38,792 nt of DNA from Saprospirales bacterium (GTDB taxonomy: Bacteria; Bacteroidota; Bacteroidia; Chitinophagales; Saprospiraceae): contig RECS01000115.1 in the NCBI GenBank assembly GCA_007693915.1, positions 1-38,792 on the forward strand, written 5' to 3'. The translations under genes and the position numbers were made by a program. The first letter of the stretch is position 1. Every line of letters starts with the position of its first letter. Positions 1-38,792 of this stretch are shown here, in pieces. The notes below the pieces were generated by a model. The model did not search any database. It saw nothing but the letters and a program-made list of their open reading frames with translations, and was not told the origin of the DNA.

Positions 1-191
1 ATAATTATTATACTGGCTAACTGCTTTTAGCCCAAAATACTGCTTTGTTTATGGTTTTCAGTATCAAGAAGATTTTTAAACTATTACTTCTTTTTTTTTA
101 CATAATGAACAAATCCAACTCGAAACAAATTAGTCTTCGTCTCCATTACCACCCATTTATCCGATAATTCAAGCCTTTGATATAAAAAGAA

Positions 192-222
192 TTGTACGTT
201 CTTTAATTATCCTTTATTATTG
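192..222 (+). promoter_or_regulatory. possible promoter of the tolC-like gene
   Basis: A TTG at 192-194 is followed after 20 bases by TATTATTG at 215-222, one mismatch from the Bacteroidota -7 element TAnnTTTG. The spacing fits the -33/-7 arrangement known in this phylum, and the ATG follows 47 bases later. The -7 match is imperfect, so this is tentative. The bases before it (1-191) show no gene I can support. Confidence 0.3.
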
Positions 223-269
223 CATTGAATTGTTGAACGATTGATTTGTTCCATCAAAAGGCTTATAAA

Positions 270-1703
270 ATGAATTATAAAAAACTATTTTTTCTAATCC
301 CTGCCATAGCAATCCTATCTACCACATCGGCTATAGCTCAAGAAGTTTGGACTCTGGAGGAGTGCGTCAGGCATGCAGTGGAAAACAATATCGAAATCCG
401 AAACATATTGGTCAATGAGGAGCTGAATAAAATTAATACGCTGCAGGCGCGCCACGATCGCTATCCATCACTGACTGCCAACTCTAATCTGGGGAACAAT
501 TTTGGCCGAACGATTGACCCCTCTACCAATCAGTTCCGTTCCCAAAATTTGACTTTTAACTCTTGGTCATTCAATGTTTCTGTTCCGGTTTTCAATGGGT
601 TTGCAATCACTAACTCCATTAAGCAAGCTGAATTGCAACAACAGGCCTCTGCCTATGAAACAAAACAGGTGTTGGATGATATTCAACTCACTGTAGTTAC
701 CTTTTATCTCAATGTCCTTTTTGCAGAAGACAACCTGAGCAATGCGAGAAACCAATTGGAAATAAGTACTCGCCAAATGGAGCGGATGCAGCGATTGATA
801 GATGCCGGTGCAATGTCAAGGGGGGAGATTTTCGACCTTCAGGTGCAGGTTGCCCTAGATGAGGAACGAATGGTAATGGCAGAAAATGCTGTAAATCAAG
901 CTATGATACAACTTAAGAATTTACTTGTATTGGACCCTGATAAGGAAATGGTACTTGACAGACCTGAGTTAGAGGTACCTGAGGCAGATCCCTTGCTTAC
1001 TATTGATTTTCAGTCACTTTATAATAGAGCTTTAGAAACTCAAGCCTCCGTTAAAAGTAGTGAACTGCAGATTCAAGCGGCCGAAAAAGGAGAGAAAATA
1101 GCAGCAAGCGCTATGATGCCAAGCCTTTTTTTAGGGGGTAGTTTAAGTACCAATTATTCAAGCAGAGCACAGGAAATTGCAGGTTTCCAGACGGTACTTG
1201 AGGAAGTTCCGGCTACCATTAACGGTGAAACTGCCATTATAGGATTTCCCAATGTAGTACCTAACTTGCGCGATCAAGCTTATTTCGATCAATTGGAAGC
1301 TAACTTTGGTTATGGTGTAGGATTGACCTTGTCCATCCCCATTTACAACAATTACAGAAATCGGCACAATGTACAACGCGCAAAGTTAAATACAATAAGA
1401 ACCCAAAATCAGGATGAACTGCTGCGCCAGCGATTAAGAACTAACATTAGTCAGGCTCAGGCAGATGCAAGGGCTGCTTCCAAATCTTATCAGGCTGCGC
1501 AAAGGGCTGTGGATGCCAGTGAAATGGCATTGCGGAATGCAGAGAGAAAACTGGATGCAGGAACAGCAACCGCTTTTGAACTGGTTAATGCTCAAAACGT
1601 TTTGAATAACAGCAGAAACAATGTATTGCAATCCAAATATGATTATATTTTCAAATTAAAAGTTATTGACTATTATCTTGGCAATCCAATCACCTTGGAC
1701 TAA
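270..1703 (+). CDS. TolC-family outer membrane efflux protein
   Basis: Outer-membrane channel subunit of a tripartite export system. The protein begins with a signal peptide ending near TTSAIAQ, followed by two long alanine/glutamine-rich helical repeats typical of the OEP family, each with a beta-strand section (for example the SFNVSVPVFNGF and GVGLTLSIPIYNN regions). Length (478 residues) is normal for Bacteroidota TolC proteins. I chose ATG 270 because it gives a clean signal peptide; an in-frame TTG at 246 would only add eight unneeded residues. The adaptor gene follows 95 bases downstream on the same strand, so the two probably work together. Substrate cannot be told. Confidence 0.93.
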   Translation: MNYKKLFFLIPAIAILSTTSAIAQEVWTLEECVRHAVENNIEIRNILVNEELNKINTLQARHDRYPSLTANSNLGNNFGRTIDPSTNQFRSQNLTFNSWSFNVSVPVFNGFAITNSIKQAELQQQASAYETKQVLDDIQLTVVTFYLNVLFAEDNLSNARNQLEISTRQMERMQRLIDAGAMSRGEIFDLQVQVALDEERMVMAENAVNQAMIQLKNLLVLDPDKEMVLDRPELEVPEADPLLTIDFQSLYNRALETQASVKSSELQIQAAEKGEKIAASAMMPSLFLGGSLSTNYSSRAQEIAGFQTVLEEVPATINGETAIIGFPNVVPNLRDQAYFDQLEANFGYGVGLTLSIPIYNNYRNRHNVQRAKLNTIRTQNQDELLRQRLRTNISQAQADARAASKSYQAAQRAVDASEMALRNAERKLDAGTATAFELVNAQNVLNNSRNNVLQSKYDYIFKLKVIDYYLGNPITLD

Positions 1704-1798
1704 AAAAACAGCTGATGCGGCTTATGGGGAACTGAGTATTAAGATCCGAGAATGCATTCAGCTTTTATCAATCAATTACACTAGAAAAAATAAATAAA

Positions 1799-3136
1799 AT
1801 GAATAAGAAAAAATCTTCGAGAAAATGGCTGTGGATATTACTTGGTGTGATAGTCATATTAGTGGTAATCGCTCTCCTGAAAAAAGGTGATAGAGGAAGT
1901 GGAATTGACGTACAGGTGGAAAAAGTAGAAGATCGCACCATAGTTGAAAGGGTGACTGCAAGTGGGAAAATTTTTCCTGAAAGAGAAGTGAAAATTAGTT
2001 CAGATGTATCGGGTGAGATAGTCGAATTAAATGTGGCAGAAGGTGATTCAGTACAACAAGGCCAGGTTTTGGTGCGCATCAATCCGGATACTTATTTATC
2101 TGCTGTTGAGCGAGGAAGGGCTAACTTGAATAATGCCCGTGCTCAGAGAGCTGTAGCAATGGCTTCAGTCGAAACAGCAAGAGCACAAAAAATGCAAATT
2201 GAAGCCCAATACAACAATGCAAAAAGGATGCATGAGCGAAACACCAGACTTTTCAATGATGATGTTATTTCCGAGGCTGAATTTGAGAATTCACTTGCTA
2301 CTTATGAGTCAGCCAATGCAAATCTCGAGTCAGCCAAAGCATCCATATCTAGTTCGGAGCAAAATGTAAAAGCAGCAGAGTATACTATTAAAGGCGCTCA
2401 AGCGAGCCTGAGTGAGCTCCAAACAAGCTTGCAGCGGACAACCATAATGGCTCCTGTGAATGGAATTGTTTCCCGTTTAAATGTGGAATTGGGAGAGCGT
2501 GTAGTCGGTACTATCCAAATGGCTGGAACAGAAATGATGCGGGTCGCCAATTTTAGTACGATGGAGGTGCAGGTAGAGGTCAGCGAAAACGATATCCTCA
2601 AAGTATCGCTTGGAGATTCCGTTGAAATTGAAGTTGATGCTTATCTGGATCGAACTTTTTATGGACGAGTTACAGAAATTGCCAATTCAGCTGCCAATGT
2701 TATGCAGGTTGGTGGGTCGTTAGCTTCTGATCAAGTCACCAATTTTATAGTAAAAGCGCGGATTAATCCGTCTTCCTATGAAGATCTGATAGTTCCGGGA
2801 AGACTTTTTCCCTTGAGACCGGGTATGTCAGCTGCTGTTGACATCATTACCGATATTCAAAAAGATATCACCTCCCTTCCTATTCAGGCAGTTACGACCA
2901 GAGAAGATGAGGATAGCGGAGATTTTAATGAGGTGGTTTTTCTGTACAAAGAGGGAGTAGCCGAAATGACCAAAGTTAAAACAGGAATACAAGATGATCG
3001 CTTTATTCAGATCCGTGAAGGGCTCGAGGTGGATCAGGAAGTAATTACAGGCCCTTTTTCAGCCGTAGCAAGGCGATTGAATGATGGAGATGACGTGAAC
3101 AAAACGGAAAGCAGGACTTCGAGAGGAGAAGATTAA
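1799..3136 (+). CDS. HlyD/MacA-family periplasmic adaptor subunit
   Basis: Membrane-fusion protein that links an inner-membrane pump to TolC. A short cytoplasmic lysine-rich start is followed by one membrane segment (about residues 9-26), a lipoyl-type half-motif (SSDVSGEIVELNVAEGDSV), a long coiled-coil hairpin rich in Ala, Asn and Gln (about residues 95-200), the second lipoyl half (MAPVNGIVSRLNVELGERV), a beta-barrel domain and a membrane-proximal domain ending in VITGPFSAVARRLNDGDDV. The ending and architecture match MacA-type adaptors that usually sit beside an ABC transporter (MacB). No ABC gene follows; the next gene is an unrelated nuclease, so the pump must lie upstream of the window, elsewhere, or be lost. 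Confidence 0.93.
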   Translation: MNKKKSSRKWLWILLGVIVILVVIALLKKGDRGSGIDVQVEKVEDRTIVERVTASGKIFPEREVKISSDVSGEIVELNVAEGDSVQQGQVLVRINPDTYLSAVERGRANLNNARAQRAVAMASVETARAQKMQIEAQYNNAKRMHERNTRLFNDDVISEAEFENSLATYESANANLESAKASISSSEQNVKAAEYTIKGAQASLSELQTSLQRTTIMAPVNGIVSRLNVELGERVVGTIQMAGTEMMRVANFSTMEVQVEVSENDILKVSLGDSVEIEVDAYLDRTFYGRVTEIANSAANVMQVGGSLASDQVTNFIVKARINPSSYEDLIVPGRLFPLRPGMSAAVDIITDIQKDITSLPIQAVTTREDEDSGDFNEVVFLYKEGVAEMTKVKTGIQDDRFIQIREGLEVDQEVITGPFSAVARRLNDGDDVNKTESRTSRGED

Positions 3137-3545
3137 ATGACTATGACTGAAAACAATTTCTATGATTGCAGGATGCAAAGTATGAAAAACCATCTTGCTC
3201 ATTGTAAAATCCTTTATTCCGGTTCAGACCATATGAAGTTAGCGAAGTGAGGAAATCCCGAAAAGCTATACCATGCAGGTTTTTTCAAAAACGACCCCAA
3301 TCAACCAAGTTGGTGGATTGAGGGTAGATAAAGATTAATGATTGCATATTGGAGAAGTAAAATTTCAACTCAGAATTGGAGTATAAAATGATGAAGAATA
3401 ATAATCTTATTTTTCCAAATTACTCTAATAACCGTTTCCATATTTTGAATTATAAAGCCCACCATAGCATCTATAATAGCTGCGACTTAAACGTTTATAT
3501 TCGTTTGTAAACGCATATAGATGGAGATTAAAATCGGGTTTGTGT
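3137..3545 (+). other. gene-free stretch between adaptor and Rpn-type nuclease
   Basis: No supportable gene. A 40-codon open frame at 3388-3510 has no recognisable features. A 6-bp inverted repeat, CGTTTA at 3492-3497 and TAAACG at 3508-3513, lies just ahead of the likely promoter of the next gene and could be an operator, but nothing supports this beyond position. Confidence 0.4.
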
Positions 3546-3553
3546 TATGTTTG
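3546..3553 (+). promoter_or_regulatory. -7 promoter element of the Rpn-type gene
   Basis: TATGTTTG is an exact match to TAnnTTTG and lies 21 bases before the ATG at 3575. No clear -33 TTTG is seen at the expected distance. Confidence 0.4.
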
Positions 3554-3574
3554 TCCAAAGCATAATAAACACAA

Positions 3575-4474
3575 ATGAAAAAGAAACCACGCAACATCAA
3601 TCCTTTTACAGATTTTGGCTTTAAGAAATTGTTTGGAGAGGAAGCAAGCAAAGATATTCTTATCGATTTCCTTAATGCTGTATTAGAAGGAGACATTAGT
3701 CCTATATTGGATATTGAGTTTTCTAAAAATGAGCATCTCGGTCCTACAGAATTAGATCGCAACGTAGTTTTTGACATCTACTGTCGCACAGAAAGCGGTG
3801 AAAGGATTATTATCGAAATGCAAAAGGTCTATCAATCTTTTTTTAAGGAAAGATCTCTGTATTATAGCACCTTCGCCATTCAAAAGCAGGCAAACAAAGG
3901 AGATTGGAATTTTAGTATGTGTCCGGTATACTGTATTTCTTTACTTGATTTTTCATTGAGAAACACCGAAATAAATCCTAATGAGTACATTCACAAAGTA
4001 AAACTTTTAGAAACAAATACCGGAAAAGTTTTTAATGATAAGCTTAACTTTGTTTATGTCGAAATTCCCAAGTTCAACAAAAAGCTATATGAATTGGAAA
4101 CCAATTTTGACAAATGGATGTATTTATTAACAAGCTTGGAATTCTTAGAAAGACTTCCCGAAAAGCTACAATCAAAAATATTTCAAAAAGTCATGGGAAT
4201 AGCTGAATTATTAAAACTAGAGAAAACGGATCGAAAAGCATATGAGGAGAACCTTAAAAAGCATCGGGATTTGAAAAATGCTTTAGAAACAAGTAAAAGG
4301 TTAGGATATGAAGAAGGAATAGAGAAAGGAATAGAAAAGGGAATAGAGAAAGGAGTTGAAAGAGCAGCAATATCTCTATTTAAAGAAGGCATGGATATTC
4401 CTTTCGTCTCTAAAATTACAAGATTAACTGAAGATCAATTACTTGAAATATTTAGAAGAGAAGGGTTGGTTTAG
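3575..4474 (+). CDS. Rpn-family PD-(D/E)XK nuclease / putative transposase
   Basis: Member of the Rpn (recombination-promoting nuclease) family, found in many copies in bacterial genomes and in E. coli shown to raise RecA-independent recombination. Visible signs: the family N-terminus NPFTDFGFKKLFG, the nuclease core with Asp in VVFDIYC and the Glu-x-Gln of IIIEMQK (about residues 67-88), and a C-terminal tail with tandem EKGI repeats (about residues 246-263) followed by a short helical ending. The EKGI repeat is encoded by near-identical 12-base units at about 4315-4360 and could slip to vary tail length. Length (299) is normal for the family. After the TAG stop the same frame stays open to 4624. 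The gene stands alone with its own likely promoter, consistent with independent gain. Confidence 0.9.
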   Translation: MKKKPRNINPFTDFGFKKLFGEEASKDILIDFLNAVLEGDISPILDIEFSKNEHLGPTELDRNVVFDIYCRTESGERIIIEMQKVYQSFFKERSLYYSTFAIQKQANKGDWNFSMCPVYCISLLDFSLRNTEINPNEYIHKVKLLETNTGKVFNDKLNFVYVEIPKFNKKLYELETNFDKWMYLLTSLEFLERLPEKLQSKIFQKVMGIAELLKLEKTDRKAYEENLKKHRDLKNALETSKRLGYEEGIEKGIEKGIEKGVERAAISLFKEGMDIPFVSKITRLTEDQLLEIFRREGLV

Positions 4475-4624
4475 GGCAATTCAAATTGGATTAATTTTTT
4501 TTCTATCAATACTATTCCTCTGACTTCACTCCAACAACTTATCACTTCAGATGCGGTAGATTACTTTTTATTGGCAATGATAGAAGAAGACAATGATGGG
4601 ATATTTGAAAAAACTTTGATTTAA
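4475..4624 (+). other. in-frame open extension after the Rpn-type stop codon
   Basis: The 49 codons following the TAG at 4472-4474 are open in the same frame until TAA at 4622-4624. The implied peptide has a helical, acidic look (SDAVDYFLLAMIEEDND). It may be a former longer C-terminus cut off by a point mutation, the remnant of another gene, or chance. I know of no readthrough in this family. The rest of the gap to 4742 shows nothing. Confidence 0.3.
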
Positions 4625-4742
4625 ATTTTTTCTGGACAGCTTAGGATAAATATCTTTTTCAGAATAAATCCATAAACTTTGTCCTCGGAGCATTAAAGTT
4701 ATTGAAAAACCTGTAAATTTCGGGTTCCTTATATCAGCTGTA

Positions 4743-5264
4743 ATGTATTTATTTATTACAAAAGAACTTTTCAAAAAAATACCATTAATGGTATTTGCAT
4801 TGTATTTGTCAGTTTTGAGCTTGAATGCTCAGGGATCCCTTTCCGGAAATTGGTTGCTCGGTGGTGGCATTGGATTTGAAGCTGAGAAAAACTCAATCAC
4901 AGACAGTTGGGATCGAACTCTTGAAGCTTATCCATTATTGGTTTGGTTTCCTATAAGTTCACTTGGGTTTGGGATGGAGGTTTCTTATTTAAATGAAAAA
5001 ACATCGGGTAGCGGTAGAACGCTTTACACCCTCAGACCATTAGTTCGGTACTATATCTACAGCGGATGGTTTCCTCAGATTCAGTATGTAAGAGGGATTG
5101 AAGATCCGGGCTTTTTTAAAAGAGACATTTCAGGTTATGTTCTTGGCTTAGGCTATACCTACCCTATACGACCTAATTTTGGGATTGAACCACTGCTTAC
5201 CTATAATTACATTGATGGTAAAAGATTTTTTATGCTGAAAATAAATCTAGTGGGCAGTTTTTAA
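4743..5264 (+). CDS. small outer-membrane beta-barrel protein
   Basis: A 173-residue exported protein. The first ~30 residues form a signal peptide with Lys-Lys ahead of a hydrophobic core ending at LSLNAQ. The mature part alternates hydrophobic and polar residues and is rich in Tyr, Gly and Phe (GGGIGFEAEKN, YTLRPLVRYYIY, GYVLGLGYTYPI), ending in a terminal strand with Phe, the pattern of OmpW/PorT-like eight-stranded barrels. No ligand or partner can be deduced. It is followed 75 bases later by the S1/P1 nuclease gene and could be cotranscribed. Confidence 0.7.
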   Translation: MYLFITKELFKKIPLMVFALYLSVLSLNAQGSLSGNWLLGGGIGFEAEKNSITDSWDRTLEAYPLLVWFPISSLGFGMEVSYLNEKTSGSGRTLYTLRPLVRYYIYSGWFPQIQYVRGIEDPGFFKRDISGYVLGLGYTYPIRPNFGIEPLLTYNYIDGKRFFMLKINLVGSF

Positions 5265-5339
5265 TCTTTTACCAAAATTAAAAAGCTATTGAATGTTCTG
5301 TTGCTTCATTCTTATTAACTTTACATCCAAATTACGGAT

Positions 5340-6116
5340 ATGAATAAGCTATTACTACCAACTTTTTTCTCAGTTTTTTTTCTTTTCGGTTCACTAAATT
5401 CATTTGCCTGGGGACCAATAGGTCACTATACCATAGGACAATTAGCAGAATGGCAAATGCGGCCTAGTACACTTGAAAAAGTCAATCAGGTCCTTGAAAA
5501 TGAATCTATCGCAGCGGTAGGCACCTGGATGGATCAAATAAGATCAGATACCGCCTATGATTACACCAGAACCTGGCATTGGATCACAACTGTCGATGGA
5601 ATATACGATCCATCAATTCAAGAAGAAACAGGAGATGCTTTTTCAGCTTTTCTTACGCTAAAAGAAAATCTCAAATCAGGGAAACTCTCCCCGAAAGAAG
5701 AAAGAGATCAACTCAGAATGCTTATTCATATAGTGGGTGATTTACACCAACCACTGCATGTAGGTCAGCCCGGTGACAGAGGAGGAAACGATGTGCCGGT
5801 CACTTTTTTTAATCGCCAAACCAATCTGCATGCTGTATGGGACTATCACCTTATCGAAAATCGCAGGATGAGTTATTCAGAACTTGCCGCTGAATTGAAT
5901 AGGAGAATTACTCCAGAATTGGTTAAGGAATATGAATCAGCGCGACCGGCTGACTGGTTGGTTGAAGCAGCGGAGTTGAGACCGTATATTTACGATATTC
6001 CGGATAATGCAGAGATTAGATACCAGTATATTTATAAACATTATCACATTGTGGAGGAGAGGATACTCGCCGCAGGGATAAGGCTTGCAAAAATCCTGGA
6101 GGATATCTACGGCTAA
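5340..6116 (+). CDS. secreted S1/P1 nuclease
   Basis: Zinc-dependent single-strand nuclease and 3'-nucleotidase acting outside the cytoplasm. The signal peptide ends at NSFA, so the mature protein starts with Trp (residue 24), whose backbone nitrogen is a zinc ligand in nuclease P1. Further ligands appear in order: WGPIGH, the Asp of TWMDQIRSD, HWIT, the HIVGDLHQPLHVG motif and NLHAVWD. Length (258) is typical for bacterial members. Likely role is scavenging nucleotides or phosphate from environmental RNA and DNA. A weak TAACTTTA element lies just upstream. Confidence 0.93.
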   Translation: MNKLLLPTFFSVFFLFGSLNSFAWGPIGHYTIGQLAEWQMRPSTLEKVNQVLENESIAAVGTWMDQIRSDTAYDYTRTWHWITTVDGIYDPSIQEETGDAFSAFLTLKENLKSGKLSPKEERDQLRMLIHIVGDLHQPLHVGQPGDRGGNDVPVTFFNRQTNLHAVWDYHLIENRRMSYSELAAELNRRITPELVKEYESARPADWLVEAAELRPYIYDIPDNAEIRYQYIYKHYHIVEERILAAGIRLAKILEDIYG

Positions 6117-6225
6117 AGATGTTTTCTATTGTCATTTTCAGAAATGAACAATTCGACTTGCTTTTGATTGTTCTAATTCACATCATCTTTACTATTATCA
6201 TTTTTCAATATCATAAAGCAAATCA

Positions 6226-7008
6226 TTGAGACCCAAAAAATCATACGGACAACATTTTCTCACCAGTGAAAGTATAGCAGATAAAATTGCCCAAAGTCTT
6301 TCCGGGGAGGGCTACGATAAAGTCCTGGAAGTGGGACCGGGCAAAGGGATGCTTACTAAATATCTGCTGCAGTCCAAAGGATATGAGATTACAGCAGTCG
6401 ATGCCGACAGCGATATGATAGATTATATGGAGGAGCATTATCCTGAGCTTGCAGGAAGGCTGTATTGCTTTGACTTTCTCAGATTTGATCCCACTAAGGT
6501 ATTTGGCGAAAAGCAATTTGCCCTCATCGGAAATTATCCTTATAATATTAGTTCGCAGATTGTATTCCGAATGCTGAAGTACAGAGAATATATACCGGAA
6601 ATGATCGGAATGTTCCAAAAGGAAATGGCAGATAGGATTATATCTGGCCCCGGATCGAAAGAATACGGTGTCATCAGTGTGCTTACACAGGTGTACTACA
6701 AATGCGAGCGATTATTCAATGTAGAACGCGGGAGTTTTAATCCACCGCCAAAAGTGCGCTCTGCCGTTATTCGGTGTACTAGAATAGAAAACAGTTATCC
6801 CGAACTCGACTACAGCCTTTTCCGCTCAGTAGTAAAAAGTGCTTTCAACAACAGAAGGAAAATGCTGAGAAACACCATGAAGAGTTTTCTAAAAGGTAGT
6901 CCCCTGCTTAATGATGAATTTTTTCAACAAAGACCTGAACAATTATCCGTTGATGACTTTGTACAATTAACCAATCAGGTTAAAGAATTTCAAAAATCCA
7001 TAAAATGA
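6226..7008 (+). CDS. rsmA: 16S rRNA (adenine1518/1519-N6)-dimethyltransferase
   Basis: Dimethylates two adjacent adenines in helix 45 of 16S rRNA during small-subunit maturation, using S-adenosylmethionine. The N-terminus RPKKSYGQHFL is diagnostic of KsgA/RsmA; the SAM loop VGPGKGMLT and the catalytic NYPYNISSQ motif follow, and the C-terminal helical domain contains FNPPPKVRSAV. Length is 260, normal. The start must be TTG at 6226, because no ATG or GTG lies at or just before the conserved beginning. It overlaps the next gene by four bases (ATGA), indicating translational coupling. Also known as ksgA. Confidence 0.96.
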   Translation: MRPKKSYGQHFLTSESIADKIAQSLSGEGYDKVLEVGPGKGMLTKYLLQSKGYEITAVDADSDMIDYMEEHYPELAGRLYCFDFLRFDPTKVFGEKQFALIGNYPYNISSQIVFRMLKYREYIPEMIGMFQKEMADRIISGPGSKEYGVISVLTQVYYKCERLFNVERGSFNPPPKVRSAVIRCTRIENSYPELDYSLFRSVVKSAFNNRRKMLRNTMKSFLKGSPLLNDEFFQQRPEQLSVDDFVQLTNQVKEFQKSIK

Positions 7009-7451
7009 ACTTAAAAGACCAAATCAATCAGGACATCAAAAACGCAATGAGAGCCAAAGACCAAGCTGCTCTTCGCGCACTGCGCTCCATAAAATCTGCC
7101 ATCCTACTTGCTGAAACTGATGGCTCCGGAAATGAAGTAGATGACGCTGTAGTTTTAAAAATAATTCAAAAACTTGCCAAGCAGAGGAAGGAATCTTTAG
7201 AATTATTTGAGAACCAAAACAGACCTGACCTTGCTGAAAAAGAAAGTGAGGAGCTAAAAACCCTCGAAAATTACCTACCCAAACAGATGAGCGAATCTGA
7301 ATTGGAGGTTTTTCTGAAAAATCTGGTCAGTGAATTAGGTGCAGAGGGCATGAAGGATATGGGTAAAGTCATGGGAGCTGCTCAGGGTCAACTGGCCGGA
7401 AAGGCAGATGGTAAGGCCATATCGAAAATAGTCAGGGAGCTGTTGAAGTAA
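7005..7451 (+). CDS. GatB/YqeY domain-containing protein
   Basis: A 148-residue stand-alone YqeY protein, homologous to the C-terminal tRNA-binding tail domain of GatB, the amidotransferase subunit that completes Gln-tRNA and Asn-tRNA. Family features: helical N-terminus with the RALRSIKSAI segment, LENYLPKQMSE, and the C-terminal MGKVMGAAQGQLAGKADGK. The cellular function of stand-alone members is not settled. The ATG overlaps the rsmA stop, so both are made from one transcript. Confidence 0.93.
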   Translation: MNLKDQINQDIKNAMRAKDQAALRALRSIKSAILLAETDGSGNEVDDAVVLKIIQKLAKQRKESLELFENQNRPDLAEKESEELKTLENYLPKQMSESELEVFLKNLVSELGAEGMKDMGKVMGAAQGQLAGKADGKAISKIVRELLK

Positions 7452-7800
7452 TTCAAGCTTGACTATTTTTATTTTGCACTTCCTTTAATAAAACCGGATT
7501 CTATCTGTCTTTTGCCTTGATTTTTTTCTACCGGCCTAAAGCCAATTGATAACAGAAACGGGTTTATAGAGTGGACTTATTTACTATTTAGTATGCATTT
7601 CTTTTCTATTGAATAAAAAGTGTTACTTTTGCGCCCTTAAAAAAAATTAGAGCGCTATTATGCTCTATTTATTTAACAGGCTTACCCCACCGTGAAATAG
7701 TCATTTCAATAAGTTTTCAAGTTCTTACTTAACCTTCTTAATTTCCACTTTACCTGCAAACTCAACGGTAAAGTTTAAAATCAGTATAAACTAAGTTTAC
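7452..7800 (+). promoter_or_regulatory. upstream region and long leader of the SulP gene
   Basis: A 349-base gene-free gap. TACTTTTG at 7624-7631 matches TAnnTTTG exactly and is followed by GCGCC and an A-run. If transcription starts just after it, the mRNA has a leader of about 160 bases before the ATG at 7801. Within that leader AGAGC (7649-7653) pairs with GCTCT (7662-7666) in a small hairpin. I do not recognise a known riboswitch. Confidence 0.4.
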
Positions 7801-8481
7801 ATGAATAAATATGCCCGCTTGTACCGTCAAAAAAGCAAGAAAGAGTACAAAAAAGTCATCAACTTATTTAGCAAATCATCTGAGGAGAGCGCTAAAACAG
7901 AAATTTTATCCGGATTGACCGTAGCATTGGCTCTTGTACCTGAGGCAATAGCTTTTGCCATGATTGCAGGTTTATCTCCATTGACAGGCTTATACGCAGC
8001 AATTGTAGTAGGTTTAGTTACCTCTATTTTAGGTGGTCGTCCCGGTATGATTTCAGGTGCTACGGGTGCCATAGCTGTTGTCATTGTTGCATTGGCGATT
8101 TCACATGGTCCTGAATATGTATTTGCCACTGTTGTTTTAGCGGGAATCCTCCAGGTTTTAGCGGGTGTATTCAGAGCAGGTAAATTAATGAGATTAGTAC
8201 CGCACCCTGTTATTTTTGGGTTTGTAAATGGTTTAGCTATAATCATTTTCTTGTCCCAATTAGAACAGTTTAAAGACCCTTCAGGAAGTTGGCTCACGGG
8301 TGAACCGCTTTTTATTCTCCTAGGTTTGGTATTGCTGACCATGCTAATAATCTGGGGATTGCCAAAAATCACTAAGGCAATTCCTTCCTCTCTGATAGCT
8401 ATATTGTCGGTTTTTGGGATAGTAATAGCATTTGGGATTGACACCAGGTCAGTAGGAGACATTGCTTCAATTGAAGGGTGA
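7801..8481 (+). pseudogene. SulP anion transporter, N-terminal part, ends at internal TGA
   Basis: First 226 codons of a SulP/SLC26-type inorganic anion transporter (sulfate, bicarbonate or a related anion). The membrane core is clear: [20 protein letters not shown], the SPLTGLYAA segment and [13 protein letters not shown], all strongly conserved in the family. The frame ends at TGA 8479-8481 after IASIEG, in the middle of the transport domain. The next codon in the same frame resumes SulP sequence without loss. The family normally has Gly here, and TGA is one base from GGA. No other damage is visible, so the mutation is recent, a sequencing error, or read through. The N-terminus is about 25 residues longer than in many relatives. 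Confidence 0.85.
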
Positions 8482-9375
8482 TTCCCTCCCTTTCACATTC
8501 CCAATGTTCCCCTAACATTGGAGACCCTAACGCTCATTTTTCCATATGCAGCGATCATGGCTGCTGTGGGTTTGATTGAAAGTTTATTGACCTTAAATAT
8601 TGTTGATGAAATTACAGAAACCCGGGGCAAAAGCAACAAGGAGGCGGTAGCACAAGGAACAGCAAATATTTTTTCCGGCTTTTTTTCCGGCATGGGCGGA
8701 TGTGCGATGATTGGGCAAAGCCTGATCAACATATCCAATGGTGCAAGAGCACGCCTTTCCGGAATAGTCGCGGCATTGACCCTTCTGGCGTTTGTAATGT
8801 TCGGCTCAAGCGTCATTGAGTTACTCCCAATGGCAGCACTTACCGGCTTGATGATAATGGTTGCTATTGGTACTTTTGAATGGGCAAGCCTCAGGACATT
8901 TAATAGAATGCCTAAATCTGATATTTTTGTTATGGTGGTGGTTACTCTGGTTACTGTAGTTCTGCACAATTTAGCCTTAGCTGTTATCATTGGGGTCATT
9001 ATTGCTGCTTTGGTCTTTGCCTGGGATAATGCTAAACGAATACGCGCCAGAAAACACATCGATGAAAATGGGGTAAAACATTACGAAATTTATGGTCCTC
9101 TATTTTTTGGTTCAGTTTTAGTATTCAATGATAAGTTTGATGTTTTAAATGATCCCGAAGAGGTGATTATTGACTTTAGGGAGAGCCGTGTTGTTGATAT
9201 GTCAGCAATTGAGGCCTTAAATAAAATCACTGAACGCTACATGAAAGTTGGTAAAAGAGTTCATCTGCGCCACTTGAGTCCTGACTGTCAAAAACTGTTG
9301 AAAAATGCAGATAAAATCATCGATATTAATGTTTTGGAAGATCCGAGTTATAAGGTGTTAACAGACAAGCTATAA
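8482..9375 (+). pseudogene. SulP anion transporter, C-terminal part with STAS domain
   Basis: Continuation of the SulP gene in the same frame after the TGA. It holds the rest of the membrane domain (FPYAAIMAAVGLIESLL, DEITETRGKSNKEA, GGCAMIGQSLINISNGARAR, VPMAALTGLMIMVA-like stretch) and a cytoplasmic STAS domain (about the last 100 residues, with VIIDFRESRVVDMSAIEAL). Joined with the upstream part, the protein would be 524 residues, the normal family size. Independent translation could begin at a TTG at 8518, but a half transporter is not expected to work. Expression as one protein would need suppression of the stop. Confidence 0.85.
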
Positions 9376-9434
9376 GAGCTATTTATTAGCCACTCCGGTA
9401 AAAATATCTTTAAAGCTGATAGCAATCATCATCT

Positions 9435-9454
9435 AAGGTGATTAAAATCATCTT
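9435..9454 (+). promoter_or_regulatory. FNR/CRP-type palindrome before the copper ATPase
   Basis: TGAT (9439-9442), four bases, ATCA (9447-9450) is the core of an FNR-type box (TTGAT-N4-ATCAA). The dyad extends outward to AAG at 9435 and CTT at 9452-9454, with 8 of 10 positions symmetric. A -7-like CATTTTTG lies at 9474-9481, which would place the palindrome centre about 42 bases before the start of transcription, the usual position for a class II activator. Oxygen-responsive control would suit a cbb3 oxidase copper pump. The regulator is inferred, not seen. Confidence 0.5.
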
Positions 9455-9507
9455 TTTCCACTCTCTTTACCCGCATTTTTGCAATTAAAGAGAGAAAATC
9501 ATTTTTG

Positions 9508-11952
9508 ATGAGTACAAAAACCGGGGATTTGCTCAGAGAGAACCCTGCCGGTGATACCCAACTCAGGGACAAACCGGACTGTTTTCATTGCGGCGAAGTA
9601 GTGGAAACAGATAAATATGTGGAGGAGGAAAAATCCTTTTGCTGCAATGGTTGCCATATGGCTTACCATCTCATACAATCTGCCGGCCTTGATTTCTACT
9701 ATGATGATGCGAAAAACCCACTCTTAGAAAGGAAAAAAATAGACCTGGAGGAGGGAAAATTTGCCTATCTGGACAATGAGGACATTGCTGCCAAAATCAT
9801 CCGGTATGAGGAGGGTTCCATTAAACAAGTCTGGCTGGATCTGCCTTCTATACACTGTGCATCCTGTCTGAGAGTGCTTGAAAATCTGCATCGCTTTGAC
9901 AGAGGTGTCATTAAAGTAAGTGTGAATTTTGAAAAGAAAACTGCCCATGTACTTTTCGACAGTGATAAAATCAGTCTTCGGAAATTGGTTTTCCTGCTTG
10001 CAAGTATCGGCTACGAACCGAGTTTGACTCTTGAGGAGATTACCGAAAAAAACGACCGGCGTACCAATATGTCGCTGATCTACAAGCTCGGAGTCGCCGG
10101 ATTTTGCTTTGGTAATATCATGCTACTCAGTCTTCCCGACTACTTTGCCGGCTCGAGAGAAATCGAGGCCAATCTCGATGAATGGTTTAAATACCTATCC
10201 TTGATTCTATCCCTACCTGTATTCTTTTATTCCAGTCAGGCCTTTTTCAAACCGGCAATTGCAGGCTTGAAACAGAACTATGTAAATATGGATTTCCCGG
10301 TGGCCCTTGCGATTCTGGCAACCTTTGTCCGTTCCGTGGTGGATGTACTTTTCGGTTTTGGAACAGGCTTTTTTGACAGTATGTCCGGTATCGTGTTTTT
10401 TATGCTGGTGGGACGTTATTTGCAGTCGCGGACCCATACTTCCCTGTCTTTTGACAGAGATTTTCGTTCCTATTTCCCCATTGCTATTGATACCTTGGTG
10501 AAAGATCAATTCCTCCCCAAAGCCCTTCCTGATCTGGAAAAAGGAGATATCATCAGAATCCGACCCGGTGAAATTATACCGGGCGATGGAAGGATACTAG
10601 ATGGAGATGGGCATATCGACTACAGTTTCGTCACCGGAGAATCTGCCATCATTAAGGTAAACAAGGGAGAAAAAGTCTTTTCAGGAGGCCGGCAGACGCG
10701 TAACTTACTTACCGTCCAACTGAGTTCCAAGGTAGCGCAGTCTTATCTCACCAGCTTATGGAATAAAGATGCTTTCAAAAAGAAAAGTCAGAAGCGGATG
10801 GAAAAATTTGATCGCTGGGGCAGGGACTTCACCTGGGGCGTTATTGCGATTGCTGTAATTGCTGCTATTGTCTGGCTTTTTATTGATCCCTATAAAAGCA
10901 TGGATGCATTTACTGCTGTCTTGATCATTGCCTGTCCCTGTGCCCTTTTGGTCACAGTAGCTTATACACATGGACACCTCCTCAATGTGTTGTCCAGAAA
11001 TGAATTTTATCTTCGTGACTCCGGAGTCTTGAGTACTTTGGCTCATCCTGATGCCATAGTTTGGGATAAAACCGGTACCCTCACCAGTCAAAAAAAATTC
11101 ACGGCTACCTTCGTGGGAACAGATATCAGTGATATCGAAAAAATTGCGGTGGCTTCTGTTACCTCTCTTTCTCTGCATCCACTTAGTCAGATCATTACAG
11201 AACACCTGAAGAGCCGTCAGCAATTAGATGTCAGGGGTTATGAAGAAATTGCGGGAAAAGGAATCACAGCCAATGCAGGGGATATCCAGATAAAAGCTGG
11301 AAGTAGTCAGTTTATTCTTGGAAAGGCTGAGGAAAAAAGCAAAAATGGCTCGAGGGTACACATTGAAATTAATGGACAATACAGGGGCTATTTTGAACTG
11401 ATCCATTTATACCGAAACCGGATTCTGGAGACCGTATCCGGGCTTTCCGGGAAAACCCCCAATATTGTCCTCAGTGGTGACAATGATGCAGAGAAGGCTT
11501 ATCTACAAGAGGTATTAGGAGAAAAGGTAGATTTAAAATTTGAGCAGTTACCGGCAGACAAGTTGGAATACCTCAAAAAGATAAAAGAGGAAGGAAAGAA
11601 AGCCATCATGATAGGTGACGGTCTCAATGATGCCGGCGCACTTCAACAAAGCGAACTCGGTCTTGCCGTTTCCGATCAATTGAATAATTTTACCCCTGCC
11701 AGCGATGGTATCATCAAAGGGGATCAATTGCATCGCTTACCCGATTTCATGAAGCTTGCATCTTGGGGACAAAGATTAATCGCAGGCGTTTTTACCTACT
11801 CAGCCATTTACAATATTGCCGGCATATGGTTTGCTGTCAGGGCTGAGTTATCTCCCATGATAGCAGCCATCATTATGCCGCTGAGTTCTATTTCAATCAT
11901 TCTTATCACCTTTACCGGGGTGTATATTTTTTCAAAGAAGTTGGGTTTGTAA
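9508..11952 (+). CDS. CcoI/FixI-type copper-translocating P1B-ATPase
   Basis: Inner-membrane copper pump of the type that supplies copper for cbb3-type cytochrome oxidase assembly. In order: an N-terminal Cys-rich zinc-finger-like domain (CFHCG and FCCNGC, about residues 25-52), an HMA domain with IHCASC, membrane helices, the actuator loop (TGES), the CPC metal site in IIACPCALLV (Cys476-Pro-Cys478), the phosphorylated Asp520 in DKTGTLT, the SLHPLSQ nucleotide-binding motif, and GDGLNDAGAL. The Cys-rich domain is the mark of CcoI/FixI over CopA. I chose ATG 9508; an in-frame TTG lies directly before it. No cco genes flank it, so the oxidase must be elsewhere. Length is 814 residues. Confidence 0.92.
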   Translation: MSTKTGDLLRENPAGDTQLRDKPDCFHCGEVVETDKYVEEEKSFCCNGCHMAYHLIQSAGLDFYYDDAKNPLLERKKIDLEEGKFAYLDNEDIAAKIIRYEEGSIKQVWLDLPSIHCASCLRVLENLHRFDRGVIKVSVNFEKKTAHVLFDSDKISLRKLVFLLASIGYEPSLTLEEITEKNDRRTNMSLIYKLGVAGFCFGNIMLLSLPDYFAGSREIEANLDEWFKYLSLILSLPVFFYSSQAFFKPAIAGLKQNYVNMDFPVALAILATFVRSVVDVLFGFGTGFFDSMSGIVFFMLVGRYLQSRTHTSLSFDRDFRSYFPIAIDTLVKDQFLPKALPDLEKGDIIRIRPGEIIPGDGRILDGDGHIDYSFVTGESAIIKVNKGEKVFSGGRQTRNLLTVQLSSKVAQSYLTSLWNKDAFKKKSQKRMEKFDRWGRDFTWGVIAIAVIAAIVWLFIDPYKSMDAFTAVLIIACPCALLVTVAYTHGHLLNVLSRNEFYLRDSGVLSTLAHPDAIVWDKTGTLTSQKKFTATFVGTDISDIEKIAVASVTSLSLHPLSQIITEHLKSRQQLDVRGYEEIAGKGITANAGDIQIKAGSSQFILGKAEEKSKNGSRVHIEINGQYRGYFELIHLYRNRILETVSGLSGKTPNIVLSGDNDAEKAYLQEVLGEKVDLKFEQLPADKLEYLKKIKEEGKKAIMIGDGLNDAGALQQSELGLAVSDQLNNFTPASDGIIKGDQLHRLPDFMKLASWGQRLIAGVFTYSAIYNIAGIWFAVRAELSPMIAAIIMPLSSISIILITFTGVYIFSKKLGL

Positions 11953-12574
11953 ATCTTTGGGATATTTTGTTTTAACCAGAGTTCTTCACAAAATTTCTAC
12001 TACAAAGTCAAACTGTCGGTTATAATTGAATATGAAAAACTCACTTTGTGTTTTTCCAATCATAGGAGGTGTAAACTCAATTTGCATGAAGAATTATACC
12101 TTATTTTATGTATTTGGTTTTTGACTATATCCATTGCCCATCAATAATTTCATTTTATAACCAACTGATAATCTATATATATATATATTCGAAGAATATG
12201 TAAAAAATACCATAAAAAACCCCCTAAAAAGATTGCTACATTTAAATATTCTCAATTATTATTGCAAAAGTAAATACTGTTTTATAATAAATTCCTTTAA
12301 CCCTATTGTAGAATGATCGCCATCTCGACATACAATAAAAAAGCAGGGAGCACCCTAGGATCAGAATATCTTATTTCCTTTTGTCCTTCCCGGCTGTATG
12401 GTCGTGGTGGATTTTATGAATAAATTTCCAGTCTTTATTCCGGGTTAACATAGGAGTAACTTAAGCAAGTTGTTTTTGAAGTATATGGTTATTTGATTAG
12501 CTGTTACTAATCACCTCTAGTATTTCATTGATCATTCAGAGGCTAGGGATTCTCTTATTATTACCTGGATTTAA
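11953..12574. other. gene-poor stretch after the copper ATPase
   Basis: No supportable gene. It contains a TA dinucleotide run at 12174-12188, a small hairpin with arms ATATTC (12185-12190) and GAATAT (12194-12199), and on the minus strand an exact -7 element TACTTTTG (plus-strand CAAAAGTA, 12265-12272) with no gene behind it. A 35-codon frame at 12313-12423 has no recognisable features. Confidence 0.5.
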
Positions 12575-12769
12575 CAAGTCATTTCTCTATTCAATTCAAC
12601 CGGCCAAGACATCGGAAACACTGAATTTGACAATAAAATCAAAGACGGATGGACGAAAGATAAGGTGCATTCGGATTTATAAAATGAAGAAAAGTATGAC
12701 TCTTGGAGCCTGAGAAAGAAATAGAATGAAAGCTTGTTGACTGGAACCTATTATCCAAAGAAATCATAA
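12575..12769 (+). pseudogene. decayed coding remnant with in-frame stops
   Basis: One frame reads as protein-like sequence broken by two stops: a segment containing STGQDIGNTEFDNKIKDGW, TAA at 12680, then NEEKYDSWSLRKK, TAG at 12722, then NESLLTGTYYPKKS and TAA at 12767. Charge and residue mix look coding, unlike the surrounding AT-rich spacer. The family is not recognised. It probably marks a gene lost before the lipoprotein gene. The overlapping frame at 12528-12713 looks less protein-like. Tentative. Confidence 0.3.
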
Positions 12770-12794
12770 ATTTTTTTAACAAAACAATAATACA

Positions 12795-13805
12795 ATGAAA
12801 AATTATATTAAGGCATTGTCTTTGGTCATATGTGGTGGATTCCTACTTCTTACATTTGGTTGTGAAAAAGAGATAGTTAATAGCTCAATCCATAATGAAA
12901 GTCCTGTAGAAATAAATAACCCGCCTAATGACTTTGTTGTAAATTCAATAGTCAATCCATGCTATGCCGGACTGTTTGATTCTATTCAAGTCCACAATGG
13001 ATTGTTGAAATTTGTCGATATGGATCATTTAGAAGATGTTTATAACTGTCTTGAATACCTATACGAAATCAATCAACAAGAGTTTGAGGATGCATACGGA
13101 CATTTAACTCTTAAACAAATGGATTCTATGGAATTAGTTGTAGGTTTTAATCATTGGGAACCCTATGAGGATTTTGAGGACCTATTTTCCTACTCTTCAC
13201 GACGAGAATACATTGAAAATTTAATAGTAGCATTTCTTGATCAGGATAATCCTGACTGGGAAAACGATCCGGATGATTTGGATGACCTTGATGAAACTAT
13301 GAGGACTCTTGTAAATATAGAAGGAGACTTAATTATTGGTTCTGATGTAGTTAATCTAATTAATTTTCAAGGTTTCGAGGCAATTAATAATGGGATGAGT
13401 AGTGAGCGATCAGAAAATTGCAAAAGGTGGGGTCGTGAGATAACAAGACCTATGGTCACATCAAATACCCGAATTAGACATAAAACTAAATTTAATGGGT
13501 ATTTTCCAAGAAATACGGTGAAAGGGAAAGTAGTACATCACAGATTGAGAAGCAATGGAAAGTGGAGAAGGTCTAGAGCTACTCTTTACATTACAACTTC
13601 TGGATCCAGGTCACGAGATGTTGTAAATTGTAGTACTTCTTGGCAAATGGGTTCTGTTAATGGTCCACGAAATAGACGTTCGTTAAAAACTATTCGTGGA
13701 AATTGGGGTCAGGATGGCGCCTACAGAAGTGGAGAAGTTGGATCTACAGCTACTGTAGGTAGTGGTTCTAATGTATTTCAACACCATCAAGTAATCGTGT
13801 GGTAA
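12795..13805 (+). CDS. putative lipoprotein with basic C-terminal domain
   Basis: A 336-residue protein of unknown function. A lipoprotein signal (hydrophobic core then LLTFGC, Cys at about residue 23) predicts a membrane-anchored, exported protein. The middle part is acidic (DQDNPDWENDPDDLDDLDE), while the last ~120 residues are strongly basic (KWRRSRA, RNRRSLK) and rich in Ser, Gly and Arg. The last 59 residues, from NCS (residue 278) to the final Trp, align with the end of the 77-residue protein at 15289-15522 (NCS, R-x-RRS-x-K, Y-basic-S, final Trp). A strong terminator follows at 13818-13849. The neighbours are beta-barrel proteins, so it may work at the outer membrane. Confidence 0.75.
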   Translation: MKNYIKALSLVICGGFLLLTFGCEKEIVNSSIHNESPVEINNPPNDFVVNSIVNPCYAGLFDSIQVHNGLLKFVDMDHLEDVYNCLEYLYEINQQEFEDAYGHLTLKQMDSMELVVGFNHWEPYEDFEDLFSYSSRREYIENLIVAFLDQDNPDWENDPDDLDDLDETMRTLVNIEGDLIIGSDVVNLINFQGFEAINNGMSSERSENCKRWGREITRPMVTSNTRIRHKTKFNGYFPRNTVKGKVVHHRLRSNGKWRRSRATLYITTSGSRSRDVVNCSTSWQMGSVNGPRNRRSLKTIRGNWGQDGAYRSGEVGSTATVGSGSNVFQHHQVIVW

Positions 13806-13817
13806 TATAACTTAACG

Positions 13818-13849
13818 AGAGTAGGAGAGTCTTTAGGCTCTCCTACTTT
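13818..13849 (+). terminator. intrinsic terminator after the lipoprotein gene
   Basis: AGTAGGAGAG (13820-13829) pairs perfectly with CTCTCCTACT (13838-13847) around an eight-base loop, and one more pair plus a wobble extend the base. A short T-run follows. It ends 14 bases before the next ATG. Confidence 0.85.
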
Positions 13850-13863
13850 AAAATAACCAACAT

Positions 13864-14655
13864 ATGAAGTTTATTTTTGCAATGTTACTTTTTCTATTAA
13901 CGACCTCAGTCGCAGTAGCTATCGATCACAATCCCCTTAATAAATCCAAAATGAAAGGTAGCCACTCACTGGGTTTTAAAGTAGAAGTGTTTAGGTCGCC
14001 TCATTTAGTTCAAATTGATTATTCTGGATTTTATCTATTAGATCCTTTTGTTCTCCTAGGATCAAAGGAATCAGTTGGCTTCAAAAGTAATTTAACTTAT
14101 TACTACCATCTACATCCCAAAATTCGATTGGGTCTGGGTTTCGTTGGAGGAAGGGATTCCTACAGAATACAAGTTGCTGTCACAGATGAGTTTATCTCTC
14201 AGCCGGGAGAAACTATATATCTTTTTGATAATAGATATTTTCATATTTCCTTTTTAGGTTTGGATTTTTCAATCAATCTGGACTTACCCATAGGAGATAG
14301 AAGCTATCTAAATTTTAGAACTGGAGTATCAGGAGTTTTTCTACATAATTCTACTAAAATAAAGGAGGTACACATCAAATCTCCGAGTGGTAATGATCTT
14401 GATTTGTTTGCTGCTGATTTCAAACGAAATGAGAATTTAATTTTAGCTCCCAATATAGGAATAGGATATGCCTTTCAGTTTAGTGAGAACTGGAGATTAC
14501 AACTTAATATGAATGCATTGTATTCTCGAGTTAATTCAATTGAGACCCATGGAAATTATGTATTTACTAACGGAGTGCAAAACTATGAGGGTAGTTTTGA
14601 AAAACAGTTTTTACATGCAGGAACATCATTGGAGGTTATTTACACCTTTCCTTAA
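13864..14655 (+). CDS. outer-membrane beta-barrel protein
   Basis: A 263-residue exported protein: signal peptide ending at VAVA, then alternating beta-strand pattern rich in aromatic residues (SLGFKVEVF, NLTYYYHLHPKIRLGLGFV, NLDLPIGDRSYLNFRTGVSG, LILAPNIGIGYAFQF) and a terminal strand with Phe. It resembles the outer-membrane beta-barrel/PorT-like families, with no specific assignment. It begins directly behind the lipoprotein terminator. Its first strands (LGFKVEVFRSPHLVQI) resemble those of the broken gene at 15575, which sits in the same position behind a second terminator. Confidence 0.7.
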   Translation: MKFIFAMLLFLLTTSVAVAIDHNPLNKSKMKGSHSLGFKVEVFRSPHLVQIDYSGFYLLDPFVLLGSKESVGFKSNLTYYYHLHPKIRLGLGFVGGRDSYRIQVAVTDEFISQPGETIYLFDNRYFHISFLGLDFSINLDLPIGDRSYLNFRTGVSGVFLHNSTKIKEVHIKSPSGNDLDLFAADFKRNENLILAPNIGIGYAFQFSENWRLQLNMNALYSRVNSIETHGNYVFTNGVQNYEGSFEKQFLHAGTSLEVIYTFP

Positions 14656-14711
14656 TTATTTTGGTGTTGCAAAATAGTATAATATTTTTAATTTAGAATG
14701 AAATTGTTTAT

Positions 14712-15278
14712 ATGACTAATTTTAAGGTACTTGGTTCTGTTTTATTTTTCTTATTGAGTTTTTCAATTGATGATACAAGCGCACAATCAGAAAAAAGCAC
14801 ATATTTTGGATTTAAAGGTGGGCTTAATCATAGCGACATAGTTGGAGTTAATAATTTTAATGAATATACAGGTTATTTAGGATATGAGCTTTACGCAGCT
14901 TTTTTTGCTGATACAAAAATAAATGATCGGTGGCATTTTCAAAATGAATTGCTATTTTCATGGACAGATGAATACCATTTCATTGAAGTACCCTTACACA
15001 TAAAGTATAAGGTCTTTGAAAAATGGTTCTTATTTGTAGGGCCAAAATTGGATTTTCTCCTTGATAACTCTAATGATGGCGGTTATTTTGAAGCTTATTA
15101 CAGGTTTCAGAATTTTGGTGTGTCAGTAGATACTGGAATTCAATATTATTTTGGTAGTAGATTTTTGGCAGAGGGCAGATTTTCTAGAGGATTTAGTCCC
15201 CACGTTAATGATTTACTATTAGATATTTACGAAGGAAAAAGAAATACCTATCGTTTGGGACTTGGAGTGATTTTTTAG
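14712..15278 (+). CDS. PorT-like outer-membrane beta-barrel protein
   Basis: A 188-residue exported protein with a signal peptide ending around DDTSAQ and a typical PorT/OmpA-like barrel: FGFKGGLNHSD start, FQNELLFSW, HFIEVPLHIKYKVFEKWFLFVGPKLDFLL, then VDTGIQYYFGSRFLAEGRFSRGFS and a terminal LGLGVIF strand. The segment IEVPLHIKY before the GPKLDFLL strand is characteristic of the family. The small basic protein gene starts only 10 bases downstream, so the two share a transcript that ends at the terminator near 15550. Confidence 0.78.
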   Translation: MTNFKVLGSVLFFLLSFSIDDTSAQSEKSTYFGFKGGLNHSDIVGVNNFNEYTGYLGYELYAAFFADTKINDRWHFQNELLFSWTDEYHFIEVPLHIKYKVFEKWFLFVGPKLDFLLDNSNDGGYFEAYYRFQNFGVSVDTGIQYYFGSRFLAEGRFSRGFSPHVNDLLLDIYEGKRNTYRLGLGVIF

Positions 15279-15288
15279 AAAAATAAGG

Positions 15289-15522
15289 ATGCGAGTAAAT
15301 ATGTCTGCTAGAATAGATGGAAAACCAAGGATTGGGGCTAACTGTTCAGATCCGCAACCAAGAGCTGCCCAGTCAAGTTTTAGAAAAAGAAGAAGTAGAA
15401 AAGCAGTTACCGTTCCTCCTCCATTGGTGAAGAATGCTGTTTATAAAAGCCGTGAAAATTTTGGTACATTTAAAGTAAGGAGAAATAATACCCTCACATT
15501 CGTGGTAACTCTTGAATGGTAA
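15289..15522 (+). CDS. 77-residue basic protein matching the lipoprotein C-terminal domain
   Basis: A short protein without signal peptide, strongly basic (SSFRKRRSRKAV) and ending in Trp. From NCS (residue 18) to its end it parallels the last 59 residues of the lipoprotein at 12795: NCS, then R-x-RRS-x-K, then Y-K-S, G-T-x-x-V and a final aliphatic strand with Trp, at nearly equal spacing. An AAGGATG sequence overlaps the start. It may be an expressed stand-alone domain or the leftover end of a second lipoprotein gene. A very strong terminator 13 bases after the stop favours this reading frame over the antisense frame covering the same bases. Confidence 0.6.
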   Translation: MRVNMSARIDGKPRIGANCSDPQPRAAQSSFRKRRSRKAVTVPPPLVKNAVYKSRENFGTFKVRRNNTLTFVVTLEW

Positions 15523-15534
15523 ATCTTTAATGTT

Positions 15535-15562
15535 AGATAGGGGGAAATACCCCCTATCTTTT
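15535..15562 (+). terminator. intrinsic terminator after the small basic protein gene
   Basis: AGATAGGGGG (15535-15544), loop of five bases, CCCCCTATCT (15550-15559), then T-run. The stem is a perfect 10-bp match rich in G and C. It ends 12 bases before the next ATG, the same layout as the terminator at 13818-13849. Confidence 0.9.
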
Positions 15563-15574
15563 AAACTTAATCTC

Positions 15575-15846
15575 ATGCGACTAACAACATTCCTTTTATT
15601 TATCTTCATAGCCAACCAATGCTTGGCTCAAGATCAAGATCCACATCTTCACAACAATTTATTAGGAATAAAATTTGGTGTAGGATTGTCACCTGTTTTA
15701 ACAATTAATCAAGCCCAAGGCATGACATCGGTACACATAGTTTTACTTGTAAAGTTTCTTTTATTGTTTCTGAGATTGGATATTTACTTTTTGTCTTCAT
15801 ACCACTCAATAAAAGCCTGAAAAGCTCTACCCCTGTGGCTGATTAA
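15575..15846 (+). pseudogene. frameshifted, truncated beta-barrel gene
   Basis: ATG 15575 begins a clear signal peptide ending at ANQCLAQ, then barrel-like sequence LLGIKFGVGLSPVLTI. At about 15715-15722 the pattern leaves this frame and continues in the next (HDIGTHSFTCKVSFIVSEIGYLL), ending at TAA 15844-15846, where it runs into the 3' end of rdgB on the other strand. The whole is about 90 codons, far short of a full barrel. Read as a one-base frameshift plus 3' deletion. Its first strands resemble those of the protein at 13864. Confidence 0.65.
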
Positions 15847-16386
15847 ATTCTTTATTTCCGGACTCAGGACACCGAAGGAATGATCATAGCCTTCGGGAAT
15901 AAATACCGGATCGTACCCAAAACCGCCATCCCCTTCAGCTTCTACTCCAATTTTACCGTTTACGATTCCTTCAAACAAAAACTCCCCCTTATCGTCGATA
16001 TAAGCAATTACAGTTCTGAATCGGGCCGTCCTGTCATCTTTATCCTGCAATTCTGTTAGCAGCTTTTTGATATTATTGGCATTAGATCGGTCTTCTCCTG
16101 CATAACGAGCAGAGTGAACACCCGGAGCTCCGTTCAGAAGTTTTACCTCGAGACCGGTATCTTCAGCTATACAGGCAGCTATTCCCGTCAACTTTAAAGC
16201 TTGTCGTGCCTTTGAAAGTGCGTTGCCTTCAAGAGTATCTTCGTTCTCTTCCAACTCCTGATTCAGTTTAATATCATTGAGGTCAAGCAACTGCAATTGA
16301 TTGCCTAATATCTGTCTTACTTCAGCAGTTTTATTTTTATTTGCTGTAGCGAAAAAAAGCTGTTTTATACTTTTCTTTTCATTCAT
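15784..16386 (-). CDS. rdgB: XTP/dITP diphosphatase (RdgB/HAM1)
   Basis: Removes non-canonical purine nucleoside triphosphates (XTP, dITP, ITP) by hydrolysis to the monophosphate and pyrophosphate, keeping deaminated purines out of DNA and RNA. Family motifs: FFATANKNKTAEVRQIL at the start, EDTGLEV, APGVHSARYAGE, GGFGYDPVFIPEG, and the C-terminal ISHRGRAFQAF. Length is 200, normal. It follows the 144-residue gene upstream with a gap of three bases, so the two form an operon. Its last codons overlap the decayed beta-barrel gene on the plus strand. Confidence 0.96.
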   Translation of the reverse strand: MNEKKSIKQLFFATANKNKTAEVRQILGNQLQLLDLNDIKLNQELEENEDTLEGNALSKARQALKLTGIAACIAEDTGLEVKLLNGAPGVHSARYAGEDRSNANNIKKLLTELQDKDDRTARFRTVIAYIDDKGEFLFEGIVNGKIGVEAEGDGGFGYDPVFIPEGYDHSFGVLSPEIKNLISHRGRAFQAFIEWYEDKK

Positions 16387-16389
16387 GAT

Positions 16390-16824
16390 TCAGGCATTCA
16401 ACGATTTTAATTGACTCCACAATCTTCTTTTTAAATCGGGGGTTTGACTTATTTTACTAAGGTTATCACATAGCAAAAATGAGTTACCTGCTAACTTTAG
16501 TAACCGATATGGTATGTTCTCAAGTTGAAATCCAAGCCGAGAAAAATTAAGCCCGAATGAAATGATAATACTTTTTTCCTGTAACCATTGCTCACTTAGG
16601 GTTGCAGATGATTTTTCTGGTAATTCCACAAGTAAAAAATCTTTCCCAATCGTTCTGCCAATAGCTTGCATTATCTTGCTTAGTAGCGATTTTTCATCCT
16701 CATTCAATGGTTTTGAGATCACCAATACAGGTGGGTTTCCGGTTTTTTCAAAGGGGATATATTCCGGTTTTCTGTCTTCCGGGAGGCTTACAATTTCAAG
16801 TTTATTAAAAAAAGGATAAGTCAT
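16390..16824 (-). CDS. conserved hypothetical protein, possibly DNA polymerase III psi-like
   Basis: A 144-residue cytoplasmic protein without membrane segments. The second half has the pattern IISFGLNFSRLGFQ ... YRLLKLAGNSFLLCDNLSKI ... LKRRLWSQLKSL, which I associate with a small Bacteroidota family located near housekeeping genes and loosely reminiscent of HolD (psi). That assignment is weak. It shares an operon with rdgB and is divergent from ilvE, with about 110 bases between the two starts. Confidence 0.6.
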   Translation of the reverse strand: MTYPFFNKLEIVSLPEDRKPEYIPFEKTGNPPVLVISKPLNEDEKSLLSKIMQAIGRTIGKDFLLVELPEKSSATLSEQWLQEKSIIISFGLNFSRLGFQLENIPYRLLKLAGNSFLLCDNLSKISQTPDLKRRLWSQLKSLNA

Positions 16825-16933
16825 CTTTGAGTTGGAACAATTAACACATTAAAGGAATTAATATAAAAAGATTTCGGATTGCTGATGTCACAAAGTTAGG
16901 TCAAATTTTGTACTTTAGCGAAAATTAAAGCTT

Positions 16934-17995
16934 ATGAGTAAAATAAAAATATATCCAACGGAGAATTCCCGTTTGAGTACTGTAGATTTTAACAATATTC
17001 CATTTGGTCGAGTCTTTTCAGACCATATGTTCTCTGCTGAATATGCTGATGGAGAGTGGAAAGATTTCAAAATCATACCTTTTAAAGATTTAAATATTCA
17101 TCCGGCTATGATGGCTCTTCATTATGGTCAATCCATTTTTGAAGGAATGAAAGCGACTGTTGACCAAGAGGGAAATCCACTACTTTTCAGACCTGAAAAG
17201 CATATAGAAAGACTAAATGCATCAGCCCGAAGAATGTGTATGCCGGAATTCTCAAGTGAAGTTTTTTTAGATGCTATCCATCAATTGGTGGATTTAGATC
17301 GAAAATGGATACCTCCACATGAGGGAAGTGCATTGTACCTCAGACCTTTTATTTTTGCTACAGACAAATTTATCGGGGTTACTGCTTCTCAGACATATAG
17401 ATTTTTAATTATCACTCTTCCGGTCGGACCATATTACAGCAAACCCGTAAGCCTCAAAGTTGAACGCAAATACGTCAGAGCTGTAAACGGTGGTGTAGGT
17501 GAAGCCAAGACTTGCGGCAATTATGCTGCATCCCTTCTCCCTGCAAAATTAGCTAAACAAGAGGGTTTTGATCAAGTAATGTGGATGGATGCCCACGAAT
17601 TCAAATACATACAGGAAGTGGGTACGATGAATTTGTTTTTTGTTTTTAAGGATAAAATCGTCACTCCTGCTACTGAAGGTGCAATACTGAAGGGTATCAC
17701 CCGCATGACCATATTGGACTATTTGAAATCAGAGGGATACGCTGTGGAGGAAAGACCATTAACTATTGAGGAAGTGAAAGATGCCTACAGAAAGGGTGAG
17801 TTAATCGAGGCTTTTGGAAGTGGCACTGCAGCAGTAGTCGCAACCATTGACAGGATTAACGATACGGATATTGATATGCGGTTTGATGAATCCAATTGGA
17901 AATTATCTTCAGAAATCAAGAAATATATCAATGGCTTGAGAGCAGGTAAAATTGAAGATAAGCATGGTTGGATAGTTCCGGTTGGTTCGACTTAG
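16934..17995 (+). CDS. ilvE: branched-chain amino acid aminotransferase
   Basis: PLP enzyme of fold type IV that moves the amino group between glutamate and the keto acids of leucine, isoleucine and valine, the last step of their synthesis. The sequence shows the long (BCAT type II-like, 353-residue) form: HYGQSIFEGMKA, RPEKHIERLNASARRM, LYLRPFIFAT, the PLP-binding lysine in VGEAKTCGNYAAS (about Lys192), and EVGTMNLFF. The final VGST and the stop codon lie within a GTTCGAC repeat, so the original C-terminus appears replaced by repeat sequence. It stands alone on the plus strand. Confidence 0.95.
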   Translation: MSKIKIYPTENSRLSTVDFNNIPFGRVFSDHMFSAEYADGEWKDFKIIPFKDLNIHPAMMALHYGQSIFEGMKATVDQEGNPLLFRPEKHIERLNASARRMCMPEFSSEVFLDAIHQLVDLDRKWIPPHEGSALYLRPFIFATDKFIGVTASQTYRFLIITLPVGPYYSKPVSLKVERKYVRAVNGGVGEAKTCGNYAASLLPAKLAKQEGFDQVMWMDAHEFKYIQEVGTMNLFFVFKDKIVTPATEGAILKGITRMTILDYLKSEGYAVEERPLTIEEVKDAYRKGELIEAFGSGTAAVVATIDRINDTDIDMRFDESNWKLSSEIKKYINGLRAGKIEDKHGWIVPVGST

Positions 17996-18016
17996 TTCGA
18001 CTCCGCTTGGTTCGAC
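17985..18016 (+). repeat. three GTTCGAC repeats overlapping the ilvE 3' end
   Basis: GTTCGAC occurs at 17985-17991, 17995-18001 and 18010-18016, within longer units of the type TTGGTTCGAC(T/G). On the opposite strand these read GTCGAAC with GCGGAGTCGAAC, resembling a short dispersed repeat seen in other Bacteroidota genomes. The ilvE stop codon (17993-17995) is inside the array. Confidence 0.6.
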
Positions 18017-18046
18017 GCAGCTCACCACATCGCAACTACAAATTGC

Positions 18047-18102
18047 TCACCAGCTGGAATCAATCCAAATGAAGATGTGTTTAGTTGGCTCGCCGCTGGT
18101 GA
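18047..18102. repeat. inverted repeat between ilvE and the decarboxylase gene
   Basis: TCACCAGC (18047-18054) and GCTGGTGA (18095-18102) are perfect complements separated by 40 bases. The block lies between two convergent genes and next to the GTTCGAC array. It could fold in either transcript or be the trace of a small mobile repeat. No T-run follows, so it is not a clear terminator. Confidence 0.4.
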
Positions 18103-18155
18103 ACTACTCTGCTTGTGCTATGCCATGCATCGTATTGAGGATGTATTATTCATTT

Positions 18156-19604
18156 CTACATATTCTCATTGTTCATTATTTCCCCAATCATCTCCAAAGT
18201 CTTGTCAATAGTTGAAAGATGCGACCTAAAGCTGAGGACTGCACAACGTAGCCAGGTACGTCCACCGATAGTGGTGCTAGACAGAAATATTCTGCCGTCT
18301 TGGTGAATGGCTTTGATGAGCTGCTGATTAAAACGGTTCGCTTCTTCCTCTGACAATCCTTGTTTATAGCGATAGGTGACCACGGAGAGCTCAGGTTTAC
18401 CTCCGGTTTCAAACCCCATTTCTTTTATTTTTTCTTCGAAGTAAACTGCCAGGAGGTGTTTTTCCTCCAGAGCAGCGCGGAAGGGGTTAAGACCAAATAG
18501 ATGTAAGGGCAGCCACATTCTCAAACCGCGGAAGTGTTTGGTGAGTTCGGGTGAGAGATCTGCCGGAGAGAGTACTTCTTCACCGGAATAGGCATCGCGC
18601 ATGTAGTTGGCGAGGTAGTAATGACTTTTCAACACGGGGCGTATGTCTCTGATCAGCACTGCACCGGTTCCATAGGGAAGAAACAAACCCTTATGTGGGT
18701 CAATGGTAATGGAGTCTGCTTTTTCTATGCCCTTGAAAATGGGTTTTAAACTGTCCACCAAAATAAAAAAACCGCCATAGGCAGCATCTACGTGATGCCA
18801 GAGATGATATTTTTGAGCTAATTCAGCAATTCCATCGAGTGGATCTACAACACCGGTATCGGTAGTTCCTGCAGAACTGACAATCAAAAAAGGATGAAGT
18901 CCATTGGAGCGATCCTGATGTATTTTTTCTTCTAAAAGCTGTAGCGGCATTTTGTGGTGCTGATCAGTGGGTATTTCTCTGTGAATTGCTGTTCCTAACC
19001 CGGCAATGCGGATGGCTTTGTGCAGGCAATGATGTGTCTGAGTAGTGGAGTAGATAACTGCTTTTTCAACAGCAGCACCATGAATTTCATGGGCATCTCT
19101 TGCAGCAGCTACTGCTGTTAGGGTAGCAATTGACCCTCCGGAACTTAGATTTCCACTTGCTTCTTCAGGAAATCCGAGTATCTCTTTCAACCAATCGACC
19201 ATGACTTTTTCCATTCTCGCTGCTCCGGGACTACCAAAATAAATCCCTGCGTATTTATTGGTTAAAGCTGCCAGATAATCAGCCAATGCTGAAGGGTAAA
19301 GACCTCCTCCCGGTATATAGCCAAGGTGTCCTTCTGAGGCAGTGTTGATGCCGGGTTTTTCCACGGCTTTGGTAAAAATATCGATCAGTTCAGCCAGTGG
19401 TTTACCCTTGTCGCCAATTTTAATATCCTCTAATATCAGTGAGTTGTCCGCATCGTCGTAGGACAAATCTGTTCCCAGACGACGGAGAAAGTCTTCGCCA
19501 TAATTTAGTACTTCTTCATTATAGGCTTGTCGAGCTTCTTGTCCGGGTTCCAACTTGAGAGCTGTTTTTTCAAGTTGCTTTATCTTGTTTTTGAGGTGGT
19601 TCAT
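18156..19604 (-). CDS. PLP-dependent group II amino acid decarboxylase
   Basis: Removes CO2 from an amino acid, probably aromatic, using pyridoxal phosphate (aromatic-L-amino-acid/glutamate decarboxylase family). Seen: GHLGYIPGGGLYPSALADYLAA, SGGSIATLTA, HVDAAYGG, and the PLP lysine in DPHKGLFLPYGTG (about Lys305). I start at ATG 19604; a longer frame to 19709 only reads into the symporter gene in another frame. The resulting 482 residues match the family. The gene begins 14 bases after the symporter stop, so the pair probably imports a substrate or exports a product of this reaction. The exact substrate cannot be told. Confidence 0.88.
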   Translation of the reverse strand: MNHLKNKIKQLEKTALKLEPGQEARQAYNEEVLNYGEDFLRRLGTDLSYDDADNSLILEDIKIGDKGKPLAELIDIFTKAVEKPGINTASEGHLGYIPGGGLYPSALADYLAALTNKYAGIYFGSPGAARMEKVMVDWLKEILGFPEEASGNLSSGGSIATLTAVAAARDAHEIHGAAVEKAVIYSTTQTHHCLHKAIRIAGLGTAIHREIPTDQHHKMPLQLLEEKIHQDRSNGLHPFLIVSSAGTTDTGVVDPLDGIAELAQKYHLWHHVDAAYGGFFILVDSLKPIFKGIEKADSITIDPHKGLFLPYGTGAVLIRDIRPVLKSHYYLANYMRDAYSGEEVLSPADLSPELTKHFRGLRMWLPLHLFGLNPFRAALEEKHLLAVYFEEKIKEMGFETGGKPELSVVTYRYKQGLSEEEANRFNQQLIKAIHQDGRIFLSSTTIGGRTWLRCAVLSFRSHLSTIDKTLEMIGEIMNNENM

Positions 19605-19618
19605 ATACTCAGGACTTT

Positions 19619-21337
19619 TTACTCCATCTTCTTTTTTCCCGGACCTAAGATATAATACAACATCTGCCCTACAAGCATAACCAAGACACAACCAATCAGA
19701 TTGAGCCACAAATAACCGAGATTAATGACTCCCTGATTGTCTAAGTAAAAGATGCCGATTACCATAGCTTCTGCTATCAGAGCAGCGGGGAAAATATGTT
19801 TTCCCTTGAGATGCTTCATGAAAAATGCCGCCACAAAAACACCCAATATAGCTCCATAGAATAGGGATCCGATGATATTGACTGCCTGAATCAGATTCTC
19901 AAAAAGGGAGGCAAAAGTAGCAAAGGCGAGTGCAATCAGACCCCACATAATGGTAAAACCTTTGGATGCATTGAGATAGTGTTTGTCCGTAGCCTCTTGT
20001 TTAAAATTTCGTTTATAAATGTCCACTACTGTGGTAGTAGCCAATGCATTTAATTCAGAGGCAGTAGACGACATGGCAGCCGAAAAAATAACGGCAAGCA
20101 ATAAGCCAATCAATCCAACAGGAAGAAAATTCAGCACAAAGGTGATAAATACATAGTCAGTGTCCTTCATATCCAGATTGGGGTTGGCCTCCACTATCAA
20201 ATCTTTTGCCTGGCTGCGCATTTGGTTTTCAGCAGCCATCAGATTGCGTATTTCATCAGCCAGTACATCTGTTTGTTGACCCCTTCCAACGTCCTGCCTC
20301 AATTGGGTATATTCCAGAATTAGATTGCTTTTAGTTTCATGTAAAAGCTGAAACTCTGCCTCCAAGGCACTATAATTTTCGGCTTGATCGGAGGACATTA
20401 CAATGGCCGTATTGGCAGGATTAAAATGAAGAGGGGACTGGTAAAATTGAAAAAAGACAAAGACCAAAACACCTACAAGCAGGATAAAAAATTGCATTGG
20501 TATTTTGAAAAAACCATTGAACATTAAGCCCATTCGGCTTTCATTTAGTGATTTGCCGGACAGATAACGCTGCACTTGGGATTGGTCGGTTCCAAAATAC
20601 GATAAGAATAAAAAGGTTCCCCCGATCAATCCGGACCAGACATTGTATCTGTTGGAGAGGTCAAAATTAAAATCAATCACGTTTAATCGACCGGTTTCAC
20701 CGGCAACATAAAGTGCATCGTGGAGGCCGGTTCCTTCAGGCAGTAATTGAATACAGAAATAAAAAGCGAGAAACATACCCCCCATAATGATAATCATCTG
20801 CTGTTTCTGTGTTTGACTCACAGCCTGTGTACCACCGGCAACTGTATAAATTATAACCAGAGTGCCGATAATTACATTAGTGATATTCAAATTCCAGCCC
20901 AGAATTGTGGACAAAATAATAGAGGGTGCATAAATGGTTATCCCGGCAGCCAGTCCACGTTGAATGAGAAAGAGGATGGAAGTAAGGGTTCGCGTTTTGA
21001 GGTCAAATCTGGATTCCAGAAACTGGTAAGCCGTGTACACTCTCAGGCGATAGTATAATGGCAATGCAAATACGCACAAAATCACCATAGCCAAAGGGAG
21101 TCCAAAATAAAACTGTACAAAGGACATACCATCGGCATAGGCTTGTCCCGGAGTAGACAAAAAAGTAATGGCGGAGGCCTGAGTAGCCATTATTGAAATT
21201 CCGATCAACCACCATCTGGAATTCCCATCTCCCCTTAGAAATCCTTCTGTAGTTTTGATATGGCGAGTCTTAAGAACGCCGTAAAGCACTATAAAAAACA
21301 AGGTACCACAAAGTACAATCCAGTCTATTGGACTCAT
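19619..21337 (-). CDS. sodium:solute symporter (SSS family)
   Basis: Inner-membrane transporter that couples solute movement to sodium. About 13 hydrophobic segments; GNSRWWLIGISIMATQASAITFLSTPGQAY is the typical first core, followed by GLPLAMVILC, YQFLESRF and the SGGTQAVSQTQKQQ-like loop (VAGGTQAVSQTQ). A cytoplasmic or periplasmic insertion of about 80 residues rich in Glu, Gln and Leu (around residues 315-395) is predicted helical. Length is 572. It begins three bases after the stop of the 49-residue peptide gene and is followed by the decarboxylase, indicating one operon. The solute is unknown. Confidence 0.9.
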   Translation of the reverse strand: MSPIDWIVLCGTLFFIVLYGVLKTRHIKTTEGFLRGDGNSRWWLIGISIMATQASAITFLSTPGQAYADGMSFVQFYFGLPLAMVILCVFALPLYYRLRVYTAYQFLESRFDLKTRTLTSILFLIQRGLAAGITIYAPSIILSTILGWNLNITNVIIGTLVIIYTVAGGTQAVSQTQKQQMIIIMGGMFLAFYFCIQLLPEGTGLHDALYVAGETGRLNVIDFNFDLSNRYNVWSGLIGGTFLFLSYFGTDQSQVQRYLSGKSLNESRMGLMFNGFFKIPMQFFILLVGVLVFVFFQFYQSPLHFNPANTAIVMSSDQAENYSALEAEFQLLHETKSNLILEYTQLRQDVGRGQQTDVLADEIRNLMAAENQMRSQAKDLIVEANPNLDMKDTDYVFITFVLNFLPVGLIGLLLAVIFSAAMSSTASELNALATTTVVDIYKRNFKQEATDKHYLNASKGFTIMWGLIALAFATFASLFENLIQAVNIIGSLFYGAILGVFVAAFFMKHLKGKHIFPAALIAEAMVIGIFYLDNQGVINLGYLWLNLIGCVLVMLVGQMLYYILGPGKKKME

Positions 21338-21340
21338 CTA

Positions 21341-21490
21341 TCAGGAAGTATAAAAGATCATGAAAAAATAGGATAGAATAACAAAAACGAGGTTGAGTGC
21401 AACCATCCAAAAGTAGATTTTAGTCCAGCTCCCCAGAATTGGAGCTTCCTCATCGATTGTTTTATTGGTACCCTTTTTATTGTCTGTCAT
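21341..21490 (-). CDS. 49-residue single-pass membrane peptide
   Basis: A short frame overlooked by length filters. The N-terminal half is polar (MTDNKKGTNKTIDEEAP), then ILGSWTKIYFWMVALNLVF starts a single membrane segment, ending FMIFYTS. Its ATG lies inside the last codons of the PIG-L gene (14-base overlap) and its TGA is three bases before the symporter ATG, an arrangement expected for translational coupling. A small one-helix protein with an ILGSW motif beside SSS-family symporters is, as far as I recall, common in Bacteroidota; a role as an accessory subunit is inferred. Confidence 0.75.
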   Translation of the reverse strand: MTDNKKGTNKTIDEEAPILGSWTKIYFWMVALNLVFVILSYFFMIFYTS

Positions 21491-23981
21491 TGCTCAAAGA
21501 TAAAAGGTTTGCAAACAACCTGAATGAACCCGGTACTCCGGCAGGTATTTGTCGGAAAAAGGAGAGCCCGGTGTACACGTAAAATCCTTCCCCATGCTGC
21601 GCTATCAGTAAGCCACCATCACGAGATGGTTCATTGGGATCATTGGAACCAAGAATAGCCGTAAATTCATCACCCCACTCGCCTGCAAAATATAGACCCC
21701 GCTCCTGTATCCAACTTTTAAAATCAGCATCCGTGATTTTATTCGGATAATTCAATACCTGATGATCTGGAGCAAGAAACCGCATTTCTGCTTCATGGTC
21801 GGTTACTCTAAATCTTGATATGGTCATATGGTATGGAGATAATCGGTCTGTCCTCAACTGCCATGGAGTTGTATATTGTACTATCAAAATGCCACCTCTT
21901 TCTACATAATCCAGCATTCTGTCCTGAGCAAATCCCAATTCATCAATTGTATTGTATGCTCTGATTCCAGTCACCACGGCGGCGTAATCATCCAGATGCA
22001 CAGTTAAGAGTTCAGAAGGTTGCAATATATCCACCTGATAGCCTATTTGTCTCAAACCTGCGGGAATGTTATCTCCTGCGCCCATTATATAGGCAATGCG
22101 CGGATTGGTAATTTCTACATCTACTCTTACTGCTCTTGCCTCAGCGTGAGACAGCACATTTAACAGTGGAATATAATCGTAATTAATGACAGTCAGGGAT
22201 CTGTCGTATGCTCTGCCATCCACATTGGCTAGCAGTTTCAGGCTCTCATCACTCTGATAGTCAGGGGGTGTAATATTAGTAGTAAAAACCTGTGTTTGAC
22301 CCTTTCTATTGATGTCGAAATCCCAGCTTGTTTCACTGGCTTGCCAGCCATCAGGTAAGATTAACTCTAACACCCCGTTTACATTGTCTTTGGATGCTCT
22401 GACGGATACTTCAATTTCCCTCGATTTTTTATCACCAAAAACTATTTTATCGCTCATAAAGCCTACTGTCGCTACCGGTAAAATATCAAATCGCTCATAA
22501 ACTTCTCCTAGGGCAGGTTCGACATATTTGTAGATTACTGGCAGTTTCCAGTTGACCGTCTGGCCGTGTATTTCTAGTTCGTAATTGACAAAGAGATAGG
22601 GTGAAGTCTCTGGAGTTCCCCTTAAATTAACATCATTTACTTGCTGCATTCCGTAGGTGCCTTTTTCATCTAACCAATAAGGTGTGGTAAGCTGAGCATC
22701 ATGTGGCAACTCAAAACTATTGTTGAAACGGTGGGCGATATTGTGATCCAATTGTAAGTTCATGCTTGTATCGCCACCTGCAGGGTAATAGGTAATACTT
22801 TTCAGTCTTGCATCTGTACCAGATCGCATGGTCACTTCAGTTGAAAAATTAACTAACTCCCCTCCGGCTGCATATTGTCTGTCAGCAGTTGTTTCGAGAA
22901 AAAGACCACTGCAAAGGCTGATTAATTTTCTAATTTCTTCCAGTTTCTTTTCTTTCCAGAATTCATCTTCTATTGCATAGATCAGTTTTTTCATTTCCAG
23001 TAAGACGGGAACTGATAAATGTGGTTTAGTGTGATTAAACTCATCATCTAACCTCTGACCTAGAGCTTTTAAGCGACCACTTGGATCTACTCTGTTCCAA
23101 CTGATTTCAATTCCTTCGAAAATATCTTCATTGGAACTCATTTCTTTACCATTCAGCAGCTCCATGTATTCCATTTGAGATCCACGTGTGGATGCTGTTC
23201 CGAATCCTTGACACCTGTGCATTGATCTGCTTCTTCCGGCTATCTCAGAATTGGACTCTCCCAATAGAGGAAAGTAAACCCCAATGTCTGCAGTAACCAT
23301 ATTGGATTTATCGGCCTCTTCAAATGCTTCCCTGCTTCCAAAAAACCACCATGAGGTATTGAAAAATAGCCTTTTGGGTTGCCATGGGCTAACGTACCTT
23401 AAATGGTAAGGAAAATATTCCTCATCACCGCTTATATCAAAAGATTCGTAAGCCAGTACAGCAGTTGCGGTGTGATGTCCGTGAGTCCTGCCTGAAGTAC
23501 GGTGATCAAATCTATTAATCACTACATCAGGGCGAAGCTTCCGCACTGCCCATACCATGTCTGACATAGACTCTTCGTAGCCCCAGTGACCAAAAGTTTC
23601 TTCCGGATTTTTACTGAAACCAAAATCTCTAGTCCTCGCAAAAAACTGTCTCCCTCCATCAATACGGCGAGCCTCCAGTAACTCCTGAGTTCTGATGACA
23701 CCCATTTTATCCCCCAATTCAGGACCGAGAAGGTTTTGTCCTCCCCCTCCGCGAGTAAAGGAAATGTAATTGGTCTCTAAATGCCTTTGGTTGGCTAAGT
23801 AAGAAATCAACCTAGTGTTTTCATCGTCGGGATGCGCTGCCACATACAGGACAATTCCAAGTGTGTTAAACTTTTTAATTTCGTGATGAATTTCTGACGA
23901 GGTATATGTCTTTGGAACTTGTCCAACCAATATAAGGGGTAGAAATAAAAGGACTAACCCAAGGGTGAAGCATCTTTTCAT
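21477..23981 (-). CDS. secreted PIG-L family deacetylase-like protein
   Basis: A large (834-residue) exported protein. Signal peptide ends near LILVGQ. The N-terminal domain is of the PIG-L/LmbE type, zinc-dependent N-acetylglucosamine de-N-acetylases: AAHPDDEN (residues about 48-55), the RGGGGQN loop and the second zinc motif RTHGHHTAT, all catalytic residues present. The remaining ~500 residues are beta-rich, with an NEW-type domain-like middle and a ThuA/glutamine-amidotransferase-like end (AAVVTGIRAYNT, GGILIVQYTTP). First gene of the four-gene operon, with its own -7 element upstream. Substrate is probably an acetylated sugar or sugar conjugate outside the cytoplasm. Confidence 0.9.
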   Translation of the reverse strand: MKRCFTLGLVLLFLPLILVGQVPKTYTSSEIHHEIKKFNTLGIVLYVAAHPDDENTRLISYLANQRHLETNYISFTRGGGGQNLLGPELGDKMGVIRTQELLEARRIDGGRQFFARTRDFGFSKNPEETFGHWGYEESMSDMVWAVRKLRPDVVINRFDHRTSGRTHGHHTATAVLAYESFDISGDEEYFPYHLRYVSPWQPKRLFFNTSWWFFGSREAFEEADKSNMVTADIGVYFPLLGESNSEIAGRSRSMHRCQGFGTASTRGSQMEYMELLNGKEMSSNEDIFEGIEISWNRVDPSGRLKALGQRLDDEFNHTKPHLSVPVLLEMKKLIYAIEDEFWKEKKLEEIRKLISLCSGLFLETTADRQYAAGGELVNFSTEVTMRSGTDARLKSITYYPAGGDTSMNLQLDHNIAHRFNNSFELPHDAQLTTPYWLDEKGTYGMQQVNDVNLRGTPETSPYLFVNYELEIHGQTVNWKLPVIYKYVEPALGEVYERFDILPVATVGFMSDKIVFGDKKSREIEVSVRASKDNVNGVLELILPDGWQASETSWDFDINRKGQTQVFTTNITPPDYQSDESLKLLANVDGRAYDRSLTVINYDYIPLLNVLSHAEARAVRVDVEITNPRIAYIMGAGDNIPAGLRQIGYQVDILQPSELLTVHLDDYAAVVTGIRAYNTIDELGFAQDRMLDYVERGGILIVQYTTPWQLRTDRLSPYHMTISRFRVTDHEAEMRFLAPDHQVLNYPNKITDADFKSWIQERGLYFAGEWGDEFTAILGSNDPNEPSRDGGLLIAQHGEGFYVYTGLSFFRQIPAGVPGSFRLFANLLSLSNDRQ

Positions 23982-23998
23982 TTTGTGTAAAATTTATG

Positions 23999-24006
23999 CA
24001 AAAGTA
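23999..24006 (-). promoter_or_regulatory. -7 promoter element of the PIG-L operon
   Basis: TACTTTTG on the minus strand matches TAnnTTTG exactly, 17 bases before the ATG at 23981. No good -33 element is seen at the usual distance. Confidence 0.5.
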
Positions 24007-24106
24007 ATTAAAGTGTCAAAGCTACATTTTGTTTAATGATTATTAGTTTATGTGTAAACAAAATTGATTTTAGTCAAGGTATAAACATAAAATAAACCGA
24101 AAACTT

Positions 24107-24114
24107 TAAATTTG
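24107..24114 (+). promoter_or_regulatory. -7 promoter element of the gene at 24176
   Basis: TAAATTTG matches TAnnTTTG exactly and lies 61 bases before the ATG. Together with the minus-strand element at 23999-24006 it makes a divergent promoter region. Confidence 0.45.
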
Positions 24115-24175
24115 TCCTCGTGTTAAATAATTCCAGGATTGTTTTCTGGAATAAAATCGACCCAAATACAAAAAT

Positions 24176-24835
24176 ATGAAACCCAAAATACTCTGGTTAC
24201 CGCGTTACCGTGGATTAGATGAAATGATTGAAAGAAAGTACAATATAATCAGTCGTTTGGATAAGGAATCCTCTTGCAGTCTGATACTTTTTAATGGGAC
24301 GCATTTTGAGGAGAATATGTTTGAGGAATTATTGAGGTTTTATGTAGATGGGCAGGCAGGATTAGAAGATGTTTTTTCTAGGATCAGAAAACACTACAAC
24401 AGAGTCATTAGAAGTTTAGATCAGGAATCAGAAGATCTGAAGGAATTCATTAGCAAGAACTTAAATAGACTTGAAAAACTTATCCACCAAAAGGTTTCTG
24501 AACCTGAGGTCTGTGTCAGGGATCAGCTACAAAGCATTCAACTCTTGATGGGTAGTAAAATAGCGTTTGCTATGCTAGAATTAGCGGATTGGACATGGAT
24601 GGATTCAGCCGAGTTGTTTAGAATAGATTCAGACGAAATCAGACATAAACCCACAGAGGAGGAAATTCAAATGGCATTGAAAGAAGTCATAGAAGGAAAG
24701 AGGTGTAAAGTGATGCCTGTCCTCACCCAATCCGGTATTATCAGCACTGCTGATGGCAATATTGTTGTCTTCAAATTAGAAGATGAAATTATGGATGCAG
24801 CTAAAAAGGCGAAGATTGAGATAGTTAAGGTGTAG
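24176..24835 (+). CDS. aspartokinase-like protein lacking the kinase ends
   Basis: A 219-residue cytoplasmic protein. From about residue 62 its layout parallels the middle of aspartate kinases: VFSRIRKHYNRVIRSL (helix region after the substrate loop), a helix pair, DQLQSIQLLMGSKIAFAML in place of the D-x-I-V-S-x-G-E-R-L-S segment, WMDSAELFRIDSD in place of the W-x-D-A-R-x-x-I-x-T-D segment, then KVMPVLTQSGIISTADG in place of the V-P-V-x-x-G-F-I segment. The N-terminal KFGGTSV and the C-terminal GRGGSD and ACT domains are absent, and key residues such as the GER are changed. Catalysis as a kinase is unlikely. Based on remembered family patterns, so moderate confidence. Confidence 0.5.
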   Translation: MKPKILWLPRYRGLDEMIERKYNIISRLDKESSCSLILFNGTHFEENMFEELLRFYVDGQAGLEDVFSRIRKHYNRVIRSLDQESEDLKEFISKNLNRLEKLIHQKVSEPEVCVRDQLQSIQLLMGSKIAFAMLELADWTWMDSAELFRIDSDEIRHKPTEEEIQMALKEVIEGKRCKVMPVLTQSGIISTADGNIVVFKLEDEIMDAAKKAKIEIVKV

Positions 24836-24897
24836 TTTTTTTTAGGCAAAGACCAACGATATTAAAATTTAAAGAGTCTTATTGAAAAAATCATCAA

Positions 24898-25947
24898 ATG
24901 AGTATTTATAGGCAATCCTTCTTTCCACTCCTTCTTCTCATTTTTATTTTGATTATTCATTTTTCATGTAGGAAAGCTAATATTCTCAATCAGCCACCGG
25001 ATTGCATGGCAAATTCTTTTGTACTAAAGGAGTCGGAAACTGCTGTATCTGTAAATCGTTTGCTTGGAGATCAAATTGTACAAATCAATGAGTTTGAGAT
25101 CAATGAGAACAGTTTTTATGCCTATGATGGTTGTCACTACTTTATTTTGCTTGATAATGAAAAACAGACAATGAAGGTTTATCAGCGGTCGGGTAGATTT
25201 TATTACGAGGAAAGTTTTCCGGTAGAGATTCAATTGAAGAGTGTATATACAGATGGGGCAAATGTATTTATTGGGGGATATGATGGAGACGCTAAATTTT
25301 TGCAGTACAACCTTATCAGTCGCGAATGGCACCTTCCATACGTGCCTGAATTTTTGATGCAATCAGGCAAGAGTATAGATGATTTTGAAATTTATGAGAA
25401 TCAATTAATTGCCGTAGATAACATATACATCCCCCAATATTTTCTTTATTACAATCTAAATGATAACAAGGTGGTGGAATATTCCCACAAAATATTACAT
25501 CGAGCTCATATCCTCAACAAGATACTAAAATCAGAAATATCTCAGGAATATTTAGCTGTTAAAGCTATAGTAACTTCTGGTTACACAGGTCCACATGTCC
25601 TGATTGTACTTTATTCATTGGATGATATGGAGGGAAATTTTATGATACTACCTTCTAGAAGGATTAACGATTATGATACAGATCTACTTGTTGACTTCCT
25701 GCTCTATGAGAATCAAATCATAATTGCTCATAAGGGCTATGGCATTGGAAGATTAGAGATCGATGAAATGTTTTTTGATGAGAGTCCCGATATGTTTGAA
25801 ATGGATTACGAATTTTATGAACCCTACATTGAGTACATCGACCTAAAGGATTTACGAGCCTTGACCCATGTTCCTAATGACCATTATTTCATAGCTACTA
25901 CAATTCGAGTGGACGGTAATCATGAACATCATGTCTTTTCATATTAA
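24898..25947 (+). CDS. putative lipoprotein, possible beta-propeller
   Basis: A 349-residue protein. The N-terminus has Arg, a strongly hydrophobic core and HFSC, a plausible lipobox with Cys at about residue 24. The rest shows repeated strand-rich segments with internal DG/GG turns (YAYDGCHYFILLDNEKQTMKVY, VYTDGANVFIGGYDGDAKFL, YENQLIAVDNIY, LYENQIIIAHKG), compatible with six-bladed propeller proteins of the BF3164-like lipoprotein type. No catalytic motif is seen. It follows the aspartokinase-like gene on the same strand by 62 bases. Confidence 0.6.
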   Translation: MSIYRQSFFPLLLLIFILIIHFSCRKANILNQPPDCMANSFVLKESETAVSVNRLLGDQIVQINEFEINENSFYAYDGCHYFILLDNEKQTMKVYQRSGRFYYEESFPVEIQLKSVYTDGANVFIGGYDGDAKFLQYNLISREWHLPYVPEFLMQSGKSIDDFEIYENQLIAVDNIYIPQYFLYYNLNDNKVVEYSHKILHRAHILNKILKSEISQEYLAVKAIVTSGYTGPHVLIVLYSLDDMEGNFMILPSRRINDYDTDLLVDFLLYENQIIIAHKGYGIGRLEIDEMFFDESPDMFEMDYEFYEPYIEYIDLKDLRALTHVPNDHYFIATTIRVDGNHEHHVFSY

Positions 25948-26061
25948 GCTGAGTTCGATTACTGACATGGGTAGTCTTATCCAAACTTCCAAATTTAATG
26001 CCCGTAACACAACCGAGCTTGAATTTAGCTGTTAAGTAGATTGATTCATAACAGTAATAAA

Positions 26062-26433
26062 ATGGCTCAAAATAATATCTTTGGTACCGAACTGGAAAGT
26101 TGCAGTCTATCTCCGATAACAGGCTTTTTCAGAAACGGATGCTGTGAAACTGATGAAACCGATTTTGGTAAGCATACGATTTGTGTAGTAATGACGGATG
26201 ATTTTCTCAAATTTTCCATGCAGGTGGGTAATGACCTGAGTACACCCCGACCAGAGTTTGCCTTCCCTGGATTGAAGGAGGGTGATAGATGGTGCGTTTG
26301 TTTGGGCAGGTGGATTGAAGCACTCCGGGCCGGAAGGGCTCCTAAAATTGTTCCGGAAGCTTGTCACGAGGATGTTCTGGAGCACGTACCCATGCAAATA
26401 TTGATTGATTACGCATGGAATAAAACAGAATAA
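26062..26433 (+). CDS. DUF2237 family protein
   Basis: A 123-residue soluble protein of a widespread but uncharacterised family. Recognised from the conserved Cys-rich N-terminus (NIFGTELESCSLSPITGFFR then NGCCETD), HTICVVMT, GNDLSTPRPEFAFPGL and GDRWCVCLGRWIEAL, nearly the whole length of the family. I start at ATG 26062 since the family begins about here; an in-frame TTG at 26041 is less likely. A terminator follows at 26475-26511. Confidence 0.9.
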   Translation: MAQNNIFGTELESCSLSPITGFFRNGCCETDETDFGKHTICVVMTDDFLKFSMQVGNDLSTPRPEFAFPGLKEGDRWCVCLGRWIEALRAGRAPKIVPEACHEDVLEHVPMQILIDYAWNKTE

Positions 26434-26474
26434 AAAGAGTTTTTTGTAGTTTTATTTTTATTGAAAAAATGACG

Positions 26475-26511
26475 GAGCAGGAGTATTGAATTATTCTTGC
26501 TCTGGTTTTTT
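26475..26511 (+). terminator. intrinsic terminator after the DUF2237 gene
   Basis: GAGCAGGAGT (26475-26484) pairs with ATTCTTGCTC (26493-26502), with two G-U wobbles, around an eight-base loop, followed by TGG and six T. It separates this gene from the moxR operon. Confidence 0.75.
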
Positions 26512-26554
26512 CGGAGAGGACTCAAAGATTAACTTAGTAAAAAAATAGCGATTT

Positions 26555-27568
26555 ATGAGTGAAATGCTTCAGGGAGAAGAGATAAAAAAACTGGAAGAGA
26601 AAATTTTTGCGGAAAGTGCTTGGGTGGATGATTTAAAAAATTCAACAGCGAAAATCCTTGTTGGACAGCAGCAGATGGTCGAACGTTTGCTGATAGGTCT
26701 GTTAAGTGGAGGTCATATTCTGCTGGAAGGTCTGCCCGGTCTGGCGAAAACACTTGCCATCAAAACGCTATCATCAGCTGTAGGAGGTAAATTTCAGCGG
26801 ATACAGTTTACCCCTGATTTGCTACCTGCAGATGTAGTAGGAACCATGATCTATAATCCGGAGAAAAGAGATTTTGAGGTAAAGAAAGGTCCTGTTTTTG
26901 CCAATTTCATTCTGGCTGATGAGATCAACCGCTCTCCTGCAAAAGTACAGTCTGCTCTACTGGAGGCCATGCAGGAAAGGCAGGTAACCATAGGGCCAAA
27001 TACTTTTTCTTTGGAAGATCCCTTTCTGGTTTTGGCTACTCAGAATCCTATCGATCAGGAGGGAACATACCCTTTGCCTGAAGCCCAGATGGATCGTTTT
27101 ATGCTAAAAGTCATTATTGGTTATCCCAATCGTGAGGAAGAGTTGGAAATCATGAGACGAAATATAGGTGGAGATTCCACTCAGCAACGAATCGGTAACG
27201 TCACAAGCCCGGAAGTGATTTTGCGAAGTAGGGAGTTAGCTGCTCAGGTATATATGGACGAAAAAGTAGAAAAGTACATCATTGACCTGGTATTCGCCAC
27301 CCGATATCCCCAGAAATACCCAAAACTTAGTCACCTGAGGCAGTTCATATCTTATGGAAGCTCTCCACGTGCGACCATAGCATTGGCAAAAGCAGCAAAA
27401 TCACTGGCATTCATCAGGCGCAGAGGATTTGTAATTCCCGACGATGTTAGAAATGTAGCAAGAGATGTTCTGCGGCACAGAATAGCATTGACTTATGAAG
27501 CAGAGGCAGAGGGCATTCGGGTGGAATACGTGATTGATGAAATTTTAAAAGAACTCGAAGTCCTTTAA
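26555..27568 (+). CDS. MoxR-family AAA+ ATPase
   Basis: Chaperone-like AAA+ ATPase of the MoxR class, thought to help fold or assemble vWA-domain partners encoded beside it. Motifs: Walker A GLPGLAKT, ADEINR in the Walker B region, SALLEAMQERQVTIG, ATQNPIDQEGTYPLPEAQMDRF (sensor/arginine-finger region). Length 337, normal. It heads an operon of five genes with gaps of five bases or overlaps, together with DUF58 and vWA proteins, the standard partners. Confidence 0.95.
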   Translation: MSEMLQGEEIKKLEEKIFAESAWVDDLKNSTAKILVGQQQMVERLLIGLLSGGHILLEGLPGLAKTLAIKTLSSAVGGKFQRIQFTPDLLPADVVGTMIYNPEKRDFEVKKGPVFANFILADEINRSPAKVQSALLEAMQERQVTIGPNTFSLEDPFLVLATQNPIDQEGTYPLPEAQMDRFMLKVIIGYPNREEELEIMRRNIGGDSTQQRIGNVTSPEVILRSRELAAQVYMDEKVEKYIIDLVFATRYPQKYPKLSHLRQFISYGSSPRATIALAKAAKSLAFIRRRGFVIPDDVRNVARDVLRHRIALTYEAEAEGIRVEYVIDEILKELEVL

Positions 27569-27573
27569 GCATT

Positions 27574-28818
27574 ATGACTCATAGCCTCAAGTTTTTTATT
27601 TTACTTTTTTTCACCCTTCCTTGCATGCTGTTTTCGCAGGAGAGTAAAGTGCTTGAACCTGGCTTTTATTTTGGCTATATAGAAGAAGTTTACCCTATCG
27701 GGTTTGAAATCTTCGAGGAAGAAGGAGTTCATTCAGGAACAGTTTTTTTCCCCCTTTCAGGAGATAGTATTTTAATTGAGATAGATGATCTTGGCGACAG
27801 ATATATGCTAACTGAGTTTGATGATGGACAAGCGGTGATTGGTTTTTATTTTTTAAAAAAAGAAGGAGATAGCTGGGTTGGCAAATGGCAAAACAGAAAT
27901 AACGATCAAAATCTGAAGATGAAGATTAATAAAACAAAACCAATTTCAGATTCGAGAGATCAATTATTGATGGACCAAATCAATGAAAAGTGGCTAAAAA
28001 GGTATCGTCTTACGGGGGAGGAGAAGTGGACAGATCTACATATTTTAAGACTTGCCGGCAGTACTGCCAATGCTGTTTTATCTCATCAGTCTGAAAAGAA
28101 TCAAGCTATTTACCTCAGGGGTGATTGCATGGATTGGGAATGCAAGCAGCTGCTTTTTTTGAATAAATCAGGAGAGGAAGATCTTTTGCTGGAGGTTAAT
28201 CTCAGTGGAAATGAATTGAGTGGATTTTATTTTTTCCAAAACAAAGAAAAGGTCATAAATGCTGATTGGAGGGAGACACTTCCTGTTAGAGCAAAATATG
28301 CCTTTAATCAATGGATGGTATTTGATGCACACTATCCGGAAATTCATCCCTTGATGGCAGGAGCTATTGAGGAACGCTTGGCAGAGTGGATGAGTGCAGC
28401 CTCTGCCGATTGGTTAGCCGACACGAAAAGAGAAAATCCCACTATATGGGATCGGTTTTCGTCAAGACATTATGTATGGATCGAATTACTCCATTTTAAT
28501 GAGCAATTCCTGAGCGGTTATATTGAGTGGATTCAAAATGATGAAAGTAAAAAGATAAGTTCCTTTCTATTTGATCGGGCAAATGTGGAGTGGTATTGGG
28601 GCGAAGATCTTGAGAAAAACGGTCTTCATCCCTATTCAAATAATGATGTTCAGGTTGAAATCAATTCTAATGAAGAAGCCATTTTTGTTATTGTACCAGG
28701 AGGTTGGCAAAAAATTACCACTTTAGACAGGGTTGATGGGAGAAAGTATCATTTTTATAATTTAGAAGATTTTGAAATGCGCTTTCCCAGGAGTTATAGG
28801 AAATGGTTTAGGTTATGA
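27574..28818 (+). CDS. exported protein of unknown function within the moxR operon
   Basis: A 414-residue protein with a signal peptide ending at CMLFSQ. I recognise no family. The N-terminal part is beta-rich and acidic (GFYFGYIEEV, DSWVGKWQNRN); the middle has a stretch with HPLMAGAIEERLAEWM resembling a domain found in unrelated exported proteins; several Trp-rich turns occur. It starts five bases after moxR and overlaps the DUF58 gene by four bases (ATGA), so it is made with them. This position between moxR and the DUF58 gene is usually empty. Confidence 0.65.
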   Translation: MTHSLKFFILLFFTLPCMLFSQESKVLEPGFYFGYIEEVYPIGFEIFEEEGVHSGTVFFPLSGDSILIEIDDLGDRYMLTEFDDGQAVIGFYFLKKEGDSWVGKWQNRNNDQNLKMKINKTKPISDSRDQLLMDQINEKWLKRYRLTGEEKWTDLHILRLAGSTANAVLSHQSEKNQAIYLRGDCMDWECKQLLFLNKSGEEDLLLEVNLSGNELSGFYFFQNKEKVINADWRETLPVRAKYAFNQWMVFDAHYPEIHPLMAGAIEERLAEWMSAASADWLADTKRENPTIWDRFSSRHYVWIELLHFNEQFLSGYIEWIQNDESKKISSFLFDRANVEWYWGEDLEKNGLHPYSNNDVQVEINSNEEAIFVIVPGGWQKITTLDRVDGRKYHFYNLEDFEMRFPRSYRKWFRL

Positions 28819-29720
28819 AAGACAAACACAGGAGCATAGAGGGAAATCAAGAAGTAAGCCGCCTGTTGGCTGCCGTCCGCCGATTGGAAATAAAATCCAG
28901 GCGGATTAGTCATCAGCATTTCATTGGTGACTACAGTTCTGCTTTTCGGGGTAGTGGTCTGTCATTTGCAGAGGTTAGACCCTATCAGTATGGTGACGAG
29001 GTTAGAAATATAGACTGGAATGTGACTGCAAGGACAGGACAGGCTTATGTGAAAATTTTTGAAGAGGAGCGAGAAGCTTCATTGGTATTGGTTTTTGATA
29101 ACAGTGCATCCATGTTTTTTGGAAAAGATGGAGCAGCTAAGCGGGATATTGCCCTGGAAATTTGTGCAATTATCGTTTTCTCAGCATTGGCAGCTAATGA
29201 CAAAGTAGGTTTACTTTTATTGCAAGCTGATGATATAACTTTTATCCCTCCTGGAAAAGGAAAAAATCAGTTGACTCACGTCCTTTCCACTTTGGTAAAG
29301 GCACATCAACCTAAGATTGGTGAAACCCGAATTGGCGATGCATTGGAGTATTTACTTCGAAGAAAAGTAAGGGCAGAAAGCTGTTTCGTGATTTCAGATT
29401 TTCAATCTAAGGACTTTTCAGATGCACTAAAGAAAACTGCAATCAAATACGATCTTACAGGCATATTGATTGAAGACCTTGCTGAAAATAAATTTCCCAT
29501 TGATGGATTGATTCAATTAAGTGACCTGGAAACCGGAGCCCCAATGCTTTTAAATCAACTTTTTTCGGGAAATAGAGAGCGCAATGAAAATATAGGTGAC
29601 CGACGGTTTGAAAAAAACAAAGCTATTTTTCAGCAGTCGGGTTCAGATTTGCTAAGAATTTCTACTAATGAGCCCTATATACCGGTTCTAAAAGCTTTTT
29701 TTAAAAGGAGAGTAAAATGA
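28815..29720 (+). CDS. DUF58 domain-containing protein
   Basis: A 301-residue protein of the DUF58 family, a vWA-like fold commonly paired with MoxR. Seen: YRSGxGLxF-like start (FRGSGLSFAEVRPYQYGDEVRNIDWNVTAR), the family signature R-P-Y-x-x-G-D-x-x-R-x-I-D-W, and a metal-site sequence VFDNSASM. Start overlaps the preceding stop (ATGA) and the stop overlaps the next gene's start. Function in cell-envelope processes is presumed from the gene neighbourhood. Confidence 0.93.
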   Translation: MKDKHRSIEGNQEVSRLLAAVRRLEIKSRRISHQHFIGDYSSAFRGSGLSFAEVRPYQYGDEVRNIDWNVTARTGQAYVKIFEEEREASLVLVFDNSASMFFGKDGAAKRDIALEICAIIVFSALAANDKVGLLLLQADDITFIPPGKGKNQLTHVLSTLVKAHQPKIGETRIGDALEYLLRRKVRAESCFVISDFQSKDFSDALKKTAIKYDLTGILIEDLAENKFPIDGLIQLSDLETGAPMLLNQLFSGNRERNENIGDRRFEKNKAIFQQSGSDLLRISTNEPYIPVLKAFFKRRVK

Positions 29721-30655
29721 TGTTAGGCGTATTTCGAGTATTGATATTTCTTTCTGCTTGCTTCTTTGCTTTGGGAAGCACAGCTCAAATTAAGATAGTA
29801 GAAAACCCTGATACAGTTCTAATAGCTGATCATTTCCAGTTGACTTATGAGATCGACAACAAAGACCGTCGTATAGAAAGTGTTCAGTGGAATACCGATT
29901 TTTTCGTAGAAGATGAAGATATTGTATTGATCGAAAGTTCAGCAAGTGAGGATGAACTCAAATTCAGGAAAACACTAACTCTGGCTATATTCGATACGGG
30001 ACTCGTGAATTTACCGGTCGTAGCGACTGAAACTGTTTTAGTTGATGGTCAAATCAGCATGCAAGTTTCGGATGAACTTAGGGTCAGGATTGTACTACCG
30101 AAAGACCTCAAAGGAGAATTGCAACCCATCAAAGATATTATAGAAGACCCCGCACCCTCATTTTTATGGTTGTATTTTACCATCGCTTTATTGGTACTTT
30201 TATTATTGGTGCTCATCTGGTTGGTGGTGAGAAGGCGAAAAAAATCTCAATTACCACTCGAGCCTAAGCCTGACTATTCTGCAATCAATCCAGAGGAATG
30301 GGCCATCAGACAGATTCAGGAGCTCAGAAAAAATACAGTTGATGACCCTGAAGATGAGGAGGCTTATTTTACGCGACTCAGTTATATCTTCAGAAACTGG
30401 ATGAAAAATAGATTTGGTTTTAAAGCTATTGAAATGACGGGGAGTGAATTAATGGAGGAGTTGGATGAAAGAGAAATCTGTGATCCAACTACCCTGCTGG
30501 ATATCAAATCAATGATTGGAAAGATTGAGCAAATTAAATATGCTAAAGGAAAGCCTGATGAAGGATTCAGGGAATTATCAACCAGTTATATTGAGAGCCT
30601 CATAATAAAGCATAAACAAGAGTTAGAAAATCAAAAGGAGGGAGAAGATGTTTGA
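29717..30655 (+). CDS. BatD/DUF4381-like membrane protein
   Basis: A 312-residue protein with a signal peptide (ending GSTAQ), an exported N-terminal beta domain of about 120 residues, one transmembrane segment (about residues 148-170, WLYFTIALLVLLLLVLIWLV) followed by RRRKK, and a helical cytoplasmic tail with YIFRNWMKNRFGF. This layout is that of the BatD-like/DUF4381-type partner located between DUF58 and vWA genes. Overlaps: four bases with the gene before, eight with the one after. Confidence 0.75.
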   Translation: MMLGVFRVLIFLSACFFALGSTAQIKIVENPDTVLIADHFQLTYEIDNKDRRIESVQWNTDFFVEDEDIVLIESSASEDELKFRKTLTLAIFDTGLVNLPVVATETVLVDGQISMQVSDELRVRIVLPKDLKGELQPIKDIIEDPAPSFLWLYFTIALLVLLLLVLIWLVVRRRKKSQLPLEPKPDYSAINPEEWAIRQIQELRKNTVDDPEDEEAYFTRLSYIFRNWMKNRFGFKAIEMTGSELMEELDEREICDPTTLLDIKSMIGKIEQIKYAKGKPDEGFRELSTSYIESLIIKHKQELENQKEGEDV

Positions 30656-31664
30656 AAATCTGTTTAAGTGGGGTTTTGAGCAGCCACTGTTTTTGCTGTT
30701 GATTGTTCCATGGCTATTGATTCTATTATGGAAAAAAAACGGTGGATATTGGCAGGATAAAAGTCAGTCCGGATTCCTTTTTCCTCTAACTAATGCAGAT
30801 AGAAATACATCTGAAACTGTTTGGTCACGTGTTTTTTATAGAAAAAAATGGTTCTTAGATCTTGCTATATTGATGTTGATTTTAGTTTTAGCAAGACCAG
30901 GAAATTTCAGTGAAGAGATGACAATTGAAGGAGAGGGAGTTGATATTATGATCGCCATAGATCTTTCTAGTTCCATGCTTGCTACAGACTTTTACCCGGA
31001 TCGTCTCGAGGCAGCAAAAGAATTATTGGCAGATTTTATTGACAGTCGTCCTGTGGATAGAATTGGTATAGTCGCATTTGCCGGGGAGAGTTTTACCCTT
31101 AGTCCGTTAACCACTGACCACAGTATGCTAAAACAGCTCATTCCGGAATTGCATTGTGGCATGATTGCAGATGGTACTGCTATTGGAATGGGACTGGCAA
31201 CAGCACTTGCTCGTATGCGGGATACACCACCTGAATCCGGACTAGTGATTTTACTTACTGACGGGGTAAACAATACAGGTACTATAGAGCCGATGACTGC
31301 TGCGCGTATGGCAGAGCAAATGGGAATTACCCTTTATTCTATTGGAGTTGGGTCTGAAGGTATGGCTCGTGCTCCCATCAGGAGGAATATAGATGGTTCG
31401 CTTGTATTTGGAAATGTTCGGGTGGAAATAGATGAAGCATTGCTAAGAGAGATGTCAGCTCTGACTGGTGGTCGATACTTCAGGGCTGACCGAGAGGAGA
31501 CTTTGGAGGAGATTTATAACTTAATTAATGAACTGGAAGTGTCTGAAATTACTGCTGAATCCGTTAGGTATTTTCGATCCTGGTACAGACTTCCAATGGG
31601 CTTGGCACTTTTCTTTTGCTTTTTATATCTCATCCCTGATGTGGTCTTAAAGAAATTTCCTTAA
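30648..31664 (+). CDS. vWA domain-containing protein, BatA-like
   Basis: Membrane protein with two N-terminal hydrophobic segments, a vWA domain and a C-terminal membrane segment (LALFFCFLYLIPDVVL). The metal-ion-dependent adhesion site is intact: DLSSSM, then Thr in FTLSPLTTDHSM, and the TDGVNN loop. Length is 338, like BatA of Bacteroides, where the bat genes matter for aerotolerance. No batB, batC or batE follows, so this is a shortened operon. It ends the transcription unit, and a possible terminator lies at 31854-31906. Confidence 0.92.
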   Translation: MFENLFKWGFEQPLFLLLIVPWLLILLWKKNGGYWQDKSQSGFLFPLTNADRNTSETVWSRVFYRKKWFLDLAILMLILVLARPGNFSEEMTIEGEGVDIMIAIDLSSSMLATDFYPDRLEAAKELLADFIDSRPVDRIGIVAFAGESFTLSPLTTDHSMLKQLIPELHCGMIADGTAIGMGLATALARMRDTPPESGLVILLTDGVNNTGTIEPMTAARMAEQMGITLYSIGVGSEGMARAPIRRNIDGSLVFGNVRVEIDEALLREMSALTGGRYFRADREETLEEIYNLINELEVSEITAESVRYFRSWYRLPMGLALFFCFLYLIPDVVLKKFP

Positions 31665-31840
31665 AGTTTTTAGGAATAAATTAAAGTCCGAATGAAAATT
31701 TGCCACAGTATATCTTTTGATTTAAATTAATGTGGAGGTTAAATGTTACGAATAGAATTTAATGATCGCGTGAAAAGCCATAAAATTGTGAGATAGATCA
31801 AAATATTGAGTTTTGGGAAAAGATATAAATCCAGGTATAA
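31665..31840. other. spacer downstream of the BatA-like gene
   Basis: AT-rich, without a supportable gene. Together with the repeat at 31841-31894 and the bases up to 32149 it forms a 485-base gap between convergent genes. Confidence 0.4.
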
Positions 31841-31894
31841 TGGACAAAAAGTAGGCTATTTTTGAGTGAATTTATTCAAGTGGACAAAAAGTAG
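31841..31894 (+). repeat. 14-bp direct repeat exactly 40 bp apart
   Basis: TGGACAAAAAGTAG occurs at 31841-31854 and 31881-31894. The repeats flank a palindromic TGAATTTATTCA (31867-31878). Such short repeats ending in a hairpin could be remains of a mobile element's ends. Confidence 0.5.
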
Positions 31895-31906
31895 CCTTTT
31901 TCTTTT
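31854..31906 (+). terminator. possible terminator formed within the repeat pair
   Basis: GGCTATTTTT (31854-31863) can pair with AAAAAGTAGCC (31886-31896, one bulged G), and TGAAT (31867-31871) with ATTCA (31874-31878) inside it. A T-run with one C follows (31897-31906). It could end the bat-type operon, though it lies 190 bases past its last stop. Confidence 0.4.
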
Positions 31907-32149
31907 CAACACTTTTACAGTTCAACTTAACAGCTTTAGTTTGAGAGCGTTTTACAGAACTGTACTTCCTAATCTGCAGGATTGACCCCTTTTTGAAGAC
32001 ATGAGACCTTTGTACGAAAATAATCAAAAAATAACGTAACTACTTGTAGTGTAGATGATTAAGTTGTAATTTTACTACTAAAATAAGTTATACAAATACA
32101 AATAGTGCTAATTTGAGTTTTGCTTACTATGATGTGGAGCGTCATACCT
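31907..32149. other. gap between converging genes
   Basis: No supportable gene. On the minus strand, about 55 codons stay open from about 32040 to 31876 with some lysine-rich, coding-like residues, but there is no ATG. An imperfect hairpin with TATGA and TCATA arms at about 32127-32145 sits just past the CIA30 stop. Confidence 0.35.
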
Positions 32150-32710
32150 TCAGTAATAAGCTTTTACCCAATCAATAAAAACCTCAAACTCCCCTTCCAG
32201 ACCATCTGACAGCATAATACTCATCTGCCTGATGGTATTGCTTTCCAGTTCAGGAGCCCTGACGGTTCTGCCTCTGAAGGTAGGCCTGAAATCGGAATAA
32301 CTCCAATCCAGTTCTATCCATTCATCCTGTATCGTGTCAAAATTAACTGCATAAGCTATTCCATCTAGATTCCGGTCAGTGCGAAAGCGCAAACTATAGC
32401 TGCGGCCATCGCCTTTTATCCGTATCCCAATCTTCTTAGTTTGGGAAAGGTCTTTTCCTGCTATCATTGCTCTCGTTGATGCGAATCCTCCATTGTTTCG
32501 TAGTGACAAATTACCACTGAACCAACCGTAATTGTCTTCAGTGATTTGGATCTTACTGTTGGATACACCACCCATTACACCATCGTTTACTATGACCCAC
32601 CGCAGATGACTGGCAGGGTTAAAATCTTCCAGAATTATCGTATCCTTTTCAAACTGAGAAGGGAGGAAAAGTCCGGAAAAAGAAAGCAATAAAAAGTGTA
32701 CAATAGCCAT
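32150..32710 (-). CDS. CIA30 family protein
   Basis: A 186-residue protein of the CIA30 fold, a beta-sandwich found in mitochondrial complex I intermediate-associated protein 30 and in many bacterial proteins of unclear function. The diagnostic VNDGVMGGVSNS motif is followed by GNLSLRNNGGFASTRA, IRIKGDGRSYSLRFRT and the C-terminal QMSIMLSDGLEGEFEVFIDWVKAY. The first ~18 residues are hydrophobic and may act as an export signal. The ATG is directly next to a 19-base palindrome. Confidence 0.9.
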   Translation of the reverse strand: MAIVHFLLLSFSGLFLPSQFEKDTIILEDFNPASHLRWVIVNDGVMGGVSNSKIQITEDNYGWFSGNLSLRNNGGFASTRAMIAGKDLSQTKKIGIRIKGDGRSYSLRFRTDRNLDGIAYAVNFDTIQDEWIELDWSYSDFRPTFRGRTVRAPELESNTIRQMSIMLSDGLEGEFEVFIDWVKAYY

Positions 32711-32729
32711 TAGTCAAGAATTTTGACTA
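32711..32729 (-). promoter_or_regulatory. palindrome abutting the CIA30 start codon
   Basis: TAGTCAA (32711-32717) and TTGACTA (32723-32729) are perfect complements with five bases between them. The inner edge touches the start codon, covering where a ribosome would land, so an operator or a translation-blocking hairpin is possible. The 200-base gap to the dehydrogenase gene otherwise shows nothing. Confidence 0.4.
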
Positions 32730-32913
32730 TAACAAGCAAAGAGGTGTTTGGGTTTTGCATTGGTCACAAGCTGGTATATTCATGAGAACAATCGACTGCA
32801 ATCGATTTTGGAGTTTCTTTCCATTCAATGAGCTAAAGGAAGCCTAATTTAACCTTCGTAAAGAAGATCAAGCACAAGCATTTTTCCACGTTTTTTTACT
32901 TAGAATCTACTCT

Positions 32914-34440
32914 TTAAAAATCAAACTTAATTCCCTGAGCTAAAGGCACTTCCTCACTCCAGTTGATGGTGTTGGTCTGCCTTCTCATGTAGGCTTTCCA
33001 GCTGTCTGAGCCACTCTCTCTTCCACCTCCGGTTTCTTTTTCACCACCAAAGGCTCCACCTATTTCAGCACCACTCGTACCTATATTGATATTGGCAATT
33101 CCACAATCTGAACCTTCATGGGATAAGAAACGCTCAGCCTCTCTAACACTGTCGGTCATAATGGCTGAGGAAAGTCCCTGAGGTACACTGTTCTGTATGG
33201 CAATAGCTTCTGACAAGTCGCTATACTTCATGATGTAAAGGATAGGAGCAAAAGTTTCTGTATGTACAATTGGTAAATCGGGACTCGCTTCCACTATGCA
33301 TGGTTTTACGTAGCATCCGCTTTCATATCCTGCTCCATCAATAACACCACCTTCAACTAGTATTTTCGCACCTTGTTCTTTTGCAGCTTTTAAGGCATTG
33401 AGATAAGCATCCACAGCATCAGTGTCAATTAATGGTCCTACGTGATTGTTTTGATCGAGTGGATTACCGATTCGCAATTGATCGTAAGCACTAACCAGAT
33501 TTTCTTTTACTTTATCATAGACGGAATCGTGTACAATAAGTCTTCTGGTTGAAGTACATCTTTGACCGGCAGTTCCTACTGCACCAAATACCGCTCCGGT
33601 AAGAACAACCTTCATGTCTGCTGAGGGCGTGATTATAATGGCATTGTTACCACCCAGCTCCAAAATGGTCTTGCCAAGACGAGAAGCCACTTCAGCACCA
33701 ACGATTTTTCCCATTCGCGTACTACCTGTAGCAGATACTAATGGTACGCGACCATCTTTGGTCATGAATTCACCAACTTTGTAGTCGCCGTTGATAAGGC
33801 ATGAAATCCCTTCAGGTAAATTATTAGCTTCCAGTACCTTTTTCATCAAATTCTGACAAGCTACACTACACAAGGGAGCTTTCTCTGAGGGCTTCCATAC
33901 GCATACATCACCGCATACCATGGCGATCATAGCATTCCACGACCATACAGCCACAGGGAAGTTAAAAGCAGAGATAATCCCTACTACACCTAGTGGGTGC
34001 CACTGCTCGTACATTCTGTGTCGCGGTCTTTCCGAGTGAATGGTAAGTCCATATAGCTGTCTTGATAAACCCACAGCAAAATCACAGATGTCGATCATTT
34101 CCTGTACTTCACCCCAACCTTCTTGCAAACTTTTACCCATCTCATATGAAACCAGGCGTCCAAGTGCATCCTTATTTTCTCTCAGGATATTCCCGTATTG
34201 TCTAACAATTTCTCCACGTTGCGGTGCCGGCATCATACGCCATTCTGTAAAGGCTGTCTGTGCTGATTCCACGACCTGCTCGTACTGCTCCTTAGTTGTT
34301 ATACTCACTTCGCCTATTTTTTCACCGTTTACCGGCGAATAGGACGCGATATAATTTTCAGATGAAAAATCCTTTATGCCGGTTGAGGTACCTGCATTTT
34401 GCTCATTCAATCCCAATTGTTTGATAAAACTCAAATCCAT
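32914..34440 (-). CDS. aldehyde dehydrogenase, ALDH7 (aminoadipate-semialdehyde) type
   Basis: NAD-dependent oxidation of a semialdehyde; the closest type is ALDH7/antiquitin, acting on alpha-aminoadipate semialdehyde in lysine breakdown. Seen: SFIKQLGLNEQNAGTS at the start, HPLGVVGIISAFNFPVAVW, VSATGSTRMGK, catalytic Glu in LELGGNN and Cys295 in GQRCTSTRR, and the family ending GSDSWKAYMRRQTNTINWS. I start at ATG 34440; the upstream ATG at 34470 lies on the far side of an exact -7 element, so it is not in the message. Length is 508. No lysine-degradation partner is adjacent. Confidence 0.93.
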   Translation of the reverse strand: MDLSFIKQLGLNEQNAGTSTGIKDFSSENYIASYSPVNGEKIGEVSITTKEQYEQVVESAQTAFTEWRMMPAPQRGEIVRQYGNILRENKDALGRLVSYEMGKSLQEGWGEVQEMIDICDFAVGLSRQLYGLTIHSERPRHRMYEQWHPLGVVGIISAFNFPVAVWSWNAMIAMVCGDVCVWKPSEKAPLCSVACQNLMKKVLEANNLPEGISCLINGDYKVGEFMTKDGRVPLVSATGSTRMGKIVGAEVASRLGKTILELGGNNAIIITPSADMKVVLTGAVFGAVGTAGQRCTSTRRLIVHDSVYDKVKENLVSAYDQLRIGNPLDQNNHVGPLIDTDAVDAYLNALKAAKEQGAKILVEGGVIDGAGYESGCYVKPCIVEASPDLPIVHTETFAPILYIMKYSDLSEAIAIQNSVPQGLSSAIMTDSVREAERFLSHEGSDCGIANINIGTSGAEIGGAFGGEKETGGGRESGSDSWKAYMRRQTNTINWSEEVPLAQGIKFDF

Positions 34441-34457
34441 AATTTCTAATTTTTTCG

Positions 34458-34465
34458 CAAAAGTA
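34458..34465 (-). promoter_or_regulatory. -7 promoter element of the aldehyde dehydrogenase gene
   Basis: TACTTTTG on the minus strand, an exact match to TAnnTTTG, 17 bases before ATG 34440. It decides the start codon and predicts a very short leader. Confidence 0.5.
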
Positions 34466-34569
34466 AGCATTTGATGAAAAAAAACAGATTTTAGAATTCA
34501 CAGTCTTTGGAACTTTTTGCTTTTCAAAGCTTAAAATATAAAGAGGGTAAGCAGTTTGTTAAATTAATG

Positions 34570-34577
34570 TATCTTTG
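34570..34577 (+). promoter_or_regulatory. -7 promoter element of the glycerol-phosphate/phosphocholine operon
   Basis: TATCTTTG matches TAnnTTTG exactly, 27 bases before the ATG at 34605. It is the only strong element ahead of the five-gene operon. Confidence 0.5.
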
Positions 34578-34604
34578 CAACTATGTTGCATTTAATTTGG
34601 AGAT

Positions 34605-35015
34605 ATGCCTACTCATTCCAGAAGGAAAATTAAAGTTATTACCTACGGCACCTTTGACCTCTTTCATTATGGTCATTTAAAGATTTTGGAAAGAGCAGCT
34701 GCTCTAGGGGACAAGCTGATAGTTGCGGTCTCGACCGATGAATTCAATCTGGTCAAAGGAAAGGAATGTTACTACCCTTTCGAGCAGAGAGCCGATATTG
34801 TGCAAGCGATTGAATGGGTAGATGAGGTTATAGCAGAAGAAAACTGGAACCAAAAAGTGGATGATATACTTGAACATAAAATTGACATTTTGGTAATGGG
34901 GGATGACTGGAAGGGCAAGTTCGATCATTTGAGTGCTTATTGTGATGTAGTTTATCTTCCGAGAACTGAAGGCATTTCTACGACAATCATTAAACACGAT
35001 CTGAGTAAGGTTTAA
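34605..35015 (+). CDS. tagD: glycerol-3-phosphate cytidylyltransferase
   Basis: Makes CDP-glycerol from CTP and glycerol 3-phosphate, the activated donor for poly- or mono-glycerol-phosphate transfer. Family signs: TYGTFDLFHYGHL (nucleotidyl-transfer HxGH motif), the LIVAVSTDEFN segment, VMGDDWKGKFD, and the RTEGISTT ending. At 136 residues it matches TagD of Firmicutes. It heads an operon; the next gene starts six bases after its stop. Confidence 0.92.
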   Translation: MPTHSRRKIKVITYGTFDLFHYGHLKILERAAALGDKLIVAVSTDEFNLVKGKECYYPFEQRADIVQAIEWVDEVIAEENWNQKVDDILEHKIDILVMGDDWKGKFDHLSAYCDVVYLPRTEGISTTIIKHDLSKV

Positions 35016-35021
35016 GGGTTT

Positions 35022-36053
35022 ATGAAGTTTCTTTTTTATTTGGTTCACGAGTATTCAATTCCGGTTTTCCGACCCCTAGTAAGTTATTTGTTGACGGAAA
35101 AAAAGGAATATGATTTTCGTTTTTTTCTTTCTGAAAAGGTCAACCAATTGGTGCCGAAAGATTGGGATGAATTCAGAAAGTTATATTCACTTGAGGAGGC
35201 AAATAATTTTAATCCTAATTTTGTACTCTGTGCTGAAAACTATCTGGATTATCGCCTTCCCGGCTTAAAAGTTCAGTTGTTTCACGGAGTAGGAATTGAA
35301 AAAGAAGCACATTATTCCATTCGGCATTTTTTTGATATCTACCTTACCTCAGGGCCTTTAGTCACGAAGCGATTTGATGAATTAGCTGAGCAATATGGTT
35401 ACTTTGATGTGATCGAGACCGGCTGGCCAAAGTTTGACCACATATTGAATTTTGATAGCTCCAGGCCAGAGGTTTTTGGCGAGAAGGACACGGATAAAAA
35501 AGTGATTCTCTATGCTCCTACTTTTAGCAGAAGAATGCAATCAGCTGAAATTCTTGCTGCTACTATTCCACAACAAATATATAAGGATGAACTATGGTTA
35601 ATTAAGTTTCATGAGCTAATGAGTCCCAGGCTTAAAAATCTTTTTGATAGTCTTGAGGGGGAAAATCTAAAGATAGTGAAGGATAGCGATATTACACCCT
35701 ACTTGCATCTGTCTGACATAATGATTTCAGATACTTCATCGGTAATATATGAGTTTTCATGTCTAGATAAGCCGGTGATTACTTTTAGGACTATTGGTAA
35801 TTTTGAGAAAGGCCTGGATATTCAGGATCCGGAGCAATTGAGACCGGCGTTGGATTTGCTCCTTCAAGACTCCAATTACAAAAAAGCAGAACGATTATCA
35901 ATGCTCCGGAGGGTTAACCCTTATTTGGATGGAAATATATCCGCCAGAGTATTCGAAGCTTTGGGAAAGGTGCACAGCGAGGGGCTTTCTGCCAAAAAGA
36001 CGAAGCCAGCCAATTTATTCCGCAAAGCCAAAATATGGTCCGGCTATTATTAG
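35022..36053 (+). CDS. CDP-glycerol glycerophosphotransferase family protein (first)
   Basis: TagB/TagF-type transferase that moves glycerol phosphate from CDP-glycerol to a surface glycan or lipid. Motifs are the HGVGIEKE (first conserved His), YAPTF and LHLSDIMISDTSSVIYEF near residues 228-245, the latter the family's signature around the DTSS. Length (343) is near the TagB size. It is cytoplasmic, with no membrane segments. It lies between tagD and licD-type genes. Confidence 0.9.
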   Translation: MKFLFYLVHEYSIPVFRPLVSYLLTEKKEYDFRFFLSEKVNQLVPKDWDEFRKLYSLEEANNFNPNFVLCAENYLDYRLPGLKVQLFHGVGIEKEAHYSIRHFFDIYLTSGPLVTKRFDELAEQYGYFDVIETGWPKFDHILNFDSSRPEVFGEKDTDKKVILYAPTFSRRMQSAEILAATIPQQIYKDELWLIKFHELMSPRLKNLFDSLEGENLKIVKDSDITPYLHLSDIMISDTSSVIYEFSCLDKPVITFRTIGNFEKGLDIQDPEQLRPALDLLLQDSNYKKAERLSMLRRVNPYLDGNISARVFEALGKVHSEGLSAKKTKPANLFRKAKIWSGYY

Positions 36054-36075
36054 CCTTTTAAAAAAGAAAACTGAT

Positions 36076-36738
36076 ATGGCCGGGAAAAGAAAACTCATAG
36101 GTAAAACCAGAAAAATCGCTTATCGAATGTTACACGATATCTGCAGGATATTGGACGAGCAGGACATTCCCTATGTACTCGAAGCCGGGACTTTACTCGG
36201 TATAATCAGAGAAAACAGGCTATTGCCCTGGGACACGGATGTAGATCTGACCATTACAGCTGATTATGCTTATCAATTGCGAGAAGCGGTTCAGCATTTA
36301 GAGAGAAAGGGCTACAGAGTGAAAACCAGAAGCTATAATCAAGACTTAGGTCCTTTTAGAAAGGGTGATGCGAGAATTGTAAAAATACAAACCCGCCAGT
36401 TTTACTTTTTTAAAGGATACAGTTTGCTGGATATTTTTATCAAATATAAATCCGGTGAAAAATACTACTGGATGATCGATGATAAAAATCCGGTTATTAA
36501 GTGCTGTCCAGCGGTGTATTATGAAAATAGAACAAGCTATGAATTTGACGGAAAGCTGTTCAAAGTCCCTGCTGACTATGAAGAATACCTCGAATACCAT
36601 TATGGAAAAAACTGGAGAATCCCGGTAAAGGAATGGGATTTCCGGCTGGATGATTCCTGCGAAAAGGAGGAAATGAAAGCGGAGCAGCAATCAGCGATTA
36701 GCTTTTTTGATAAACCACCTAAAAATCATTCGTCTTGA
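36076..36738 (+). CDS. LicD-family phosphotransferase
   Basis: A 220-residue member of the LicD/nucleotidyltransferase-fold family that adds phosphocholine (or a similar phospho-alcohol) from its CDP form to a glycan. Seen: LEAGTLLGIIREN then PWDTDVDLTI, the metal-binding DxD of the family. I chose ATG 36076 because an upstream in-frame frame from 35929 overlaps the preceding gene and shows no LicD pattern. The downstream gene begins by overlapping its stop codon (TTGA). Confidence 0.85.
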   Translation: MAGKRKLIGKTRKIAYRMLHDICRILDEQDIPYVLEAGTLLGIIRENRLLPWDTDVDLTITADYAYQLREAVQHLERKGYRVKTRSYNQDLGPFRKGDARIVKIQTRQFYFFKGYSLLDIFIKYKSGEKYYWMIDDKNPVIKCCPAVYYENRTSYEFDGKLFKVPADYEEYLEYHYGKNWRIPVKEWDFRLDDSCEKEEMKAEQQSAISFFDKPPKNHSS

Positions 36739-37811
36739 AGATATACTATCTGGCCAATAGCATATATCAGTTTGCCTATGCCTTTTCACTATACAGGCAT
36801 ACCAATGGCATTTTTGTCCTCCCCAACAAGAAGAAGATGGGACACTTTCAATCGTATTTGAGAGATTTTTCCATACTTAATCCCTCGTCTGATATTCCAC
36901 AACCACAGGCTATCATTCTAGGCCGGGAAAGGTATCATGAACTAAATGGGATTTTGGTCTTTTTTGCCAATACCATTGATCCCTCGCAGGACTACTCACA
37001 GGCTATCACTTGTTTTCACGAGCATGGTACGAGCGATAAGCGATATGAGGGCGGAAAAAGCATAGCGATGGACAAGCTCAAAAAATACGATTACCTGCTG
37101 CTTTCAGGGACAAAGAATAAAAAAAGACTATTGGATACAGGTGTAGAAAGGGAGCCATCAAGTCTTGTAGAAACAGGTTGTCTGCGTTTTGATGACTATC
37201 TTGATGGCAAGTATACTGCCGATGAAGCTGCACAAGTTTTAAAAATACGGGATAGAAGTAGGAAAAATATTCTTTATGCTCCTACCTGGAAATTTGGGAA
37301 TGGCACCTTCAAAGAATATGCTTCCTATCTCATTGATCAACTTTCGGAAGAATATAATTTAATTTTAAGGCCGCATTATCACGACAGGCGTTATGGTGCA
37401 TTTTTATATTGGTGGTCCCGCTTAAAAGGAAAAAAGCATGTCTATTTCTCCAAGCCTCAGGATGTTCTCCAGCATGACACCTACTCTGCTTTTGCCCTTT
37501 CAGATCTGATGATTAGTGATATTTCCTCGGTCATTTACGAATATCTGATTACCCGCAAACCAATCATTCTCATCGAAAATGACTTTAAGGAGAGACATGA
37601 AATGCCGAGAGAATTGGATATAGTTCCACATGTAGATCTTTTTAAAAAAGGAGGGGATTTACGCGGTCTGATCAGCAAAAACCTGGAAAATGTAGAAAGG
37701 GATCAACCCAAATACAAGGAATTACTGGACACCTGTTTCTACAAAACTGAGGGTGGGGCAGTAGCCTATTTATCTGATTTTTTAAATCAACTAAGAGAGA
37801 AAAATAAATGA
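36735..37811 (+). CDS. CDP-glycerol glycerophosphotransferase family protein (second)
   Basis: A second TagB/TagF-like transferase of 358 residues: HEHGTSDKRYEGG, YAPTWKFG (in place of YAPTF), LRPHYHDRRY and LSDLMISDISSVIYEYLITRKP. The start is TTG at 36735, overlapping the preceding TGA by three bases; an ATG in-frame within the first 40 residues would cut the conserved start. Divergent from the first copy, so the two may use different acceptors. It overlaps the last gene by four bases. Confidence 0.88.
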   Translation: MKIYYLANSIYQFAYAFSLYRHTNGIFVLPNKKKMGHFQSYLRDFSILNPSSDIPQPQAIILGRERYHELNGILVFFANTIDPSQDYSQAITCFHEHGTSDKRYEGGKSIAMDKLKKYDYLLLSGTKNKKRLLDTGVEREPSSLVETGCLRFDDYLDGKYTADEAAQVLKIRDRSRKNILYAPTWKFGNGTFKEYASYLIDQLSEEYNLILRPHYHDRRYGAFLYWWSRLKGKKHVYFSKPQDVLQHDTYSAFALSDLMISDISSVIYEYLITRKPIILIENDFKERHEMPRELDIVPHVDLFKKGGDLRGLISKNLENVERDQPKYKELLDTCFYKTEGGAVAYLSDFLNQLREKNK

Positions 37812-38596
37812 ATTTAAACAGAAAAAATGGATCAGCGAGTTTTCCGCAAACAGCCGTAATTCTGGCAGCAGGAAGAGGAACCCGTCTGGAGGAGATGACT
37901 GATTATATCCCCAAATGCCTGATTCAGGTCGGGGGCCAAAGGCTTTTAGATCGCATGCTTACCGAGCTGGAAAATACCGGTATTCAGGAAGTTATTCTGG
38001 TGGTTGGGTATCAGTCTGAAAAGATTATCAGTTTGATTGGGAATACCTTTGGAAAAATGAAAATCACCTATGTAATCAATTCCGACTGGGAAACCACCAA
38101 CAATGTGCTGTCCTTGTACATGGCGGTGGATCAAATAAAAACCTCATTTTTTCTACTGGAATCCGATATCATACTTGAGAACGGAGCACTTGCAACATTA
38201 GATGTTTCCAACACTATGGCAGTAGAAAAGTACAAGGAATTTATGGATGGTACAGTGGTTACCCTGAATGATTCCATAACGGTAAAAAAGATGTACCTCA
38301 AATCCACACCGAACCGCCCAACTGATTTATCAGAAATTTATAAGACAGTCAATATTTACAGTTTTAATTTAGCAGATTTTCAGGAAGCAATTGTCCCTGC
38401 ACTCAAGGAATTATTAGATGAGGGTCGTCTTGGTGTGTATTATGAATTGGCATTTGCAAGAGCTATTGATCGTGGGTTGATCAATTTCAAAGCCATCGAT
38501 TTTGGACGAATAAAATGGGCTGAGATAGATGATCAAAAAGACTGGAAAAGGGCACAACAAATGTTTTCAGAGTCAGCATCAGTTAAGTCGGGATGA
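37808..38596 (+). CDS. phosphocholine cytidylyltransferase-like NTP transferase (LicC-like)
   Basis: A 262-residue nucleotidyltransferase with the LAAGRGTRL motif, PKCLIQVGGQ, VVGYQSEKI, and the DI in LLESDIIL. The pattern resembles LicC, which makes CDP-choline from CTP and phosphocholine. The neighbouring licD gene supports this, but other nucleoside-diphosphate donors are possible. Last gene of the operon, starting in the preceding stop (ATGA). No choline kinase (LicA) is present. Confidence 0.8.
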   Translation: MNLNRKNGSASFPQTAVILAAGRGTRLEEMTDYIPKCLIQVGGQRLLDRMLTELENTGIQEVILVVGYQSEKIISLIGNTFGKMKITYVINSDWETTNNVLSLYMAVDQIKTSFFLLESDIILENGALATLDVSNTMAVEKYKEFMDGTVVTLNDSITVKKMYLKSTPNRPTDLSEIYKTVNIYSFNLADFQEAIVPALKELLDEGRLGVYYELAFARAIDRGLINFKAIDFGRIKWAEIDDQKDWKRAQQMFSESASVKSG

Positions 38597-38639
38597 TGGT
38601 ACAATTTTTTTTTTGATCTCTTTTTATCACTAAACCAAT

Positions 38640-38653
38640 CCCAACTAGTTGGG
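38640..38653. repeat. 14-bp perfect palindrome downstream of the operon
   Basis: CCCAACTAGTTGGG is its own complement. It lies 43 bases after the last stop, past a T-run. It may be a binding site or terminator stem for a neighbouring unit; the window ends before its context can be judged. The remaining bases to the end show no gene. Confidence 0.4.
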
Positions 38654-38792
38654 GAGGTACAAGCTGAAAGTGGTGGGTTGAGCTTTGATCTTGTAAGCCC
38701 ACTCCATTTCATTCCGTGTTCTTATGAGAAAAGCCATTAAACTTTGATATGCAAATCTAATAGCATCTATTCTAATATACCAGTGTCGTAGT

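Follow-up and report, generated by a model that had tools for sequence, protein, structure and literature searches.

The 38,792-nt stretch of Saprospirales bacterium DNA analysed here (the window) carries an accessory block of ~3.8 kb, in which one intact unit, composed of a lipoprotein gene and an adjoining beta-barrel gene, is probably followed by an unrelated barrel gene and then by what is left of the 3′ part of another, diverged unit. These remains most likely comprise a 77-residue fragment of the lipoprotein's C-terminal domain (C-domain), a hairpin, and the first part of a barrel gene. Both the lipoprotein ORF and the 77-residue ORF, with the coordinates and residues that an earlier note on this DNA had listed, are present in the sequence, and the features are arranged as follows:

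11959-15798, no strand assigned: accessory block between a ccoI-like P-type ATPase gene and rdgB
12795-13805, plus strand: predicted lipoprotein, 336 aa (sequence, family profile, models)
13413-13802, plus strand: the lipoprotein's basic C-domain, a beta-sandwich (family alignments, models)
13818-13849, plus strand: hairpin between the lipoprotein and barrel 1 (fold; position kept in several relatives)
13864-14655, plus strand: barrel 1, a 263-aa putative outer-membrane beta-barrel and proposed partner of the lipoprotein (similarity to the barrels of relatives)
14712-15278, plus strand: barrel 2, an outer-membrane protein of 188 aa that matches Pfam OMP_b-brl_2 (E 2.1e-12)
15289-15522, plus strand: 77-aa ORF, likely a truncated remnant of the C-domain (profile tests)
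15535-15562, plus strand: hairpin 3′ of the 77-aa ORF (fold)
15575-15798, plus strand: first part of a gene for a protein with a signal peptide, putatively a third barrel (translation, homology tests, junction)

The signal peptide of the lipoprotein ends in TFGC, with Cys23 followed by EKEI, and beyond it lie an acidic, helical N-domain (residues 69-186, net charge -27) and a basic, all-beta C-domain from about residue 207 (net charge +20), which is marked by C209, C279, an SNGKW motif, an R/K-rich RRS motif and a final Trp. The two cysteines of the C-domain are invariant in family alignments of seven and eight rows. Across the family, the N-domain is acidic (-4 to -33) in all 23 members compared and the C-domain is basic (+3 to +30) in 22 of them, with a Spearman correlation of -0.65 between the two charges when kinship is ignored; this comparison leaves out four members in which the end of the C-domain could not be used. 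The C-domain is modelled with about eight beta strands. The model, which is weak (pLDDT 64), resembles common beta-sandwich folds such as those of arrestin, complement and transglutaminase domains, and also MspA; we claim no kinship with any of them. A comparison of the C-domain with PDB sequences yielded no relative at E ≤ 1.

Judged by eye, the lipobox of the window protein is imperfect, those of relatives L005 (LTGC) and L006 (ITSC) follow the usual pattern, and several members, L053 and L060 among them, have none. The motif C-X-K-(D/E)2, given in PMC5080379 as the lipoprotein export signal of Bacteroidota surface lipoproteins, is fully matched in L005 (CLKEE) and in L013/L052 (CNKEE), and partially in the window protein, where the lysine of CEKEI is followed by a single acidic residue. 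Some relatives thus carry the pattern of surface lipoproteins, and several differ from them in lacking a lipobox by eye; surface placement of the family is a prediction. With both its lipobox and its export motif incomplete, the window protein is only partly supported as lipidated and surface-exported.

A query with the single protein found six of 60 relatives at E ≤ 0.01, and the family profile extended the distribution to 30 of 248 genomes of the family at E ≤ 0.001, its own genome counted; in a scan of genome contigs, the single protein yielded no relatives and the C-domain alignment yielded eight loci. Among the fetched loci, 31 ORFs, that of the window included, combine an N-domain with a C-domain. 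No Pfam or NCBIfam model matches the lipoprotein family (on nine members Pfam gave PKD models and, apart from these, just two weak matches to unrelated models), and no paper on it appeared among the literature matches listed. The remark in the earlier note that the domain belongs to no recognised family thus stands as far as these catalogues are concerned, but the domain recurs beyond this locus: it is uncatalogued in Pfam and NCBIfam, yet not unique to the window. The analysis defines a domain pair and a gene pair in Saprospiraceae and relatives, matched by no Pfam or NCBIfam model, together with a prediction of the partner.

The only PDB match that Foldseek returned for the lipoprotein model at E ≤ 0.001 was 4lb8 (BT3222), a member of DUF4848 (PF16140), with E 6.5e-6 and probability 0.99, at a whole-model TM-score of 0.22-0.25 over 330 columns. 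In the VIA comparison with 4lb8, 107 residues were aligned with Z 8.1 and an rmsd of 3.2, covering model residues 37-178, for which pLDDT is mostly 67-93. By its model, the N-domain shares the 4lb8 fold. The likeness is one of fold only: in a mostly helical domain a Z of 8 may reflect a common helical arrangement and does not by itself prove kinship. At the level of sequence the family differs from DUF4848 in having no match to its Pfam model: there was none in any of 148 genomes, its own included, at E ≤ 0.001, and no listing at E ≤ 10 for nine family members with HMMER filters on; as a control, the model found a match in Bacteroides ihuae, one of 14 control genomes. Likewise, 4lb8 was absent at E ≤ 10 when a 25-sequence N-domain profile was compared with PDB sequences. 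DUF4848 appears in an iron-response table in PMC10434189.

The pairing of lipoprotein and barrel genes recurs in the family: in 14 of 28 members, the window counted, the next gene on the same strand is a barrel-like gene with a signal peptide (the count covers fetched members with at least 597 nt downstream). Eight of the 14 paired barrels match a Pfam outer-membrane or barrel model at E ≤ 0.1, only that of L053 lying above the cut-off; DUF3575 and Pom are taken here to be barrel families. Barrel 1 resembles the barrels that follow the lipoprotein in L004 (z 6.5), L003 (z 4.2) and L053 (z 3.3) and is unlike those of L016 (z 0.5) and L006 (z 1.1), and it has no detectable similarity to barrel 2 (z 0.8). 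Some of the relatives' barrels are also similar to each other (L004-L053 z 15.1, L016-L053 z 9.8).

Both strong hairpins reported in the earlier note are real, the segment at 13812-13856 folding at -21.9 kcal/mol (z -6.6) and that at 15526-15570 at -17.6 kcal/mol (z about -3.7). Among the 14 pairs, seven have a gap of at least 45 nt between the two genes, and six of these seven contain a strong hairpin there (z -5.3 to -7.5), which for L076 was borne out by a second fold; in the other seven the gap is at most 24 nt or the genes overlap, leaving no room for one. In control gaps, z ≤ -4 was reached in three of 25 and z ≤ -3 in five of 25, and because of the latter figure the hairpin after the 77-residue ORF is less distinctive than those of the family. 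L077 was kept outside the hairpin count: its probable start is some 12 nt from the stop, and the 60-nt gap that folded at z -5.2 had been chosen by us.

The 77-residue protein has a net charge of +13 and an open frame ending in Trp like that of the lipoprotein, and it contains one of the two C-domain cysteines, no signal peptide and no N-domain. The likeness between its C-terminus and that of the lipoprotein, on which the earlier note had built its proposal, is marginal when the two proteins are compared directly: local BLOSUM62 alignment of the 59- and 60-residue ends gave p 0.005, but without those cuts 0.07 and 0.09, and the global alignment of the same ends, which exceeded all 2000 shuffles, was made on ends already cut at matching residues. 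Against the family the similarity holds up better. With C-domain profiles that contain no window row, the score of the 77-residue protein was reached by four of 4000 shuffles (22 relatives), and by 10 of 8000 shuffles and none of 442 other open stretches (27 relatives); rows L018, L025, L028, L031 and L036 had been removed from the profiles, as had L021, L032 and L071 from the 27-relative one. With a profile that includes the window lipoprotein, the ORF ranks second only to that protein among 65 open stretches of the window. HMMER placed it second of 192 window ORFs (E 0.015-0.076), and in its local test five of 5000 shuffles scored as high with the first model and at least eight of 5000 with the last two, the later models having taken in the antisense row L036.

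The match is restricted to the second, C-terminal half of the domain, so that of the eight or so modelled strands the first four would be missing, and it begins at the end of the preceding barrel gene. Its last third is not fixed, since the alignment covers profile positions 55-135 with 22 relatives and ends at 116 of 135 with 27. That the 77-residue ORF carries the C-terminal half of the C-domain (p about 0.001) is, on these alignments, credible, not overwhelming.

The uncut pairwise p values and the shuffles that score equally well leave some room for a chance likeness, in which case the ORF would be an independent small basic gene; it starts 10 nt after barrel 2 behind a possible ribosome site and would perhaps be co-expressed with it. 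We consider this unlikely: none of the 442 other open stretches attains its profile score, within the window only the lipoprotein outranks it, the ORF is followed by a hairpin and a signal-peptide ORF as in the intact unit, and no homologue was found at E ≤ 1 in the seven other genomes available for the genus, of which several are incomplete. The earlier note had also allowed for a small domain existing alone, and the retention of an open frame up to the Trp and of basic character would suit a functional stand-alone C-domain. This we regard as highly improbable, for the ORF would be without the first four strands and has neither the partner cysteine nor a signal peptide, and none of the 32 C-domain ORFs in the fetched loci, the window's included, is free-standing, all being at least 249 aa long and containing the N-domain (weakly in L076). 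The fetched loci are a part of all matches, and rare stand-alone copies are possible elsewhere. L036, the one candidate for a stand-alone copy, was rejected because it lies antisense to a longer ORF.

The reading as a remnant is better supported because only half of the C-domain is present, with one cysteine and no signal peptide, because the order of stop, hairpin and signal-peptide ORF is that of the intact unit, and because the last ORF is cut off at rdgB, ending where rdgB homology begins. The barrel genes that the earlier note had placed 12-14 bases after each hairpin correspond to signal-peptide ORFs starting 14 nt (13864) and 12 nt (15575) after the respective hairpins, but the second of these ORFs shows no significant likeness to any tested barrel, and the similar first strands claimed for the two did not reach significance (p 0.20 with barrel 1; the lowest value among 11 barrels was 0.04, uncorrected). 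Of the proposed duplicated unit that had lost most of its lipoprotein and the end of its barrel, the barrel half is indicated by gene order only and not by sequence. The 77-residue ORF is most likely non-functional, or at most would yield a basic peptide kept in the cytoplasm. A C-domain tail followed by a hairpin and a signal-peptide ORF may serve as a rule for recognising broken copies.

In the intact unit, the lipoprotein would reach the outer membrane and there probably be displayed on the cell surface, and its oppositely charged domains are likely to be in contact, either mutually or with a partner. The intergenic hairpin probably terminates or stabilises the lipoprotein message and sets the ratio of lipoprotein to barrel. 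The C-terminal domains (CTDs) of proteins secreted by the type IX secretion system (T9SS) are beta-sandwiches. As described in PMC9143113, sprB-sprF has an adjacent outer-membrane barrel gene, and a PorP/SprF barrel is the proposed anchor of its type B CTD partner; the present pair is similar in combining an exported protein bearing a C-terminal domain with an adjoining barrel gene. By analogy, the small neighbouring barrel would be the cognate outer-membrane partner or anchor of the lipoprotein. The two systems differ in that the nine members scanned match no T9SS CTD model in Pfam and in that a lipoprotein is predicted here; NCBIfam likewise gave no T9SS CTD model for the window protein. PorP/SprF models had no match in barrel 1 and none above the cut-off in the other barrels, L006 alone coming near (E 0.0014 and 2.4e-4).

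It is possible, if less than likely, that the barrel is incidental, its position reflecting a general clustering of envelope genes, and that the lipoprotein binds its target at the surface without a partner: half of the 28 members have no adjacent barrel, and the adjacent barrels are highly diverse, none except that of L053 being above the barrel-model cut-off. Against this, distantly related members show the same gene order, in many cases with a hairpin between the genes, and some of the barrels are related, as seen in the z values for L004-L053, L016-L053 and L004 with the window. A more elaborate scheme, which we find rather doubtful, would make the family a lipoprotein-based counterpart of the type B CTD/PorP pair. 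The basic C-domain would be the tag by which the protein docks to a rapidly diverging cognate barrel, to be exported by it or held by it at the cell surface; the acidic N-domain would mask the tag until the barrel is met, and the cassette would have been gained and broken at this one chromosomal site. If the C-domain did dock to the barrel in this way, Bacteroidota would have a further means of placing proteins on their surface; the single locus, an accessory unit plus a remnant, is a modest find.

Searches for the wider affiliation of the block gave no Rfam match within the window, no defence match with PADLOC, and no match of the lipoprotein to plasmids and phages at E ≤ 0.01; a single PHROGs match (E 0.073) was disregarded as an indication of phage function. 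Two-copy DNA matches inside the block are short, 38 nt or less, and the units share no sizeable repeat, so that duplication at this site is no more than a possibility and the two units may have arrived separately. The GC content of the block (0.30-0.39; 0.43-0.46 in most of the ATPase gene) is weak evidence because the DNA on its right is also low (0.34-0.42). The block is missing from the nearest genome, G001, which has the same flanking genes with a gap of 528 unrelated bp in its place, containing no clear remnant of the lipoprotein family (best E 0.011). In a blastn comparison with L046, the window is collinear at 8849-11958 and 15799-17892 with 85-86% identity, and the edges of these segments coincide with the limits of the block.

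The intact unit, in which a predicted lipoprotein gene is followed by a hairpin and a barrel gene (12795-14655), lies in a block bounded by a ccoI-like ATPase gene and rdgB, both of which are putative identities assigned from sequence:

up to 11952: ccoI-like ATPase gene, left neighbour of the block
12795-13805, plus strand: predicted lipoprotein
13818-13849, plus strand: hairpin 1
13864-14655, plus strand: barrel 1
14712-15278, plus strand: barrel 2
15289-15522, plus strand: 77-aa ORF
15535-15562, plus strand: hairpin 2
from 15575, plus strand: signal-peptide ORF (third ORF)
15784-16386, minus strand: rdgB, right neighbour of the block

As judged by genome comparison, this block is accessory, since the nearest compared genome, G001, shares both flanks (collinear at 8849-11958 and 15799-17892, 85-86% identity) and has only 528 bp between them versus 3840 bp in the window, with tblastn searches of the 528 bp using the family and the barrels giving weak matches only (best E 0.011). 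The difference could represent gain in the genome of the window or loss in G001, the sole outgroup seen with both flanks. GC content of the block is low, which is weak evidence because part of the right flank is equally low. The left end of the block (11959-12794) is an AT-rich stretch of about 830 bp with no evident genes, where GC drops to 0.30.

A single-sequence search for relatives of the lipoprotein (E <= 0.01) was positive in 6 of 60 genomes, its own genome included, and in none of seven genus-mates, several of them incomplete; a profile search (E <= 0.001) was positive in 30 of the 248 genomes in the family (again counting its own), and a search with the basic C-terminal domain (C-domain) in 13 of 298 across the order. 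The eight named C-domain loci comprise five from Saprospiraceae, two from Chitinophagaceae and one from a "Bacteroidetes" MAG. Two regions are conserved, this C-domain and an acidic N-domain (118 profile positions), with PKD domains between them in some members. Among the fetched loci of relatives, with duplicates removed, 31 ORFs (including that of the window) carry both domains, six exceed the threshold with the N-domain alone and two with the C-domain alone; of these two, L036 is probably a spurious antisense hit, and the N-region of L076 is weak. The earlier note had stated that the C-terminal domain matches no recognised family, and indeed no Pfam or NCBIfam model covers either domain in the members scanned.

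When the mature lipoprotein was modelled with AlphaFold2 (nine sequences; mean pLDDT 67), the N-domain came out helical, with pLDDT mostly 86-93. The C-domain is all-beta and less confidently predicted; modelled alone it gives a generic beta-sandwich, also with low confidence. The one Foldseek match of the model in the PDB at E <= 0.001 is the DUF4848 protein 4lb8, aligned structurally on the N-domain (Z 8.1); no DUF4848 sequence match was found, so the likeness is one of predicted fold. The N-domain is acidic in all 23 members measured (-4 to -33) and the C-domain basic in 22 of 23 (+3 to +30), the exception being L027 (-6). Across members the more acidic N-domains tend to go with the more basic C-domains (Spearman -0.65, p 9e-4, without correction for kinship). 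We infer that the two domains touch each other or a common partner.

Several features of individual members deserve mention. In genome G151, two complete tandem lipoprotein copies (L052:5395-7593, minus strand) represent a duplication of the lipoprotein gene alone, with no adjoining barrel; their charges, -32/-33 for the N-domain and +30 for the C-domain, are the most extreme of all those measured. One in-frame stop interrupts each of two other family genes, L004/L062 (G021) and L078 (G496), and such genes may be prone to decay. In two genomes, family lipoproteins lie near genes labelled by eye as subtilisin-like proteases (L064:2735-4378 and 6627-8114; L052:77-1666); an inhibitor or substrate relation is conceivable.

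Of 32 C-domain members, four had less than 400 nt downstream (L021, L025, L030, L031), leaving 28 scored for pairing. A barrel-like signal-peptide gene follows on the same strand in half of them (the window, L006, L016, L035, L053, L058, L059, L065, L074, L076, L077, L078, L079 and L080). Six lack such an ORF within 300 nt (L020, L023, L027, L057 and one gene each of L052 and L064), and in eight the neighbour, judged by eye not to be a barrel, is another lipoprotein, a protease or other exported protein (L029, L032, L060, L061, L063, L073 and the other gene each of L052 and L064). Pfam models of outer-membrane proteins or barrels match eight of these 14 proteins at E <= 0.1, though the cut-off is exceeded by L053 alone. 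Barrel 1 of the window has no such Pfam match but is related to the barrels of L004, L003 and L053; the others were classed as barrels by eye from signal peptide and strand pattern. The PKD-bearing L060, L061 and L063 show no lipobox by eye, and are followed by exported proteins of 316-400 aa that are not barrel-like.

The gap between lipoprotein and barrel is at least 45 nt in seven of the 14 pairs; in the other seven it is at most 24 nt, or the genes overlap. Six of the long gaps contain a strong hairpin (z -5.3 to -7.5; the window, L016, L053, L058, which is the same as L004, L059, the same as L003, and L076), with barrel starts in L058, L059 and L076 being TTG or GTG codons picked by signal peptide; the seventh, L074, lacks one (z -2.3). 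In a control set of 25 gaps, each 45-135 nt long, z was <= -4 in three and <= -3 in five, and of five gaps before non-barrel neighbours (L060, L061, L063, L029, L073) one reached z <= -4. The second hairpin, following the 77-aa ORF, is less distinctive (z -3.6, reached or passed by 4 of 25 controls).

The domains, their charges, the gene order and the hairpins are observed, and the way the unit works is inferred. The lipoprotein would be lipidated and exposed at the surface, judging from the export-signal pattern of PMC5080379, which is full in L005 and L013/L052 and partial in the window protein, where the lipobox is also imperfect. It may act as partner of the adjoining barrel, much as type B CTD proteins pair with PorP-like barrels (PMC9143113), and the hairpin may help to set how much of each product is made relative to the other. 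By the features tested, the unit falls outside the T9SS CTD/PorP family.

The earlier note had also proposed that the 77-aa ORF shares the lipoprotein C-terminus. The pairwise match is marginal, but family profiles built without the window rows favour the likeness, its end-to-end score being reached by 4 of 4000 and 10 of 8000 shuffles with two profiles, and by none of 442 other open stretches from the window and loci, many of which are not real genes; in leave-one-out runs, 8 of 27 true family ends scored below it. In HMMER local searches its frame ranks second among 192 window ORFs, yet with E of 0.015-0.076. The match begins midway through the C-domain, at position 55 of the 135 in the profile, right after the barrel 2 stop; the N-domain, first cysteine and signal peptide are all missing, no relative was found in the remaining seven genomes of the genus, and the third ORF is interrupted where rdgB homology starts. 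The similarity claimed for the barrel starts was not borne out, as none of the barrels tested resembles the third ORF significantly. Taken together, these properties of the 77-aa and third ORFs agree better with what is left of a second, diverged unit than with a gene standing on its own. Within 15289-15310 there is a second ATG at 15301, for which the upstream AAGGA is better placed than for the ATG at 15289; if translated from there, the product may be 73 aa long.
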